A stretch of 64,000 nucleotides of DNA from Ignavibacteria bacterium (GTDB lineage Bacteria; Bacteroidota; Ignavibacteria; Kapaibacteriales; Kapaibacteriaceae), in contig CANMBE010000011.1 of NCBI GenBank assembly GCA_947495975.1, forward strand, positions 1-64,000. The letters run 5' to 3'. The translations under genes and the position numbers were made by a program. Under the pieces are notes generated by a model, which saw only the letters and a program-made list of their open reading frames with translations, ran no database searches and was not told the origin of the DNA. Positions 1 to 64,000 of the stretch are shown piece after piece; within the stretch, counting starts at the first letter, position 1; each line of letters opens with the position of its first letter.

Positions 1-2165
1 CCACCATAAGGACGTGGTGAACGTGGACGCTCCTCCTGAGCTTCCATACCTTCAGGAAGTGGTATGAGTGCCTTACGAGAGAGGCGAACCTTTCCATCAG
101 GTTGCACTTCAATCACCTTTACTTCAATCATCTCACCAACCTTGAGCACGTCTCCCACATTTTCAACGCGACGGTGATCGAGTTGCGAAATATGGAGAAG
201 GCCTTCCTTCTTTGGTCTGATTTCGATGAAAGCACCAAGGCCTTCTCGGATTTCCTTCACTCTACCTGTAAAGATCGTATCGATCTCGATTGGACGTGTG
301 ATGTCGCGAATCCTCGTGATTGCTGCATCACAACTTACTTTGTCGATAGCAGCAATTGTGATCGAACCATCGTCTTCGATGTTGATCTCCGTTCCTGTAT
401 CCTTACAGATGCTTCGGATCATTTCACCGCCAGGCCCGATAACTGCACCAATCATTTCAACTGGGATCATAATCGTTGTCAGCTTAGGGGCGTATTGCGA
501 TAGATCTTCGTTTGGCTTGGACATGTGTGCATTCATCACACTCAGGATGTGAAGGCGGCCGTCGCGCGCTTGGGCTAATGCCTTACGCATGATGTCAACA
601 GATAGTCCTTCAATCTTAATGTCCATTTGGCATGCAGTGATGCCCTTCTCGGTGCCAGTAACTTTAAAGTCCATATCGCCCAAGAAGTCTTCATCACCAA
701 GGATGTCGCTTAGCACAGCCACACGGTCGCCTTCGAGAATCAATCCCATTGCGATACCGGAAACTGCATTCGTCATTGGCACACCAGCATGATACAGTGC
801 AAGCGAACCCGCGCACACTGTTGCCATTGATGACGAACCGTTTGATTCAAGCACATCAGAAACAACACGAATCGTATACGGGAAGTCAGCCTCATCTGGC
901 AGGAATGGCTCAAGAGCTCGCTCTGCAAGATCTCCGTGTCCTGTTTCTCGGCGACTTGTAAAACCAAAACGACCCGTCTCACCAGTTGAGAATGGTGGGA
1001 AGTTGTAGTGAAGCATGTATTTCAACTCATACGTTGGACGCAGTCCATCGATGAGTTGCGCGCTCTTCTTTGTGCCAAGTGTTACGGTTGTGAGAGACTG
1101 TGTTTCTCCACGAGTGAAGAGTGCAGATCCGTGTGGACGCGGCAGCACACCAGTATCAACTGTAATCGGACGAATCTCATCTGTCTTTCTACCGTCTAGA
1201 CGACGACCTTCGCTTAGAATCATCTCGCGCATTTCACGGGCTTCGATCTTCTTAACGATACCGCTTACAACCTTATCAATCTTGATTGCTGAGTACGTCT
1301 CAGGATCTGCTGCTGCAACAACAGCTGCTGCTGCTTCCGTTGCAAGCTTCTTTACTTCACCACGGAAAGCGTTGCGCTCTTCTTTTGATGAGTTAATGCG
1401 GATCTGCTTGCGAATACGTTCTGCAATTGCGGTATCAACTGCTGTAACAATTTCTGCAGGAGGAGCGGTAGAAACAACTTCTCTCTTTGTTGGATTCACA
1501 AGTGCTGCGAGCTCGAGTTGCAGCGCATTGATCTCGCGGATACACGTGTGGGCAAATTCCATTGCCGCAACAAAGTCTGCTTCCGATATTTCTTTGCTCG
1601 CTCCTTCTACCATCACGATAGAAGTATCAGAACCTGCAACGATAATTTCAAGGTCAGACGCTTCGATCTGTGAGAACGTTGGAAGCACAACAAACTCGCC
1701 ATCTACGCGGCAAACACGAACTTCAGAAACTGGTCCCTTGAACGGTATGTCGCTCGTGATAAGCGCCGCAGACGCACCGATAACGGCAAGCATGTCTGGC
1801 TCGTTCTCAAGGTCATATGAATAGACCGTGCCGATTACCTGAATCTCGCTACGCCATTCTTTTGGAAAGAGTGGGCGCAAGGGGCGATCCATTAACCGTG
1901 AGGCAAGGATTTCTTTGTTTGATGGGCGTGCTTCACGGCGGAAGAAGCCCCCTGGAATTTTACCTGATGACGCTTGCTTCTCGCGATACTCACATGTGAG
2001 TGGGAGAAAGTCAAGATCTGGCTTTGGTTCTGTGGCTGAGTTTGCTGCCACAAGAACCATCGTATCTCCGTAGCGGACCATGACGGACCCCGCGGAGAGT
2101 TTAGCAAATCGCCCTGTCTCTAGAGAGAGCTCTTTGCCGTTTATGGTCTTTTTGACCGTATGCAT
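1..2165 (-). CDS. pnp: Polyribonucleotide nucleotidyltransferase (PNPase), 3' end outside window
   Basis: Phosphorolytic 3'-5' exoribonuclease acting in mRNA decay. The open frame reads leftward from an ATG at 2165 (start [14 protein letters not shown]) to the edge with no stop, 721 codons so far. Two RNase PH-like halves occupy most of the frame. The KH and then the S1 RNA-binding domain lie in the last ~500 bases; the S1 region is near 60-200. Since family members are about 700-720 residues, the part leaving the window should be only a short Arg/Pro/Glu-rich tail. It follows rpsO, the usual rpsO-pnp order, but a terminator and a large structured leader lie between them, which suggests partly independent, possibly autoregulated expression. 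There is no strong Shine-Dalgarno before the ATG. Identity is confident. Confidence 0.95.
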
Positions 2166-2192
2166 GAAAAACCTGCAATTAATTGGGTGGTG

Positions 2193-2264
2193 GGCATCGC
2201 GATCATCCATCACTCCTTGTCTTGGGGCTCTATGAAGCCCCAGGACAAAGAGTGTCACGATGCC
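2193..2264 (-). promoter_or_regulatory. Long imperfect stem-loop in pnp leader
   Basis: Nested inverted repeats precede pnp. The apical stem pairs 2217-2229 with 2236-2248 (13 pairs, one G-U) around a 6-base loop. It is extended by 2211-2215 with 2250-2254 after one mismatch, and then by 2193-2199 with 2258-2264 across an internal loop. In E. coli the pnp leader forms a long stem cut by RNase III, and PNPase then represses its own mRNA. The same layout here suggests analogous autocontrol; this is inference. The apical arms are an inverted pair of the GGGGCT/AGCCCC core that is over-represented across the window. Confidence 0.55.
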
Positions 2265-2301
2265 GTTGAAAGGGGCATTATGTACCCTTGGTCAGAAACA
2301 A

Positions 2302-2325
2302 ACGACGGCGCCTAGGCGCCGTCGT
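2302..2325 (-). terminator. rpsO terminator (perfect 24-base palindrome)
   Basis: A perfect palindrome centred on cctagg lies 9 bases past the rpsO stop codon. Read on the minus strand it is followed by a T-rich run (tttgtttctg), as in an intrinsic terminator. It would end the rimP-to-rpsO transcript, or attenuate read-through into pnp. Confidence 0.7.
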
Positions 2326-2334
2326 CGTTGATAT

Positions 2335-2601
2335 TTACTTGCGAAGTCCGAGTGCTACGAGAATCTCGCGGTAGCGTGGCAATTCGTTCTTTTGGAGATA
2401 CGAAAGCAGGTTCTTTCTTTTTGCAACGAGCATAATGAGACCACGACGTGAGTGGTGATCCTTCTTATGTGTTTCGCAGTGGCCGGACAACAACTTAATG
2501 TGTTCCGTCAATAGCGCGATCTGTACTTCCGGCTTACCGGTGTTGTTATCCGATCCACCATGCTTCTGCACGAGTTCGGCTTTGCGTTCCTTGGTGATCA
2601 T
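2335..2601 (-). CDS. rpsO: 30S ribosomal protein S15
   Basis: Primary 16S rRNA-binding protein of the small-subunit platform. The 88 residues match the family's normal length and contain its signature regions: the N-terminal KHGGSDNNTGKPEVQIA, the H-x-KDHHSRRGL loop and the C-terminal YLQKNELPRYREIL helix. The ATG overlaps the ribF stop as ATGA, so the two genes are probably translationally coupled. It is the last gene before the 2302-2325 terminator. In many bacteria S15 represses its own translation; I see no clear operator here because the upstream region is ribF coding sequence. Very confident. Confidence 0.97.
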   Translation of the reverse strand: MITKERKAELVQKHGGSDNNTGKPEVQIALLTEHIKLLSGHCETHKKDHHSRRGLIMLVAKRKNLLSYLQKNELPRYREILVALGLRK

Positions 2602-3557
2602 GATGTACTCCGTTCGATGATGATTTGTTGATACATTCTTGTTTGTTGTTTGTCTACTTCAATCTGGGTCAGAAGCTCTTCTACTGTTGCATAGTTGATT
2701 TCGTCGCGAAGCCTTGCATGAAACTCCACATCGAGCTCCTTGCCGTAGAGATCCACTTCGATATCCAAATAGTTCACTTCCAGCGTGGGCTCTACGTCAT
2801 CCGTAAACATTGGCCGAACACCTACACTTGCCATTCCGACTACTGCTTGACCATTGATCACGGACGAAGCAACATATATGCCGTTAGCTGGAAGCAACTT
2901 GTATGGCTCAAGGGGCTTCACGTTAGCAGTAGGGATTCCAAGTGTGCGTCCCCTACCTGCTCCATGTTGCACTACTCCTCGCACAGAATACGGTCTGCCA
3001 AGCATTGAGCGGGCTTCGTCCACTTTACCCTCGTTTACAGCTTCTCTAATCTTTGTGCTGTTTACAATGATTCCGTCACAAACGAGTGGTGGAATGCGCT
3101 CCACTAGAAAACCCAGTTCGTTGCCAAGCTGTTGCAACAGCTCTTCATTACCGCCACGATCTTTCCCAAATGAATGGTCGTGACCAATGAAGAAGTGTTG
3201 TACTCCGATGGATTCAACAATCACTGAACGAATAAACACATCGGCTGGAAGTGCAGAAAACTCTTTCGTAAATGGAATCACAATTACCGTGTCAACTCCA
3301 GCTTCATGAAGCAAGTCGCAGCGCTCATCGATACTTGTAAGCAAACGAAGAGGTTGGCGGCCTGGCTTCGCTAAAACGATTTGAGGATGTGGATCAAACG
3401 TCATCACTACAGTACGCTCATTGTTCTCGCGGGCAACCGTAAGCATACGTTTGATTATTCCTTTGTGTCCAAAGTGTACACCGTCAAACGTGCCTACTGT
3501 GATTGCAGTCTTGGAATCAAATGGAGCAGCGTCTTTACCGTAGTGTATGATGTTCAT
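2598..3557 (-). CDS. ribF: Bifunctional riboflavin kinase / FAD synthetase
   Basis: Converts riboflavin to FMN and then FAD in the cytoplasm. It has 319 residues, normal for the family. The N-terminal nucleotidyltransferase domain shows VGTFDGVHFGHKGII (HxGH-like) near residue 22 and the motif FIGHDHSFGKDRGG near 120. The C-terminal kinase domain (about 185-310) shows GRGRTLGIPTAN and the NGIYVASSVINGQ strand. The ATG at 3557 overlaps the truB stop by 4 bases and the stop overlaps rpsO, so it sits inside the operon. The truB-ribF-rpsO order is common. No anomalies seen. Confidence 0.95.
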   Translation of the reverse strand: MNIIHYGKDAAPFDSKTAITVGTFDGVHFGHKGIIKRMLTVARENNERTVVMTFDPHPQIVLAKPGRQPLRLLTSIDERCDLLHEAGVDTVIVIPFTKEFSALPADVFIRSVIVESIGVQHFFIGHDHSFGKDRGGNEELLQQLGNELGFLVERIPPLVCDGIIVNSTKIREAVNEGKVDEARSMLGRPYSVRGVVQHGAGRGRTLGIPTANVKPLEPYKLLPANGIYVASSVINGQAVVGMASVGVRPMFTDDVEPTLEVNYLDIEVDLYGKELDVEFHARLRDEINYATVEELLTQIEVDKQQTRMYQQIIIERSTS

Positions 3558-4291
3558 ACGGAAGCCATTTCTGCGAGCGCCAATTGAACGTCTGACACGT
3601 GCAATGCATTATCAACGGAATTGTTTCCACTTGCCGATCTGCGTAGCTGTGTGATGTACCCACCACAGCCAAGTTTTTCTCCAAGATCGCGTGCAATGGA
3701 GCGAATGTATGTGCCCTTGGAACAATGAATAGTGCACGAAACGATAGGCCACTGAATGTTGATCTTATCGATTGCATGAACGGTAACCTGGCGAACCTTC
3801 GGAGTAAAGTCTTTGCCTTGCCTAGCTAAATCATACTGACGTTTGCCTTGATGTTTTACTGCGCTATAGGCAGGGGGCGTCTGGTCAATCAAACCTGTAA
3901 AGCATAACAATGCTGCAAGAATCTCTGCATCGCTGTGTTGTTGGACATTCTGCACAACGGTGATCTCACCGGCGCCATCGTCTGTTGTTGACGAAGCGCC
4001 GAGTAATATTTGCACGTGGTATACTTTGTCTACATCCTGCAACAGAGCAATGTCTTTTGTTGCTTTGCCGAAGCAAATAACAAGGAGCCCCGTAGCAAGT
4101 GGATCCAGAGTGCCCGCATGGCCTACACGTTTCACTTTTGTGAGTCCGCGCAGTTTTGCAACACAGTCAAATGAGGTCCAATGTTCTTCTTTGTCAATGA
4201 GCGCTATCGCACCGTCTGTTCGTGCTGATTCCAACCACATTTCAAGAGAGCCGAGCGATGTTCGGTCCAAGAGAGGTCTCTCATTTGTCAT
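3554..4291 (-). CDS. truB: tRNA pseudouridine(55) synthase
   Basis: Makes pseudouridine 55 in the T-loop of tRNAs. The catalytic Asp lies in GHAGTLDPLATGLL, followed by GKATKD and the KVYHVQILLGASSTTDDGAG strand; the TPPAYSAVKHQGKRQYDLAR segment is also typical. I chose the ATG at 4291 (MTNERPLLDR, 245 residues) because it overlaps the rbfA end by 11 bases; the upstream ATG at 4309 would add six residues and a longer overlap. It lies between rbfA and ribF in the operon. Confident. Confidence 0.94.
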   Translation of the reverse strand: MTNERPLLDRTSLGSLEMWLESARTDGAIALIDKEEHWTSFDCVAKLRGLTKVKRVGHAGTLDPLATGLLVICFGKATKDIALLQDVDKVYHVQILLGASSTTDDGAGEITVVQNVQQHSDAEILAALLCFTGLIDQTPPAYSAVKHQGKRQYDLARQGKDFTPKVRQVTVHAIDKINIQWPIVSCTIHCSKGTYIRSIARDLGEKLGCGGYITQLRRSASGNNSVDNALHVSDVQLALAEMASV

Positions 4292-4661
4292 CAGCTTCAC
4301 CGTCAACAACTACGTCGTCCTTTGGTTTCACACTATCGAGGAGAGTTTCGATCTTTAGTGCGCGATCAAGGGAGTCATCGATATAAAATTTCAGTTGTGG
4401 GGCATACCGCAGGCGTATTGCTTTCGAAAGGTGATGCCTCAAGCGTCCCGCCTCATGTTGTTCGATATGATCGAGAACTTCGGCAGGTGTTCGTTTACCA
4501 CCGAACACGCTTAGGTATATGCGAGCTACTTGAAGATCTGGCGATAGCCGTACTTCAGTGACGGTGATAAATCCCGCCGAGATCTCTTCGGAGATCGACT
4601 TTAGAGGTACTGCCAGGGCCTTCTGGATTTCACCCGCCACTCTTTCGGTTCGAATCGACAC
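4281..4661 (-). CDS. rbfA: Ribosome-binding factor A
   Basis: Small KH-like protein that helps mature the 30S subunit, acting on the 16S rRNA 5' end. It has 126 residues. The start MSIRTERVAGEIQKAL, the ITVTEVRLSPDLQVARIYLSVFG strands and the LRYAPQLKFYIDDSLDRALKIE C-terminal region are all family-typical, and an acidic tail follows. It starts two bases after the infB stop and overlaps truB, the canonical infB-rbfA-truB order. Confidence 0.94.
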   Translation of the reverse strand: MSIRTERVAGEIQKALAVPLKSISEEISAGFITVTEVRLSPDLQVARIYLSVFGGKRTPAEVLDHIEQHEAGRLRHHLSKAIRLRYAPQLKFYIDDSLDRALKIETLLDSVKPKDDVVVDGEADDK

Positions 4662-4663
4662 TG

Positions 4664-7600
4664 TTATGAGAGCTTTCGTTTCACTTCAGTGGTCTTGTAG
4701 CCTTCAATGATGTCACCTACTTCGAGATCATTAAAGCCGTTAACAGCGATACCGCACTCGTAGCCTGCATCAACTTCGCGAACGTCGTCCTTGACGCGCT
4801 TGAGTGACGCAAGTGTTCCCTTGAAGATTTCAAAGCCATCACGAAGAATGCGCACTTTGTCATTCCGTGTGATCTTACCGTTCTGCATGTAGCAACCGGC
4901 AATCGTTCCAAGTTTGCTGATCTTGAAAATTGCGCGGACCTCAACAGTGGATGTGATCTCTTCCTTGATATCGGGAGAGAGCATACCTTCTAGGGCAAGC
5001 TGCACTTCATTAATACAGTCATAGATAATCGAATAAAGGCGAACATCAACTTCTTCTGTTTCTGCAAGCTTGCGCGTTGCAGGCGGCACATTCACTTGGA
5101 AGCCCAAGACCACTGCATCAGATGCAGCGGCAAGCATGATGTCACTTTCCGTGATGGCACCAACGGACTTGAAGATGATGTTGATCTTCACTTCAGCAGT
5201 TGAAAGTTTCTGCAACGAGTCAGAAAGTGCTTCAACCGAACCACTCACATCAGCGCGGACAATAAGTCGGAGTTCTTTTACACCACCGATTTGAATCTGT
5301 GCTGAGATATCATCGAGTGTGATGTGACGCATACCGCGGAATTGTTGTTCACGTCGCAGTTGTTGTCTGCGCGTTGCAACATCGCGTGCATCAGCATCTG
5401 TTTCCATTTCAATAAGAATGTCGCCAGCATTTGGTAGACCGTCAAAGCCAGTCACCTGCGCAGGCATAGAGGGCCCGGCAGAGTCCATGCGATTGCCACG
5501 CTCATCGAACATTGCACGGACACGTCCAGCGAACTGGCCACAGACGAAGATATCTCCAACGTCCAGTGTACCTTTTTGTACGATCACTGTTACAACATTG
5601 CCACGCCCCTTATCAACGTGTGCTTCAATGACGGCTGCGCGAGCGTTGCGATCTGGGTTTGCTTGGAGTTCGAGAAGGTCTGCTTCGAGGAGAATCTTTT
5701 CGAGTAGCTGTGGAATTCCTGTGCCTTGTTTTGCAGACACTTCAACTACTTGATACTTACCGCCCCAGTCTTCAACCAGAACGCCATGATCTGTAAGTTG
5801 CTGACGGATTCTATCGGGATTCGCTTCTGGTCTATCAACCTTATTGATCGCAACAACGATTGGCGCATTTGCAGCTTGTGCGTGCGAGATAGCTTCAATT
5901 GTTTGAGGCATCACACTATCATCAGCAGCAACTACAAGTACAACAATGTCAGTTACCTGAGCACCACGTGCACGCATAGCTGTGAAGGCTTCGTGACCAG
6001 GAGTATCGAGGAATGTGATTGCACGTCCCGTAGGCGTCTCAACACGGTATGCACCGATGTGCTGAGTAATGCCGCCAGCTTCACCCGCAACAACGTTTGC
6101 GTTTCTGATGTAGTCAAGAAGAGAGGTTTTACCATGGTCAACGTGACCCATGATTGTAACAATTGGTGAGCGATGGCGGAGTGTTTCCACGAGATCCACA
6201 TCGTCTTCCACATCCTGCTCTGATTGATCATCAAGGAATGAAACTTCATAGCTATAATCAGACGCTATGAGGGTGATCGTATCCTTGTCTAGCCGCTGAT
6301 TGATGGAAACCATCAATCCAAGACCCATACACTTCAGAATAATATCAGAAGCAGTCACACGCATCAAGTTTGCAAGGTCAGCAGTTGTTACGAACTCTGA
6401 TAAACGCAGGATGTTGTCCTCACGTGCGCGCTCTTCCTGACGAATGGCCTCTTTCTCTTCACGCTCCATGCGCTTACGTTGGCGAAGCTTAGCTCTACCA
6501 CCGGTTGGACTAACTTCCATACCCGATAACGTTTGACGAATTGCGCGTTCCACGTCAGAGTCGGACACCTGTGTCCGCATCCCCTTCGCTGGTGTTTTAC
6601 GTTTTTTATCCGCAGCCTTTTTCGCTGCAGCAGATTGCCCGAGTCCTGGACTTGTAGGTCCGCCACCGGCTGGCCGGCGTGGGCGATTTGGATCGAATCC
6701 ACCACCTGTTGTTGTGGAGGTTCCCTGTCCTTGCCCCTGGCCTGGTCCCTTACGTGCTGCTAGTGCGTCACCGATTGCACCACGCGAGCCGCCTGGTCCA
6801 CCCTGACCTGCAGGTCCGCGCTCATTGCGCTTTGGACGCGGAAGCACCTTGGGTACAAGATCGATTTTGCCTATTACGGTAAGACCTCGAAGCTGTGCGT
6901 TTCCGCCTGGCTTGTATTCTACTTCAATAACGCCCTTGCGGCGGCGTTTGCCCTTCTTCTCATCAGTCTCCGCTGCGCCTTCGTCAGTTGGAGTGGCTGC
7001 TTCCGCTTCTGCTGCAGGCGCTTCTGCTGCCGCAATTGGCTCTACTGTGGCAGGGGGCTCTGGGGCCACAACTGCAGCAATAGGTTCTGGGGCAGGCGTC
7101 GCTTTTGCCTTTCCTTCATCTTTTGCTTTGTGAGCTGCCTTCGGCTTTGGTTCTTCCTTGGCTTTCGGTTTGGCCTCTTCTTTTGTCTTGCCGATGGCGC
7201 TAAGATCTATCACGGCACCAACGGCTGGACCATGAGAAGGCGCTGGTTCTACTTTGGTTGGCGCTTCAGAAACCTCCTGAGCTTCAACAACAACTGGAGG
7301 GGGCTCTGGTGTCTTTACTTCTGGAGCAACAGCAGCTGGCTCTGCTACGGCTACCACAGCCTCAGGAGCATCAGCAACATGAACGTCTGAAGGGCGCTCA
7401 AGGCGCTCTTCGATTTCACGCTCACGCTCGTGTGCTTCGGCAATGGTGTCAATGGACACTGCACTACCTTGCTCAAGTTGCGTTTTGCGCACTTGATGTT
7501 GACGAAGAACCTTCTCGCGCTGCTTCTGCGCGGTCTTGAGCTCTTTTGCAAACTTATCGATCACAAGATCTGACTGTTCATCAGACAAAACCGTGGTGGC

Positions 7601-7711
7601 CTTGTTCTCTATCTTGTGACCCTTCGAGGCAAGATATTCCACGATCGCGTCGCGACCGATGTTAATCTGACTCGCGATCTTAAAGAGCTTATTTACGGCG
7701 GACCCTGACAT
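4664..7711 (-). CDS. infB: Translation initiation factor IF-2
   Basis: GTPase that delivers initiator tRNA to the 30S subunit. It has 1015 residues. The order is an IF2_N domain (first ~60 residues); a long low-complexity Ala/Pro/Glu/Lys linker to about 270; a Gly/Pro/Arg-rich stretch; a second IF2_N-like helix block near 400-480; the G domain with GHVDHGKT near 520, DTPGHEAF, and NKVD near 622; and then domains II-IV ending IIEGYKTTEVKRKLS. The linker makes it longer than E. coli IF2 (890). It lies in nusA-infB-rbfA order, with an 11-base gap from nusA. The linker contains two copies of the dispersed AGGGGGCT octamer (7052 and 7298). Confidence 0.96.
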   Translation of the reverse strand: MSGSAVNKLFKIASQINIGRDAIVEYLASKGHKIENKATTVLSDEQSDLVIDKFAKELKTAQKQREKVLRQHQVRKTQLEQGSAVSIDTIAEAHEREREIEERLERPSDVHVADAPEAVVAVAEPAAVAPEVKTPEPPPVVVEAQEVSEAPTKVEPAPSHGPAVGAVIDLSAIGKTKEEAKPKAKEEPKPKAAHKAKDEGKAKATPAPEPIAAVVAPEPPATVEPIAAAEAPAAEAEAATPTDEGAAETDEKKGKRRRKGVIEVEYKPGGNAQLRGLTVIGKIDLVPKVLPRPKRNERGPAGQGGPGGSRGAIGDALAARKGPGQGQGQGTSTTTGGGFDPNRPRRPAGGGPTSPGLGQSAAAKKAADKKRKTPAKGMRTQVSDSDVERAIRQTLSGMEVSPTGGRAKLRQRKRMEREEKEAIRQEERAREDNILRLSEFVTTADLANLMRVTASDIILKCMGLGLMVSINQRLDKDTITLIASDYSYEVSFLDDQSEQDVEDDVDLVETLRHRSPIVTIMGHVDHGKTSLLDYIRNANVVAGEAGGITQHIGAYRVETPTGRAITFLDTPGHEAFTAMRARGAQVTDIVVLVVAADDSVMPQTIEAISHAQAANAPIVVAINKVDRPEANPDRIRQQLTDHGVLVEDWGGKYQVVEVSAKQGTGIPQLLEKILLEADLLELQANPDRNARAAVIEAHVDKGRGNVVTVIVQKGTLDVGDIFVCGQFAGRVRAMFDERGNRMDSAGPSMPAQVTGFDGLPNAGDILIEMETDADARDVATRRQQLRREQQFRGMRHITLDDISAQIQIGGVKELRLIVRADVSGSVEALSDSLQKLSTAEVKINIIFKSVGAITESDIMLAAASDAVVLGFQVNVPPATRKLAETEEVDVRLYSIIYDCINEVQLALEGMLSPDIKEEITSTVEVRAIFKISKLGTIAGCYMQNGKITRNDKVRILRDGFEIFKGTLASLKRVKDDVREVDAGYECGIAVNGFNDLEVGDIIEGYKTTEVKRKLS

Positions 7712-7722
7712 AAACCCTTCTG

Positions 7723-9195
7723 TTAATCCTCAACCTTTTCATCACCGTCGTTCGACACAATCTCTGCATCTTCTTCAACTGGTGCGTCTACTTCTGCGGC
7801 CTCGTACACTTCAGGTGTGTCTTCGGCATACGATTCCGCAATCTCGTCGTTCGATTCTGTTGGCTCATCCCCACCCTCGGCTGCTGTTGCAGCATCTTCG
7901 AGTGCAGTGAGATAACCTTGATCTTCTCGTTCTTCAAACTCTTCAAACATGATCGTCCGAACATGAATGATTTTCTCTTTTGGTGCAATGGAGAGCAACA
8001 ACGCCGGCTCTGCTTCAAGGAACTCGCGAGCTGTATCAATGCCCGCCTTAATGAGTAGGTCAAACAGTTCGCGACCAATTTCATCGCGGAACTCAATAAG
8101 CTCAACGTCTTCTGCGCCTTCTTTTACAAGTGACAGAGAATAACCTGTCAGCTTTGATGCAAGACGAACGTTCTGCCCTTGCTTACCAATAGCGAGCGAC
8201 ACCTGATCATCGGGGACGATCACTGTTGCATGACGTCCACCTTCAGAGATCTGCACATCACGAACCTTTGCAGGTGAGAGTGCGCGAGCAATAAAGAGTC
8301 GTGGGTCTTCGGTGTGTTCAATGATGTCGATGTTTTCATTCCCGAGTTCACGCACGATGGAGTGGATACGAATACCCTTCATACCAACACATGCGCCAAC
8401 TGGATCTACACGCTCGTCGAATGAGGTTACGGCTACCTTCGCACGCTCACCTGGCTCGCGCGCAATTGCACGAATCTCGATAATGCCGTCGAAAATTTCT
8501 GGAATCTCTTGCTCAAACAAACGCGCCATGTATGAGTCATCAGCGCGAGAAAGAATAAGATCTGGTAAACCAGTTGCGCCGCCAGAGCGTCGCACTTCTT
8601 TGAGGATTGCCTTTACCTGTTGATTCTTCTTGAGACGCTCCGTAGGGATCTGCTCTTCACGAGGAAGGCGCATCTCAACCTTGTTGTGCATCACTAATAC
8701 ATTGTTTGGGCGCACCTGATAGATTTCACCAATGACGATCTCGCCAACGCGCTTTGCATACTCTTCGTAGATATTGTCTTTCTCAACGTCACGAATGCGT
8801 TGGTTTAGGTTCTGGATGGCCTGCGCAATCAGGCGTCTGCCAAACGAATCTGCAATGTTCTCTAGAGTAATTTCTTCGATGTATTCTTCGCCAATCACCG
8901 GCACTTCACCAGTCTTCTCAGCAAGTACTTCAGCAGCGATTTGTGTTTCGACGTTCTCAACTACCTCTACGATTTCTCGCATGAGGTAGATTTCGATATC
9001 GCCTTTTTCCATGTTTACAATGATGTCGAAGTTGGACTCTAAACCATACTTCTTGCGTACCATCGCAGAGAGAGTTTCCTCAACGATGCCTTGCAGCAGA
9101 TCGCGGTCAATACTCTTCTCCCGAGCCATCTCATTGAAGGCTTCGATGATAAGTTTTTTGTTGTCTACCTGCGCTTTGACTTTTCGACGTGCCAT
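7723..9195 (-). CDS. nusA: Transcription termination/antitermination factor NusA
   Basis: RNA polymerase-associated factor for pausing, termination and antitermination. The 490 residues comprise an N-terminal polymerase-binding domain (DRDLLQGIVEETLSAMVRK), an S1 domain around 130-200 (GEIVIGEIYQVRPNNVLVM), two KH domains around 225-370 (DPVGACVGMKGIRIHSIVRE and SLAIGKQGQNVRLASKL), and a very acidic C-terminal tail of about 70 residues. It is preceded by rimP with a 9-base gap, the usual order. The acidic tail is longer than in many homologues but such tails vary. Confidence 0.95.
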   Translation of the reverse strand: MARRKVKAQVDNKKLIIEAFNEMAREKSIDRDLLQGIVEETLSAMVRKKYGLESNFDIIVNMEKGDIEIYLMREIVEVVENVETQIAAEVLAEKTGEVPVIGEEYIEEITLENIADSFGRRLIAQAIQNLNQRIRDVEKDNIYEEYAKRVGEIVIGEIYQVRPNNVLVMHNKVEMRLPREEQIPTERLKKNQQVKAILKEVRRSGGATGLPDLILSRADDSYMARLFEQEIPEIFDGIIEIRAIAREPGERAKVAVTSFDERVDPVGACVGMKGIRIHSIVRELGNENIDIIEHTEDPRLFIARALSPAKVRDVQISEGGRHATVIVPDDQVSLAIGKQGQNVRLASKLTGYSLSLVKEGAEDVELIEFRDEIGRELFDLLIKAGIDTAREFLEAEPALLLSIAPKEKIIHVRTIMFEEFEEREDQGYLTALEDAATAAEGGDEPTESNDEIAESYAEDTPEVYEAAEVDAPVEEDAEIVSNDGDEKVED

Positions 9196-9204
9196 GATTT
9201 CGTC

Positions 9205-9669
9205 CTAGATCTTAATCACCACCCGTGCCTCTTTAATGTTTGCCGCGTGGAGCGTAACAAGGGGCTTAGGATCTTTCTTTGATTGTGCTGGAAGAACGTT
9301 GAGGCCATCATCTTCGGCTCGCATGAGCGAACCTTCAACAACAGTACCATCAGTGCATTCCACGCGCACCGTTCGTCCAACACTTTTTGTCAATTGCCAG
9401 AGGTGTTTCACTGGAGCGTCAGCTCCTGGTGAAGACACATCGACCGCCCTAAGGCGGCCGGCGAATTCGTCTTCTTCAAGTCGCTCCTCAAGGCCGCGAC
9501 TAACTGCCCTGCAATGATCATGGGTTATACCCAACGGAGCATCAATAAAGATGTCCATGACCAGTTGCCTTGCCTGACCTCTCACCACCACATCAATGAG
9601 GGTTACCCCCGCGTCGATGCAGGCATCGTTGATCGCGTTCCGGACAAAGTCCGGCAGGGTCTCCTTCAC
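9205..9669 (-). CDS. rimP: Ribosome maturation factor RimP
   Basis: Small protein needed for 30S maturation and first gene of the operon. It has 154 residues, with the typical LIDVVVRGQARQLVMDIFID strand, DHCRAVSRGLEERLE helix and VSSPGADAPVKH motif, where most relatives have a V-S-SPG-D/L segment. The start codon is GTG at 9669: the in-frame codon two upstream is a stop and there is a good Shine-Dalgarno (aaggcgg) a few bases earlier. A gcdH terminator lies just upstream, so the operon promoter should sit within 9670-9705. Confidence 0.9.
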   Translation of the reverse strand: MKETLPDFVRNAINDACIDAGVTLIDVVVRGQARQLVMDIFIDAPLGITHDHCRAVSRGLEERLEEDEFAGRLRAVDVSSPGADAPVKHLWQLTKSVGRTVRVECTDGTVVEGSLMRAEDDGLNVLPAQSKKDPKPLVTLHAANIKEARVVIKI

Positions 9670-9700
9670 AAATCACCGCCTTATAATGGGTCGTTGCCAG

Positions 9701-9728
9701 AAACAAAAAGTGGGCTCACAAAGCCCAC
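9701..9728 (-). terminator. gcdH intrinsic terminator
   Basis: The stem pairs 9710-9716 with 9722-9728 (7 perfect pairs, 5-base loop). On the minus strand it is followed by cttttTgttt, a T tract. It lies downstream of the gcdH stop and upstream of rimP, separating the two units. The other ~100 bases of the 9670-9819 gap hold nothing I can name. Confidence 0.75.
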
Positions 9729-9819
9729 CGTTCATCGCAGCAGCAAATATAAGGAGTGAAGAGCGAACACGGAACAGTGAATGTAGATTTATCCACATTA
9801 ACCTTCAGCGTCTCATACC

Positions 9820-10983
9820 TTACACGAATGCCGAAAGCCCTGTGATATCCTGTCCAATGATCAGCGTATGCATCTCGTGGGTACCCTCGTAGGTCTTTAC
9901 CGACTCCAAGTTTGCAGCATGACGCATAATAGGATACTCATCTAAGATTCCATTAGCTCCATGAATTTCACGACTCATTCGGGCAATCGTGAGCGCCATT
10001 TCGCAGTTATTTCGTTTAGCGAGGGATACGTGCTGTGGCCGTAAGGTGTTCTGGTCCTTGATCTTACCGAGTCTCCAGCACAAAAGCTGCGCCTTGGTAA
10101 TCTCATTGAGCATCCAAACAAGTTTGTCCTGGATAAGCTGGAACCCGGCAATCGGCCGGTCAAAGGCAATTCGGCTTTTGGCGTAATGGAGTGAGGAGTC
10201 ATAACAGGCCATAGCAGCTCCAACAACCCCCCAAGAGATCCCATAGCGAGCTTGTGTAAGGCATGAAAGTGGCCCTTTCAGACCCTCTACGCCCGGAAGC
10301 ATGTTCTCCTCTGGGATAAAGACATCTTGAAACACCAATTCTGATGTTACTGAAGCGCGAAGTGAGTGTTTGCCCTTCATCTCTGGGGCTGTAAATCCGG
10401 CCATCCCTTTTTCTACGAGGAAGCCGCGGACAACGCCATCAAGCTTGCCCCATACCACCGCTACGTCTGCCAATGTGCCATTTGTGATCCACATCTTGGC
10501 CCCGTTTAAGAGAAAGCCCCCTTCAACCCGCTTTGCATTTGTAGTCATGGAAGACGGGTTAGACCCCGCATCTGGCTCCGTAAGTCCAAAGCAGCCAATG
10601 GCTTGGCCGGATGCAAGACGTGGCAACCACTTCAATCGTTGCTCTTCTGACCCAAACGCATAGATCGGATACATAACTAAGGAGCTCTGTACGGATGCGA
10701 ATGACCGAATTCCGGAATCCCCACGCTCTAGCTCCTGCATGGCAATGCCATAACACGTGGAATTCATGCCTGCTCCTCCATACTCCTGAGGAAGAGTGAT
10801 TCCAAAGAGCCCAATATCGGCCATCTTTTTTACGAGGTGCAAAGGAAAGACACCGTCCCGTGCACTCTTTTCGATGATTGGCAGTATCTCGTTGTCAACA
10901 AAGTCTCGTACCGTCTGGCGAACAAGCTTTTCCTCTTCGGTAAAGAGTTCGTCTAGGTTGTAATAGTCTGGATGGGAGAACAT
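9820..10983 (-). CDS. gcdH: Acyl-CoA dehydrogenase, glutaryl-CoA dehydrogenase type
   Basis: FAD enzyme that oxidises and decarboxylates glutaryl-CoA to crotonyl-CoA in lysine/tryptophan breakdown. The 387 residues carry the glutaryl-CoA group signatures SVQSSLVMYPIYAFGSEEQ and GCFGLTEPDAGSNPSSM. The catalytic-base Glu appears as E366 in TYEGTHEMH near the C-terminus, followed by IIGQDITGLSAF. The ATG at 10983 has no visible Shine-Dalgarno; its leader is instead filled by a 16-base tandem repeat. The gene stands alone between terminators. The kmo gene at 43617 belongs to a connected pathway, but intermediate genes are not in the window. Assignment to GCDH rather than another acyl-CoA dehydrogenase is by motif recall, so fairly but not fully certain. 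Confidence 0.85.
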   Translation of the reverse strand: MFSHPDYYNLDELFTEEEKLVRQTVRDFVDNEILPIIEKSARDGVFPLHLVKKMADIGLFGITLPQEYGGAGMNSTCYGIAMQELERGDSGIRSFASVQSSLVMYPIYAFGSEEQRLKWLPRLASGQAIGCFGLTEPDAGSNPSSMTTNAKRVEGGFLLNGAKMWITNGTLADVAVVWGKLDGVVRGFLVEKGMAGFTAPEMKGKHSLRASVTSELVFQDVFIPEENMLPGVEGLKGPLSCLTQARYGISWGVVGAAMACYDSSLHYAKSRIAFDRPIAGFQLIQDKLVWMLNEITKAQLLCWRLGKIKDQNTLRPQHVSLAKRNNCEMALTIARMSREIHGANGILDEYPIMRHAANLESVKTYEGTHEMHTLIIGQDITGLSAFV

Positions 10984-10992
10984 AGAGTTACG

Positions 10993-11040
10993 GGGTTACG
11001 GAGTTACAGGGTTACGGAGATACAGGGTTACGGAGATACA
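10993..11040 (-). repeat. Three tandem 16-base repeats in gcdH leader
   Basis: Units 10993-11008, 11009-11024 and 11025-11040 share the sequence gggttacggagwtaca; the last two are identical and the first differs at one base. A partial copy (agttacg) sits at 10986-10992, touching the gcdH start codon. On the minus strand the repeats form most of the gcdH 5' leader where a ribosome-binding site would be expected. A TATTTTG string just upstream (11042-11048, minus) could be a -10/-7 element. Confidence 0.85.
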
Positions 11041-11134
11041 AAAATAGTGAACTAACACACCCATTAGACAACTAACTCATTATCCCGCTTTGTGTATTGT
11101 TGCAGAGGGGTGGATCACGTTGGAGAAGGCAATA

Positions 11135-11644
11135 ATGCGACCTGCTGCACACGAGTTCCCGGCGTACTACGAACAATATGTAGATCAAGTTGAGGCCGAC
11201 GATGTAATGTTGGTCCTTGAGGCACAGCGCCAAGAAGTTGTCAATCTCATTGGCACGCTTCACGATGATACTGCACGTTATAGGTACGAAGATGGCAAAT
11301 GGAGCATCAAAGAGGTGTTTGGTCACCTTCTTGATGCTGAACGCATATTTGGTACACGTGCTCTGTGTATTGCAAGGGGCGATACACAGCCCCTTCCTGG
11401 ATTCGATGAAAACTCATACGTTACCAACGCGGCGTTTGATGAGCGGCCGCTCGATAGCATCATAGACGAATGGTTTTTGATTCGCGATGCCAACCTCCGA
11501 CTCTTTGCCTCATTCAGTAATGAAGACCTTTCGCGCATAGGCATTGCAAACGGGAAGTCTATAACTCCGCGGGCAATCATCTGGACGATTGCGGGGCATA
11601 CGGTGCACCATCTAAGAATTCTTCGTGAACGTTACATCGTGTAA
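11135..11644 (+). CDS. DinB-family (DfsB-like) four-helix protein
   Basis: DinB/YfiT-fold proteins are metal-binding four-helix bundles, often thiol-dependent hydrolases or transferases; the substrate here is unknown. The probable metal His residues are in VFGHLLDAERI and in the C-terminal HTVHHLRILRERY, with the family's W-S-x-K-E segment (GKWSIKEV) before the first. I chose the ATG at 11135 (170 residues) because a strong Shine-Dalgarno (ggagaagg, 11122-11129) precedes it; a TTG at 11090 in the same frame would add 15 residues. It is a single gene, ended by the 11672-11693 hairpin. Confidence 0.8.
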   Translation: MRPAAHEFPAYYEQYVDQVEADDVMLVLEAQRQEVVNLIGTLHDDTARYRYEDGKWSIKEVFGHLLDAERIFGTRALCIARGDTQPLPGFDENSYVTNAAFDERPLDSIIDEWFLIRDANLRLFASFSNEDLSRIGIANGKSITPRAIIWTIAGHTVHHLRILRERYIV

Positions 11645-11671
11645 CGTGTCATTCTCATCCGTAAGTTTGTG

Positions 11672-11693
11672 AAGCCCCGTTTTGACGGGGTTT
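11672..11693 (+). terminator. Terminator between dinB-like gene and kup
   Basis: Eight-base stem 11672-11679 with 11686-11693 (one G-T) and a six-base loop, with a weak T-rich tail. It lies 27 bases past the dinB-like stop and 26 before kup. The stem contains an AGCCCCGT copy of the dispersed motif core. Confidence 0.6.
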
Positions 11694-11719
11694 CATGTTT
11701 CAGATCATAAGGGTCCACA

Positions 11720-13612
11720 ATGGACCAAAAGCCCTCGGGCACTTCTACGCGTGCACGTCTCCTTGCCCTGACGGTTGGCGCCGTTGGAGTTGTTTACGGA
11801 GACATCGGCACAAGCCCCCTCTACTCGCTTAAAGAGTGCTTCTCGCCACACTATCATCTTGTACCTGGTCGCGGTGAAGTACTTGGCATCCTGTCTCTGA
11901 TCTTCTGGGCTCTCACCCTCATCATCTGTGTGAAGTACCTGCTGATCATTACACGGTTCGACAACAAGGGCGAAGGTGGAATCCTTGCGCTTATGGAATT
12001 GGTAAGCGAGCGCAAAGGGTCTTTCGCTGCAATGGGCGCAATCTTTGTCGTAGGAATTTTTGGCGCTGCATTACTTTATGGCGATGGCATCATCACTCCG
12101 GCTATTTCCGTGCTTTCTGCCGTTGAGGGATTAAAGGTTGCCGCACCTGGACTTCACCCATGGATCATCCCCATTACCATAGCACTCTTGCTTGTGCTTT
12201 TTGGAATTCAAAAATATGGAACGGGCGGAGTAGGCAGAATCTTTGGACCGTTCATGGTGGGATGGTTTATACTCCTTGGATTTCTCGGCATTGTGAGCGC
12301 AATCCAAACTCCAGATGTATTCAACGCCATCAACCCAATCTATGGTTATGAGTTTTTTGTGAATCATGGCTTTGGCGCTTTCATCGTGCTCGGTAGCGTC
12401 TTCCTCGTAGTAACTGGTGGCGAAGCACTCTATGCAGACATGGGACATTTTGGACGCAAGCCAATCATACGGGGCTGGTTCTATGTAGCCTATCCTGGAC
12501 TTATCCTTCAATATTTTGGTCAAGGGGCTCTCCTCCTACGCGAAGGAAATATTCCGTCAACAGTAAGCAATCCGTTCTTCCACATGGTACCGTCATGGGG
12601 AGTGTTGCCGCTTGTTTTGATTTCTACAATCGCAACAATCATTGCATCGCAAGCAGTAATCTCTGGGGCATTTTCGTTGACGTGGCAGGCACTACAGCTT
12701 GGATATTTGCCTCGCCTCAAGGTGATGCATACGTCAAGCGAGGAGCGTGGACAGATCTACATGCCAACGGTAAACTGGGTGCTCTTCATTAGTTGCGTTG
12801 TGCTCGTTATTGCATTCCAAAACTCTGGCGCACTTGCAGCAGCATATGGCATTGCAGTTACATCAACAATGGTAATCACAACAGTGCTTGCATGGTTTGC
12901 AATGCGTAGACTCTTTAACTGGGGTATTGCTCCAGCTATCGCTGTTACATCCATATTCCTTGTGATTGATGTTTCGTTCCTGTTAGCGAACATGCTAAAG
13001 TTTATGGATGGTGGATACGTTCCAGTTGCAATGGCTGCGGCTATCTTCCTCATCATGGTAACGTGGCATAAGGGTAGAGAGATACTCCGGCGCGTCATTG
13101 AAAAGAGGAATAAACCTATTCAGGACATCATTAACGATGATATCGATCGGTATGAAGATGTTCCGGGCACAGCGTTGTACATGAGTGGCTATGTAGGTAT
13201 TGCTCCACCAGCATTGGTGAGCAACCTTCAGTACAACCGTGTGCGACATGAGACAATTGTGCTGCTCTCGGTTGAAGTAAGCACTGCGGCGCGCATTCCA
13301 TTTTCAGAACGCATTGAAGTAAAGCCAATGGAAAAGGGAGTGTATCAGGTGGTGTTGTCCTATGGCTTTATGGACCAACTTGATCTTATGCAAGATCTCA
13401 TGTATCTACCTGAGTATGACATTCCTGTAGATATTACTGACGCCATTTTCGTGTTGGGTCACGAAACCCTTACAGTGAAGGACAGCGAAGGCATGGCCAA
13501 GTGGCGCAAAGAAATTTTTGTCTTCCTTCATCGCAACTCTCGCACTCCTGCACGCTATTTCGGAATTCCTGTGAAGCGCACTCTTGAGGTTGGCTCACAC
13601 GTGGCTATCTAA
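11720..13612 (+). CDS. kup: Potassium uptake protein Kup
   Basis: Inner-membrane K+ (proton-coupled) transporter of the KUP/HAK/KT family. It has 630 residues, the usual length. The family signature GVVYGDIGTSPLYSLKECF appears at residues 19-37, followed by about 12 hydrophobic segments up to residue 450 and a soluble C-terminal domain of about 170 residues. GDGIITPAISVLSAVEGL and FVVTGGEALYADMGHFG-type loops are present. The ATG has aaggg nine bases upstream. Its stop overlaps the convergent beta-barrel gene by 4 bases. It appears monocistronic. Confidence 0.95.
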   Translation: MDQKPSGTSTRARLLALTVGAVGVVYGDIGTSPLYSLKECFSPHYHLVPGRGEVLGILSLIFWALTLIICVKYLLIITRFDNKGEGGILALMELVSERKGSFAAMGAIFVVGIFGAALLYGDGIITPAISVLSAVEGLKVAAPGLHPWIIPITIALLLVLFGIQKYGTGGVGRIFGPFMVGWFILLGFLGIVSAIQTPDVFNAINPIYGYEFFVNHGFGAFIVLGSVFLVVTGGEALYADMGHFGRKPIIRGWFYVAYPGLILQYFGQGALLLREGNIPSTVSNPFFHMVPSWGVLPLVLISTIATIIASQAVISGAFSLTWQALQLGYLPRLKVMHTSSEERGQIYMPTVNWVLFISCVVLVIAFQNSGALAAAYGIAVTSTMVITTVLAWFAMRRLFNWGIAPAIAVTSIFLVIDVSFLLANMLKFMDGGYVPVAMAAAIFLIMVTWHKGREILRRVIEKRNKPIQDIINDDIDRYEDVPGTALYMSGYVGIAPPALVSNLQYNRVRHETIVLLSVEVSTAARIPFSERIEVKPMEKGVYQVVLSYGFMDQLDLMQDLMYLPEYDIPVDITDAIFVLGHETLTVKDSEGMAKWRKEIFVFLHRNSRTPARYFGIPVKRTLEVGSHVAI

Positions 13613-14355
13613 ATGCCGAACTGATAGGCAAGTCCAAGACGTATTCCTCTACCTACAAGCCAGCCAACGTCTTGTGTAGGTGCGCCACTTGGCATCGGGT
13701 TTGCCACGTCAAATTCCGTAGGGGTTCGCACCATATAACTCAAGTCAAAAACAACTCTATTATCGCCGAGCGGCAAGATGAGGTTTGCGCCAAGCATAAC
13801 ACCAAAACCGAACTGACCTTTGTACGACGCGTTCACCGTTGTTGGTCTCGTGCCAAGATCTTCCTTTGGAATTGCTGAGTAGTCATCCGTTTGCTCCGCA
13901 GAAAGTACTCGGTCAACCAGTACACCTAAACAAAGTGAAACACGCGAGCCACTTGTATCAAGTGCAGCTACATTGAATCCCAAACCAAGATCAACTTCAA
14001 AAGCACTGGAATGAATCGTAGAGGTTACAACTGGTGCACCTGAAAACGGATCTACCACGTTCAAACGTCTACCAGACTGAATTGATGCCGTCTTAACAAA
14101 TGACGATGTGAAGCCGCCGTTTTCTATACGGTAATTCAATCCTGCATACAATTCTGTAAGATTGGACAGCACGCGACTATATCGAACGCCCACATTGAAC
14201 CTTGTTGGCGAACCATACGATGACACGTCTGTCCCAACTCCCGTGCTTATTGTATACGTGAATGCTGGTCCCAGAAATGACTGGGCAGAAAGAACAAACG
14301 TCGCCGTCACAAATACTGCAACGGCGACGCACATTTTTATAAGGGGCTTCTTCAT
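13609..14355 (-). CDS. Outer-membrane beta-barrel protein, function unknown
   Basis: It has 248 residues, with a signal peptide at 1-24 (MKKPLIKMCVAVAVFVTAT..LSAQS). The rest alternates polar and hydrophobic residues in short strands and ends LGLAYQFGI, a typical small porin-like barrel; repeated phrases such as VGVRYSRVLSNLTELYAGLN fit antiparallel strands. It starts 21 bases after the htrA stop, so it is probably co-transcribed with the protease and could be one of its clients; that is inference. I recognise no specific family. Its stop overlaps kup. Confidence 0.75.
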   Translation of the reverse strand: MKKPLIKMCVAVAVFVTATFVLSAQSFLGPAFTYTISTGVGTDVSSYGSPTRFNVGVRYSRVLSNLTELYAGLNYRIENGGFTSSFVKTASIQSGRRLNVVDPFSGAPVVTSTIHSSAFEVDLGLGFNVAALDTSGSRVSLCLGVLVDRVLSAEQTDDYSAIPKEDLGTRPTTVNASYKGQFGFGVMLGANLILPLGDNRVVFDLSYMVRTPTEFDVANPMPSGAPTQDVGWLVGRGIRLGLAYQFGI

Positions 14356-14376
14356 TCCTGAAAGATACGATGACGA

Positions 14377-15927
14377 TTACGACTCAGGAACTTCTACGGT
14401 AATTGCCTGCTTGGTTCCATCAGATTCTTTCACAACGAATAGCACACCATCACCAGCTTTCTTTGATCCAAGAATTCGCTGCAGCTGGTCTGGTGAGTTT
14501 ACCTCTTTGCCGTCAGCTTTTAAGATTACGGTACCTTGGCGAAGTCCTCTGCGAGCGACTGCACCTCCGCGATCAACTTTTGAAATGAATACACCACTCT
14601 TTGTGCCAAATGATACGTTCTGCTCATCTGTGAGTGGGGAAGCGGTAAATCCTAAACTCTTAAAATTTACGGGTTCATCAGCAGCCTTTGTGGTTGCTTC
14701 CCCCGCCTTGCTATCTGACGATGAACTTGTATAATCACTATCAAGCGACTTGAGAGTTACGGACTTTGAAATTACTCTACCATCTCTCCAAATCTTGAGC
14801 GTCACTTTGTCGCCAGCTCTTCGCAAGACAATTTCATTCTGAAGATCATTTGAGGTCTTTACGGCATTCCCATCAACGTCCAGAATCACGTCGCCCACCT
14901 CAAGTCCGGCAGATTCTGCAGCGCCACCTCGAACAACTTTATTGACGTTTACACCGCTGACTTTACCAAGCCCTACGGCTTTGGCCGAGGCTTCGTCTAC
15001 GCTTGTAATTTCAACACCAATATATCCGCGTTGAATTTTACCGTCGTCCATTAAATCAAGAGCCACACTGCGAACCATGTCAATCGGGATTGCAAAACCA
15101 TAGCCTGCATTAAACCCTGAGCGCGAAGCGATTGCGGTGTTAATGCCAACAAGACTTCCGTTCAGATTAAAAAGGCCGCCGCCGGAATTACCAGGATTGA
15201 TTGCAGCGTCTGTTTGGATAAAGTTTTCTACTGCATAACGATTACGTTCAAACGTTTGGTCGTCTGTGCCTACAATACCAATGCCCCTTCCCATTGCAGA
15301 TACAATTCCCGTTGTGACCGTAGACTTCAGTCCAAGTGGATTGCCAACTGCCACAACCCATTCGCCAACGCGAATTTCTGCGCGCTGAGCAAAGTGTGCA
15401 GGCATGAACGTACCTTCAATCTTCAACACCGCAAGATCAGTAAGTGGGTCACGGCCCACGAGTCTTGCCTTGTGTTCTTTCTGGTCGTTGGTGGTTACTA
15501 CAATTCCGCCCTCTTTGGCGGATTCCACTACATGGTTGTTGGTGACCACGTATCCGTCTGCACTAATGACTACGCCCGAGCCTGCTGCTTCGCCTTCATC
15601 GGGCTGGGGCGATGGGTCGCCTTCGCCACCGTCTGGTCCAAAGAACCTGTAAAATTCTTTGGGGGTTGCTGCGGGAGCCTTGCGCTCGGTCTTCACAGAG
15701 ATAGACACAACGGATTGGGTAACCGCGCTTGATACAGCCACGAATTGATCATTGAGGGCTTTTACAGCTGCTGACAAAGGGGCTGGGGGCAATGAAGCTC
15801 CTAGCTCTGTCCCACCAGCAAATAGGTTCTCAATGGCATTCCCGCCAAAGGACGTCATGAGTATGACGCCAAAAACAATGCCCGTACCAATAAGGGCAAC
15901 GGCGGTCAGAAGAGTTCGTTTCGTCAT
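14377..15927 (-). CDS. degQ: Periplasmic serine protease of the HtrA/DegP/DegQ (Do) family
   Basis: Trypsin-like envelope quality-control protease and chaperone. The 516 residues start with an uncleaved or cleaved signal helix at 5-27. The protease domain holds the full triad: His132 (VVTNNHVV), Asp164 (PLTDLAVL) and Ser248 (NPGNSGGGLF). Two PDZ domains follow (about 290-385 and 425-510); they are separated by a Ser/Asp-rich linker. A Gly/Pro/Glu-rich loop at 97-115 precedes the active domain. ggag lies 6 bases before the ATG. A promoter-like pair is seen upstream at 15965-15995. DegP and DegQ cannot be told apart from sequence alone, so the symbol is nominal. Confidence 0.92.
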   Translation of the reverse strand: MTKRTLLTAVALIGTGIVFGVILMTSFGGNAIENLFAGGTELGASLPPAPLSAAVKALNDQFVAVSSAVTQSVVSISVKTERKAPAATPKEFYRFFGPDGGEGDPSPQPDEGEAAGSGVVISADGYVVTNNHVVESAKEGGIVVTTNDQKEHKARLVGRDPLTDLAVLKIEGTFMPAHFAQRAEIRVGEWVVAVGNPLGLKSTVTTGIVSAMGRGIGIVGTDDQTFERNRYAVENFIQTDAAINPGNSGGGLFNLNGSLVGINTAIASRSGFNAGYGFAIPIDMVRSVALDLMDDGKIQRGYIGVEITSVDEASAKAVGLGKVSGVNVNKVVRGGAAESAGLEVGDVILDVDGNAVKTSNDLQNEIVLRRAGDKVTLKIWRDGRVISKSVTLKSLDSDYTSSSSDSKAGEATTKAADEPVNFKSLGFTASPLTDEQNVSFGTKSGVFISKVDRGGAVARRGLRQGTVILKADGKEVNSPDQLQRILGSKKAGDGVLFVVKESDGTKQAITVEVPES

Positions 15928-15964
15928 AGTTGCTCCGAGTATTATTCAGGCGCAAAGGGACGAA

Positions 15965-15995
15965 CAAATTTTCAGTTTAGTGGAATGCCCGCAAA
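15965..15995 (-). promoter_or_regulatory. Bacteroidota-type promoter candidate for htrA
   Basis: On the minus strand TTTG (15992-15995) is followed after 19 bases by AAAATTTG (15965-15972). The published Bacteroidota consensus is -33 TTTG and -7 TAnnTTTG with about 19-21 bases between them, so only the first base of the -7 box differs. Transcription would begin about 30 bases before the htrA ATG. The -33 box lies inside or next to the ppx stop. Confidence 0.4.
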
Positions 15996-15998
15996 GTC

Positions 15999-17591
15999 TC
16001 ACACGGCATGAACCAACAGGCGCACTTTTCGCCCGAACGTTTCTTCCATAAGCTCCTTGCGCCGCTCAGAGCCCCATAACTCAATATCCGGTACCATGGT
16101 TGGAGCTACAAGGTAGATGTCGAGGGCACTTGCCGAAACGTTTACACGTACAGTTTGCACCACCTGTTGCTGACGGCGGTCTAGTCCTTCCCCAATCCTG
16201 AGGATGGAAGAGAGTACCTGAACAAGACGCTGCTCGTCTGCGCTGAGCGCAAAAAACGCTAGGTGTTTTTTCTTTGGGTGGCTCTTACGATGATACCGCG
16301 CAACATTTGCGATGAGCTCTGCTTCGTCATTTGTAAAGCCGGGCATTGCGCTGTTGCGAATAATATATTCGCTGTGTTTATGATGCTGATCTGCTGCAAT
16401 GTGATATCCAACGTCGTGCAATAATGCGGCTGCTTCTAAAAGTTCACGCTCTCTATCGCCAAATCCATGGAGGCTGTGAAGATCATCAAACAGACGCAAA
16501 CAAAGATTCTTTACGTGCTCTGCATGACGCCTACGAACGCGGTAGAGATCGCAGAGGTGATCAACACTTTGATAACGTAGATGCGATAGATGATGATACT
16601 CATCGATGTCTTTTTGTTTTTGCACGGTATCAAAAACAATACCTTCGCGAAGTGCATATCCCGAAATTGTAAGCTCTTGAATATTGAGCCCTAGTATCGC
16701 TTGTTCCAAGATCAGCGCGCCACCTGTAATAACGTCAGCACGCTTTGAATCCATTCCTGGCAATGCGAGTCGCTCATCAAGTGTCTTGGCTTGAACAATT
16801 GAGTTTACTACGTCGATGATGTCCTTGCGATCGAGACGCATGGCATTCAATGATTCGGGAGGACGTTTTCCCTTGCGAGCTATGGTCATGGCAGCGATTG
16901 CAAGTACTGTTCCAGAACACCCTACTGCATGTTCAAAACCATAGGCAATGAGTGATTGAAACACGGTGGCCCATTCTCCACGTATTGCATTTCTGCAGGC
17001 TTCAATTTGTTGATCCGTAATGGTTGGGTTTGGAAAGAATCTCTTCGTCATGCGGATATGACCAAGCTTAGAAGAATCAACAAACGCCGCTTCACCTTGA
17101 TATCCAATCACGGTTTCTGTTGAGCCCCCTCCAATATCAATGACGAATGTGCGCTTTGCAAGAATTGGTAGTGCATGGAGTGCACCCAGGTAGATGAGTC
17201 TACCTTCCTCTACACCTGGGATTACTTCGATTTCAATTCCAGTATCGTTCAAAGCGCGCAGAACAAATTCATCCTTGTTCAATGCTTCTCGTACAGCGCT
17301 TGTTGCAACTGCACGCACGTGTGCACCGTGCTGATGAGCCTCGAAAGCAAATCGCTTCAGTGTGGCCACACCACGATCGATAGCCTCGGGAGTGAGTCTC
17401 TTCATGTCACCTGCCGATGATCCAAGACGCACCATTTCCTTGTTACGAGCATGAATACGCAATACTCCTCGCGTGCCAACGCTAGCCACCACCATGTGGA
17501 ATGAATTTGTTCCTACATCGATGGCCGCAATGAGAATTGGCTCAGGTGACTCTACTTCCACAATCAGATCCTCCGTATTCAAAGATACCAT
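15999..17591 (-). CDS. ppx: Ppx/GppA phosphatase with C-terminal HD domain
   Basis: Exopolyphosphatase / guanosine pentaphosphatase family; links polyphosphate and (p)ppGpp pools. The 530 residues comprise an ASKHA-fold phosphatase domain from about 20 to 320 (AAIDVGTNSFHMVV, ATSAVREALN, FVIDIGGGSTETVIG) and an HD-type domain from about 345 (LLEAAALLHDVGYHI, then H-x-K-HSEYII). Length and architecture fit Ppx of the longer type. The ATG at 17591 lies only 14 bases from a divergent small ORF at 17606. Exact substrate preference cannot be read from sequence. Confidence 0.9.
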   Translation of the reverse strand: MVSLNTEDLIVEVESPEPILIAAIDVGTNSFHMVVASVGTRGVLRIHARNKEMVRLGSSAGDMKRLTPEAIDRGVATLKRFAFEAHQHGAHVRAVATSAVREALNKDEFVLRALNDTGIEIEVIPGVEEGRLIYLGALHALPILAKRTFVIDIGGGSTETVIGYQGEAAFVDSSKLGHIRMTKRFFPNPTITDQQIEACRNAIRGEWATVFQSLIAYGFEHAVGCSGTVLAIAAMTIARKGKRPPESLNAMRLDRKDIIDVVNSIVQAKTLDERLALPGMDSKRADVITGGALILEQAILGLNIQELTISGYALREGIVFDTVQKQKDIDEYHHLSHLRYQSVDHLCDLYRVRRRHAEHVKNLCLRLFDDLHSLHGFGDRERELLEAAALLHDVGYHIAADQHHKHSEYIIRNSAMPGFTNDEAELIANVARYHRKSHPKKKHLAFFALSADEQRLVQVLSSILRIGEGLDRRQQQVVQTVRVNVSASALDIYLVAPTMVPDIELWGSERRKELMEETFGRKVRLLVHAV

Positions 17592-17605
17592 GAGTATCTT
17601 ACGCC

Positions 17606-17722
17606 ATGCTTCAACGCCCGTTTATCATTATTGGGCTCGTAGTGGTGGGCTTCATTGTGCTCTCCTCTCTTGCCATTGGTTTTCTACGCAGAATGTCCGG
17701 ACGAGGTCCGGATAGGAGATAA
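17606..17722 (+). CDS. Small single-pass membrane protein, 38 residues
   Basis: Unrecognised ORF starting MLQRPFIIIGLVV, with one hydrophobic helix (residues 6-26) and a strongly basic tail rich in Arg. It ends one base before the ATG of the downstream membrane protein at 17724, and that gene's aggaga Shine-Dalgarno lies in its last codons, suggesting translational coupling. There is no clear ribosome-binding site of its own, and only 14 bases separate it from the divergent ppx start. The helix, tail and tight spacing support a real gene, but it could be chance. Confidence 0.5.
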   Translation: MLQRPFIIIGLVVVGFIVLSSLAIGFLRRMSGRGPDRR

Positions 17723-17723
17723 T

Positions 17724-18845
17724 ATGGCCAAGGAAGAGCGGTTTGCTTTTCTCGACGTGGTCCGCGGACTTGCAGTGATCTGGATGATCCAGGTTCACAT
17801 CACGAACGTTTTGCTAAATCCTGCCATTCGTGTAGGATGGTTTTTTGATGCGCTGAACATCTCCAATGGCTTTGTAGCCCCCACGTTCATCTTCTGTGCT
17901 GGCGCAGGCTTGTGGATTGCTCTTTTACGAAAGGGTCCACGATATCGCCTCTTTGGTAAGGACCTGCTCATCTACCTGCGTAGGCTAGGATACATCCTAG
18001 CATGGGCCTACATCTTGCATGCGCCATTCTTTTCGCTTGATCGAGTCCTCATTGCAACTCCTGATGAACTCCTGCCCTGGTTGCAGATAGATGTGTTGCA
18101 CGTCATTGTGTTTTCATCTTTGGCTGTCATGGGCGTATATCTTGTTGTTGGAGACCTGCGCCGTGCAACATGGATCTATGGCATCATTGCATTCGCGATC
18201 ATGTCTTTTACCTGGACCATTGGAATGTATCCGCCTGATAGCCCCTTCCCACTTCTTCCGTGGAGTTGCTACCTCTTTGCCGGGGCGTTTATCACCGGCA
18301 TCTTTATGCAGGCAAAGGATAAGGGGCGTGTGGCTCGTTGGATGTTTTGGATTGGACTCTGTGGACCATTTATACTTTTCACATCAAAGAACATTGGCCC
18401 AGCTATGCCCTGGGATGAGATGTGGTGGACTACATCCGTTGGCATGCATCTCTTTCGCATTTGCGCCACCCTGATGTTGTTGGGAATGCTCTATTCCATC
18501 GAGGGTAGGCTGCGCACAGCTAAGGCTGGAGTGCTATTGCAGGAGATCGGCAATGAGTCGCTGTTTATGTATTTGGGGCATCTACTCTTTGTGTATGGAT
18601 ACATGAAGACTATTGTTGATTTGGTATACGGAACCTCAGAACTTGGCTACGGAAGCGTTGCTCTTCTGTGGATTGTTGTAACCATTGTGTTCGTTGCACT
18701 CATGCATGTTTGGCATCGCATAAAACAAGATCGCCCCAAAGTTGCGCTGCGTCTTCTTGTTGTGCAGCTTTCCTGGATGGCTTTGTCGTTTATCGTGATG
18801 CCCGCCGATTTCTCATTGATACGTTTATTGGGTCTTGGACCGTAG
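17724..18845 (+). CDS. Multi-pass acyltransferase-like membrane protein (DUF1624/HGSNAT-like)
   Basis: The 373 residues contain about ten hydrophobic helices. It begins FAFLDVVRGLAVIWMIQVH, the N-terminal D-x-x-RG...H pattern of the DUF1624 / heparan-alpha-glucosaminide N-acetyltransferase-like group, in which a membrane His takes part in acyl transfer. The substrate is unknown; cell-envelope sugar acylation is a reasonable guess. The start at 17724 is chosen because aggaga lies just before it; an ATG at 17655 in the same frame lacks this. A second, more diverged member lies at 59158-60399. A perfect-stem terminator follows. Confidence 0.65.
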   Translation: MAKEERFAFLDVVRGLAVIWMIQVHITNVLLNPAIRVGWFFDALNISNGFVAPTFIFCAGAGLWIALLRKGPRYRLFGKDLLIYLRRLGYILAWAYILHAPFFSLDRVLIATPDELLPWLQIDVLHVIVFSSLAVMGVYLVVGDLRRATWIYGIIAFAIMSFTWTIGMYPPDSPFPLLPWSCYLFAGAFITGIFMQAKDKGRVARWMFWIGLCGPFILFTSKNIGPAMPWDEMWWTTSVGMHLFRICATLMLLGMLYSIEGRLRTAKAGVLLQEIGNESLFMYLGHLLFVYGYMKTIVDLVYGTSELGYGSVALLWIVVTIVFVALMHVWHRIKQDRPKVALRLLVVQLSWMALSFIVMPADFSLIRLLGLGP

Positions 18846-18873
18846 GCATACGTGGCCTGCCCTACCGTAACCA

Positions 18874-18907
18874 ACAAAGGCCGCTCCCTTTCGGGAACGG
18901 CCTTTGT
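18874..18907. terminator. Bidirectional terminator hairpin
   Basis: Ten perfect pairs, 18874-18883 with 18898-18907, with an inner stem 18885-18888 / 18893-18896. It lies between two convergent genes (stops at 18845 and 18931), so it can serve both strands. T tracts are weak on both sides. Confidence 0.75.
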
Positions 18908-18930
18908 GGCGTTCTGTTCACAATCGCGGT

Positions 18931-21900
18931 TTAGTGCGACACAGTTACCGGTAAGGTGATAGTGCCACGTTGACCAGTGATTGTCAGGTAATAAATGCCC
19001 GAGGCAAGGTCAGCAGTAACGAGTCTAAACTCATAGGTGCCGGCATTCTGACGTGCGTTCACGAGGAACGTAGAGGACATTGAGCCTGTTGCATCGGATA
19101 CGCGTACGCTCACTACATCATCATGAGCAAGCTCATAACGTACAGTTGCAGCATCCTGCGTAGGATTTGGGAAGATGCGGCCAGAGATGGCCACCGTTGA
19201 AAACATGTCTTCGTTCACGCTGTTTGGTCCTTGCGCAGCATATGCACGATTTACTGGATCGTACTCTGTCCACTCAAGGTCCCAACGCTCCATACCAACA
19301 GCACCGCGGAAGTTCACGCGCTCAAAGAACGGATCAGACGCTGTGCCACTGAAAGCCGCACCTGTGAGTGCAGGTGAGCCTGCCTTTAGCGCAGGATTAA
19401 AGTCTACCGATGTTGTGAAAGGGGCTTCTCCCATCGCACCGTTCGGCGATGACTTATCAACTACGTTGCCAAAGGCTGCCTTTGCAATCCACGTTGCGTC
19501 AAATCCAGGAGGAGCTACTTGTCCACCAGTTAGACCAGCAACAGTCATTGTTGAACCCTTGATACCATACCACGAGTTGTTACGTACTTCAAGCGTATCG
19601 CCCAGCGCAGCAACCATTGTAGGGAGTTGTGCGATTTCTAATCCGCGCGTCCAACCAAGGAATAGAGAGTTGTGAATGCTGAGACGGGAGTTGCGACGAA
19701 TCTGTGCAGCTGCACCAAAGCGCGAGTTGTATTGGTTTGCGCCACCACCTGATGTCCACGATGTGTCTTGTAGCGGACCAATTGCCGTTACGTTGGAGAA
19801 CACGCCAGTGGTAAGTGGTTGATTGAATGAGGCATTTGCATCGTTGTCAGATTCGAATGTTTCTGATGTAGATACATCGGCCGCTGTGCGGAAACGTTGT
19901 GCAATACCAAACTGCACTTTGCCACTGTATCCGTTGTCTGTGTCGAAGTCATCATCGAGGATGCCAGTCGATACAAGATACTTCGCATTCACTGTTCCGC
20001 CGAACCACTCAAAGCCGTCGTCGTTACCGTACGATACTTGGATGTGATCCAGTTTTGTCTTTCTTCCAACGCCACCCATTGTGAGTGAGTTAAGCTCGTT
20101 GTTTGGAGCAACAGCGATACCTGCAAATTCAATACGCACGTAGCTCAGTGAACCGCTTGAGTCTTCGTCATCAGTTCCACCAAACCAACCGCGACCACCC
20201 GTTGTTGTCTCGGCAATGCCACCTTCAATAGCTGCTTGACCGCCAGGATGATTGGTGCGCGCCTTACCACAGATCACAACACCACCCCAGTCACCACGAG
20301 CGCGTTGACCCGGAAGTGCACTTGATGTAAATACAACGGGCAGCTTACGTGTACCCTTTGCGATAAGCTTACCACCCTTGTTAACGCAGAGGACAGAGTT
20401 CTGACCCACCGTGTCGCCAAGAATGATCGTTCCAGGCTCAATCTCAAGAACACCACCATCATTGATAAAGACATAGCCATCAAGACCGTATACCTTTGTG
20501 TTCGAAAGATGAACGCGTCTGCTGATTTCACCGCGAATGGTAGAATCAACTGTCACTGGAGCAGGAGCGATGATGTTCAGTGGTTGATCGTTGACGTCTG
20601 TTCTTGTTGTGTCGCTGAGAAGAACCATACGTACATAGCCAGAAGCCGTTTGATCGGCCGGACGGAAAACGATACCACCTGCAACTTGACCGCGGCGAGT
20701 AGCCGAATCAAGAACGTTGGAAAGTCCAGGAAGTGTTGTCCAGGGGCCATTTTGTGTCTTACCAAAATCGAAACGCCAGCGCTGACGGAATGTACCTGCT
20801 GTATCCCACGTAACTGACACAGATTGACCCACGCGTATATCACGGACGTTTGTGCCTGGCTCGATAAGACGAACCGATGGCACAACAACCACGGGTGCTG
20901 TTACTGCAAACGGGAAGTTTGATACATCAAATTGTGATGGGTTGCTCACGAGTGTCATCTTTATGTAACCAGTGCTGGTCACAACGTTTGGTGCAGTGAA
21001 GCCATTTACGAGAATACCACGTGTAGAACCCGCATCAACAACAGACTCAGCACCTGCGATTGGCGACCATGGGCCGGTTGCTGACGTACCAAATTCGAAC
21101 TTATAGATATTGCCGGCTGCGCTCGTTACATCCCACTCGATATTCGTCTTTACTCCTTGTAGGTATGTTTCACCAGCGGCCGCGCCTGGCTTTGTGAGGC
21201 GGACAAGAACTACGGCACGGTACTCAGCATTTACTGGATCGTAATTTGTCCAACCTGCGTCCCAACGGCTGTCCGCTGCAAACGCGCCACGATAATCTAC
21301 ACGTGTAAAGAATGAGTCATCGATTGGATAAAGACTGCCGCCATTTGTGTACGATGCTGTGTTCAGATACGTAGCAACAATCATCGGACGTGGGTCAAAC
21401 GAGGCATCGTTTGACCATGGGTTCGTGATGAAGGCATTGTATGGATTTGACTTGTCTGCACTGTTGTTAAATGCAGCATTGCTTATCCAGTTTGCATCCA
21501 TACCAACTGGTGCTGTACCGCCTGCGAGGTTAAGCCATGTACCTTTCAATCCAAACCAGTTGTTTGACCGCACAGCGAGTGAGTCTGTGAACGCGGCAGC
21601 CATTGTTGGCGCCTGTGCAATCTCAATACCGCGTGGCCAACCAATGAACACCGAGTTAAAGATGCTCTCGCGTGAGTTACGGCGGATCTGCGCCGCTGCA
21701 CCGTAGCGCGAGCTGTATTGATTTACACCACTACCAGTTACCATCGATGTGTCTTGGATAGGACCAATAACTGTGATGTTGGAGAAAACTGCAGATGTGA
21801 GGGGGCGGTTGAATGAAGCAAGTGCATCATTGTCTGACTCAAAAGCTTGCGACGTTGACACGTCAGCAACGGTGCGGAAACGCTTAACAAGGCCAAACTG

Positions 21901-22944
21901 CACCTTGCCACTGAAGCCGTTGTCTGTATCAAAATCGTCGTCTAGTGTACCATACGCAACAAGGTGCTTGGCATTAACCGTGCCGCCAAACCATTCAAAT
22001 GCATCATCATTGCCGTATGAACACTGAATGTTATCGAGCACAGTTCTGCGACCAACTCCACCCATTGTGAGAGAGTTCAATTCGTTGTTTGGAGCAACAG
22101 CAATACCTGCAAATTCAATTCGCACATACATCAGCGATCCGCTTGAATCATCATCATCGCTGCCACCAAACCAACCACGACCGCCAGTTGTTGTTTCAGC
22201 GATACCACCTTCAATTGCAGCCTGACCACCAGGATGATTTGTGCGTGCATTTCCACAGATTACAATTCCACCCCAGTCACCACGAGCGCGTAGGCCTGGT
22301 GCTGCAGAGCTTGTAAATACGATCGGCTGATTTCTGGTTCCATTCGCGATCAGCTTGCCACCCTTGTTTACGCAGATCACTGAATTCTGACCTACTGTGT
22401 CACCAACAATGATGGTACCGGCTTGTACTACCAACACACCGCCATTATTTACAAAGACGTATCCATCAATGCCGTAGATCTTGGTGTTGCTCAAGTAGAC
22501 CCGGCCGGTGATCTCGCCTCGGATAACCGAGTCTGGCTTTACTACTTGCGGAGACTCAATCGAAAATGGGTTGTCTGTAATATCAAACACGTTGTTCGAG
22601 TCAGAGATAAGCTCCATGCGAACGTATCCAGACGATGTACCTGCTGCAGGGACACGCCATCCACCAGACGTTGGAACTGACTGACCCCGTGTAGTTGCAG
22701 AATCTAGAACGTTTGCTGTTTGACCAACAAAGGTTGTCCACGGACCAGCAGGTGAAACGCCATACTTAAAGCGCCAACGTGCACGGAACGTACCCGCTGT
22801 GTCCCAACGCATATCCTGTGTAGATCCTGGACGGAAGGATTCTCCTCCGTTTGGAAACGTAATTCTGCATGATGACGGATTTTGTGCCATCATCTGAGTG
22901 GCCGAAACCACCAGAATAAAAGCAAGAAGACGAAGTGTCCTCAT
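18931..22944 (-). CDS. T9SS-exported beta-helix protein with internal duplication
   Basis: Secreted or surface protein of 1337 residues; role unknown. It has a signal peptide (1-20). Next comes an Ig-like module starting ITFPNGGESFRPGS (Kre9/KNH-like wording), then a beta-helix-like module (about 138-470) with GYVFVNNGGVLVVQAGTIIV, RGDWGGIVICGNA and DDDFDTDNGF. A second Ig-like module (~620), a third (~690-790) and a second near-identical beta-helix module (about 799-1131) follow. The C-terminus (RIFPNPTQDAATVRYELA.. SGIYYLTI) is a T9SS type A sorting domain. The family resembles Bacteroidota proteins often misnamed multidrug transporter (recall, not search). It starts 48 bases after a TonB-dependent receptor gene, a pairing that suggests shared function such as ligand capture at the surface. 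Confidence 0.75.
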   Translation of the reverse strand: MRTLRLLAFILVVSATQMMAQNPSSCRITFPNGGESFRPGSTQDMRWDTAGTFRARWRFKYGVSPAGPWTTFVGQTANVLDSATTRGQSVPTSGGWRVPAAGTSSGYVRMELISDSNNVFDITDNPFSIESPQVVKPDSVIRGEITGRVYLSNTKIYGIDGYVFVNNGGVLVVQAGTIIVGDTVGQNSVICVNKGGKLIANGTRNQPIVFTSSAAPGLRARGDWGGIVICGNARTNHPGGQAAIEGGIAETTTGGRGWFGGSDDDDSSGSLMYVRIEFAGIAVAPNNELNSLTMGGVGRRTVLDNIQCSYGNDDAFEWFGGTVNAKHLVAYGTLDDDFDTDNGFSGKVQFGLVKRFRTVADVSTSQAFESDNDALASFNRPLTSAVFSNITVIGPIQDTSMVTGSGVNQYSSRYGAAAQIRRNSRESIFNSVFIGWPRGIEIAQAPTMAAAFTDSLAVRSNNWFGLKGTWLNLAGGTAPVGMDANWISNAAFNNSADKSNPYNAFITNPWSNDASFDPRPMIVATYLNTASYTNGGSLYPIDDSFFTRVDYRGAFAADSRWDAGWTNYDPVNAEYRAVVLVRLTKPGAAAGETYLQGVKTNIEWDVTSAAGNIYKFEFGTSATGPWSPIAGAESVVDAGSTRGILVNGFTAPNVVTSTGYIKMTLVSNPSQFDVSNFPFAVTAPVVVVPSVRLIEPGTNVRDIRVGQSVSVTWDTAGTFRQRWRFDFGKTQNGPWTTLPGLSNVLDSATRRGQVAGGIVFRPADQTASGYVRMVLLSDTTRTDVNDQPLNIIAPAPVTVDSTIRGEISRRVHLSNTKVYGLDGYVFINDGGVLEIEPGTIILGDTVGQNSVLCVNKGGKLIAKGTRKLPVVFTSSALPGQRARGDWGGVVICGKARTNHPGGQAAIEGGIAETTTGGRGWFGGTDDEDSSGSLSYVRIEFAGIAVAPNNELNSLTMGGVGRKTKLDHIQVSYGNDDGFEWFGGTVNAKYLVSTGILDDDFDTDNGYSGKVQFGIAQRFRTAADVSTSETFESDNDANASFNQPLTTGVFSNVTAIGPLQDTSWTSGGGANQYNSRFGAAAQIRRNSRLSIHNSLFLGWTRGLEIAQLPTMVAALGDTLEVRNNSWYGIKGSTMTVAGLTGGQVAPPGFDATWIAKAAFGNVVDKSSPNGAMGEAPFTTSVDFNPALKAGSPALTGAAFSGTASDPFFERVNFRGAVGMERWDLEWTEYDPVNRAYAAQGPNSVNEDMFSTVAISGRIFPNPTQDAATVRYELAHDDVVSVRVSDATGSMSSTFLVNARQNAGTYEFRLVTADLASGIYYLTITGQRGTITLPVTVSH
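19552..20550 (-). repeat. Intragenic repeat, copy 2 of beta-helix module
   Basis: Second copy of a ~333-codon module; it is offset from copy 1 (21535-22533) by exactly 1983 bases (661 codons). Long stretches are identical in protein (for example RTNHPGGQAAIEGGIAETTT) and most are clearly alignable in DNA, so the duplication is fairly recent or kept similar by conversion. Confidence 0.85.
21535..22533 (-). repeat. Intragenic repeat, copy 1 of beta-helix module
   Basis: First copy, residues about 138-470 of the 1337-residue protein; see 19552-20550 for its partner. The differences between the copies are mostly conservative (GYVFVNNGG versus GYVFINDGG), so both halves appear under selection. 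Confidence 0.85.
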
Positions 22945-22992
22945 GAGTGACCTCTGTTGTGATGACTGAATATGAGATAGTTCATTTATTTA

Positions 22993-25818
22993 TTACTGGA
23001 ATCGATAGCTAACACCAAACGTGTACGTAGTGCCACGAAGGTTTGATTGGATATTTACGCCACCTTGCTCCCAGTACAATGGTTGGTTGAGCAGGTCGCG
23101 AATCGCAAACTTCATCTCAAGGCTATTTCCTAGCGTTTGAGACAATGAAAGGTCTATCATTTGTCTCGGCATTTCATACACGTGCGGATCTTCGAATTGA
23201 TAGGCACCGCGTTGGCCAACTTTGATAATGCGACGACCATAGGTGTTATATGCTACGTTGATCGTAGAGCCAGTTGTAAAGTTGGTGTAGAAAAGACCAA
23301 CATTAATTGTGTACGGGCTCTGACCCCACATCGTGCGCTCATCGGTAACGCCACCTTGGTTCACTACAATGTTCGAGTTGATCACTGCTGCATTCAATGA
23401 GAATGTAAATGGGGTTAACACAGGAGTAATAAATCCAAGTTGCTTGCGCACTTCGAGTTCAACACCGTAGTTCTGCGCTAGACCGTTGGCATTCTGAAAG
23501 CTGTAGATCACTTCAGACGTTGAAGGAAGAATAGTCTCTTCAATCGCATTCTTGAATGACTTAAAGAATGCACTTACACTGAGCACTTCACCTGGGTTTA
23601 GAAACATTTCCCAACGCAGATCATAGTTCTGAATAAGAGCGATGGTAAGATTCGGATTGCCTGTAGTAACGGCTTGAATCTGGAAGTTGTAGAATGAGAA
23701 GGGGGCAAACTCACGCAATGAAGGACGTGCGAGTGTCTGCGTTGCGCCAATACGGAAGTTCATGTTGTCAGTTGGACTAAGCACGAAGTTGATCGATGGC
23801 AACACGTTGGCCATGTCAACAGTTGGACTTACTGCCTGATCCTGCGAGTCAAAAGAGTTCAACTGTTGAAAGCTGCTTTCAATACGAGCGCCGCCAATAA
23901 AGCGAACCTTCAGATCGCCAACATTAAATGGAACGTCGGCCATGAGGTAGCCAGCTGCGATTCGTTCCGATGCGATGTATTGATCTGACCGACGCGTCTC
24001 TTCAGACATCAATAGTCTATTTGCAGAGAAATTTGAATCTGCAAAGGTTGCCAAAGGATTCACTCTCCCCGTTTCGCTCGTCAGAAAGAGTGGGTCAATC
24101 TCGCCTTGATAATTGCGAGAGAGTACCATTGTGAAAGACCGAGCGCTGAAGTCACGGTTCCGGAATTCATAGAGTCCACCGAACTTGATCTTCGCTGACT
24201 CTACAGGAATCATGATGTTCGTTGACGCAATCCGATAATATTCAGACATCTCTGAATAGAAGCGCCCTGCCGTTGTTCCGTCACCCGTAGGCGACTGTGA
24301 AAAGTTTATTGCAAGCGGTGCACCGGTATCGGTGGATTGGCGAGAATACTGAAGACGGCGAAAATCAGGTTCGTTGCGCTGTGTCTCGGAATAGCCAAGT
24401 TTCCAATCAACAACCGTGTTGTTGAAGAATCCAAGCGTGTGCTCACCACCAAGTTGTGAGGAGAGCAGTTCTTTCTGGACATAGTTGAAGCCAAATTCCC
24501 GGCGGGTCTGTCCCTGCGCAAAGTTTTCGCCGGCGAGTTCGAGCGATTCATCATCCATGGAACGATTGTACACGTTCTTCAATGAGAACACGCTACTCTC
24601 ACCTACCCTATATGCCATATTGAAGAGGCCACCAAGGTTAACACTGCGCGCAGCAGTGAAACCCACCTTGTCAAATCCAAGTGATCTGTCTGACTGAATG
24701 CCCGCACGTTTCATGCGATTCATTGAATAGCCATTGCTATAGTTGGCATTGGCTACTATTCCAAATGCATCCTTTTCGCCAATTTCAAAAGGGGCACTGA
24801 GCGTTACGCCAAGACCGCCATTCGTTAGAGCAGTCTCATAGAGAGTGTTCCAATTTGAATTTGGGAATGCAGACCCAACCTCGGAAACTCTAGCAACTGC
24901 GTTCGGATCGCCCGATATTGCCTTGCTGTTGAGACTAAGAAACTCTTGACGGTTGGCAGGAATGCTGGATGATATTCCGCGCTGATCTGCACCACTAGCT
25001 GCCCAATCACTTGACGAGCCAGAGTATGACAAGAAGTCTCCCTGGTGAAACGTAACATAGTCGTTGATAGACTGCGAGCCGCTGAACTTTACACTGAAGG
25101 CAGATGGGAAGTCGATAGTGTTTAACTGTACAAGACCACCAGAGAAGTTCCCTGGGAGATCCGGAGTAAACGACTTTGTAACGTTCGCGTTCTCTAGCAG
25201 TTCCGCAGGAAACATGTCAAACGCAAAAGCTTTCTTGTCTGGTTCTGTTGACGATAGAGCAGCCCCATTCAATGTTGTGTTGCTGTAACGCTCGCTTACG
25301 CCACGAACGTATACATACTTGCCTTCAACAAGGGTAACACCGGAGACGCGCTTCAGAGACTGACCAGCATCGCTATCAGGTAGCTTTGAGATCTCTTCAC
25401 GGCCAATACCGTCGCTTACCTGCGCTGCGTTTTTTCTCTGCACAAGCAAAGCTGCTGCGTTATCATTAACACGTGCGGCTTCAACGACAACTTCTTTGTT
25501 TGCTTTCTTCGATGCACCAAGAACAATGCTAACGTTTGTTGGAGCATCAGCAAGAACAGCGATGCCTTCAATAATCTTCGCTTCGTATCCGATGTATGTA
25601 ACGCGCAGCTTATACGTGCCTGCCGCAAGTTTCTTGATACGGAACGTTCCTTTTGTATCAGAGTATGCACCATTCTTTGCATCCACAACACCAATGCTGG
25701 CACCGCGGAGTACCTCACCTGTCTCGGCATCCGTAACTTTGCCTTCGATAGATCCATTTTGTGCAGCGGCAGTCATCAAACTCGCGCAAAGCAGGATCAC
25801 TGTAACGATACATTTCAT
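22993..25818 (-). CDS. TonB-dependent outer-membrane receptor
   Basis: Energy-coupled importer of the outer membrane; the substrate is unknown. The 941 residues have a signal peptide (1-19), a carboxypeptidase-regulatory-like domain (about 23-100: GSIEGKVTDAETGEVLRGAS..TYIGYEAKII), a plug domain (about 110-260; KLPDSDAGQSLKRVSGVTL, YVYVRGVSERYSNTTLNG), and a 22-strand-type barrel ending TYTFGVSYRFQ. The plug wording resembles the receptor group often annotated with Pfam Plug plus outer-membrane beta-barrel protein. aaggg lies before the ATG. It leads the two-gene unit with the beta-helix T9SS protein. No SusD-like partner is present, so a SusCD glycan system is unlikely. Confidence 0.9.
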   Translation of the reverse strand: MKCIVTVILLCASLMTAAAQNGSIEGKVTDAETGEVLRGASIGVVDAKNGAYSDTKGTFRIKKLAAGTYKLRVTYIGYEAKIIEGIAVLADAPTNVSIVLGASKKANKEVVVEAARVNDNAAALLVQRKNAAQVSDGIGREEISKLPDSDAGQSLKRVSGVTLVEGKYVYVRGVSERYSNTTLNGAALSSTEPDKKAFAFDMFPAELLENANVTKSFTPDLPGNFSGGLVQLNTIDFPSAFSVKFSGSQSINDYVTFHQGDFLSYSGSSSDWAASGADQRGISSSIPANRQEFLSLNSKAISGDPNAVARVSEVGSAFPNSNWNTLYETALTNGGLGVTLSAPFEIGEKDAFGIVANANYSNGYSMNRMKRAGIQSDRSLGFDKVGFTAARSVNLGGLFNMAYRVGESSVFSLKNVYNRSMDDESLELAGENFAQGQTRREFGFNYVQKELLSSQLGGEHTLGFFNNTVVDWKLGYSETQRNEPDFRRLQYSRQSTDTGAPLAINFSQSPTGDGTTAGRFYSEMSEYYRIASTNIMIPVESAKIKFGGLYEFRNRDFSARSFTMVLSRNYQGEIDPLFLTSETGRVNPLATFADSNFSANRLLMSEETRRSDQYIASERIAAGYLMADVPFNVGDLKVRFIGGARIESSFQQLNSFDSQDQAVSPTVDMANVLPSINFVLSPTDNMNFRIGATQTLARPSLREFAPFSFYNFQIQAVTTGNPNLTIALIQNYDLRWEMFLNPGEVLSVSAFFKSFKNAIEETILPSTSEVIYSFQNANGLAQNYGVELEVRKQLGFITPVLTPFTFSLNAAVINSNIVVNQGGVTDERTMWGQSPYTINVGLFYTNFTTGSTINVAYNTYGRRIIKVGQRGAYQFEDPHVYEMPRQMIDLSLSQTLGNSLEMKFAIRDLLNQPLYWEQGGVNIQSNLRGTTYTFGVSYRFQ

Positions 25819-25908
25819 AGAGTTTCCCTTATCACTTGCGACATGAACAGAACGAACGTTTACGAAATTATTGGTACCCTGTTAGGTGTATGTTACCTGC
25901 ACGTTACG

Positions 25909-26952
25909 ATGGCGTTACAATTGGCCGGTTCTTACGGCTCTCGTGTTACCAACAGGAAACATTGGGTTATTGCCGTAGCAATGATCTTGGCCACATCAAC
26001 GATCTGGTCTCAGCAAACAGTTCAGAAAGTGATGATAGGGAGCATACGCAGCGATTCTTCGGATCACCTTCTCTCTCAGTACAAGGTTGAAGCTGCGCTA
26101 GCATTAGCACTTGAAATCACGGGCAGATATTCGCTCGTGCAGAACACCACTCGCGATTCAGTTGTTGCAACGATGAAGAGGGATTCGATTTCTGTGCAGA
26201 TGGCTGCAGATCGTCTTGGCGCTGAACTCATTGCATTTTGTTCTATCGCGCGGGTTGCAAATCTCATACGTATGGAAGTTGTGATTGTAGGTGGTGAAGG
26301 GTGGGTAATCAATACGACGGGTGTGGGATTTGCCCTATCCTTTTTGGTATCCGATAGCTCACAGCAGAGAATTGTTGATCCAGCAATTCTAACGGCAACT
26401 CAGAGGGCACTGAGCGTGGCACTGCTTGATTCAGCTATGTATGTATCTGCCGACTCAGGATTACAGGCCCGTCCCACGCAGCTCACTGCTCTAGGTGGTA
26501 TGGAGTTTGTCATGGGCGAAGATGGATTAGCCCCGTGGTCAGTATTCAAAGAGAAGATTGCTGCATCGTATGACGCAGTCGCAACGGTAGTTGCTGCAAT
26601 GCGTCAGCATCCTAGCGTAACTGTAGTTGACGTAGAAAGTCGCGACAGTCTTTATGCTGCAGCTGGACTCTACATGGTTGAAAACTACAACGCACTGTCT
26701 GGTATAGAGCTCAAGACTCTTAGGGGGTTTGACGTAACACACGTCATTACAGGCCGCTTCGTTCGCATACGAGGAGGAGCAGAAATCACACTGTCATTGA
26801 ATGAGATAAAGCCGGATGCTTCCTATACGTCTATACGAACTGCATCGTCAACTGTGAGCGTGGATGCGAAGCTTGCGTTTCAGGACGGCATTCGATCATG
26901 TCTTCGTCAGATGTTCGGTGCGATTACCGAACCAGTACAACAGACTCGCTAA
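25909..26952 (+). CDS. Secreted protein, TolB-N/CsgG-like fold suspected
   Basis: The 347 residues carry a signal peptide ending near TIWSQQ (residues ~18-37). Two segments resemble the TolB N-terminal/CsgG-type pattern: LALEITGRYSLVQNTTRDSV followed by AADRLGAELIAFCSIARV and VEVVIVGGEGW-like strands, and a repeat of the theme near 240-290 (HVITGRFVRIRGGAEITLSL). Such proteins assemble in the periplasm or under the outer membrane. I chose the ATG at 25909 because it gives a proper signal peptide; in-frame ATGs at 25843 and 25759 overlap the divergent receptor's leader or gene. Its end overlaps the convergent T9SS gene by 29 bases. Function unknown. Confidence 0.6.
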   Translation: MALQLAGSYGSRVTNRKHWVIAVAMILATSTIWSQQTVQKVMIGSIRSDSSDHLLSQYKVEAALALALEITGRYSLVQNTTRDSVVATMKRDSISVQMAADRLGAELIAFCSIARVANLIRMEVVIVGGEGWVINTTGVGFALSFLVSDSSQQRIVDPAILTATQRALSVALLDSAMYVSADSGLQARPTQLTALGGMEFVMGEDGLAPWSVFKEKIAASYDAVATVVAAMRQHPSVTVVDVESRDSLYAAAGLYMVENYNALSGIELKTLRGFDVTHVITGRFVRIRGGAEITLSLNEIKPDASYTSIRTASSTVSVDAKLAFQDGIRSCLRQMFGAITEPVQQTR

Positions 26953-29900
26953 GACTTCCGTTTGAAGCCGACGAAATATGGAGGCGGTAAACTCCGGATG
27001 GAAGATCCGCAAGCGAGAGGCGAACAACAGAAGCCCCTTCATCAATGTGAAGGCTTCCGAAAGTCTTCACTGCGCTTCCGATGCTGTTATACATCTCCAC
27101 GCTTGCCACGTCTGTTCGCTTCGCATCGGTAGCGATAGACAACACGTCTCTCGTTGGGACTGGAGGCAAAAGTCGGAAACGAGTTTGTTGACCGAGTTGA
27201 ATAAGGAAACGCGGTCCGCATGCGTCAACTATGAGGGATCCGTCATCAACCACCACGTTTACTGCCTCTCGGGCCCAAATAACTGTACGAGAGAAATCCA
27301 ATCCAGTACTATCGGGCAGTGATGAATACGCTGTACCATGGAGGGTTGCGATAACACCAACATATCCGCATTCAGGTCCACGGGATGAAACCATGAGGCG
27401 AATGGAATCCTGATCTAACGTCCACCGAACGTTTGCATCCATCATTGTTCCAACTGAAACGGAATCTACGTTTAGGGCAAGTCTGCTAAAGTTGATATAG
27501 GTTGAGAGGCTGTCAATCTGAGCATCGCTCACATCAGAATCCCAATACACAGGAATCGCTATGCGAGAATTGGGCCCCACAGTGTAATCGTTGATGCGCA
27601 GACCAAGTACGAATGTTGGCGGCACGCGTGGGTCTTGTGCTCTCCCTCTGATATCGATCTCAGAACTGGTTGTGCATTTGTTGCCATCTACAAGTACAAG
27701 CCGAGCATCATGAATTCCCGTAGCAACAGGAGCATACTCTATTGTAACCGAGGCAACACCGCCTGCAACAAGTATTTGACCGTCTACGGGGGGTACAATG
27801 CGCCATGGTAGTGAAGGGGGCTCAATGCGAAGCTGAACGATGCTACGAGAAATGAGACCCGGGTTGCTTATCGTCACTGTACCTGTAGAGACCTGACCCG
27901 GCTGCAGGATACCCTGATCTAGAGGGTTTGGTGTTAGCACTAGTCTGTCATCAGGTGCGAGCGCAACACGCACGTTAACGGAATCACGAGACCCACACAC
28001 ACGATCTGTAAAATATACCTTTGTTTGAGTGCTGCCTGCGGCAAGAAGTGCAGGATCAACTTCGATAGTTACTCGCACGCTATCACCTGCCGGCACCGAT
28101 ACTTGACGTTCCATGATTCGAATTCCACGTGGTGCACCACTCAAGGCGATATCAATTTCTGCTCCAAGCTTACCACTGTTATTGATCTCAACAGTGCTTA
28201 CGATTTCTGGCACACATGCTTCGACGGTTCCAAAGTCAACTGATGAAGGTCTGACCAAAATCTGAGGAGCGCTTAACTGGCCTTCTAAAGGCACGGAGAA
28301 TGAACCGCCTACTGCATCAGTTACCACATCGAGTGTGGCCCTGGTTAGCCCCGTAGTAAGAGGCTCATACTCTACCACTATCCACTGGCGAGTATCACGC
28401 AACATTTGCACTGGTGTTGTTGGCCGTATCACTCGGAGAGGAACTCCTGCTTCTCGTATTGTTGCGCTTTGCAGCGTAACGGCTCTGCCACCTCTTACAT
28501 CGATGTATACACTATCGAGCTGTTTGGATGGTGCGCATTGTTGTCTCCATGAGAGCTGCGATGGTCCATAATTATAATCAGTAGTCATGGCCTTCAAGCG
28601 AACGTTTGCCGAAGCCATCGTTGAACACGTGGTGAATGCTTCAACTTCGAGGGCGCCAATGTATTCAATAGGAACAGCAGACATCCAGGTGAATGTCACG
28701 ATTGCACTATCTCCCTTTCTTAGCAAGAATGGGAAAGTTGGAATGTTCGTGATCATAGCAGATGGCAACGGAGACATGCGGATTGCACGAATGGTTGCAC
28801 TATCTGCAGCCATCAATCTGATGACAAACCTCTTTTGGATAGCTACATTTACATCAACAGAGTCTATAATAGAACTTGGCGTAATTGTAAGGGATAGGTC
28901 TTCAACAAGTCCACGGACAATTACATACTCGGTTGTATCACACGGTGAAACGCGAACAAAAACGGTATCGTTGACTGGACCATTTTTTCTTGCCGTATAG
29001 GTAAAGCGAACTTGGCGAGGCTGGTTTCCCAGTATCGTGATATTGCCCGCAGTAAGTCCACTGATCTGTGAAGACGTTGTAGAGAGAGACGCTGAGGCTG
29101 TTGTGTTCCCATCATTCTTCAGCGAAATCGTGCGCTCAACAAGATCACCAGTACACATCGAACCGAGATCAATAATGCGAGGGGTGATGGTAATCACCGG
29201 TCTCATTGAAACGCCACGAAGCCCAATCTGCCAAGGAGTTTTCGATCCACGGGCAAGGGTCAAGTCGTCGTTGTCAATCACGAGCGTAACGTTATCATTT
29301 CCCGTTTGAGAACGATACTCCAAGAGCACAGTGTCAGCTTCTTTTGGAAGCAGCGTCCATGGGGCTCCAAAGCGGCCGCTCACAAAACCAAGAACGATGA
29401 ATGCCTGAGGTCCAAAGTTGTTTGCCACCATTGATCGAATGATCAAAGGCGCATTTCCAGAATTCGATATCGGTATGCGAAGAGTATCGAGCGCTCTGCA
29501 TTTCCCATCTACCGTTGCGTTAACGACGCTATGAAAGATTGGGGAAATGCCATAGACTCTGACTGTAATAAACGTATCTCTTGTACAAGGTCCGAATCTC
29601 ACTCGGAATTTTGCTTGGATCCATCCAGTGTCTCGAACATTTGCTGTGATGTATGTGAGCGTCACTCCTGATCGAACAACCGCCGGAGTTACCGCGGTCA
29701 TGTTAATCGAAGCGTCGCCACTAACACGCGTAATGTTTACGATCGATTCAAAGAAGACAGTAGAAGAAGACATCCACGGCATCGTTCGGTCAACAGGTGT
29801 TCCAACACGCGTTGTGTAAGTGAGCAGCGTGTCAACGGGGTAAGCAGAGCGTTCTCTTCTGGTACCCTGCAGGTTCACTACCAAGGTTGTTTCTGGCTGT

Positions 29901-31156
29901 TCTATGCGAATCAAAAGTGTTGCGTTGTGAACTCCTGCAGCAAGGGGCTTGTACTCAATGATAACCGGCTGAGGCGTGCATGATGCGATGTTGGTTGAGA
30001 GCGGCGCATTCACAACTCGGAAGTTTGCCGCATCTGGTCCAGTAATAGTTGCTGTCCAAGGCGATGCAAACCAATTGACGTTCCGAACTGTGACAGTGTC
30101 ACGTCTGGCGGAGTCTGGGCACACATCGATGAATCTCAACAGACTATCACTCTGAGTTCGAAGCGCCGCGGCTGTTCGAAAAAGACCATCGCCAACAACC
30201 CAACCCGTTGTGCTATTCAAGAATAAAATGTCGTCCGTGTTGGCCCCCTCCAAACCACAATTGCGAAGCTGCCAAGACAGTCCAGCATTCGTGGTGGCGT
30301 ACACAGAGGCATTCCAGCCGGATGCCCATCCTGTTGTGGCATCCAGAAGAAAGGAGCCAAACATTTGCTCACCAGTATCAAACTCGCGCCACGTTTGTCC
30401 AAGATCGGGGCTAAACCGTATGCCTTCTGTCAAACCCGGAGCCGTATTGCATTTCGTACCACCAGCCGGAACACAGATTGCGTTACCAGACATAGCAAGC
30501 TCTTCGTGCCACGGCGAGGATGCTCCCGTATATGCTAATACTTGCCAGTTGACGCCATCTGTTTGCGACCGCCATACTGTACCAGAACCAATGGCGTACA
30601 ACGTGTTGGCTGGCATCGTGGCATCCCAATATGGATCAGCGAGTGCGGATTGCTTTTCATTCGTATCTACGAACATCTGGAATGTAGTGCCGCCATCCAT
30701 TGTCTTGAAGAACGCATTGTATCCGCAGCCACCGCCAGTGAACCACCCTTCCTGTGCATTACGGAAGTGCCCACCCCACACGAACGGTGAATTTGCGGGC
30801 TTGATATCCCGCCAGGTGATACCACCATCAACAGACTTATACATTCCACATGGTCCAGAGCAATATCCAACCAATGGATCGAGAAACTGGATGTATTCTA
30901 GGTGGCACGCAGCTTTTGCTGCATCAATCTTGACGCCTTGCCACGTCTGTCCGCCGTCAACCGTCCGAATAACGTATCCACCGCGTTGGTCACAGGCCCA
31001 ACCAAGATTGAGGTTGGACGGAAGGAAGAAGATATCAAGGTAATATCCCGAATCGTAGGGAGCCGGAATTTTTGCCTTTTCCCACCTCTGTGCGGTACTG
31101 GGTACCGTGCATAGTGCAGAAAAGATCAGCATAACGATGGTGACTGCTGTTCTCAT
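26924..31156 (-). CDS. Very large T9SS-exported protein with BNR/Ycf48-like and anchor-D-like domains
   Basis: 1410 residues from the ATG at 31156 (signal peptide MRTAVTIVMLIFSALCTVPS..AQ); an upstream ATG at 31192 would spoil the signal. The N-terminal ~320 residues hold BNR/Ycf48-like propeller repeats (VIRTVDGGQTWQGV, MYKSVDGGITWRDI, FFKTMDGGTTFQMF). From about 340 to 1180 there is a chain of roughly 100-residue Ig-like units of the choice-of-anchor-D / ASPM-SPD-2-Hydin sort (IDLGSMCTGDLVERTISLKN, VDFGTVEACVPEIVSTVEIN). The end is a T9SS sorting-like domain (SVEMYNSIGSAVKTFG..SGVYRLHISS). Many Cys pairs suggest an extracellular protein. Probably an adhesin-like or structural surface protein; function unknown. 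Confidence 0.75.
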   Translation of the reverse strand: MRTAVTIVMLIFSALCTVPSTAQRWEKAKIPAPYDSGYYLDIFFLPSNLNLGWACDQRGGYVIRTVDGGQTWQGVKIDAAKAACHLEYIQFLDPLVGYCSGPCGMYKSVDGGITWRDIKPANSPFVWGGHFRNAQEGWFTGGGCGYNAFFKTMDGGTTFQMFVDTNEKQSALADPYWDATMPANTLYAIGSGTVWRSQTDGVNWQVLAYTGASSPWHEELAMSGNAICVPAGGTKCNTAPGLTEGIRFSPDLGQTWREFDTGEQMFGSFLLDATTGWASGWNASVYATTNAGLSWQLRNCGLEGANTDDILFLNSTTGWVVGDGLFRTAAALRTQSDSLLRFIDVCPDSARRDTVTVRNVNWFASPWTATITGPDAANFRVVNAPLSTNIASCTPQPVIIEYKPLAAGVHNATLLIRIEQPETTLVVNLQGTRRERSAYPVDTLLTYTTRVGTPVDRTMPWMSSSTVFFESIVNITRVSGDASINMTAVTPAVVRSGVTLTYITANVRDTGWIQAKFRVRFGPCTRDTFITVRVYGISPIFHSVVNATVDGKCRALDTLRIPISNSGNAPLIIRSMVANNFGPQAFIVLGFVSGRFGAPWTLLPKEADTVLLEYRSQTGNDNVTLVIDNDDLTLARGSKTPWQIGLRGVSMRPVITITPRIIDLGSMCTGDLVERTISLKNDGNTTASASLSTTSSQISGLTAGNITILGNQPRQVRFTYTARKNGPVNDTVFVRVSPCDTTEYVIVRGLVEDLSLTITPSSIIDSVDVNVAIQKRFVIRLMAADSATIRAIRMSPLPSAMITNIPTFPFLLRKGDSAIVTFTWMSAVPIEYIGALEVEAFTTCSTMASANVRLKAMTTDYNYGPSQLSWRQQCAPSKQLDSVYIDVRGGRAVTLQSATIREAGVPLRVIRPTTPVQMLRDTRQWIVVEYEPLTTGLTRATLDVVTDAVGGSFSVPLEGQLSAPQILVRPSSVDFGTVEACVPEIVSTVEINNSGKLGAEIDIALSGAPRGIRIMERQVSVPAGDSVRVTIEVDPALLAAGSTQTKVYFTDRVCGSRDSVNVRVALAPDDRLVLTPNPLDQGILQPGQVSTGTVTISNPGLISRSIVQLRIEPPSLPWRIVPPVDGQILVAGGVASVTIEYAPVATGIHDARLVLVDGNKCTTSSEIDIRGRAQDPRVPPTFVLGLRINDYTVGPNSRIAIPVYWDSDVSDAQIDSLSTYINFSRLALNVDSVSVGTMMDANVRWTLDQDSIRLMVSSRGPECGYVGVIATLHGTAYSSLPDSTGLDFSRTVIWAREAVNVVVDDGSLIVDACGPRFLIQLGQQTRFRLLPPVPTRDVLSIATDAKRTDVASVEMYNSIGSAVKTFGSLHIDEGASVVRLSLADLPSGVYRLHISSASNGSLSESVVLVR

Positions 31157-31226
31157 GTGTACGAGTCTAGACAACTTAACATTATCTAGCATTTACAGCA
31201 TTTACGACAAAAATCGCCCTTTAGCC

Positions 31227-32800
<1,574 letters not shown>

Positions 32801-32805
32801 GGTTC

Positions 32806-33750
32806 TCAGACTTTCTGTTGTGCTACAGTACCAACATTCTTGTGTTTCACTCGGTCTGTATACCAGATGAGGAAGGATGATGCGATGTAGATAGATGAGT
32901 ACGTTCCAACCACGATGCCAACAAACATTGTAAAGGCAAATCCTTCGAGTACGTCTCCACCAAGGAACACGAGCACAAGAAGTGCGGCAAGCACGGAAAC
33001 ACCGGTAATAAGTGTACGGCTGAGGGTTTCATTAAGCGAGAGATTCACCAATTCACTCAATGACATTCCCTTGTGCTTCTCACGATTCTCACGAATTCGG
33101 TCAAACACTACTACCTTATCATTGATTGAATAACCAAGGATGGTAAGGTAGGCCGCCAATGAATTAATACTCAGCTCTAGGTTCAACCATCCCAGCTTAT
33201 TAAAGAGTACTGAGATCACGAATGCCATAAGCACATCGTGTGCGAGCGCCACAACTGCAGAGACACCATAGGCAAGTTGAAATCTAAATGCAACGTAAAT
33301 CAAGATGATAATGGTTGCGATAGAGAGTGAGAGAGCTGAATCATACGCAAGCTCGTTAGACACCTTAGGGTCAACATTATCTGCACCAAGCAGAACAACA
33401 TTATCCTTGGGGAATGCTTTTTGAAGTCCCGAAACAATATTTGCTGATACTGCAGATGATGAACCGGTTTGATTGATGCGAATCAAGTAGTCGCCATCCT
33501 TGCCAAAGCTCTTGATTTCTGCACCCGTAAAGCCGATGTTGCCCACTGCGTTTCTAACCTGGTCTGCGCTTGCCGATTTGTTCATGAACGAAACACTAAT
33601 CTGCGTACCGCCTGTGAAGTCGATACCAAGATCGATCATGCCCGGCAGGAAACAGATAATGAGACCAACTACCGTTGCCACCAAGGACGTTATGAAGAAT
33701 ATGTTACGCTTGGTAACAAAGTCGATGTTCGTTTTTTTAATGAGATCCAT
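32806..33750 (-). CDS. secF: Protein translocase subunit SecF
   Basis: Inner-membrane partner of SecD in the proton-driven motor that pulls proteins through SecYEG. The 314 residues hold six transmembrane helices with a periplasmic domain after the first (GIDFTGGTQISVSFMNKS). The conserved AYLTILGYSINDKVVVFDRIRENR segment is near residue 210, with SLNETLSRTLITGVSVLAAL after it. The ATG is one base after the secD stop. SecDF fits the many exported proteins in this window. Confidence 0.95.
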   Translation of the reverse strand: MDLIKKTNIDFVTKRNIFFITSLVATVVGLIICFLPGMIDLGIDFTGGTQISVSFMNKSASADQVRNAVGNIGFTGAEIKSFGKDGDYLIRINQTGSSSAVSANIVSGLQKAFPKDNVVLLGADNVDPKVSNELAYDSALSLSIATIIILIYVAFRFQLAYGVSAVVALAHDVLMAFVISVLFNKLGWLNLELSINSLAAYLTILGYSINDKVVVFDRIRENREKHKGMSLSELVNLSLNETLSRTLITGVSVLAALLVLVFLGGDVLEGFAFTMFVGIVVGTYSSIYIASSFLIWYTDRVKHKNVGTVAQQKV

Positions 33751-33751
33751 G

Positions 33752-35821
33752 TTAGACCGTCCTCTTCTGTCCGATGTTGATAGTTGTAGCGCCGCTGTTC
33801 ACGATAAGGCCGAACATCGCACGTGTGATGACAACCGCTGTGAAGAGGGTAATGATCGCACCAGCAAGGAGCGTAACGGCGAAACCTTTCACCGGACCTG
33901 AACCCCAAACAAGCAGTGGAATCGTTGCCAGCATGTGCGTGATATTGGAGTCAATAATTGCACTCCATGCCTTTGTAAAGCCTTGTTCTACGGCTACCTT
34001 TAGCGTCTTGCCTGCGTAGAGCTCTTCTCGCATTCGCTCAAAGATGAGAATGTTGGCATCCACTGCCATAGCCGTTGAAAGGATCAGACCGGCAATACCT
34101 GGAAGTGTAAGTGTACCGCCGAAGCCGGCTAATCCAGCAACAACAAGCAATACGTTCATCAAGAGTGCTACGTCTGCAATTGCTCCGCCCCATGCATAGT
34201 ACGCTAGCATGAAAAGGATGATTAACGCAAATGACATCAATGAGCTACTCACACCACGCCTGATTGAATCTTCTCCAAGGGAAGGTCCAACAACACGTTC
34301 TTCAATAATCTTTACTGGCGCCTTCAGAGCACCCGCCTTAAGAACAACGGCCAAAAGACTCGCTTCTTCCGGACTACCAGACCCTGTGATCTGAGAAGAT
34401 CCGTTTGGAATTTTGTTCTGAACTGTTGGTGCTGAATAGACCCGACCATCAAGGATGATTGCGATGCGCTTTTGAATGTTTGCACCCGTGATCTGCGCCC
34501 AACGCTCTGCACCTTCTGAGCTCATTTCCATGTGCACTGTAGGCTGGTTACTTGCAGGATCAAAGCTTGGATAAGCATCCGTTACTACATCGCCCGTGAG
34601 GTCTGCTTCGCGCACAACACCATAGACGTCAAAAATCTCAGGCGTGCCATCTTTCGCTGGTGTGCCTTCTGGTTTAGCAGAGACAACAATATCGAGATCC
34701 GTTGGCATGATGCGTTTTACATCCAAACGGTCGAGAATCTTCAGCAACTGAGGCAATTGCTTACCATTGATCACAAAACGATAAACGCCTTGCTCCGGGA
34801 AGTCTTCAACTTTCTTTAGAACAAGGTCAAACGGTTGGAATGACGACTTATCGTTCTGCGCATAATATCCACCAAGCATATGCGAGAAAGGATAGTCGCG
34901 CTTGAAGCGGCGTTGCGCCTCTTCGTCACTCAAACCAGCGTATGGATTATCCTTCTTACCGGCAGTGTCTTTATTCGCAGCAAGAGCGGCACTGTCCGTC
35001 TTTGTTGTGTCAACCTTGGCTGAGTCAACCTTGGCTAACGTCATTGAATCTACAGCAGCTGCAGTATCAATCTTCACTCCCTTGAGGAGATTGTCGATTG
35101 CCATAAAGGTGCGAATCAGTTCGCGGTTCATCGTAACACGCTTAAACTCAAGACGAGCTGTTGTCTGCAACAGTGAACGAATCTCTTTTTCGTCCTTTAC
35201 GTCAGGCAATTCGATGACAATGCGGCGAGCCCCTTGCTTCTGAATATTTACTTCAGATAGCTCGTATTTATTTACCCGCTGCTTGATCACTTCCATGGCC
35301 TGGCTCACAGCGCCATCTGCATCTCTACGGAGTTTCTCTTCGATGGAAGCTTCAGTAGGATCGGCTTGGTTGCTTACGGTAAAGTATTGAAGCAGAGACT
35401 TTCCAGAAGCTCGGAAGTTGGTTAGAAACGCCTCCAAAACCTCAAGGTCTGTGTTATCTGTTTCTTTCCGGGTCTTGTCCAGAATCTTTTCGAAGTCTTC
35501 GTCGATACTCGTAGGATCTGCAGATTCTTCGATGAGCTTCAGTACGTCTACTTCGAGCGTAACGTACATACCACCGCGCAAGTCGAGGCCAAGCTTAAGC
35601 CGGCCGTTCCGCGCGTTGATGAAAGACTCACCATTGGCTGCATCCCACTGCTCCAGGGCAGCTGAATCTTTGACGAGTGCTTCTCGCTCCTGATTAAGCT
35701 GGTAATAACTAAATGTGGGCCACAACAAATATGCCGCCGCTACCACAGGAAGTAGAATGAGCAACCACTTGCTCAGATTCTTCGAACTCAAGAGTCCTCC
35801 GTTCATTCTCATTTGCTTCAT
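33752..35821 (-). CDS. secD: Protein translocase subunit SecD, with a low-complexity insertion
   Basis: The 689 residues begin with a transmembrane helix at about 17-33. A periplasmic P1 domain follows (NGRLKLGLDLRGGMYVTLEV; QGARRIVIELPDVKDEKEI), and the C-terminal half holds five helices with the motif LTLPGIAGLILSTAMAVDANILIFERMREEL. Residues about 255-310 are a low-complexity Ala/Asp/Lys/Thr/Ser insertion (LAKVDSAKVDTTKTDSAALA) not found in E. coli SecD; together with what follows it lengthens the periplasmic part. It is the first gene of the secD-secF-STAS-purA unit and has GGTGGAAA just before its ATG. YajC is not adjacent. Confidence 0.94.
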   Translation of the reverse strand: MKQMRMNGGLLSSKNLSKWLLILLPVVAAAYLLWPTFSYYQLNQEREALVKDSAALEQWDAANGESFINARNGRLKLGLDLRGGMYVTLEVDVLKLIEESADPTSIDEDFEKILDKTRKETDNTDLEVLEAFLTNFRASGKSLLQYFTVSNQADPTEASIEEKLRRDADGAVSQAMEVIKQRVNKYELSEVNIQKQGARRIVIELPDVKDEKEIRSLLQTTARLEFKRVTMNRELIRTFMAIDNLLKGVKIDTAAAVDSMTLAKVDSAKVDTTKTDSAALAANKDTAGKKDNPYAGLSDEEAQRRFKRDYPFSHMLGGYYAQNDKSSFQPFDLVLKKVEDFPEQGVYRFVINGKQLPQLLKILDRLDVKRIMPTDLDIVVSAKPEGTPAKDGTPEIFDVYGVVREADLTGDVVTDAYPSFDPASNQPTVHMEMSSEGAERWAQITGANIQKRIAIILDGRVYSAPTVQNKIPNGSSQITGSGSPEEASLLAVVLKAGALKAPVKIIEERVVGPSLGEDSIRRGVSSSLMSFALIILFMLAYYAWGGAIADVALLMNVLLVVAGLAGFGGTLTLPGIAGLILSTAMAVDANILIFERMREELYAGKTLKVAVEQGFTKAWSAIIDSNITHMLATIPLLVWGSGPVKGFAVTLLAGAIITLFTAVVITRAMFGLIVNSGATTINIGQKRTV

Positions 35822-35884
35822 TTTCCACCGCTTACCTCAACTCTAACGAAGAGCCGACATAAGGACGGCGAATATACGGAATGG

Positions 35885-35892
35885 TAGATTTG
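35885..35892 (+). promoter_or_regulatory. TAnnTTTG element before trmB
   Basis: TAGATTTG matches the Bacteroidota -7 consensus TAnnTTTG. It ends 9 bases before the trmB ATG at 35901, so the transcript would have almost no leader. No matching -33 TTTG is seen at 19-21 bases. It could be chance. Confidence 0.3.
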
Positions 35893-35900
35893 CAGAGCCT

Positions 35901-36602
35901 ATGGATAGAAGAGTTGCCGATACACCGGAGATTGACTGGTCAAAGTACCCCCTTCCAAGGGTGCGCCACCACGTGAATTCTCAAGCCTACCTACCTGCTA
36001 GCCAACATCACGTTTTGCAGGAGTGGTACCCCCCTGTTCGCAACTCCGCTGAATGGGACATATGGTTCCAAAACGGTTGCCAGGCAGACGTCCTAGACAT
36101 TGGTTGTGGTAGAGGCGCCTTCCTTTTGAGGCACGCACTTGCGTTCCCAGAGCTACATATTCTGGGGTTAGAGGTGCGTCAAATACTTACCACATGGATC
36201 AACAATGTGGTCTTGGGAGAAAATCTCAAGAATGCACGTGCGGAGTGGTATTCCATGGCAAATGGGTTGGATTGGATAGCCCCCTCATCTGTTCAATATG
36301 CTGTTTACCTCTTTCCGGACCCTTGGCCAAAGCAAAGACATCATAAGCGGAGAGCCTTTAGTGCAGAATTTCTAGCGATGCTGCACAGAGTTCTCGTTCC
36401 AGGAGGCAGGTTGTGGCTTGCAACAGATAGACCCGAAGTAGATGATTTTCAGCGGAAGGTTCTGGCTGGTTCAGACTTGTTTACGGTAAGTCCTCATCTG
36501 ACAGATGATGAGTGGCCATTTCCGTTTACAACGGATCAGCAGATGTTTTGTCAATCAAAGGATATCCCGTACGCACGCTACTATGCAGAGCGGCGGCCCT
36601 AA
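35901..36602 (+). CDS. trmB: tRNA (guanine-N7-)-methyltransferase
   Basis: SAM-dependent methylation of G46 in the tRNA variable loop. The 233 residues carry the SAM-binding motif DVLDIGCGRGAFLLRHA near 65-80, the family's GLEVRQI segment, and the diagnostic YLFPDPWPKQRHHKRR stretch near 135-150, then VPGGRLWLATD. It is first in a closely packed plus-strand run of eight genes and overlaps aat by 20 bases. Confident. Confidence 0.93.
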   Translation: MDRRVADTPEIDWSKYPLPRVRHHVNSQAYLPASQHHVLQEWYPPVRNSAEWDIWFQNGCQADVLDIGCGRGAFLLRHALAFPELHILGLEVRQILTTWINNVVLGENLKNARAEWYSMANGLDWIAPSSVQYAVYLFPDPWPKQRHHKRRAFSAEFLAMLHRVLVPGGRLWLATDRPEVDDFQRKVLAGSDLFTVSPHLTDDEWPFPFTTDQQMFCQSKDIPYARYYAERRP

Positions 36603-37176
36603 TATCATCCTGCCTGAGGTGCTCATTGTGGGGTACCGCAACGGATTCTTTCCCATGGGAGACTCTTTAACAGGTCGCGTCCTTTGGCACCGGCCAGATC
36701 CTCGGGCCATCATCCCACTTGATGCGATCACCATTCCACGATCGCTTCGGCAGACGCTGCGCAAAGCCCCCTACACCATCACCGTCAATGAATGTTTTGA
36801 GGACGTGATACAAGCCTGCGCAGACAGAGATGACACGTGGATTGCCGAGGACGTGATTGATGCATACACAGAGCTACATAGACTTGGCATCGCTCATAGT
36901 ATGGAAGCATGGAAGGGGGCTGAGCTTGTGGGTGGACTCTACGGTGTTGCCATTGGAGGAGCTTTTTTTGGAGAATCAATGTTCAGCAGACAGCGAGATG
37001 CATCGAAGGTAACGTTTGCGCATCTTGCACACCGATTAACCAATCGCGGATTTCGACTACTTGACACGCAATACATCAACGACTTTACGGCATCGCTCGG
37101 CGCGGTGGAAATTCCAGATGCTGAGTACCAAGCTCTGCTTGCCGCTGCGCTTGCCATTCCGGTTGAGTTTGTGTGA
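36583..37176 (+). CDS. aat: Leucyl/phenylalanyl-tRNA--protein transferase
   Basis: Adds Leu or Phe to N-terminal Arg/Lys residues, marking proteins for ClpS/ClpAP (N-end rule). The 198 residues begin at the ATG at 36583 (MQSGGPNIILPEV). Family blocks are GYRNGFFPMGD near 21, VLWHRPDPRAIIPLD, TWIAEDVIDAYTELHRLGIAHSMEAW and LVGGLYGVAIGGAFFGESMFS, then LLDTQYINDFTASLGA. The upstream in-frame ATG at 36505 lies deep inside trmB and is unlikely. It overlaps trmB (20 bases) and the next gene. Slightly shorter than E. coli Aat (234). Confidence 0.93.
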   Translation: MQSGGPNIILPEVLIVGYRNGFFPMGDSLTGRVLWHRPDPRAIIPLDAITIPRSLRQTLRKAPYTITVNECFEDVIQACADRDDTWIAEDVIDAYTELHRLGIAHSMEAWKGAELVGGLYGVAIGGAFFGESMFSRQRDASKVTFAHLAHRLTNRGFRLLDTQYINDFTASLGAVEIPDAEYQALLAAALAIPVEFV

Positions 37177-38827
37177 GAGTCTTCTGCTGATTCTTGTTGC
37201 CCTCATGGCATCATCATGTCAAGTTCCACGCTACGTGCGATCAGCCGCCGCCTGCCCTCTGCCACCACCTGCGCCAGAGTGCCGCCCGGGTTCGCTTGAT
37301 GTTACAACGTATGACACAACAACGAACACTGCTGCGAACGCCTCGTATTGGGCAATCGACCTTGTTTCCGGTGCAGATACAGAGCGAGAAGAATACGGAT
37401 TATTGTTCCCAAGTGAGAGAAACCCAGTGCTCGTTACTGGCTACGATGCGGGCTCGGCAGGCTATCGTGGGATGATACTTCGCGCAGTTGATACTGTTAG
37501 CTCAGATGGAAGCAAAACCCTACCGCCTATTACAACCGAGGTCCGCCCGGGTGCTATCATGGGTGATGCCTCTCTTGTGAAGGATGGGGTTGCATTGTCA
37601 GAGCCGTTGAACAAACCTGTTTTTTGGGATGGGCATGCCACCATATCTCCAGATGGAAAATGGATGGTGTTTGCATCGGACAGACCTGGAGGACTGGGAG
37701 GAACGGATCTTTGGTTGGTTCATATTTCATCTGCCAACATCTATGGTCCACCACGCATATGTAGCAGCGTCATCAACACACCATGCGACGAGATATCTCC
37801 ACAGTTCACACCTGATGGTTTGGGAATAGTATTTAGCTCTGCAGGACACGCCACAGTTGGCGGCTATGATGTCTTCAAAGCAAATTTCAAAGCTGATGCC
37901 GATTCGCTTGTTTTTTCATCTGTTGAAAACATCGGCAAACCAATCAACACGGAATTCGACGAAGTTTTTCCTGTACAAACCGATGCCACAACTCTGTACT
38001 ATGGTTCCAATCAACAGAAAACAAAAAATACCGAGCGTCGCGATTTTGATGTCTACGTTTTGCATCTCGTAACGAACCCTGCTCCATCATACTCACCACT
38101 GCAGCCCATTGTAGAATCACCAACTCCTGACGTTCCACCTGCGTTGCCAGTTCTTCCTTCTGAGCGCGCAACAATAACAGGTGTTGTTGTGAATCAAGAG
38201 ACGCAGCAGCCTGTAGTTGATGCAGAAGTCACTGCTCGTGAACGCGCTTCACGTGTGGTGATCTCTAGCACACGCACGGATTCTGCTGGACGGTATTCTT
38301 TACAAATTCCTGTTGATACACCGGTAGATGTATCGGCACAATCTGCAGAGCTCTTCTATGATGGGTTTCAGGTTAACGTTCCCAAAGAGCGAATGAAAGA
38401 TACCATCGCTCGTAAGGCGCCAATCGCCCTGCCAATCACATACGTCTTGCGTGTAAACTTTCCAACGTCTGTGTTTGATAAACCGTATGATTATACGCTT
38501 GATTCAAATGCAATTGAGACTACACAGCTATGGACCGCAGCGCTTGATGAGCTGGCTGCAAATGTGCGAAGCAGTGTATCGCGCTTAAAGCGTCTCGTGC
38601 TTATTGGCCATACCGATGATGTAGACTCCGATGCATCAAACATGAAATTGGGTAAGCAGCGTGTTGACTTCACGATAAGCGAACTTGCGAAACGTGGAAT
38701 TCCACGAGAGTTAATGGAAGGTCGTAGTGTGGGAGAAAGACTTATGCCAAACAGACGTCCAGGTGATCCCCTTGACACATGGCGCAAAAAATGTCGCCGC
38801 GTTGAACTTCTGAAAGTCCTCCAATGA
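37118..38827 (+). CDS. OmpA-like lipoprotein with WD40/PD40 repeats
   Basis: Outer-membrane, peptidoglycan-linked type protein of about 569 residues. A hydrophobic leader ends in LMASSC, a lipobox-like Cys. A PD40/TolB-like beta-propeller follows (about 90-300: ATISPDGKWMVFASDRPGG, ISPQFTPDGLGIVFSSAG). Then come a carboxypeptidase-regulatory-like domain (~330-410) and an OmpA C-terminal domain (~430-565: LIGHTDDVDSDASNMKLGKQ). The start is uncertain: the ATG at 37118 has ggtgga 8 bases upstream and supplies Lys/Arg before the hydrophobic stretch; TTG at 37163 or 37169 are alternatives; the 37061 ATG is unlikely. The domain order resembles proteins seen beside T9SS parts in Bacteroidota (PorE-type), an inference only. 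Confidence 0.7.
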   Translation: MLSTKLCLPLRLPFRLSLCESLLLILVALMASSCQVPRYVRSAAACPLPPPAPECRPGSLDVTTYDTTTNTAANASYWAIDLVSGADTEREEYGLLFPSERNPVLVTGYDAGSAGYRGMILRAVDTVSSDGSKTLPPITTEVRPGAIMGDASLVKDGVALSEPLNKPVFWDGHATISPDGKWMVFASDRPGGLGGTDLWLVHISSANIYGPPRICSSVINTPCDEISPQFTPDGLGIVFSSAGHATVGGYDVFKANFKADADSLVFSSVENIGKPINTEFDEVFPVQTDATTLYYGSNQQKTKNTERRDFDVYVLHLVTNPAPSYSPLQPIVESPTPDVPPALPVLPSERATITGVVVNQETQQPVVDAEVTARERASRVVISSTRTDSAGRYSLQIPVDTPVDVSAQSAELFYDGFQVNVPKERMKDTIARKAPIALPITYVLRVNFPTSVFDKPYDYTLDSNAIETTQLWTAALDELAANVRSSVSRLKRLVLIGHTDDVDSDASNMKLGKQRVDFTISELAKRGIPRELMEGRSVGERLMPNRRPGDPLDTWRKKCRRVELLKVLQ

Positions 38828-40971
38828 AGTCTCGTGCTTTCTCACCACTGTTTGTTCTGCGCTATGGGCCATGGGCCATCGGCGGAATAGCACTGATCAC
38901 AACTATTTTTGTACTTGTTGTGTTACGTGACGGACTTCCGACACTTGAGCAGCTTGAAAATCCGAGACAAGATTTAGCTACACAGGTCTATAGTTCTGAC
39001 GGCGTGTTGCTCGAACATTTTGCAACAACACGGCGCACGTATAGTCCATTTGATTCTATTCCTCGGCAGTTTATCTCGGCTCTTATCGCAACAGAAGACC
39101 GTGCATTCTACGACCATTGGGGTGTACATTCTTTGCGCGTTGTGAAAGCAGCTATTAAGAATGTCTTTGCCCTGCGTGCTAAGGAAGGGGCTTCTACAAT
39201 CACTCAGCAGTTGGCGCGCAATCTTTACTTCACGCAGGACCCAACGCTCTCTCGCAAGGTACGTGAAGCATGGACTGCATTGCAGATAGAGCGCACGTAT
39301 ACAAAGAATGAGATTTTAGAAATGTATACCAATGCTGTTTATTATGGCAGAGGCGCGTATGGAATTAGAGTTGCATCTCAGGTCTACTTCAATAAAGAGC
39401 CAATGCGTCTTACACTTGGAGAGTGCGCCTACTTGGTTGGCTTGTTTAAAGCGCCTGAGAGATATAGCAGTGATGACTCTCTTGGCATCTCTCGAAGAAA
39501 CTTGATTCTATCGATGATGCGCGATGAAGAATTCATTGATTCAGAACAATGGGCCAAAGCTTCATCTGAGCCACTCGCGAGACCATCGGCAACGTCTATC
39601 TTCCGCGGCATCGCGCCGCACTTTGTAGAAATGATCCGTCAGCGTTTGGGTCGCGATGGCGCATGGGCAGACAAACTCAAAGGACACGATCTCTACCGCG
39701 ATGGCCTTGTGATACACACAACGCTTGACTCTCGTGTTCAGCGATATGCGAATGATGCAGTTGACGAGCACCTTGCAGAATATCAACGCACGTTTGATGC
39801 CTCTTGGTCTTGGAAAATGAAAGGGGCTCTCCTATCATCAATGTTAGATCGAGCAATCTCAAAACGTGTTGACTATATCGCAGCACCACAGAATCAACGT
39901 GCTGGCGTCATTGCTCGGTACAAGAAGAACAGGCTGTTTGTAGATAGTGTAAAGCGCGAGGTAACGCTGATTCAAACGGGCTTGGTTGTGATTGACCCAC
40001 GCACTGGTGGGATACTGGCGCTTGTGGGTGCCTCTCCTATGAGTATGCGATTAAATCCAGCAGCACGATACTCGCTTAATCATGCAACGCAGATTCGACG
40101 TCAACCAGGATCTGCATTCAAGCCATTTGTCTATGCGAGTGCATTAGAACAGGGACTTACGCCGGAAACAAGTGTAGAGAGCGGACCTTTTAGCACCACA
40201 CTTGATGATGGTACTGTCTGGGCACCACGAGGGTCGAGCAAAAATGGCGGTGCAGTCTCATTGCGTACAGCATTGAAGTTCTCCACCAATAGTGTTGCCG
40301 CCAGACTCATCACTGAACATACTACGCCTGGCAATGTTGTTAACCTCTGTCAACGCCTTGGATTCACATCACCTCTAACTGCTGTGCCATCAATCGCCTT
40401 GGGCTCAGTGGAGGTTTCACCACTCGAGATGACCTCTGCGTACTCTGCATTTATAAACAATGGTGCGTTCATACCTCCGGCATACATCACCAAGATTGAA
40501 GACCGCATGGGGAATGTTTTGTATGAGGCGCAAGTACCCAATCAAGTTCACGATGCATTGAGTCCAACAGTTGCGTCAGACATGATTTCTATCATGCGCG
40601 GTGTTGTTGATGGTGGTACTGCATCGAGCATCCGAAAATATTTTAAGCTCGATGCGGCTGGAAAGACCGGCACTACAAATGATTTTGCAGATGCGTGGTT
40701 TGTTGGTGTTACGCCACAACTGGCGTGCGGCATTTGGGTTGGCTTTGATGATCGGCGTGTGCAATTCACAGGCGACTACGGCCAGGGAGGTCGTGCGGCT
40801 GCACCAGCCTGGGGCAGGCTTATGCAAAAGGTCTATAACGACCCAACTATACCGTGGAAGAGTACTTCGTTCGCTGTTGCTGCCGACTCAGCAGATACGG
40901 TAGGGATTGATGCAATCATCAATCCACCTGCTGAGGAAATTATTGATCAGGTGCAAGACACAACGAAATGA
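38824..40971 (+). CDS. mrcA: Bifunctional penicillin-binding protein 1A
   Basis: Peptidoglycan glycosyltransferase plus DD-transpeptidase anchored in the inner membrane. The 715 residues start with one transmembrane helix at 14-34. The GT51 domain has catalytic Glu91 in ATEDRAFYDHWG, then KEGASTITQQLARNL and the ILEMYTNAVYYGRGAYG block. The transpeptidase domain has SxxK at 430-433 (GSAFKPF), a SxN in FSTNSVAARL, and KTG at 614-616. The ATG overlaps the previous stop by 4 bases. An acidic C-terminal tail follows. Function certain, symbol nominal. Confidence 0.93.
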   Translation: MKSRAFSPLFVLRYGPWAIGGIALITTIFVLVVLRDGLPTLEQLENPRQDLATQVYSSDGVLLEHFATTRRTYSPFDSIPRQFISALIATEDRAFYDHWGVHSLRVVKAAIKNVFALRAKEGASTITQQLARNLYFTQDPTLSRKVREAWTALQIERTYTKNEILEMYTNAVYYGRGAYGIRVASQVYFNKEPMRLTLGECAYLVGLFKAPERYSSDDSLGISRRNLILSMMRDEEFIDSEQWAKASSEPLARPSATSIFRGIAPHFVEMIRQRLGRDGAWADKLKGHDLYRDGLVIHTTLDSRVQRYANDAVDEHLAEYQRTFDASWSWKMKGALLSSMLDRAISKRVDYIAAPQNQRAGVIARYKKNRLFVDSVKREVTLIQTGLVVIDPRTGGILALVGASPMSMRLNPAARYSLNHATQIRRQPGSAFKPFVYASALEQGLTPETSVESGPFSTTLDDGTVWAPRGSSKNGGAVSLRTALKFSTNSVAARLITEHTTPGNVVNLCQRLGFTSPLTAVPSIALGSVEVSPLEMTSAYSAFINNGAFIPPAYITKIEDRMGNVLYEAQVPNQVHDALSPTVASDMISIMRGVVDGGTASSIRKYFKLDAAGKTGTTNDFADAWFVGVTPQLACGIWVGFDDRRVQFTGDYGQGGRAAAPAWGRLMQKVYNDPTIPWKSTSFAVAADSADTVGIDAIINPPAEEIIDQVQDTTK

Positions 40972-41630
40972 GCATTCACTCAATACAGTGGTCCTTCTCT
41001 GACGGAACTGCCATTCCAATTGGCACGATGTATTGTATTGGCCGTAACTATGCAGCGCATGCTCGCGAAATGGGCGCAGAGGTTGCCGATGATCCTATTG
41101 TTTTTTTGAAGCCCCCTGCAGCCTATCGCAACAATGGAAGTGTTATTGAACTACCCCGTTGGACAAATGACGTGCACCATGAAGTTGAACTCGTTGTTGT
41201 GATTGGAGCTGACTGCGTGGATGTGCATGAGAACGATGCATGGAATTATGTTGCGGGCATTGGCGTTGGATTAGATCTCACTGCACGCGATGTGCAAACA
41301 GCAGCAAGGAAGAACGGCCACCCGTGGGCTGTGGCAAAAGCCTGGAGAGGCTCAGCGCCTGTTAGCGCAATTGTGCCTGCGAATGAATGTGGACGTGGTC
41401 CATGGGATCTCAGGTGCGATGTGAACGGCACACAACGTCAGTACAGTTCAACAGATAAGATGGAGCGCAGCGTGGAGCAGCTCATCTCGTATTTGTCTGG
41501 CGTCTTTACACTGCAGCGTGGTGATTGTATTTTTACAGGAACACCTGAGGGAGTTGGGGTTATCGTTGTTGGCGATTATGTGCGTGCCTCACTTTCAACA
41601 TTAACGACACTAGAGGTGAATATCGTATGA
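40968..41630 (+). CDS. Fumarylacetoacetate hydrolase-family protein
   Basis: The 220 residues match the FAH catalytic domain of small family members (acylpyruvate hydrolases, oxaloacetate decarboxylase-type). Signatures: MYCIGRNYAAHAREMG near 18, FLKPPAAY, the metal-binding His-His-Glu-x-Glu segment (VHHEVELVVVIG) near 68, DLTARDVQ, and FTGTPEGVGVI near the end. It overlaps both neighbours by 4 bases. The exact substrate is unknown. Its position four genes before kmo could reflect aromatic amino-acid breakdown, but is more simply part of a mixed operon. Confidence 0.85.
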   Translation: MSIHSIQWSFSDGTAIPIGTMYCIGRNYAAHAREMGAEVADDPIVFLKPPAAYRNNGSVIELPRWTNDVHHEVELVVVIGADCVDVHENDAWNYVAGIGVGLDLTARDVQTAARKNGHPWAVAKAWRGSAPVSAIVPANECGRGPWDLRCDVNGTQRQYSSTDKMERSVEQLISYLSGVFTLQRGDCIFTGTPEGVGVIVVGDYVRASLSTLTTLEVNIV

Positions 41631-43045
41631 ACATACTACGCATCATGAGCATCGCAATTACTGCCTCATTATTCGTTGCTGGTTGTGGAAGTTATACACG
41701 AACAGAACGAGACATTTATACGATCACTAATACCGACACTGTCATAACTGAGAGAGCGCAGAATCAACCTGGTGATCGCGACAACGGGATCATCTATCCG
41801 TCTACCCGTTCAATCACGATGGCGAGATCCGTGCATCAGCGAGACATCATTGTTGATCGGCATTATCCCGCGTTTATTCGAATGGGGCTCTTTGAAGGAA
41901 TCGGTCTAATCGGTTCGCCTATTAATGGAGCAAAGAGCACGTACACGGGTCTCTTTGGAATGTTTTATGATCTCGATCAATTGTTATTCAATAGGAAGCA
42001 GGATACTTCACAGTCGTCACTCTTTAGTGGCTGCATTTATCGTGCAGGTATTGCAGAATGGAAACTCAATTGGTTCGATAACGATCCTGGTTGGTCTTGG
42101 GGAGTTACTACAGCAGAGTTTATTCGTCCAGACGCTGATAATTCGCACGCACTCATTGGAGCGGGCGTGTTAACGATTAACAAACGTTTCTACTTTCGTA
42201 GTCTCATCCCCTACCTAACAATACGTCCGTCTTTGTCGCTCTCGGCTTTGCCTTCACAGTACATCAACGCAAGCGTGTCTGCAGAGGTTGGCAGTATTGG
42301 TGGCGTTAACGTGCGAGCATACCTTGGCTATGCCTTTGGTGCAAATGTCATCAGATCACCAGTGCAGTTCGTTAGCTTCCCCTACTTTGGTATTGGAGCC
42401 TCGGTTCTTGATTTTCTCAACCGAGAAGAAGAGCTAGATGTAGAATGGAAATACCACGAGCATTCCGCATGGGAAATTGGTTTTCTAGAATTTGTGCTTG
42501 TTGGAAGCAGCGCCGAGTTGTCAGTATTTGCTCCTGAGAAAGTAGGTAGCAAAATACCGGTAATGAAGGGCGGAACAGCGCGTGTGGGATTTGCTTCTAT
42601 CGCTTTACCAGTTCTCGACAACAGACTCTCTTTGGGTACATCGCTTATCAATATTGTAGCACTTGGTGCCTACGAATATGGACTCGGTGTGTTTCCGCTA
42701 CGATTAGCCTATCACTGGAATCCTTTTCGCACAACGCTTGTTGTTGAGCCGTTTATCGAATACAATTTTGCTCCATCTTCTTTCGCACATCTTGGAGTGC
42801 GTTGCGCAATTCCTGTAGGTAATCAGATGTCTGTACAGCTCGTTGCTGGGTGGGCCAACGGAAGTACAGGAGCTGGAATAGCGATTCCTGGGCTGCCGGA
42901 ATTGGGAACACGTATTGACAACAATACTGCTCTCAATACCTCACCCAATTTTAGCACATTCTATGTAGGTATTGGCGCAAGCTTCTTGGACAGGTTGTTT
43001 GGTCGCGGAGACCTACGATATGGCAAGGGATATCCACATGAATAG
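41627..43045 (+). CDS. Lipoprotein, function unknown
   Basis: The 472 residues have a lipoprotein signal (MNILRIMSIAITASLFVAGC, lipobox VAGC at Cys20). The rest looks like outer-membrane beta-strands: alternating stretches such as RAYLGYAFGANV, FPLRLAYHWNPFRTTLVVEP and a final YVGIGASFLDRLFG. A lipidated barrel-like or barrel-associated protein is plausible. The ATG overlaps the FAH-family stop by 4 bases, and its end overlaps the next lipoprotein start by 8 bases. No family recognised. Confidence 0.65.
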   Translation: MNILRIMSIAITASLFVAGCGSYTRTERDIYTITNTDTVITERAQNQPGDRDNGIIYPSTRSITMARSVHQRDIIVDRHYPAFIRMGLFEGIGLIGSPINGAKSTYTGLFGMFYDLDQLLFNRKQDTSQSSLFSGCIYRAGIAEWKLNWFDNDPGWSWGVTTAEFIRPDADNSHALIGAGVLTINKRFYFRSLIPYLTIRPSLSLSALPSQYINASVSAEVGSIGGVNVRAYLGYAFGANVIRSPVQFVSFPYFGIGASVLDFLNREEELDVEWKYHEHSAWEIGFLEFVLVGSSAELSVFAPEKVGSKIPVMKGGTARVGFASIALPVLDNRLSLGTSLINIVALGAYEYGLGVFPLRLAYHWNPFRTTLVVEPFIEYNFAPSSFAHLGVRCAIPVGNQMSVQLVAGWANGSTGAGIAIPGLPELGTRIDNNTALNTSPNFSTFYVGIGASFLDRLFGRGDLRYGKGYPHE

Positions 43046-43607
43046 GGTACTCATAATAGTGCTCATTGGACTATGCGCAACATCGTGCTCGTACTTTGAA
43101 TTCACGATGAAAGGATACACAGGGTGGCCTATCGAAACAAGAATCTTGTACGACAGGCACAGTGTATCTCGTCCGGCACAGAATGCGCTACAGCTTAAAG
43201 GTGAAGCGAGAATTGCAATGCGTTGTGAGCGGATAACAGACGGGGTATTTTCATCGGAGATCAATCTACAACCAGGCACCACACTTCGACTGCAAACACG
43301 CACTACTCCATACGATGACTCTATTGCAACGAAGCGAGGAATTATTATCGATGTAACGGATGGACAAACATCAGTTACTGTTGACGGAAAGACAACAATC
43401 TCCAATACGCCACTTCCAATAAACGCTCCATTTGTTGTTGAGCTCTATACCGACGGGCAATGGACTTGTGTTTATGTTGCATGCGTTGATGTAGGAAGGT
43501 ATGAATCTGCTACGCCTTCTACTCAGTGGATCATTGCTTCGCTTCCATCAGGTGGCACAGCACTCCTTGCAGATCCTTCCATTGAACCACTGTATTCTTC
43601 TAACTGA
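43038..43607 (+). CDS. Small lipoprotein, function unknown
   Basis: 189 residues with a lipoprotein signal MNRVLIIVLIGLCATSC (Cys17). The start at 43038 is supported by aaggga ten bases before it and by the signal; the longer frame from 42972 lies within the preceding gene. The mature part is mostly predicted beta-strand, with DSIATKRGIIIDVTDGQTSVTV. It follows and overlaps another lipoprotein, so the two may work together. No family recognised. Confidence 0.65.
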   Translation: MNRVLIIVLIGLCATSCSYFEFTMKGYTGWPIETRILYDRHSVSRPAQNALQLKGEARIAMRCERITDGVFSSEINLQPGTTLRLQTRTTPYDDSIATKRGIIIDVTDGQTSVTVDGKTTISNTPLPINAPFVVELYTDGQWTCVYVACVDVGRYESATPSTQWIIASLPSGGTALLADPSIEPLYSSN

Positions 43608-43616
43608 TAGCATCCT

Positions 43617-44993
43617 ATGACTGATCGTGTTACAATTGTTGGTGGCGGGCTGGTTGGCGCGCTCCTTGGTGTAGTTCTCGCTAAGCGTGGAGCTAGTGTT
43701 CGCATTTATGAACGGCGTTCCGATATGCGCAAAGCAGAAGTTGCAGCGGGTAGATCAATAAATCTTGCAATGTCTGATCGTGGCTTGCGCGCGTTGGAAG
43801 TAGCTGGGATTGCCCACGACATTCGTGCAATTTCAATACCAATGCACGGCCGTGTGATGCATGACGTACATGGCAATCAAACCTATCAGCCGTATGGCTT
43901 GCAGGGTCAGTTCATCAATAGCGTATCTCGTGCAGAACTCAACAAGACTCTTCTTACCGTTGCTGAGCGTCATGGAGTAGAGATCATTTTTGACGCACGG
44001 TGCTTGAACATTGACCTTGAAAGTGCATCGGCTACATTTCTCCTGCATACTGGAGAAAGCATCACGTGCCATGGCGACGTTCTATTCGGCGCAGATGGTG
44101 CATTCAGTGCGGTGCGCTCTAGAATGCAAATCACAGATAAGTTCGATTACTCGCAGACTTATCTAGAACATGGGTACAAAGAACTCCATATTCCAGCCGG
44201 AGATTTGGGTGCGTTTCAACTTGAGCAGCATGCGCTGCACATTTGGCCACGTCATAGTTTCATGATGATTGCTCTACCAAACCTTGATGGTAGTTTCACT
44301 CTTACGCTCTTCTTTGCACACAAGGGCGCAACGTCTTTTGACGCGATTCAAACAAAGGAAGAAGTTGAGCAGTTTTTCGCTGAGCAGTTTCCCGATGCCG
44401 TCCCCCTCATGCCCACACTTGTTGAAGACTTCCTTGCTAATCCTGAATCGTCACTTGTAACTGTGCGCTGTTCACCCTGGGTAATGAGCGATAGGGTTGC
44501 GCTCATTGGTGATGCAGCACATGCCATTGTGCCGTTCTATGGTCAGGGAATGAACTGTGGCTTTGAAGACTGCAGGGTCTTAATGGAGTGCCTCGATCAC
44601 ACAAATGAAGATTGGCCATCAGCTCTTCAATTGTATCAACGTATGCGAAAGCCCGCTGGTGATGCAATTGCCGACCTAGCACTTGCAAACTTCATTGAGA
44701 TGCGAGACAAGGTTGCGGACCCTCGTTTTCTATGGAGAAAGAAAATCGAGTCGTGGCTCTTTTCAGCATATCCCACAAAGTTCATTCCACTCTACACACT
44801 CGTTACATTCTCTGATGATGTGCCATATAACGAGGCAAAGAGAATTGGGCTGGCTCAAGACATGTTGATGGAACAACTTATGGACATAGGATCCGTTATT
44901 GAGGACTGGACGTCAGATGAGGCCAAAGAGGCTATGAACAGCATCATGAGCGCACTACCCGACATAATCATTGACTCTGGATTTCCCGACTAA
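43617..44993 (+). CDS. kmo: Kynurenine 3-monooxygenase
   Basis: FAD- and NADPH-dependent hydroxylation of L-kynurenine to 3-hydroxykynurenine in tryptophan breakdown or quinolinate (NAD) synthesis. The 458 residues match the family length. Motifs: VTIVGGGLVGALLGVVLAKR at the N-terminus, RSINLAMSDRGLRALE near 42-57, the GADGAFSAVRSRM (DG) motif near 158, and IGDAAHAIVPFYGQGMNCGFEDC near 295-320. Its hydrophobic C-terminal region is typical. It is the last gene of the plus-strand run and overlaps the convergent T9SS gene stop by 4 bases. No kynureninase or 3-HAO gene is in the window. Confidence 0.93.
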   Translation: MTDRVTIVGGGLVGALLGVVLAKRGASVRIYERRSDMRKAEVAAGRSINLAMSDRGLRALEVAGIAHDIRAISIPMHGRVMHDVHGNQTYQPYGLQGQFINSVSRAELNKTLLTVAERHGVEIIFDARCLNIDLESASATFLLHTGESITCHGDVLFGADGAFSAVRSRMQITDKFDYSQTYLEHGYKELHIPAGDLGAFQLEQHALHIWPRHSFMMIALPNLDGSFTLTLFFAHKGATSFDAIQTKEEVEQFFAEQFPDAVPLMPTLVEDFLANPESSLVTVRCSPWVMSDRVALIGDAAHAIVPFYGQGMNCGFEDCRVLMECLDHTNEDWPSALQLYQRMRKPAGDAIADLALANFIEMRDKVADPRFLWRKKIESWLFSAYPTKFIPLYTLVTFSDDVPYNEAKRIGLAQDMLMEQLMDIGSVIEDWTSDEAKEAMNSIMSALPDIIIDSGFPD

Positions 44994-47599
44994 CGTGTAA
45001 CAACAAACGGCACGGACTCTGTACCGATTGGAGAAACTAACCGTGCGATGTACATCCCCTGCTCCCAAGACGATGCGGGAACACGAAGAGTAAACGGATG
45101 ACTTGTGGCCGCTTGGCTAACGAATTCAACATGAGACATCAACTCTCTACCCTGTACGTCTGTTACAGTAAATGTGTAGGTGCCCTTTGCATGAAGTGTG
45201 GTGGAAAGCGTAAGATCACTTTGCACTGGATTTGGTCCAACGATAAGGGGCGAACCAGTGAGTACACGAATAAGTCTGCCATCTGAAAGGCAAACACCAT
45301 CTACAGTAAGACTACCATCATCAATAGTCAGTATCGGAATCTGATTTATGCGCACCAACTCTACATTGACAATGTCGAGTGGTGTACTTTTCGTATTTGA
45401 AAGTAGCACCGTACCAACAACCTTTGTTACTACGGATGTTAGCGCCTGTATATCGAGCGAATCTATTTCTATAATAATGGTGCGAACATTCAGGAGCTTA
45501 TCAATGACATCACCAACGATAACACCACGCGTAACTCCAGTTGGCGCAAACGCATTAGAATTCACAGCTACATGCAGACGTAGGCGAGTATTTGGCAGAT
45601 AAACAGTATCTGGGAGTAGTGTAGCACTGATTGGTATGGATACATTGGACGCGCCCATCTGCGCTGTAGTATCTGGCATTGATACATGCAGGAGCACTTT
45701 GTTCACCTTTGCTTTGAGACGAACTTCACCTGTAGTTGCACAAGGGGCAACAACGTCAACAATGATCGACTCCGAATAGTCGCGCGGTTCATTTGCAATG
45801 AATTCAATTTCCACGTCTAACGTACCGAACGGGATAATCGTCGCAGGAAAGATTGATGAGTCTGCAATAGCGAATCCAGGAGAACTGGATACATTCCGAA
45901 CGACAATCGTGTCATCGTCTAAGCTGCGTATTGTGAGAGTCCGTCTATACGTGCGCATAAAATCAACAGCACCAAATTCCAAGAGCGGTGGGATGTCTAT
46001 GCGCGTAGGGTCAATGGCAACCACCATACCCCCTGCCGTTTGTCTGCATCCTGAACTGTCCGTTGCTACAACGCTATACGTGCCTGGGTCTCCTACTCTG
46101 ATTGATCGCTCTGTCTGGCCATTACTCCAGAGATAGAGCATAAAGCCATCAGATGCTGTGAGCGTAACGCTATCGCCCTGGCACACATCACCGCCACCAC
46201 TTGCAGCGAGCGTCTTATGAAAAGGTGTCTTCCAGATAAATCCTTGCATGATGCGACCAGGTTGCCCAGCCGTTGCACCCCATGGACTATCACGAACATC
46301 ATCTGCTGTCTCTGAGGAAATATGTACTCCCGGTACACCGCCATCAATGATGCCCGTAATAGATGGGGCTACATTCGTTGCAATGATTGCGCCCCCACCG
46401 CCACCGCCACCTGGGCCATTAGCCTGATAACGAGCACCAATAACTCCTCCGTTGCCACCGCGCACATCAACAAGAAGCGGTCCATTAGCAATCAAAACAT
46501 CTAACAATACCGAGCCTCCTGCACCACCACCGCCAGCACCGTCTCCTGGTTGTTGTGGGAATCCGTTCTTCCATGCTACAGTGTCGCGAACAGACAGACC
46601 ACTTGCAATGATGTTCCCGCCATTACTCGTGATTGAATTTGCCTGTATAATCACAATCCCACCACCAGCTGCGCCAGGAGTACCCTGAAGATTATTCTGA
46701 TGACCGCCACCGCCGCCACCGCCGAGATATAGTCGTTGTTTTAGGAGGAGTGAATCAACGGCTTGGCCCGGATACCCCCCTTGAAGTTTATATACGCTGC
46801 AGAGTGAATTGGCATCTCCGCCATGGCCGCCCATTCCTGCGCTGCTTCCACCGGCACCTCCGGCATTTCCACCATTTCCGCCACCACCGCCGGTGGCAAA
46901 TGGACCTCTGCTTGAAAGTGCAATCGTTGATGCCACTGTTGCAATTCCATCACCCTTTTCGCCACCGTCACCATAAATGTAATAGGAGCCCCATTTTGTG
47001 GCAGAGCACACACCTATTGGTAAAGACGCCGCGCCACCTCGAAAACCCATTCCGGATACATCAATGTTTGATGTCAGACGAAGGTTGCCATCCACGCGAA
47101 GTACAACAACACCACCGATAGTGCCATTCCAAGGCCTCGTTGTAACTGTGCCCACGATGTTGGCATCTACGTAGCGCGCTACGCTCGCGAGTTGTATGCT
47201 GCCCTTTGCATCATACGGATGAACCCACGTGGTTGTGAAGGTAATCCTATCGTTTGCAATAGAACCGATGGTGAGAAATTCAACACAGCCCGCTCCGTTC
47301 ATGTCTCGAATGGTGCCATACGTTGAATCATCGGTCTCCGTGATTCGTGCGCCCTTCATCTGAATCATCAGAACTTCGTCGCCAACGCTAAACTGCGTTA
47401 GTCCACGGACGCGAACTGTACTATCACAGGGAAAAATTTCAACGATACCTTCGTGCCGGTTGATTATGCCTGAAATTGGCGTTTCAGCAGCGGGTGCCTG
47501 TGGTTGTGCCACGCCCACAATTGAGGCGATAAACAATAGTCCAACGATATGGTGCCAGATTGGTGCCACTCTCTTACGTGTAATCGTTCCAACTTCCAT
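44990..47599 (-). CDS. Gly-rich T9SS-exported protein
   Basis: About 869 residues. After a signal region (hydrophobic IVGLLFIASIVGVAQPQ) there is an adhesin-like beta-rich part (about 45-170). A Gly-rich segment with several (G)n runs follows, such as TGGGGGNGGNAGGAGGSS and LGGGGGGGHQNN (~235-420). Next are a short region with CQGDSVTLTASDGFMLYLWSNG (PKD/Ig-like), anchor-D-like strands (~540-640) and a cohesin-like stretch. The C-terminus GPNPVQSDLTLSTTL..WEQGMYIARLVS is a T9SS sorting domain. The start is uncertain: ATG at 47599 or 47611. Probably a surface structural protein; function unknown. Confidence 0.7.
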   Translation of the reverse strand: MEVGTITRKRVAPIWHHIVGLLFIASIVGVAQPQAPAAETPISGIINRHEGIVEIFPCDSTVRVRGLTQFSVGDEVLMIQMKGARITETDDSTYGTIRDMNGAGCVEFLTIGSIANDRITFTTTWVHPYDAKGSIQLASVARYVDANIVGTVTTRPWNGTIGGVVVLRVDGNLRLTSNIDVSGMGFRGGAASLPIGVCSATKWGSYYIYGDGGEKGDGIATVASTIALSSRGPFATGGGGGNGGNAGGAGGSSAGMGGHGGDANSLCSVYKLQGGYPGQAVDSLLLKQRLYLGGGGGGGHQNNLQGTPGAAGGGIVIIQANSITSNGGNIIASGLSVRDTVAWKNGFPQQPGDGAGGGGAGGSVLLDVLIANGPLLVDVRGGNGGVIGARYQANGPGGGGGGGAIIATNVAPSITGIIDGGVPGVHISSETADDVRDSPWGATAGQPGRIMQGFIWKTPFHKTLAASGGGDVCQGDSVTLTASDGFMLYLWSNGQTERSIRVGDPGTYSVVATDSSGCRQTAGGMVVAIDPTRIDIPPLLEFGAVDFMRTYRRTLTIRSLDDDTIVVRNVSSSPGFAIADSSIFPATIIPFGTLDVEIEFIANEPRDYSESIIVDVVAPCATTGEVRLKAKVNKVLLHVSMPDTTAQMGASNVSIPISATLLPDTVYLPNTRLRLHVAVNSNAFAPTGVTRGVIVGDVIDKLLNVRTIIIEIDSLDIQALTSVVTKVVGTVLLSNTKSTPLDIVNVELVRINQIPILTIDDGSLTVDGVCLSDGRLIRVLTGSPLIVGPNPVQSDLTLSTTLHAKGTYTFTVTDVQGRELMSHVEFVSQAATSHPFTLRVPASSWEQGMYIARLVSPIGTESVPFVVTR

Positions 47600-47635
47600 G
47601 CCAATTTTCACAACTTTTCCCCATCTTTACGCACC

Positions 47636-48574
47636 ATGAAGCCTATTTTTCCCCAAGCTCTCCCCAAAAAAGCAACCATTGGGATCATTTCTCCTTCTTC
47701 TCCGCAACGCGATAAGGCGAGACTAGATAAGGGGATACGCTACCTCGAAGGTCTCGGATACACCGTTAAACTTGGTACTCATGCTCGATCAAGCCACGCT
47801 GGATATCTCGCTGGCACAGATCAAGAACGATTGGCCGACCTGCATAACATGTTTCGTGATCCACAGGTAGACGCAATCTTTTGTTCAAGGGGGGGATATG
47901 GTTCTGCACGAATCCTGCCCAATCTTAACGTCAATCTCATTAAGAAACACTGTAAAATTTTCGTAGGATTCAGTGACATAAGCGCGCTTCAACTCTCTTT
48001 ATGGAATTCCTGTGGTCTTGTGACATTCAGTGGTGCAATGCCCAGCGTTGATATGGCAGATGGATTTGATCCTGCATCAGAGGAACAATTTTGGCGAGTA
48101 CTTACATCTCGTAAGCCGATGGGCGCTTTGAAACAATCAATGCCGCTACAGACCATACAACGTGGTGATGCAGAAGGAAGAATTCTTGGGGGCAATCTTA
48201 GCGTAGTGTGCTCCATGCTTGGCACACCGTACATGCCTTCACTTCGCAAATGTATTCTTGCACTCGAAGATGTTGGTGAAGAATCGTATCGCATAGATCG
48301 AATGCTCACCCAACTATCATACGCAACTGCGAGCGCACGTGCATCAGCAGTTGTGTATGGGTTCTGGTCTCAAGACGGGCGTCCACGGGGCTCAACAGCT
48401 CATCGCGATGTTCACGAAGTGATGGCTGAAAAACTTGATCTTACTAGCGGACCAATAATGTCTCATCTCATGTATGGTCATGAGCCTACAAAACTTACCC
48501 TGCCATTCGGTGTGCTCGCGCGAGTATCAACACGCACGAAGAGACTGTCCTTGTTGGAGCCTGCTGTTCAATAA
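47636..48574 (+). CDS. ldcA: LD-carboxypeptidase (S66 family)
   Basis: Cytoplasmic muropeptide-recycling enzyme that removes the terminal D-Ala from murein tetrapeptides. The 312 residues start at the ATG at 47636 (MKPIFPQALPKK), chosen over 47549, whose extension has no homology and overlaps the divergent gene. Family blocks: ATIGIISPSSP, SRGGYGSARILP near 84-95, the nucleophile Ser113 in VGFSDIS, ILALEDVGEESYRIDRML with the Glu, and MYGHEPTKLTLPFG with the His. There is no Shine-Dalgarno, common in this phylum. Single gene between convergent neighbours. Confidence 0.9.
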   Translation: MKPIFPQALPKKATIGIISPSSPQRDKARLDKGIRYLEGLGYTVKLGTHARSSHAGYLAGTDQERLADLHNMFRDPQVDAIFCSRGGYGSARILPNLNVNLIKKHCKIFVGFSDISALQLSLWNSCGLVTFSGAMPSVDMADGFDPASEEQFWRVLTSRKPMGALKQSMPLQTIQRGDAEGRILGGNLSVVCSMLGTPYMPSLRKCILALEDVGEESYRIDRMLTQLSYATASARASAVVYGFWSQDGRPRGSTAHRDVHEVMAEKLDLTSGPIMSHLMYGHEPTKLTLPFGVLARVSTRTKRLSLLEPAVQ

Positions 48575-48584
48575 GTATGCGGCG

Positions 48585-49478
48585 TTAGACCAAACGACTC
48601 GCTACGGCAGGCAGTAGATCTATGATTTGCTCTACCTTACGATCACACAGATGCTCAACAGCAGATAGATATGCGGCATTGTGCCAGAGTGACCCGTAAG
48701 CAACGACTCTTTGTTCGTGCTGTGGTTGCAGTCCACGAACAAGGTCTGCTAATGCAGTTGCACCTGAATTTCGAATGTGGGATGCAACAACATCTCCTTC
48801 GTCAGCATACGTAAGAACGGCAGACCCAAGCCGCGCTACACCGTCAATTGATGCCGAGCGCAATGCAACTCGCACACTCTCATGATCATCGGCATCAGCG
48901 CGCACGTAAGCCGCAATCGGACGAATAAGCAACGTGGCAGCTCCACGCCCATCAAGCATGCGCGCTACGGCCTTGCATGCTTGGCGGCCAAGCCAGAAGC
49001 CCCCTCCGGCATCATCTATTCGTGGACCCCACCCACCGCAGCGATGAAGAGCACCGGAAGAGTCGCGCGAAAGGGCAATGCTTCCTGTGCCGGCAATGAG
49101 CACCGTACCGTGGTCTTTGCCAAAAGCGCCCTGTAGCACAAGTTCGGCAACACTCATCACAACAATGTTCGGTGCGTTGGTACCAACGTAGGTTTCCCAC
49201 GAATTGTGAACAGCCATGTGATACCGATGAATCTCTGCCTGAGTCCAGATGCCCGCCATGCCGATGATCACTCCATCCAATCCAGATGTGATATCGATGT
49301 CGGGCGATACGGACGTAGTAGCAAGGAAAGATCCAAGCATGCGGCACAGCTCTTCTGTTCGAAGAATAGTGGCTGTAGGTTTAACAGTAGGTAGAATCGT
49401 ACGAGCCACACACAGGCCATCGATTGCTAAGCCCACATCTGTTGTAGACCCACCGCCATCGATAATCACAGTTCGCAT
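48585..49478 (-). CDS. BadF/BadG-type ATPase, N-acetylglucosamine kinase-like
   Basis: The 297 residues have the ASKHA fold of the BadF/BadG/BcrA/BcrD family. The N-terminal phosphate-1 loop is VIIDGGGSTTDVGLAIDG; the second phosphate loop VLIAGTGSIALSRDSSG and GGWGPRIDDAGGGFWLGRQA (~125-165) match bacterial GlcNAc/MurNAc-type kinases. It is likely to phosphorylate an amino sugar recovered from cell wall. The neighbouring LD-carboxypeptidase (convergent) acts in the same recycling, which supports this. The starting ATG is 19 bases from the DUF3108 stop, so it probably follows that gene in one unit. Confidence 0.75.
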   Translation of the reverse strand: MRTVIIDGGGSTTDVGLAIDGLCVARTILPTVKPTATILRTEELCRMLGSFLATTSVSPDIDITSGLDGVIIGMAGIWTQAEIHRYHMAVHNSWETYVGTNAPNIVVMSVAELVLQGAFGKDHGTVLIAGTGSIALSRDSSGALHRCGGWGPRIDDAGGGFWLGRQACKAVARMLDGRGAATLLIRPIAAYVRADADDHESVRVALRSASIDGVARLGSAVLTYADEGDVVASHIRNSGATALADLVRGLQPQHEQRVVAYGSLWHNAAYLSAVEHLCDRKVEQIIDLLPAVASRLV

Positions 49479-49496
49479 AGTGTGTATGTTATTAGA

Positions 49497-50288
49497 TCAG
49501 TCTGCTTTAGGTGGTTGCCAGTTTCCACGGCGCCACGACTGCAACTCAATTGTTACAGATCCTACGTAGACCTTCATCTTGGCTTTGATTGGAATGCGTG
49601 ATTCATCATCAGCGAACCAGCCTTCAAATCTTCCTGAAAGACCATAGACACCAGTCCAGTTAGCGTCCCCACTAAAATATACCGTCTTAACGGGATATGA
49701 GGAAGCATCAATAGATGTTGCTTCTTTTCTGCCACCAAAGTTGATCACTGTACTAACAGTGTCTTCCATGATGATAGTTGGCATGCGAAGACTTTTCTTT
49801 GAAAGCAACAACGCCCGTGCTGCAAAAAGCAACGAGCTGCCCTCATTGAATCTCTTCTTGATTTCGATGGTTTTTGAGCTAACTTTTTTCTTCTCTTTAT
49901 ACTTCTCCGCGACTATCTTTTTGTCAACGTAGTCAAAAAGATATTGATCGAATTCCCAAACCTTTGGCTCAACTTCTGTGTTGGCTGTAAATCGCTGTGA
50001 GAATGTTGCAGAAGTATCCATCCATGATTCATATACGGAATGCAAGGACACAAAAGGAATATTTGGGTGCGAGTCGATAAAGACTTTAACCTTGATTGCT
50101 TTATTCCCTTCATGCGTGGTATACGGCTCAGTGATTGTCTTTATTGTTCCGAGTGAAATGTTCAGATACGACACGCGATAGACGAGCTCTTCGCCTGGAT
50201 AGATGAACGATGACTGAGAAGAAGCTTGTGCAACTCCAGCCAAAACAAGAAACGCTAGGCAACACGCCCGAATGATAGATGTCTGCAT
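49497..50288 (-). CDS. DUF3108 domain-containing exported protein
   Basis: The 263 residues have a signal peptide (residues 1-23, ending ASSQ). The body matches DUF3108 proteins of Bacteroidota: IYPGEELVYRVSYLNISLGT at 29-48, VSLHSVYESWMDTS, and a terminal SGRFEGWFADDESRIPIKAK. DUF3108 proteins are periplasmic and predicted beta-rich; their role is not established. It lies 31 bases downstream of the ctpA stop and before the sugar kinase, so a ctpA-DUF3108-kinase unit is plausible. Confidence 0.75.
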   Translation of the reverse strand: MQTSIIRACCLAFLVLAGVAQASSQSSFIYPGEELVYRVSYLNISLGTIKTITEPYTTHEGNKAIKVKVFIDSHPNIPFVSLHSVYESWMDTSATFSQRFTANTEVEPKVWEFDQYLFDYVDKKIVAEKYKEKKKVSSKTIEIKKRFNEGSSLLFAARALLLSKKSLRMPTIIMEDTVSTVINFGGRKEATSIDASSYPVKTVYFSGDANWTGVYGLSGRFEGWFADDESRIPIKAKMKVYVGSVTIELQSWRRGNWQPPKAD

Positions 50289-50319
50289 TAAATGCCTGAA
50301 CTTTCTTTGTTACTGGTGC

Positions 50320-51933
50320 TTACTTAAGGCGAGCGATCTTTTTTGCTTCTGGAAACAACTCTATGGCCTTCTTTGTCTGCTTGTCCATGGTTAACATCAC
50401 GGCTGTATAACCATTGTTGTTAAAGACGGCCCGCCCAACGAGAGCCTTAATGACGAGATGAAGATATTCCTCGTCCTGCTTGTATTCGTCTGCCTTCCAC
50501 TCAACCTCTTTGGCTTTCGCAAACGACTTCATGATTTCGATGTCTGCATCTGATATGTTAAACTCACGCAAATACTTCTTGAGATCAGATCCGTACGTTG
50601 TTCGGATATCCTTACCACGATTCTTCATGATTTGATCTGCAGTTTCCCAAAATATATTCTTTGCACGCAGTTTTCGTGCGAGGAAACCAACGGTATCCTG
50701 CTTTACAATGTAGTCTGGAGTGACTCCACCACCGCCATAAACCGTTCTACCACCGATAGTTTTGAATTGTGGGCGGGTCTTTGATGAATCATCACCTTTG
50801 TGATCAATGTTGTCTCCCTCATCCCCTTCATCTCTGCCATCTCCACGGTAATATTTTGATTTGTCTTGGTACGGACGCTGAATGAGTCTGCCAGAGGGCG
50901 TATAGTAACGAGAGATTGTTAATCGAAACGCCGAGCCATCGCCAATAGGGTATTGACGCTGTACAAGCCCCTTACCAAATGATGTTTCTCCAACAACGAT
51001 CCCCCGATCAAGATCCTGAACTGCGCCTGAAACGATTTCACTGGCAGATGCTGAGCCGCTATTGATGAGCACTACAAGCGGGACGTTCTCAAGCGAGCCA
51101 CCGCCTGTTGACATAAAGTCTTCATCAAATTCTGGACGACGCCCCTTTGTGTACACGAGTTTTTGTCCAGCAGGCACGATCTCATCTGCAATTTTAAATG
51201 CTTGGTCTAAGAAACCACCTGGATTGTATCGAAGATCAAGCAGCAATCGTTTCATTCCTTGAGTGCGCAGATTTGCTGTTACGTTCATGAGTTCGTCATA
51301 CGTGGTTGCGCTGAAGCGGTTTATGGTTATGTATCCGATGTCGGTTCCATCAATCATAAATGAAGCATCAACTGAATTGATTGGAATCTTATCGCGCGTA
51401 ACATCAAAAACGAGCAGGTCTTTCTCACCAGCTCGTCTGATATGCAACTTTACAACTGTACCTTTCGGTCCACGCAATTTCTTTGGTACCATCTCTCGTG
51501 TGAGCTTGATGGATGATGTATCATTGATCCGCACGATCTTATCACCTGCTACTATTCCAAGGGCATCGCTCGGACCACCAACAATTGGCGATACCACAGT
51601 TACGGTGTCATTGATGATGTCGAACTCAACGCCAATACCATCAAAAGATCCGCGAAAGTCTTCTTCAACCTTCTGCATTTCTTTTGCTGTGATGTACACG
51701 GAGTGTGGATCAAGCTCATCAAGCATTCCCTTAATAGCTGCTTCTGTGAGTTTCTGTGTGTCTACTTCTTCTACGTAGTTTTTAACAGCCATAGACAAGA
51801 CGTCAGAAAACTTCCGAGTCTGGTCCATTACCGAGTCGCCAGAAAAGGCCGGCTGGACGTAAAATCCGATACCGATTCCAACGGCAATTGCTGTAATGGC
51901 GAGGAGAACGATGCGCATGGGGCTTTTCTTCAT
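50320..51933 (-). CDS. ctpA: C-terminal processing peptidase (S41)
   Basis: Periplasmic protease that trims or degrades proteins from their C-termini. From the ATG at 51933 it has 537 residues: a membrane/signal helix (~8-25), a PDZ domain (~100-175; DGIGVEFDIINDTVTVVSPI), and the catalytic domain with Ser296 in NSGSASASEIVSG and Lys321 in ETSFGKGLVQ (numbered from this start). A charged C-terminal extension of ~120 residues includes a low-complexity DKSKYYRGDGRDEGDEGDN stretch. The start is chosen because a TAnnTTTG element at 51958-51965 would put the mRNA start downstream of the first ATG at 51960. Confidence 0.9.
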   Translation of the reverse strand: MKKSPMRIVLLAITAIAVGIGIGFYVQPAFSGDSVMDQTRKFSDVLSMAVKNYVEEVDTQKLTEAAIKGMLDELDPHSVYITAKEMQKVEEDFRGSFDGIGVEFDIINDTVTVVSPIVGGPSDALGIVAGDKIVRINDTSSIKLTREMVPKKLRGPKGTVVKLHIRRAGEKDLLVFDVTRDKIPINSVDASFMIDGTDIGYITINRFSATTYDELMNVTANLRTQGMKRLLLDLRYNPGGFLDQAFKIADEIVPAGQKLVYTKGRRPEFDEDFMSTGGGSLENVPLVVLINSGSASASEIVSGAVQDLDRGIVVGETSFGKGLVQRQYPIGDGSAFRLTISRYYTPSGRLIQRPYQDKSKYYRGDGRDEGDEGDNIDHKGDDSSKTRPQFKTIGGRTVYGGGGVTPDYIVKQDTVGFLARKLRAKNIFWETADQIMKNRGKDIRTTYGSDLKKYLREFNISDADIEIMKSFAKAKEVEWKADEYKQDEEYLHLVIKALVGRAVFNNNGYTAVMLTMDKQTKKAIELFPEAKKIARLK

Positions 51934-51957
51934 TGTGCTAATAGGCATATATGGCGT

Positions 51958-51965
51958 CAAAGCTA
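51958..51965 (-). promoter_or_regulatory. TAnnTTTG element before ctpA
   Basis: On the minus strand TAGCTTTG matches the Bacteroidota -7 consensus; the start codon at 51933 would follow about 18 bases after the mRNA start. A matching -33 box at 19-21 bases is not seen, so the evidence is moderate. Confidence 0.4.
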
Positions 51966-52013
51966 CGAAAGCAAGACGAGCATGTAGACGCTAGGCTGTT
52001 GATGCAAGTGTGG

Positions 52014-55000
52014 CTACCTGACTATACAAACCGTAGTAACAGTTCCGTAATCGGTAGTAATGAGGCATCCGTAGGCACCTGGTCCGAGCTGGGCAACATC
52101 TAAGAGGATTGCCTTGGTGGACTGGCCCTGCCACGAACGTTCTAGCACGGTAACGCCTGATACATCCACGAGCTGCACTTTTACAGATTGCGTTGGCCTC
52201 TGGAGCACAAGTGTGAGTTCATCATTTGCCGGCTGCGGAATGGCCTGTACGCCACCAACAATGCGCCCTGTGGTTGCATCAATTGGCACATCGCACCGGC
52301 TTAGTCCACTATAGGCAAGCCCCCTGCCTCTGCCTGAGACTGCGATTTTTCTAACGAGACATCCTTGCCAGATTTCAATGGTATCGTGGAGTATTACAGA
52401 AGTGTCTGATATACGGGGCTCAAAACACACAATCATGGAAGATGTGCCCGATAGGCGGCTTACTGTGATCGTGAATTGATGTTGTGGCACAGAAAAGAGC
52501 ATGTTCTGTTGAACATATACTCGAGGAATTGAAATGGATTGGACGCCAAGATTGCTGAGTGTTATAGTGTCACATGTGAGCGTGCCTATAGACTGAACAC
52601 CCAGGTCAAGGAATGTCAGCCGAGAGAGATCCCCACCCACAGCCATCATAAAACCAGGTATTGTGTCAATCATGCGGTTGATGTTATCTGCTGAGTCAAT
52701 AGCCTCAAAGCCGTAGATAGCGTCGAGATAGGGATCTGTTACTTCAATGTGATACGTGCGTTCGAGCTCTACTGAATCAACAAGTGTGACCACACAATTC
52801 AATGTTACGCTGTCCAACACACGTGCCGATCGCAGCCCAAGATCTGAGCCTACGTTGTCATTGATGAACACATCCACCATTGTAGAACAAACGTCAGCAT
52901 TGCCCTGAATCTTAGGACCTTCTTTATCGAGCTTCTCTTCAATTTGTGCTGCGAGCACCGCACGTGCAAGACATGCGTCTCCTATGAGCAATGTATCGGA
53001 GACTACTTGCTCTGACGTACCCGTCCTACAGAAACGAACCATACGTCTTTCACCCGAGGCCATAGTGAAAGGGACTACAGGTTCTAACACGCTGGTTGAT
53101 CCGCTAAACCCAATGGAGGTTATGGTATGTGAATGAGCGCCGTAATTCTCAATCTCAAATGAGTCGCATCTCTCGCGTCCGATAGGCACTATGTATGCGC
53201 GCTGCAGTGATTGCGGATTGTTGCGAGATCCCACTGGAGAAATGGTAAAACCCGGAAGGACAATATCTAATCGCGTCACCTGATCAACTGCATCTTTTGC
53301 TTGGATTGAAATTGAACCGTCTAGATAGAGATCACGAAGTGCTATGAGGAACGTAACAATTGTTTGCGGCGGAGCAAACAGACCTGATGTGAAGGTAGTA
53401 TTGACTTCGGTACCAGGAATAACAGATATCGAATCTACTCGCGTATCTGCAATGAGTGAGTCTGTTATCGCACCCTTAAAATCGTAACACGTTACGAGAC
53501 CACTGATTGATGGAGGTGTAATATCGAGTGGACGAAAAGACATACCACCGATGTAGCCATAGGAATTCGCATCTCCATATCCATACACATAGATCCCAAA
53601 TGTTGTGTCTGCCGTGATCACGTGCACGCCATCTGTCATACGGATTTGTGCCCACGAAAACCCTGTTGTACTTATCTGACTGAAAAGGCCAGGGTTGACC
53701 TGTGCGCCATCTAGCCTCAATGATGGAATTCCCAAAGTGGGAATGACAACATTTGTCCACTGTTCAGTATAGACAGAATCAACTGCAACAATACTCCCAC
53801 CCTTCGTGTCATAGATGTAGGACTGAATGTTGATAAATCTATAGCTCGACATGAATTGTTCGGCTGGTGGAATCAACATCATAAATGGATCACCAACACG
53901 AGTGACGTTACCCTGACCCTGGCCTTGCAAAGACGACGTCTTCTTGTAGAGTGCCGTGAGTGCTGGGCGCGATGTCTTCACTTCTCGAGCAGTTGTAATG
54001 TTGTCTTCGAAGAATGTCCCTGCTGCAAGAATTGTTCTTTCTTGACCATCAACTATTACAGCCGTAGAGTCGAATGCAGCAACAACGCGATAAATATCTG
54101 AACCAACCAATGCTTCATTCGATGATTGAGCAAGGGGCGTCAGGAAGGCACTCTTACCCCAGGCTCTGATTGGGTTTATCTGTTCAACGAGGCAATCACG
54201 TGAGCTCAACGTTGACTTAAATGATAACGGCAAAACTGTGCGTTGGTGTCCAGCAAAAAGTGCGACTGGACGAGATGCCTTAATGAGAGACCCTGTGAGA
54301 TCTGCGGTTCCTGGCAATCGCAGATCCGCTTGCACAAGATATGATTGCCCCTTATCGAGAAAAATACGTTGTCGAAGTTGGCTTGGATTACTCGGAGTTG
54401 GCGCCGACGGTGTAATATCTACACTGGTGCTATCCTGAGTAGCTACCACAGCAAACTGAGATGGTGTTGAATTATAATCAAGCGTTCCCGTAACAGTACT
54501 TACGCGGACATCCGAAGGATAGCATATAACAACGTAGTCTTCCGCGATTGCATCCGTAGGAAGTACCAAGAACGCGTCACTTGTAGTTGTTGCCTGATTC
54601 AGTGCATAGACTGTTACATCATCACTAGAAACGATGTGGACACTTTTAGGGGAAATAGTTTCATTGTCCGAGCTGTTGAAGTTAAAGCCTACCCCATTTT
54701 CTGTTATTCCACGAAGCTCGGCTTCTCGATAATACATACTTGTTGAAAAGAGCCGACGTATATCATCAATACGAAATGAAATGACGTTTTCAGATCCATC
54801 TGCGAAACGCCACGTAATTGTGCCAGTGGTTGGTCTTTCTGCTCCAATATAGATGTAGAGCTCATGCTCTTTCTGAAGCACTGGATCATTCGCAATTTCA
54901 GATTCTGTGTTATGAAAGTTTGGCAAGAATGTGAGCCAAAAATCCTTGCCCTTGCTATCAGGCCACTGCTGTGATTGGGCGTTCGTGCTACTGAGTAGCA

Positions 55001-55040
55001 CAAAGGCAAGGACAGAGAGAAATAGTTGGCGAAGTATCAC
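52014..55040 (-). CDS. T9SS-exported protein with IgGFc-binding-type domain
   Basis: 1008 residues, signal peptide 1-21. The N-terminal ~500 residues look like the IgGFc_binding-type domain common in secreted bacterial proteins: DSKGKDFWLTFLPNF at the start, then VYALNQATTTSDAFLVLPTD near 145 and SYLVQADLRLPGTADLTGSL. Two further beta-rich regions follow with anchor-D-like phrases (LTFLDLGVQSIGTLTCDTIT), and a T9SS sorting-like domain at the end (SVKVQLVDVSGVTVLERSW..GPGAYGCLITT). The name comes from mammalian FcGBP and does not imply antibody binding. It is fused by an ATGA overlap to the phosphoesterase before it, so the two are translated together. Confidence 0.7.
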   Translation of the reverse strand: MILRQLFLSVLAFVLLSSTNAQSQQWPDSKGKDFWLTFLPNFHNTESEIANDPVLQKEHELYIYIGAERPTTGTITWRFADGSENVISFRIDDIRRLFSTSMYYREAELRGITENGVGFNFNSSDNETISPKSVHIVSSDDVTVYALNQATTTSDAFLVLPTDAIAEDYVVICYPSDVRVSTVTGTLDYNSTPSQFAVVATQDSTSVDITPSAPTPSNPSQLRQRIFLDKGQSYLVQADLRLPGTADLTGSLIKASRPVALFAGHQRTVLPLSFKSTLSSRDCLVEQINPIRAWGKSAFLTPLAQSSNEALVGSDIYRVVAAFDSTAVIVDGQERTILAAGTFFEDNITTAREVKTSRPALTALYKKTSSLQGQGQGNVTRVGDPFMMLIPPAEQFMSSYRFINIQSYIYDTKGGSIVAVDSVYTEQWTNVVIPTLGIPSLRLDGAQVNPGLFSQISTTGFSWAQIRMTDGVHVITADTTFGIYVYGYGDANSYGYIGGMSFRPLDITPPSISGLVTCYDFKGAITDSLIADTRVDSISVIPGTEVNTTFTSGLFAPPQTIVTFLIALRDLYLDGSISIQAKDAVDQVTRLDIVLPGFTISPVGSRNNPQSLQRAYIVPIGRERCDSFEIENYGAHSHTITSIGFSGSTSVLEPVVPFTMASGERRMVRFCRTGTSEQVVSDTLLIGDACLARAVLAAQIEEKLDKEGPKIQGNADVCSTMVDVFINDNVGSDLGLRSARVLDSVTLNCVVTLVDSVELERTYHIEVTDPYLDAIYGFEAIDSADNINRMIDTIPGFMMAVGGDLSRLTFLDLGVQSIGTLTCDTITLSNLGVQSISIPRVYVQQNMLFSVPQHQFTITVSRLSGTSSMIVCFEPRISDTSVILHDTIEIWQGCLVRKIAVSGRGRGLAYSGLSRCDVPIDATTGRIVGGVQAIPQPANDELTLVLQRPTQSVKVQLVDVSGVTVLERSWQGQSTKAILLDVAQLGPGAYGCLITTDYGTVTTVCIVR

Positions 55041-55927
55041 AGATTCATCTTGCCTCGATAGTTTCCGACCACATCAAACAGTTTCACAATAATCTCGGAG
55101 GCCGATAGTGTCACTGTGGCAAAGCCCCCTCCAGATAAAACGGCCTGTGTATGCGAACCCCGTTTTGACGGTCTGCTTCCGCCGCCGCCGCCTGATACAA
55201 GACAACCAAAACGATCATTTGGATGTTTGATTGCTTGTAGGTCATGCTCGTGCCCGCAGCAATACAATGCAACACCATATTGATCTAAGATGGGTTTGAC
55301 ATTTTTCACGAGAACGTCTGAGTCCCCATAATGTCCGTAACTCCGCAAAGGGTGATGACCAACAACAATTGTCTTTTGGGCAGTTGAATCAGAAAGAGTG
55401 CTCTCAAGCCAGGTAAGCTGCTCCTTCCACCCTTCCTTTTTCTGCAGAAGTGGTGTGGTATCAAGAGCTATAAAGGATACTTTCGTTACAGAATCAACCG
55501 CGAATTCCGTGGACCAGGTACGACCTGGCATATTCCATTGCGGATTTCGTTTCCCATACGCCACTTGTGCATCAATATCACCTCGATGGTCATGGTTACC
55601 CAGAACGGCCCACCATGGCAGATCTAGCCCTTCGTATATCTTTTCATACTTGGAGACCCACTGCGGGTCTATGGCCGACGAAACACCACTTGGATAGATA
55701 TTGTCGCCTGTGCTTAGAACAAACGTGGGCGTCTGCCCTTTTGGGGGCCTTTCCTTCATTCTTCGCATTCCAAGAGCCACTTTTTTCTGCAAACTGCCGC
55801 CCGTGCCCCAATCGCCTATGACCAAGAATGTGAATGATTCATTGTTGACAAGTTCCGAAAACGCTCGTAAGGGGCTAGTGAATAGCCCGGTAGCAAGGGT
55901 TGTGATAAAGTGACGGCGAATCATCAT
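55037..55927 (-). CDS. Purple acid phosphatase-like metallophosphoesterase
   Basis: Two-metal calcineurin-like fold. From the ATG at 55927 it has 296 residues. Metal motifs in order: FLVIGDWGTGG (~34), LSTGDNIYPSG, VLGNHDHRGD, VVGHHPLRSYGHYGD and CCGHEHDLQ. The N-terminal MMIRRHFITTLATGLFTS with paired Arg hints at Tat-type or Sec export, with the Arg-Arg followed by H-F-I. The pattern fits tartrate-resistant acid phosphatases. Frames upstream of 55927 overlap the divergent methylase and were ignored. It is translated with the IgGFc-type protein (ATGA overlap). Another, lipidated, phosphoesterase lies at 62317. Confidence 0.8.
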   Translation of the reverse strand: MMIRRHFITTLATGLFTSPLRAFSELVNNESFTFLVIGDWGTGGSLQKKVALGMRRMKERPPKGQTPTFVLSTGDNIYPSGVSSAIDPQWVSKYEKIYEGLDLPWWAVLGNHDHRGDIDAQVAYGKRNPQWNMPGRTWSTEFAVDSVTKVSFIALDTTPLLQKKEGWKEQLTWLESTLSDSTAQKTIVVGHHPLRSYGHYGDSDVLVKNVKPILDQYGVALYCCGHEHDLQAIKHPNDRFGCLVSGGGGGSRPSKRGSHTQAVLSGGGFATVTLSASEIIVKLFDVVGNYRGKMNL

Positions 55928-56494
55928 TCGCCAAAGTACGATATTCGCGACGTGCAAAAACTCTCCTATGACCAACTTGTTGCGGTGCGGCTCACACCCG
56001 ATCAAGCACCAACTGCCTCTAAGCATCCCATCGTAGCTGTCTTGCACGATATTCGTAGTCTTTACAACGTAGGCTCCATCTTTAGATCAGCAGATGCCTT
56101 TGGAATTGAGCGGCTTGTCCTCTGCGGCTATACCCCACAGCCCCCTAGAACAGAGATTGCAAAGACTGCACTAGGGGCAGATCTCGTGGTCTCGTATTCG
56201 GTATGCGAGTCAGTGTATGAAGCCGTGAGAGACCTACGCGATGCTGGATACCATGTTTTTGCAGCGGAGGTTGCACACGGATCAATGTTGCCTCAGAACC
56301 TCGGTCCCCATCACTTTCCCCTCGCCATGATTTTCGGGAACGAACTCACTGGCGTGCCTGATGATCTCTTAGCCCTTTGTGAAGGGGCTCTTGAGATCCC
56401 GATGTTTGGTACCAAACACTCTCTTAATGTTGCAGTGGCCGCAGGCGTCCTGCTGTCAACAGCCGTTCATCGATATCGAGAAACCTCACCATGA
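55910..56494 (+). CDS. SpoU/TrmH-family RNA methyltransferase
   Basis: Knotted SAM enzyme that 2'-O-methylates tRNA or rRNA. The 194 residues carry motif 1 (VAVLHDIRSLYNVGSIFRSADAFG, near 43-66), motif 2 (LAMIFGNELTGVPDDLL, near 140) and motif 3 (EIPMFGTKHSLNVAVAAGV, near 163-181). Homologues with the PPRTEIAKTALGA segment are often tRNA-like enzymes, but the exact site cannot be read. It begins with GTG at 55910, with aaggg ten bases upstream. This start overlaps the divergent phosphoesterase start by 18 bases, head to head. Confidence 0.85.
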   Translation: MTANHHSPKYDIRDVQKLSYDQLVAVRLTPDQAPTASKHPIVAVLHDIRSLYNVGSIFRSADAFGIERLVLCGYTPQPPRTEIAKTALGADLVVSYSVCESVYEAVRDLRDAGYHVFAAEVAHGSMLPQNLGPHHFPLAMIFGNELTGVPDDLLALCEGALEIPMFGTKHSLNVAVAAGVLLSTAVHRYRETSP

Positions 56495-57231
56495 TAATTG
56501 CCATTCCTACGCTTTCGCTTGCCGAACCGATTCTAGCTAACGTCCACGAGATCTGCGCCCAACGTGGGTGGGAGATAAAGAGCGCTTCCCTTGATCAGTG
56601 CGGCAAAATGCTGCTGAACAATAGTGTGGAAATGGCACTCACGAGTCCCCTCGGATATGGTAGTGGAGTTGGCAAGGTAGACTACCGAGTAATCCCCGGA
56701 CCGTGTGTTGCGCTTCAAGACTACACCAATGCCTACGGAATCTGGTTTCCAGATGGTGGAAGGGGGCTAGCCACATACACGTCTGCAGAGCCAGGGTCAT
56801 TCGCTACACTTGCTGGCAGAATGGTTATGGCCGAAAAGTTTGACGTGGTGCTAGCCGATGCTCCGGAGGGTTCCGAAGGCGACTGTGTTATAGGTCCAGT
56901 TACTGGAGACTCAATACCGGCAATTGACCTTGGTGAAGAGTGGTTTGACCTCATTGAATCGCCCCTTCCACTCGCAATTTGGGTAGCACGTGTTGACGCA
57001 GATATTTTGGAGGTTGAAAGCACGGTTGCACTATTCGCAGATCAGCGTCAATTGGAGCGTCATGTGAGTGAAATGATTCCTCCAACGTCAGATCGTATGC
57101 CGCGGGAAGGAAAAATCCTATATCGCTGGACGTCGGACGTAGAAGAAGGACTCGATGCTGCTCTCCACACGATGTTCTATCATCAGATGTTGCCAGAAAT
57201 TCCTGCTATTAAGCTCTACGGCAAAGACTAA
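56491..57231 (+). CDS. MqnA-like menaquinone biosynthesis protein
   Basis: The 246 residues resemble MqnA/MqnD of the futalosine route (chorismate dehydratase or related periplasmic-binding fold). Evidence: start IIAIPTLSLAEPILANV, the middle pattern EMALTSPLGYGSG, and the MqnA-like block AIDLGEEWFDLIESPLPLAIWVAR, which matches the L-G-x-x-W...L-P...A-x-W pattern. It is a little shorter and more diverged than typical MqnA (~280 residues), so substrate and role are uncertain. It overlaps the methylase stop by 4 bases; the unit ends before the aldolase. Confidence 0.6.
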   Translation: MIIAIPTLSLAEPILANVHEICAQRGWEIKSASLDQCGKMLLNNSVEMALTSPLGYGSGVGKVDYRVIPGPCVALQDYTNAYGIWFPDGGRGLATYTSAEPGSFATLAGRMVMAEKFDVVLADAPEGSEGDCVIGPVTGDSIPAIDLGEEWFDLIESPLPLAIWVARVDADILEVESTVALFADQRQLERHVSEMIPPTSDRMPREGKILYRWTSDVEEGLDAALHTMFYHQMLPEIPAIKLYGKD

Positions 57232-57242
57232 CATTCTACTGG

Positions 57243-57250
57243 TATCTTTG
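57243..57250 (+). promoter_or_regulatory. TAnnTTTG element before the transaldolase
   Basis: TATCTTTG matches the -7 consensus; an mRNA start about 7 bases later would leave a leader of ~20 bases with a ttggag ribosome site at 57261-57266. No -33 box seen. This separates the gene from the upstream unit. Confidence 0.35.
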
Positions 57251-57275
57251 TGATCATTCAATTGGAGAATACACA

Positions 57276-57926
57276 ATGCAACTCTACGTAGACAGTGCCA
57301 ACCTCAAAGAAATTCAACACGCCGCTTCAATGGGCTTCATCAGTGGTGTAACAACCAATCCGTCGTTACTCGCCAAAGAAGACCCATCTACAAACATTCG
57401 CGATCTGATCCTCAACATTCACAAGAGCATTGGTGGTCATATCAGTGTTGAGGTAATCAGCACTGAGACGGACGGAATGTTGCGCGAAGCGGACGAGATA
57501 CTTTCGTGGTTCCCTGAAGCAACAATTAAGATCCCATTCATACCTGCTGGACTTGCTGCAGTCCGCAAACTTTCCGACCAGGATATTCCAACAAACGTAA
57601 CGTTGCTCTTCACTGCAAATCAGGCGCTCATCGCTGCTAATGCTGGGGCTACATACGTAAGTCTGTTCTTGGGCAGGCTTGATGATATCGGCACAGATAG
57701 TATGCAGGCCGTTCACGACACCTGCGAAATCTGGGACGCTCAGGGTCTAGACTCATTTATTATCGCTGCATCAATCCGTACACCAATCCATTTGCTTGAA
57801 TGCGCAAAGGCCGGCGCTCATATCGCCACGGTTCCATACAAAGTGCTCATGCAATCCATGAAGCACCCGCTTACAGATTCTGGGCTTGAAACGTTTATCA
57901 AGGACGCAACGAAACTCACGATGTGA
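57276..57926 (+). CDS. Small transaldolase / fructose-6-phosphate aldolase-like protein
   Basis: Class I aldolase of the TalC/FSA group, forming a Schiff base with Lys85 in ATIKIPFIP. It has 216 residues. Conserved parts: LYVDSANLKEIQHA, SGVTTNPSLLAKE, VEVISTETDGM, NVTLLFTANQALIAANAGA and IIAASIRTPIHLLECAKAGA. At the position of E. coli FSA Tyr131 it has Phe131, as transaldolases do, pointing to transaldolase rather than fructose-6-phosphate aldolase activity (established: F/Y at this position separates the two). Leu130 replaces the usual Pro in the VSPFVGR-type motif, which is unusual. It sits between an MqnA-like gene and a thioredoxin-like gene. Confidence 0.88.
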   Translation: MQLYVDSANLKEIQHAASMGFISGVTTNPSLLAKEDPSTNIRDLILNIHKSIGGHISVEVISTETDGMLREADEILSWFPEATIKIPFIPAGLAAVRKLSDQDIPTNVTLLFTANQALIAANAGATYVSLFLGRLDDIGTDSMQAVHDTCEIWDAQGLDSFIIAASIRTPIHLLECAKAGAHIATVPYKVLMQSMKHPLTDSGLETFIKDATKLTM

Positions 57927-57945
57927 TTTGCGTGTTGTGAAGTCT

Positions 57946-58461
57946 ATGAATAAGATCTTGCGCCTCGCTCTGCTTTCACTCCTGCTGTTTACATTCTCTT
58001 CCGTCCACGCCAATGAAAAGGCCGTGGGTAAGAGTGCCATGGAGTTTACTCTCGAAGATCAGTTCAGCCAGAAGTGGTCATGGTCTAATCATTGGAAGGG
58101 TAAGCCTACAATACTTGTGATGAGTGATTGGAAAGGCAGCGACTATGCAAATAGATGGACGGCACCACTTGTAGCACGTTTTAAAGATCGTGTGCAATAT
58201 GTTGCCCTTGCCGATGTATCGCTTGCCCCAAGCTTTCTCAAAGGGTACTTGCGCGACCGGTTTAAGGGTGTCTACCAACATAGTGTTCTCTTAGACTGGG
58301 ATGGTGACGTGTTTACGCATTATGTTGCACAGCCCGGTCTTGCGAACGTACTCTACATAGACTCATCGGGGATCGTCCGCCTACACACATGGGGGCAAGG
58401 GGCTCAGGATCACGTTGAAAAATTCGCAAACGCACTTGACCTTTTGTTAACTGCACCGTAA
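57946..58461 (+). CDS. Exported thioredoxin-like protein without the CXXC
   Basis: 171 residues from the ATG at 57946, with a signal peptide (MNKILRLALLSLLLFTFSSVHA). The mature part reads like a thioredoxin/redoxin domain (EFTLEDQFSQKWSWSNHWKGKPTI..VLYIDSSGIVRLHTWG), but where the redox CXXC is normally found it has VMSDWKGSDYANRW, with no Cys. Thus it is likely not an oxidoreductase; perhaps a carrier or binding domain. Nothing else identifies it. It may follow the aldolase in the same transcript, 19 bases after its stop. Confidence 0.65.
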   Translation: MNKILRLALLSLLLFTFSSVHANEKAVGKSAMEFTLEDQFSQKWSWSNHWKGKPTILVMSDWKGSDYANRWTAPLVARFKDRVQYVALADVSLAPSFLKGYLRDRFKGVYQHSVLLDWDGDVFTHYVAQPGLANVLYIDSSGIVRLHTWGQGAQDHVEKFANALDLLLTAP

Positions 58462-58476
58462 CCACGTGGTCTGCTC

Positions 58477-59133
58477 ATGCCAGTACTTGTTGATAAATCC
58501 GCAAAACGTCTAGAAATTGTGCGCAGTGCAGCGGATGTATTTGCTCGTACCGGATATCACGAAACCAAGATGCAGGATATTGCCACTGCTGCCGATATTG
58601 GCAAGGGTACGATCTATGAATATTTCCGCACAAAAGAGCAGCTCTTTCTTGCTGTTTATGACGTGTGGATGAGCGACTACGAAGCATTGATTCAACAACG
58701 TGTAGATGCATCACCCGATGCAATGAGTAAGGTTGATGCAATCCGCGATAGTGCGGTTGAGTTTTATGAGTCTCGCGCTGAGCAGGCACCCCTTCTCTTA
58801 GAGTTTTGGGCTCATTCGCTACGAACAGATAATCCGGCATTTCTTGAACGCATTACACGCACGCGTACGTTCTTGCACAATCTGGGGATCAAGCTAACGC
58901 GTGAATTAGTTGATGCAGGCTGGTTCACAGAAGTAGATGCCAAGGCGTTCGCAGATCTAGAAGCGGGTATAAGCGACGGTATTTTTCTTGCATGGGTGCT
59001 CGAAGGCAGATCGTTTTCGCTCCACAAGGCATTTACGTTCCGCCAGAGTGTTATCGGCCTTGGGCTTCTATCGCCAGACGCCAGAGCGCTGCTTCATGAG
59101 AAGTTGGGTCGCAAACTAAAACGCGGGCTATAA
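58477..59133 (+). CDS. TetR/AcrR-family regulator
   Basis: The 218 residues have a typical N-terminal helix-turn-helix: ADVFARTGYHETKMQDIATA, ADIGKGTIYEYFRTKEQLFL (~17-57), in which the last helix sits on DNA. The C-terminal ligand domain (~70-200) is not recognised. It follows the thioredoxin-like gene by 15 bases and is followed convergently by the acyltransferase. No nearby operator palindrome is obvious. The target is unknown; local genes are candidates. Confidence 0.85.
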   Translation: MPVLVDKSAKRLEIVRSAADVFARTGYHETKMQDIATAADIGKGTIYEYFRTKEQLFLAVYDVWMSDYEALIQQRVDASPDAMSKVDAIRDSAVEFYESRAEQAPLLLEFWAHSLRTDNPAFLERITRTRTFLHNLGIKLTRELVDAGWFTEVDAKAFADLEAGISDGIFLAWVLEGRSFSLHKAFTFRQSVIGLGLLSPDARALLHEKLGRKLKRGL

Positions 59134-59157
59134 AGTAACCGAACATTTCTCATAGCG

Positions 59158-60399
59158 CTACACCAGCATGAGATATGCAAGCAATGCTAGCGAACCGTAA
59201 CGCACCGTTGTCTTTATCTCCGGACGGATTGATGATCGCTCATAGTGATCTACAAGCCACGCGATGAGTAGCGTGATGATCATGATGGAGACCATCATAA
59301 CAAGTCCGCCAGCGAGTCCAAACTCCCGAGTTGATGTACGACCAATACCGTCCCACCACGGCGTACCAAAGAGTAGCACGAGATGGATAACGTAGATATA
59401 GAGCGATCGCGTACCAAATAACACATACCAGTTTCGCAGTCGGTATGTATGCTGCAAAACAAAAACGCAGCCACTGAAGATCATGAGAACAATTCCAACT
59501 CTGCGCACAACAAGGAGAACGCTTTCAGGTGACTCAAGGATATTTGACGTAACACCATTGGCTAAGAAAATGTGATGCAAGGCAAGGGCAACGCCAGCAA
59601 TCACACCACCAACCAGAAGACCGAGTTTCTTCAGCTGCTGATCACGAAACTGGTTTGGTATACTATGCAGGTATGCGCCAACTGAAACTCCAAAGAACAG
59701 ATACGAACCGAATGGAAAAAACGGAAATAGAGATCCATGTGCCGAACTCAGGTAAGGGGCTAGCCATGCCGGCGCATTTAACTCAATAATCGGCAGTCGC
59801 ATGAGTGGTGTTACAGCAACAATGAAAACGCCTACGAACAGTCCCACCTTACCCATCGAAGCAACTGAGCGCGTTTTCTGCACGATCAGCACATACACGA
59901 GCAACGTGATGCCCGTTAGCTGCAAGATGTTTACCGCAAGAAAGCTCTTCATCGCATTTGATGATAGAAACGGTAGATCCCAAATCCTATTTGCTGGAAA
60001 AAAGAGGAGATAGCCAAGCCCCGTGATCGTAATCGCCCATCGGATGCGTTTCCCCACCGCATCCTCGCGAATTTGACCATCGGGGTTGCGCTTCGTTGCA
60101 AACACATGTACCGCACCCGACACCATCAAGAAAACTGGTGCGGTAAAACCACGAATCCAATGCCATACGCTCCAGGGGGCCTGTGTGACGTCGATTATTG
60201 ATGGCGACACGAGAGCATCAAGAACGTGACCTTGCATCATGAAAAGCATGGCAAGGAATCGAGCAAGATCAAGCGCATATAACCGTCCATCAGACGCTAA
60301 AGTGTGGGTGGTTGTGGATTTGCGACCTTCACGCTCAGCGATGGCCCTTTTAAAGGGTTGTACAAGCGAACCTCGATATGTAGCATACAGCGCTTTCAT
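59158..60399 (-). CDS. Second multi-pass acyltransferase-like membrane protein
   Basis: About 413 residues from the ATG at 60399. It holds about ten hydrophobic helices, starting after a basic N-terminus at RLYALDLARFLAMLFMMQGHVLDAL, an ALDLARFLA..H pattern typical of this acyltransferase class. The start is uncertain: an in-frame ATG at 60510 would add 37 polar residues and overlaps a likely promoter for the divergent desaturase, so I prefer 60399. Long range similarity to the 17724 protein is by layout only. A role in acylating envelope lipid or sugar is a guess. Confidence 0.6.
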   Translation of the reverse strand: MKALYATYRGSLVQPFKRAIAEREGRKSTTTHTLASDGRLYALDLARFLAMLFMMQGHVLDALVSPSIIDVTQAPWSVWHWIRGFTAPVFLMVSGAVHVFATKRNPDGQIREDAVGKRIRWAITITGLGYLLFFPANRIWDLPFLSSNAMKSFLAVNILQLTGITLLVYVLIVQKTRSVASMGKVGLFVGVFIVAVTPLMRLPIIELNAPAWLAPYLSSAHGSLFPFFPFGSYLFFGVSVGAYLHSIPNQFRDQQLKKLGLLVGGVIAGVALALHHIFLANGVTSNILESPESVLLVVRRVGIVLMIFSGCVFVLQHTYRLRNWYVLFGTRSLYIYVIHLVLLFGTPWWDGIGRTSTREFGLAGGLVMMVSIMIITLLIAWLVDHYERSSIRPEIKTTVRYGSLALLAYLMLV

Positions 60400-60488
60400 G
60401 CTGCAAAACTCACGAACACTTGTATCAGTACCCAATGAATCGTTTTTCACGCTTTTGTCAGAGATCCTGGAACGCAAGGCGTTAGCCA

Positions 60489-60496
60489 TATGTTTG
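60489..60496 (+). promoter_or_regulatory. TAnnTTTG element before the CrtI-like gene
   Basis: TATGTTTG matches the -7 consensus. It lies 30 bases before the GTG at 60527, fitting a leader of about 24 bases with a gggag ribosome site. No -33 match seen. Confidence 0.35.
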
Positions 60497-60526
60497 TTAT
60501 CAGCACTCATTCAACGCGGGAGTATT

Positions 60527-62023
60527 GTGAAGGTCATAATAATCGGAAGTGGTTTTGGCGGCCTTACAGCAGCTATCAGGCTTTGTGCAAAGGGGTTTGA
60601 TGTTGAGATTGTAGAAAAACGCGATAAGCCAGGAGGTCGCGCATACGTCTATGAACAGGATGGATTTGTGTTTGATGGCGGTCCAACAATCATCACCGCC
60701 CCATGGCTTATTCATGATTTGTTTGAACTCTGCGGCAAGAAGACTGATGACTATGTAACACTTGTTCCCATTGATCCATTCTACAACGTGCGGTTTCAAG
60801 ATGGAACGGTTTTTCGTTACAACGGAAATCGCGAAGATGTCATTCGTCAAATCCGTGATTTTAATCCCGAAGATGTAAAAGGCTACGAGCGTTTTTTCGA
60901 AAAGACTGCTGCGATATTCAAAACTGGTTTTGATCTTATCGATCAGCCATTCACGTATGTAACAGACATGCTAAAGGTGCTTCCACAATTGATCGGCCTA
61001 CGCGCTGATCGCAGTGTTGCTTCGTTGGTAAACTCGTACATCAAAGATCCTCGTCTTCGTCAAGTCTTTTCATTTCACCCCCTGCTTGTTGGCGGTAATC
61101 CGTTTCAGACTACAAGCATCTACGCGTTGATCCATAAGCTTGAACAAGAGTGGGGCGTCTGGTTTGCCATGGGAGGTACCGGTGCATTGGTGAAAGCAAT
61201 GGTGAAGCTGTTTACTGATATGGGCGGACGTATCAGGTACGAATCCGAAGTTGACCAGATTCTTATAGCCCCTTTACCAACAGAGAATCCACGCGCTCAT
61301 GGCGTTCGCCTCGTGAGTGGCGAAGAGATTGATGCTGATGTTGTGGTATGTAATGGAGATGTGGCGCAGGCATATCTCTCGCTCATTCCAGACGTGTATC
61401 GAAAGCATAACACGGACAAACACATCAAGTCGATGCGGTATTCAATGTCATTGTTTGTGATCTATTTCGGTACAAACAAGCAATACCCAGATATGGCGCA
61501 TCATGAAATTCTGATGGGTCCGCGCTACAAAGAACTCGTTGAGGATGTTTTCACACAAAAGCATCTTGCGGAAGATTTCTCGCTGTATTTACATCGTCCA
61601 ACTGCCACAGATCCATCACTCGCCCCACCTGACTGTGATTCGTGGTATGTGCTATCTCCAGTTCCACATCTTGAATCAGATACGGACTGGACTATCATGA
61701 AGAAGGTATACCGAGATCGCATTATGAACGAACTTGAAAAGCGATACATGCCGGGATTACAACAACACATTGTTTCAGAACATATCATTGACCCCGTACA
61801 TTTCAGAGATACACTTAACTCACATCTTGGAAGTGCCTTCTCTGTAGAGCCCATACTAACACAGAGCGCGTGGTGGCGGCCTCACAACAAGAGTGAAGAC
61901 ATTGCGGGACTCTATTTTGTTGGCGCTGGTACACATCCAGGTGCAGGGCTACCGGGCGTCATGAGCAGCGGGACGATTGCTTCAAGAATGATTGCAAAAG
62001 AAGCAGTGGATGGCGCTCAATAA
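60527..62023 (+). CDS. crtI: CrtI-type phytoene desaturase-like FAD enzyme
   Basis: Carotenoid desaturase family: FAD-dependent stepwise desaturation or isomerisation of phytoene-type substrates. The start is GTG at 60527, with a gggag ribosome site 4 bases before it; a longer frame from 60239 overlaps the divergent gene. The 498 residues contain the N-terminal FAD-binding fold (VIIIGSGFGGLTAAIRLCAK), EKRDKPGGRAYVYEQDGF and FDGGPTIITAP, and the C-terminal GLYFVGAGTHPGAGLPGVMSSG signature of carotenoid desaturases. No crtB (phytoene synthase) is in the window. It may belong to a split pathway. The family also includes other desaturases, so the precise substrate is open. Confidence 0.88.
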   Translation: MKVIIIGSGFGGLTAAIRLCAKGFDVEIVEKRDKPGGRAYVYEQDGFVFDGGPTIITAPWLIHDLFELCGKKTDDYVTLVPIDPFYNVRFQDGTVFRYNGNREDVIRQIRDFNPEDVKGYERFFEKTAAIFKTGFDLIDQPFTYVTDMLKVLPQLIGLRADRSVASLVNSYIKDPRLRQVFSFHPLLVGGNPFQTTSIYALIHKLEQEWGVWFAMGGTGALVKAMVKLFTDMGGRIRYESEVDQILIAPLPTENPRAHGVRLVSGEEIDADVVVCNGDVAQAYLSLIPDVYRKHNTDKHIKSMRYSMSLFVIYFGTNKQYPDMAHHEILMGPRYKELVEDVFTQKHLAEDFSLYLHRPTATDPSLAPPDCDSWYVLSPVPHLESDTDWTIMKKVYRDRIMNELEKRYMPGLQQHIVSEHIIDPVHFRDTLNSHLGSAFSVEPILTQSAWWRPHNKSEDIAGLYFVGAGTHPGAGLPGVMSSGTIASRMIAKEAVDGAQ

Positions 62024-62316
62024 CGGAGCACATCGTATTGTATCGGAACGCCCACTACAAGCTGTGTATGACCTTAAAGAAGCATTCATTTGTTTGAGAA
62101 TGCGATATACCCTGAGTGCAATTCAACGCCAAGTAGATGATGATGATGTTATTATTCGTCCAACAAATGTGAAACCTGCAAAGCGCTTATCAATACATTG
62201 CGCGGTTGGGTCCTGCTCGGATGTGGAGAACAATACGGCAACGAGCGTGGGTAGTTTGTTAATACTCTATCAAAGACATCGGCCCGCAAAAAAACACAGA
62301 ATAAAGTTGTCGCCGT
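62024..62316. other. 293-base gap without a convincing gene
   Basis: The largest gap in the window. It lies between two convergent genes (CrtI-like and phosphoesterase). A plus-strand frame from about 62010 (MALNNGAHRIVSERPL) runs on through the phosphoesterase's antisense strand to 62420, but resembles no phytoene synthase or other protein I know. A run of Gs/As and a T-tract on the minus strand near 62289-62296 are the only features I see; no clear hairpin terminator is visible. It may be a gene remnant. Confidence 0.5.
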
Positions 62317-63282
62317 CTAATGTTCACGGTCACTCTTTATTGGTGCTGGATGAATCACAAATGAGTCACCTGGTGACTGTAGTCCATAGAGCGGAATCAT
62401 TTCAACTCGCAGACTTGTAATCTCTCTTTGAAGTGCGAGATAATGAAAAGGGCGCACAGTTCCACCAGGATAGAAGTCGTCATGTCTACGCAAGGTTTCT
62501 TCGAGATAAAGAATGTGACGAGGACCTCCTCCACCGCCAGATACAACGTAACGAACATTGTTATGTTGAAAACGCTCGTAAGAATGGCTGTGTCCACTTA
62601 ACCAGAGACGTGATTTGTGAGATCGCTCAAAAATTGGAATGAAGTACGTTTGAAGTATATGCTCATCTGGCACGATAGCTGAATTCGTAAAAGGTGGATG
62701 ATGTCCACACACTACAATACAGCGGATGGCAGGATTGGCGGTCATTTGGCGCATTCGTGTTTTAAACCAGCGCAACTCTTTTACAGCAGAGTCTCGATTG
62801 AACTCATCAAAATTTGTGTTAAGCATCACAAATCCAATCGAATCAACCACAACCGTGTACCATGTAGAGCGAATAGCGGGGAATCGCGCCGCCATATTCT
62901 TATACGCTACGCGGTCTTGTCCGAGATATTCATGATTGCCAAAAATTGGAAAGACTGGGATACCCGTCCTTCTCACTGGTTGCATGATTTGGTCAAAGAA
63001 CTTCCAGTCTTCTGACGATGATCCAGTAAAAACTTGATCACCAAGCAAGATCAACGCATCAGGGCATTCATCAGCTACCTGCTGCATAAGCTGCGAGTGG
63101 ATCTTATTCTGTTCTCGCCACACTTCCCATAAATCTGTCCTTTGAAGGTCGCCTATTACGGCTACCCGAAGATTCGTGCCCATTGGCACTGCTGACGAAA
63201 ATGGCTTTCTCGGTAGACGAGGCGTTGCGCAGTGCGCCAAGAGCAAAAAAGAGGCTGTTATGATGACACTCAATCGCACCAA
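62317..63282 (-). CDS. Lipoprotein calcineurin-like phosphoesterase
   Basis: The 321 residues have a lipoprotein signal MVRLSVIITASFLLLAHC (Cys18). Metal motifs run VAVIGDLQRTD (~41), LILLGDQVF, FGNHEYLG, VVCGHHPPF and LSGHSHSYER, so it holds the two-metal site of the family (GD, GD, GNHE, GHH, GHSH). The VVSGGGGGPRH segment near 245 matches PAP-type acid phosphatases. The substrate is unknown. Its ATG overlaps the ccmB stop by 13 bases, so they are probably co-transcribed. Confidence 0.8.
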   Translation of the reverse strand: MVRLSVIITASFLLLAHCATPRLPRKPFSSAVPMGTNLRVAVIGDLQRTDLWEVWREQNKIHSQLMQQVADECPDALILLGDQVFTGSSSEDWKFFDQIMQPVRRTGIPVFPIFGNHEYLGQDRVAYKNMAARFPAIRSTWYTVVVDSIGFVMLNTNFDEFNRDSAVKELRWFKTRMRQMTANPAIRCIVVCGHHPPFTNSAIVPDEHILQTYFIPIFERSHKSRLWLSGHSHSYERFQHNNVRYVVSGGGGGPRHILYLEETLRRHDDFYPGGTVRPFHYLALQREITSLRVEMIPLYGLQSPGDSFVIHPAPIKSDREH

Positions 63283-63944
63283 ATAATCTCAAAGACAAGT
63301 ACAGAGACAACGATGATTATGCCACTGTAGCAAAGCATCAATGTGAGATCTGGTAGCACATCATTCATACCAAGCCCAGCCATTGCGATGAGTGTTGCGC
63401 CAATCCCTGGCATTACGAGTGGCAACAATACAGGGAATGAGAGTATTGGTAGCAGGGCATTACGCGTTCCTGCCTTGGCAACAATGGCTGACGTAATCGT
63501 AACAACAACTGCCATCCCAATGCTGCCTACAAGGGTAACGAGCAAGAGAATCCATGGCGATCCTACATGTACGGAGGTCATGAGGGCAACAAAGAGTGCT
63601 ACCACTGCCAGGTTCGATACAACAGCAATGATGATGTTGCCGAGAAGTTTTCCAAGAAAGACTTGCGTCGGTGGCGCACTTAGACGAAGGTAGAGCGCTG
63701 TGCCTCTTTCTTCTTCACTAATAAACCCCCTGGCAAGCCCCGTCATCGATGTAAAAAACATCACCACCCACAAGACTCCTGCGGCGATGGGTCTGGGCAT
63801 TGGTTCATCTGCACTTGCAAATGCAACGAGAACCACGGCCGTTACAACAAATAGCCCGATTGCAGTAAGACCATATCGTGTGCGGGTCTCACTCCGAATA
63901 TCTTTTACAACAACTGCTATCCATGGTAGGGGGCTAAACATCAC
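63270..63944 (-). CDS. ccmB: Heme exporter protein CcmB
   Basis: Inner-membrane part of the CcmABCD system that supplies heme for periplasmic cytochrome c maturation. The 224 residues hold about six transmembrane helices, and the family motif is present: GLARGFISEEERGTALYLRL near 68-87, then LGKLLGNIIIAVVSNL and the LPILSFPVLLPLVMPGIGAT segment. CcmA and CcmC, usually adjacent, are not in the window. The gene ends inside the following phosphoesterase. Upstream of it is another protein's end (63974-64000), so it may start its own unit. Confidence 0.9.
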   Translation of the reverse strand: MMFSPLPWIAVVVKDIRSETRTRYGLTAIGLFVVTAVVLVAFASADEPMPRPIAAGVLWVVMFFTSMTGLARGFISEEERGTALYLRLSAPPTQVFLGKLLGNIIIAVVSNLAVVALFVALMTSVHVGSPWILLLVTLVGSIGMAVVVTITSAIVAKAGTRNALLPILSFPVLLPLVMPGIGATLIAMAGLGMNDVLPDLTLMLCYSGIIIVVSVLVFEIIWCD

Positions 63945-63973
63945 GCCAATTTACACCATGAAGCAATGCGCCT

Positions 63974-64000
63974 CTACCAGCGATATTGTACGCCAACATT
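63974..64000 (-). CDS. Last codons of a probable outer-membrane protein, partial
   Basis: The minus strand reads NVGVQYRW followed by a stop at 63974-63976. An aromatic final residue with alternating hydrophobic residues is the signature of the last strand of outer-membrane beta-barrels. Only eight codons are visible, so this is a tentative call. Confidence 0.3.
   Translation of the reverse strand, partial: NVGVQYRW

Follow-up and report, generated by a model that had tools for sequence, protein, structure and literature searches.

A TonB-dependent receptor paired with a T9SS-tailed, module-duplicated beta-helix protein of the ElpS/FI-FII type, a gene pair with predicted Pho regulation in an Ignavibacteria bacterium

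Background

ElpS (Cc0170) of Caulobacter crescentus is a lipoprotein of about 50 kDa that is made on phosphate starvation, is exposed on the cell surface, is released with the help of type II secretion, and is encoded next to a TonB receptor (Cc0171) and type II secretion system (T2SS) genes (PMC2996285). According to the same paper, the receptor gene is expressed constitutively, and deletion of elpS left phosphatase activity unchanged. In Flavobacterium johnsoniae, two pairs of a TonB receptor and a lipoprotein, Fjoh_0545/0546 and Fjoh_3857/3856, are strongly induced by Pi depletion, and FI, which accounts for 18.7% of the exoproteome, is the most abundant exoprotein of Pi-starved cells (PMC8115612). 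FI, FII and FIII of F. johnsoniae, all lipoproteins, share 31-36% identity with the Caulobacter protein over 50-54% of their length, are accompanied by TonB-dependent receptors (PUSIII, PUSIV) and have been likened to polygalacturonase; FII lies in the phoBR cluster and is itself induced by Pi depletion (PMC8115612). Strains that lack Fjoh_0546 or Fjoh_3856 showed unaffected colony expansion (PMC7807042). The parts of PMC8115612 covered here mention neither multi-module or T9SS-tailed forms nor a promoter box. No earlier report of the gene pair together with the TAAC box described below was found in the open-licence PMC literature in the parts covered, including PMC11208175, PMC12872454 and PMC4796936.

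The gene pair analyzed here belongs to this known, biochemically unexplained kind, a surface protein of the ElpS/FI-FII type with a TonB receptor, and appears from its sequence to be a T9SS-anchored, module-duplicated variant that is predicted to be Pho-regulated. It differs from ElpS in having a T9SS tail, Ig-like repeats and two modules, in having the receptor gene first, and in having no adjoining T2SS genes. It also resembles the SusCD and PusCD systems, in which a TonB receptor has a surface partner that would hand over the ligand, but its partner is a beta-helix protein instead of SusD and its receptor is TIGR01782-like.

The two-gene locus

The gene pair is located in a stretch of 64,000 nucleotides (contig CANMBE010000011.1), which as a whole is referred to as the window. 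The main features of the locus and of the receptor are as follows.

25881..25917, minus strand: predicted Pho box, four TAAC words with 11-bp spacing, 63-99 nt upstream of the receptor start (pattern scan)
22993..25818, minus strand: TonB-dependent receptor, 941 aa, first gene of the two-gene unit (ORF and domain matches)
25483..25749, minus strand: CarbopepD_reg_2 N-terminal domain, receptor residues 24-112 (Pfam)
25162..25431, minus strand: Plug domain, receptor residues 130-219 (Pfam)
22945..22992, minus strand: gap of 48 bases between the receptor gene and the beta-helix gene (ORF coordinates)
18931..22944, minus strand: ElpS-type beta-helix protein, 1337 aa, T9SS cargo (ORF, TIGR04183, homologues and structure model)

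The ORF coordinates confirmed the first-pass annotation of this DNA, which had described a receptor gene and a beta-helix gene read in the same direction 48 bases apart. Because the downstream neighbor is convergent and the upstream neighbor is divergent, the two genes read as a two-gene unit. Pfam searches of 12 flanking genes, a part of the genes in the window, found no SusD-family partner of the kind expected for a SusCD-type complex, in agreement with the earlier statement that no SusD is present.

The receptor consists of a carboxypeptidase-regulatory domain (CarbopepD_reg_2), a Plug domain and a TonB barrel, and its likeness to TIGR01782 (256 of 310 bits) is below the cut-off. The genome contains 18 plug-domain matches, so this receptor is one of many. 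A profile comparison with solved receptors placed SusC homologues, a TonB-linked receptor and the colicin I receptor nearest to it.

The divergent ORF (25759-26952, plus strand) had no family match at the cut-off. Its first-TTG start would put the predicted Pho box inside its coding region, and its true start may be further in. A gene of the Ppx/GppA exopolyphosphatase family (15999-17591, minus strand), followed by a DegP/HtrA-type protease, is separated from the pair by the convergent gene. The gene at 26924-31192 on the minus strand encodes a protein of 1422 aa whose N-terminal part is YCF48-like and which also has choice-of-anchor D repeats and a weak T9SS tail.

Domain organization, duplication and predicted surface anchor of the beta-helix protein

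The domain order in the 1337-aa protein is Ig-like repeat 1, module 1, Ig-like repeats 2 and 3, module 2, and the T9SS tail.

22534..22866, minus strand: Ig-like repeat 1, residues 27-137 (repeat comparison)
21190..22530, minus strand: beta-helix module 1, residues 139-585 (self-alignment)
21907..22008, minus strand: acidic ladder of module 1, DDAFEWFG and DDDFDTDNGFSG, residues 313-346 (motif conservation)
20878..21201, minus strand: Ig-like repeat 2, residues 582-689 (repeat comparison)
20545..20874, minus strand: Ig-like repeat 3, residues 691-800 (repeat comparison)
19240..20544, minus strand: beta-helix module 2, residues 801-1235, high-confidence model (self-alignment and structure model)
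19921..20022, minus strand: acidic ladder of module 2, DDGFEWFG and DDDFDTDNGYSG, residues 975-1008 (motif conservation)
18955..19176, minus strand: T9SS type A sorting domain, residues 1257-1330 (TIGR04183)

The internal duplication noted in the first-pass annotation was found again, with an offset of 662 residues in place of the 661 given there: 285 of 675 residues were identical at a shift of 662, versus 65 of 676 at a shift of 661. A module length of about 333 residues had also been given; the bounds used here yield 447 and 435 residues, with a most similar core of about 340. The local alignment of the two modules contained 357 identical residues out of 528. Within residues 141-477, 261 of 337 residues were identical to the other module, and 136 of these 261 were specified by different codons, which suggests that the duplication is old and has been maintained by selection. 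The three Ig-like modules of the earlier description were borne out as mutually related repeats, with pairwise scores of 165-228 versus maxima of 50-57 in 200 shuffles each.

The module number of the homologues varied: of 155 beta-helix ORFs, which include a few fragments, 118 had one module, 28 had two, seven had three and two had four. A tree of the modules from the window and 15 loci pointed to repeated duplication or homogenization. Five loci (L039, L040, L041, L043 and L047) each clustered their own modules together, module 1 of the window grouped with module 1 of a congener (support 0.945), and module 2 grouped with the second modules of two congeners (0.996).

The T9SS tail matched TIGR04183 with 31.1 bits (cut-off 23) and SprA was found above its cut-off in the genome, as expected for a T9SS cargo protein, and no lipobox that would indicate a lipoprotein anchor was seen at the N-terminus. 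Among 61 beta-helix ORFs from 60 Bacteroidota loci (L037-L096), in which lipoboxes were called by a simple pattern, 37 had a C-terminal extension of 85-110 residues and no lipobox, 15 had a lipobox and no extension, one had both, seven had neither, and one had a longer extension. These counts suggest that lineages differ in how they bring the same module to the surface, some using the T9SS and others making it as a lipoprotein.

Structure model and acidic ladder

Structure prediction of the module, a check that the first-pass annotation had proposed, yielded a model of a right-handed beta-helix. The model covers residues 693-1337. Over model residues 101-545 the block means of pLDDT range from 73 to 99 and mostly exceed 88, and the Ig repeat (model residues 1-98) falls outside the modelled part. 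Foldseek returned no match for the model at E 0.001, searches of PDB sequences with the protein and with a 75-row profile returned none, and the module matched no Pfam family at its cut-off. VIA-align gave Z-scores of 22.4 to NosD and to a tailspike, 22.0 to AlgE4 and 20.7 to Pel9A, and the 50 matches listed had Z-scores of 18.7-22.4 at 6-14% identity. Since many right-handed beta-helices, such as lyases, tailspikes and NosD, align equally well, the fold is generic, and it was rejected as proof of an enzyme.

In module 2, D975, D976 and E979 are 22 residues apart from D997, D998 and D1001. This distance is approximately one coil by strand spacing, and in the model the two sets of acidic residues should stack on each other. 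Both acidic motifs were kept in 71 of the 75 modules of the 60 Bacteroidota loci, which were not picked by the motif. The four modules without both motifs (in L086, L093, L094 and L095) all come from loci without the receptor; one further locus without a receptor in the stretch, L062, has the acidic motifs nevertheless. Because the losses are confined to receptor-less loci, the acidic site appears from these alignments mostly to accompany the receptor. In a second set of sequences (alignment A4), 73 of the 75 rows come from loci L113-L192, which were found with patterns containing the acidic motif, so conservation of the acids in that alignment is partly a result of selection, and the unbiased count is the 71 of 75 given above. 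At positions of about 9000-10500 in L093, L094 and L095, the receptor-less relatives start with the W-rich stretch that ends the module elsewhere, as if they were permuted or the remnant of a lost module.

The catalytic sets of GH28 enzymes and of pectate lyases consist of conserved residues that include basic ones. The 63 module positions conserved at a level of at least 85% include no His, no Lys and one Arg, and a comparison at the level of motifs found no catalytic signature in common with right-handed beta-helix lyases, epimerases, tailspikes or NosD, which share this common fold. With neither His nor Lys at the most conserved positions, binding through metal ions seems likelier than known lyase or phosphatase chemistry, and we infer that the acidic ladder fits metal-assisted binding better than a phosphatase.

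Conservation of the gene pair

A search for the beta-helix protein in 247 genomes of the phylum gave matches in 161 genomes at E 1e-15, and its output shows two candidates scored in nearly every genome. From these, 60 Bacteroidota loci of 14.6-20 kb were selected manually in 59 genomes, mainly those at the head of the 161-genome list, and 40 stretches from 40 of the same 59 genomes served as controls. In 52 of the 60 hand-picked loci a homologous receptor was located directly upstream on the same strand with a gap of at most 300 nt. A receptor of at least 150 bits was present anywhere in the stretch in 55 of 60 loci versus none of the 40 controls, which contained neither the receptor nor the beta-helix gene. 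The receptor is divergent at 212 nt from the beta-helix gene in L065 and lies at 723 and 745 nt, in the opposite gene order, in L067 and L068; in five loci (L062, L086, L093, L094 and L095) no receptor was found in the stretch.

The analysis was extended to 80 named loci, which by their titles belong to Alpha- and Gammaproteobacteria, Poribacteria, Acidobacteria, Bacteroidota and others. Here the pair was on one strand within 300 nt in 63 loci, 38 with the receptor first and 25 with the beta-helix gene first. In the other 17 loci the receptor was farther off (11 loci) or absent from the stretch (six loci), some of the contigs being short. The Marinobacter plasmid copy (L099) showed no receptor match in its stretch. 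The first-pass annotation had held that the functional pairing would fail if homologues were rarely next to this receptor class; adjacency was the rule in both samples, and the prediction of a functional pair from sequence is well supported.

With regard to the described systems, the modules of the window matched those of L097 with 146 bits and those of L103 with 236 bits, and GspD, GspE and GspF genes lie beside both; the relation to Cc0170, Fjoh_0546 and Fjoh_3856 is drawn from PMC8115612, PMC2996285 and gene order. The clusters of Sphingomonas and Indioceanicola follow the cc0170-cc0171-T2SS layout described for Caulobacter (PMC2996285): the beta-helix gene comes first, then the receptor gene, a T2SS 'protein N' gene, gspD, gspE and so forth. 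An adjacent TonB-dependent receptor, typical of the ElpS/FI-FII type, is a feature common to these loci, to the window and to most of the Bacteroidota loci.

Predicted Pho boxes in the same genome and family

The exact triple of TAAC words with 11-bp spacing occurs at only two places in the 2.18-Mb genome, before the receptor gene and at C1:36804-36829, where it directly precedes genes for a porin (PF07396), pstS, pstC, pstA, pstB and phoU. The receptor gene therefore has its predicted box in common with the pst-phoU operon of the same genome, as expected for a member of the Pho regulon.

The exact triple was found in eight of 23 genomes of the family, including this one, in 15 rows that represent 12 distinct sites. 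All 12 sites adjoin a homologue either of the receptor (six sites, of which the receptor match in G251 is weak, at 105 bits) or of the porin that heads the pst-phoU operon (six sites); the stretches at these sites are too short to show the second gene of the unit. The reversed pattern matched 13 times in the same 23 genomes versus the 15 rows, so the number of matches is unremarkable and the signal is in the position of the sites. Likewise, a scan of this genome with one mismatch allowed gave five matches versus 21 for the reversed control and was uninformative.

Of the six porin sites, three are reversed and face the neighboring gene in a shared region, so they could serve that gene, which is presumably a phosphofructokinase gene. 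One-mismatch sites are also present at C13 and, within the window, at 58437-58462 on the plus strand, just before a gene (58477-59133) that we take to encode a TetR-type regulator. The best PhoB-like regulator in the genome scored 224.5 bits, below the cut-off of 296.2 bits.

Predicted Pho boxes and phosphate genes in other genomes

The 300 nt upstream of 55 homologous receptors in the phylum were compared with those of 806 other ORFs from the same loci. At least 10 of the 12 box positions matched at 42 of 55 receptors versus 32 of 806 other ORFs (Fisher p about 2e-39, with relatedness ignored), and at least 11 of 12 matched at 24 of 55 versus 13 of 806. At the level of 10 matches, periods of 7-16 other than 11 gave 0-6 of 55, and seven other words gave 1-9 of 55. 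PstC in L060 is one of the 32 other ORFs with a box, and boxes with 10-12 matches precede PstS in L051, L063 and L156 and also a porin in L156; only seven of 77 pst/pho gene matches near the pair, many of them internal to operons, had at least 10 box matches (three of 37 in L037-L096). In ten Bacteroidales loci (L101, L166, L174, L176, L177, L178, L180, L181, L185 and L190) the score was 7-8 in eight loci and 10 in two. TTTAACA is the most conserved sequence reported for the PhoP regulator of Riemerella anatipestifer (PMC9603813). The core of the TAAC box is close to this sequence.

The classical PhoB box is CTGTCATN4CTGTCAT. At least 11 of its 14 positions matched before the beta-helix gene in 13 of 28 proteobacterial loci versus four of 408 other ORFs; the 28 loci were listed by hand and left out L099, L134, L145, L147, L149, L158 and L163, among others, and L098 and L150 share one site. 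Stricter thresholds gave three of 28 versus two of 408 (at least 12) and one versus two (at least 13). Taken alone, five plasmid loci had weak PhoB-box scores (control fractions 0.017 to 0.96).

Phosphate genes were also found near the pair. A Pst/PhoU gene (80 bits) or a PhoB-like gene (125 bits) was in the stretch in 11 of the 60 Bacteroidota loci versus one of 40 controls (Fisher p 0.025), and in 18 of the 80 named loci; a part of the PhoB-like matches could represent other regulators of the OmpR type. Alteromonas macleodii has phoB, phoR and genes for a phosphate-binding protein and a 2OG oxygenase, followed by the beta-helix gene, the receptor gene, DUF3450, ExbB, ExbB, ExbD and TonB, and by similarity Salinimonas (L142) has a like layout.

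Proposed function and alternative explanations

The first-pass annotation had left the ligand of the pair unknown. Shared Pho boxes, gene context and the published induction of relatives (PMC2996285, PMC8115612) narrow the ligand class to phosphorus acquisition, with the cargo itself still putative. Comparison of sequences shows the pairing, the shared Pho boxes, the context and the conservation of the acidic site, and we consider it likely that the pair is a phosphate-starvation unit of the outer membrane, in which a Pho-induced surface beta-helix protein would bind a phosphorus substrate and the receptor would import it. At low phosphate, a PhoB-type regulator would bind the 11-bp-spaced box before the receptor gene, and both genes would be induced together with the porin-pst-phoU operon elsewhere in the genome. 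The 1337-aa protein, which carries the sorting tail in a genome with SprA, would be exported by the T9SS and fixed on the surface, where a groove that is acidic and probably loaded with metal may allow its two modules to bind a phosphorus-containing substrate and hand it to the receptor for import with TonB energy. The suggestion of the first-pass annotation that the surface protein captures something for the receptor is kept in this proposal. The pair would work like ElpS/Cc0171 of Caulobacter and FII/Fjoh_0545 of Flavobacterium, with the T9SS tail replacing the lipid anchor and the module doubled. Points against this proposal are the constitutive expression of the Caulobacter receptor gene and the unchanged phosphatase activity of the elpS deletion (PMC2996285), box counts that do not exceed those of the reversed pattern, the orientation of three porin sites, the small share of pst/pho genes with a box, the low scores in eight of ten Bacteroidales loci, the five loci without a receptor in the stretch, and the overlap of the box with the divergent ORF if that ORF begins at its first TTG.

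It is possible, if on the unlikely side, that the beta-helix protein is an enzyme, a hydrolase or lyase acting at the surface on phosphorylated polymers (cell-wall glycans, teichoic acid or nucleic acid), and that the receptor imports the cleavage products. Its fold matches lyases, epimerases and polygalacturonases at Z-scores of about 19-22, Lidbury et al. modelled FI-type proteins on polygalacturonase (PMC8115612), and the conserved Asp and Glu residues could be catalytic. However, tailspikes, NosD, an adhesin and an autotransporter reach equally high Z-scores, and no activity can be read from the fold; the composition of the 63 most conserved positions is also unlike the catalytic sets of GH28 enzymes and pectate lyases. 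The lack of a Pfam match at the cut-off and of a PDB sequence match also argues against an enzyme, as do ElpS preparations, which had no phosphatase activity (PMC2996285). The last observation has another side: overexpressed ElpS raised extracellular alkaline phosphatase activity, itself having none (PMC2996285), as would be expected if the beta-helix protein activated or displayed secreted phosphatases while the receptor imported something else or sensed a signal. This explanation appears improbable, because the receptor is a constant partner and because the effect on phosphatase was reported in PMC2996285 on overexpression only.

Uptake of iron, carbohydrate or vitamins is typical of many TonB receptors, and the solved receptors nearest to that of the window would allow such a cargo, the link to Pho genes then being incidental. 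We regard this as very improbable in view of the two different Pho-box sequences that precede the same pair in two phyla, the places of all exact box sites in the family, and the F. johnsoniae low-Pi loci, which are tightly repressed under N and Fe limitation (PMC8115612). Iron and carbohydrate were set aside as cargo because of the Pho boxes and the published induction.

Within the reading as a phosphate-starvation unit, a bolder version is speculative and rather unlikely as a whole: the pair might scavenge phosphate in a siderophore-like manner, metal ions on the acidic ladder gripping phosphate or phosphorylated ligands that the receptor imports whole. Phosphorus would then have a general route across the outer membrane that is shared between phyla, with export as a lipoprotein (T2SS genes being nearby in some) or by the T9SS, and with capacity tuned by one to four modules.

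How phosphorus compounds other than free phosphate pass the outer membrane is, in our judgement, largely open. Novel TonB-linked uptake is spoken of in PMC8115612, and the occurrence of the pair in several phyla, preceded by one or the other of two Pho boxes, makes it a strong candidate for such uptake of phosphorus. The question is directly testable through the box, the acidic site and the F. johnsoniae deletions of Fjoh_0546 or Fjoh_3856 that already exist (PMC7807042).

Other gene arrangements around the pair

In Aquimarina (L143 and L161), two receptor-beta-helix pairs follow each other in tandem within one locus. In L128, L130, L132, L145 and L147, ExbB/ExbD-like and mostly also TonB-like genes lie between the beta-helix gene and the receptor gene in the same direction. 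In addition, a DUF3450-ExbB-ExbB-ExbD-TonB set, which in L150 is cut by the end of the stretch, was found beside the pair in the gammaproteobacterial loci L098, L100, L142, L150, L153 and L162, and is possibly a dedicated energy source for the receptor.
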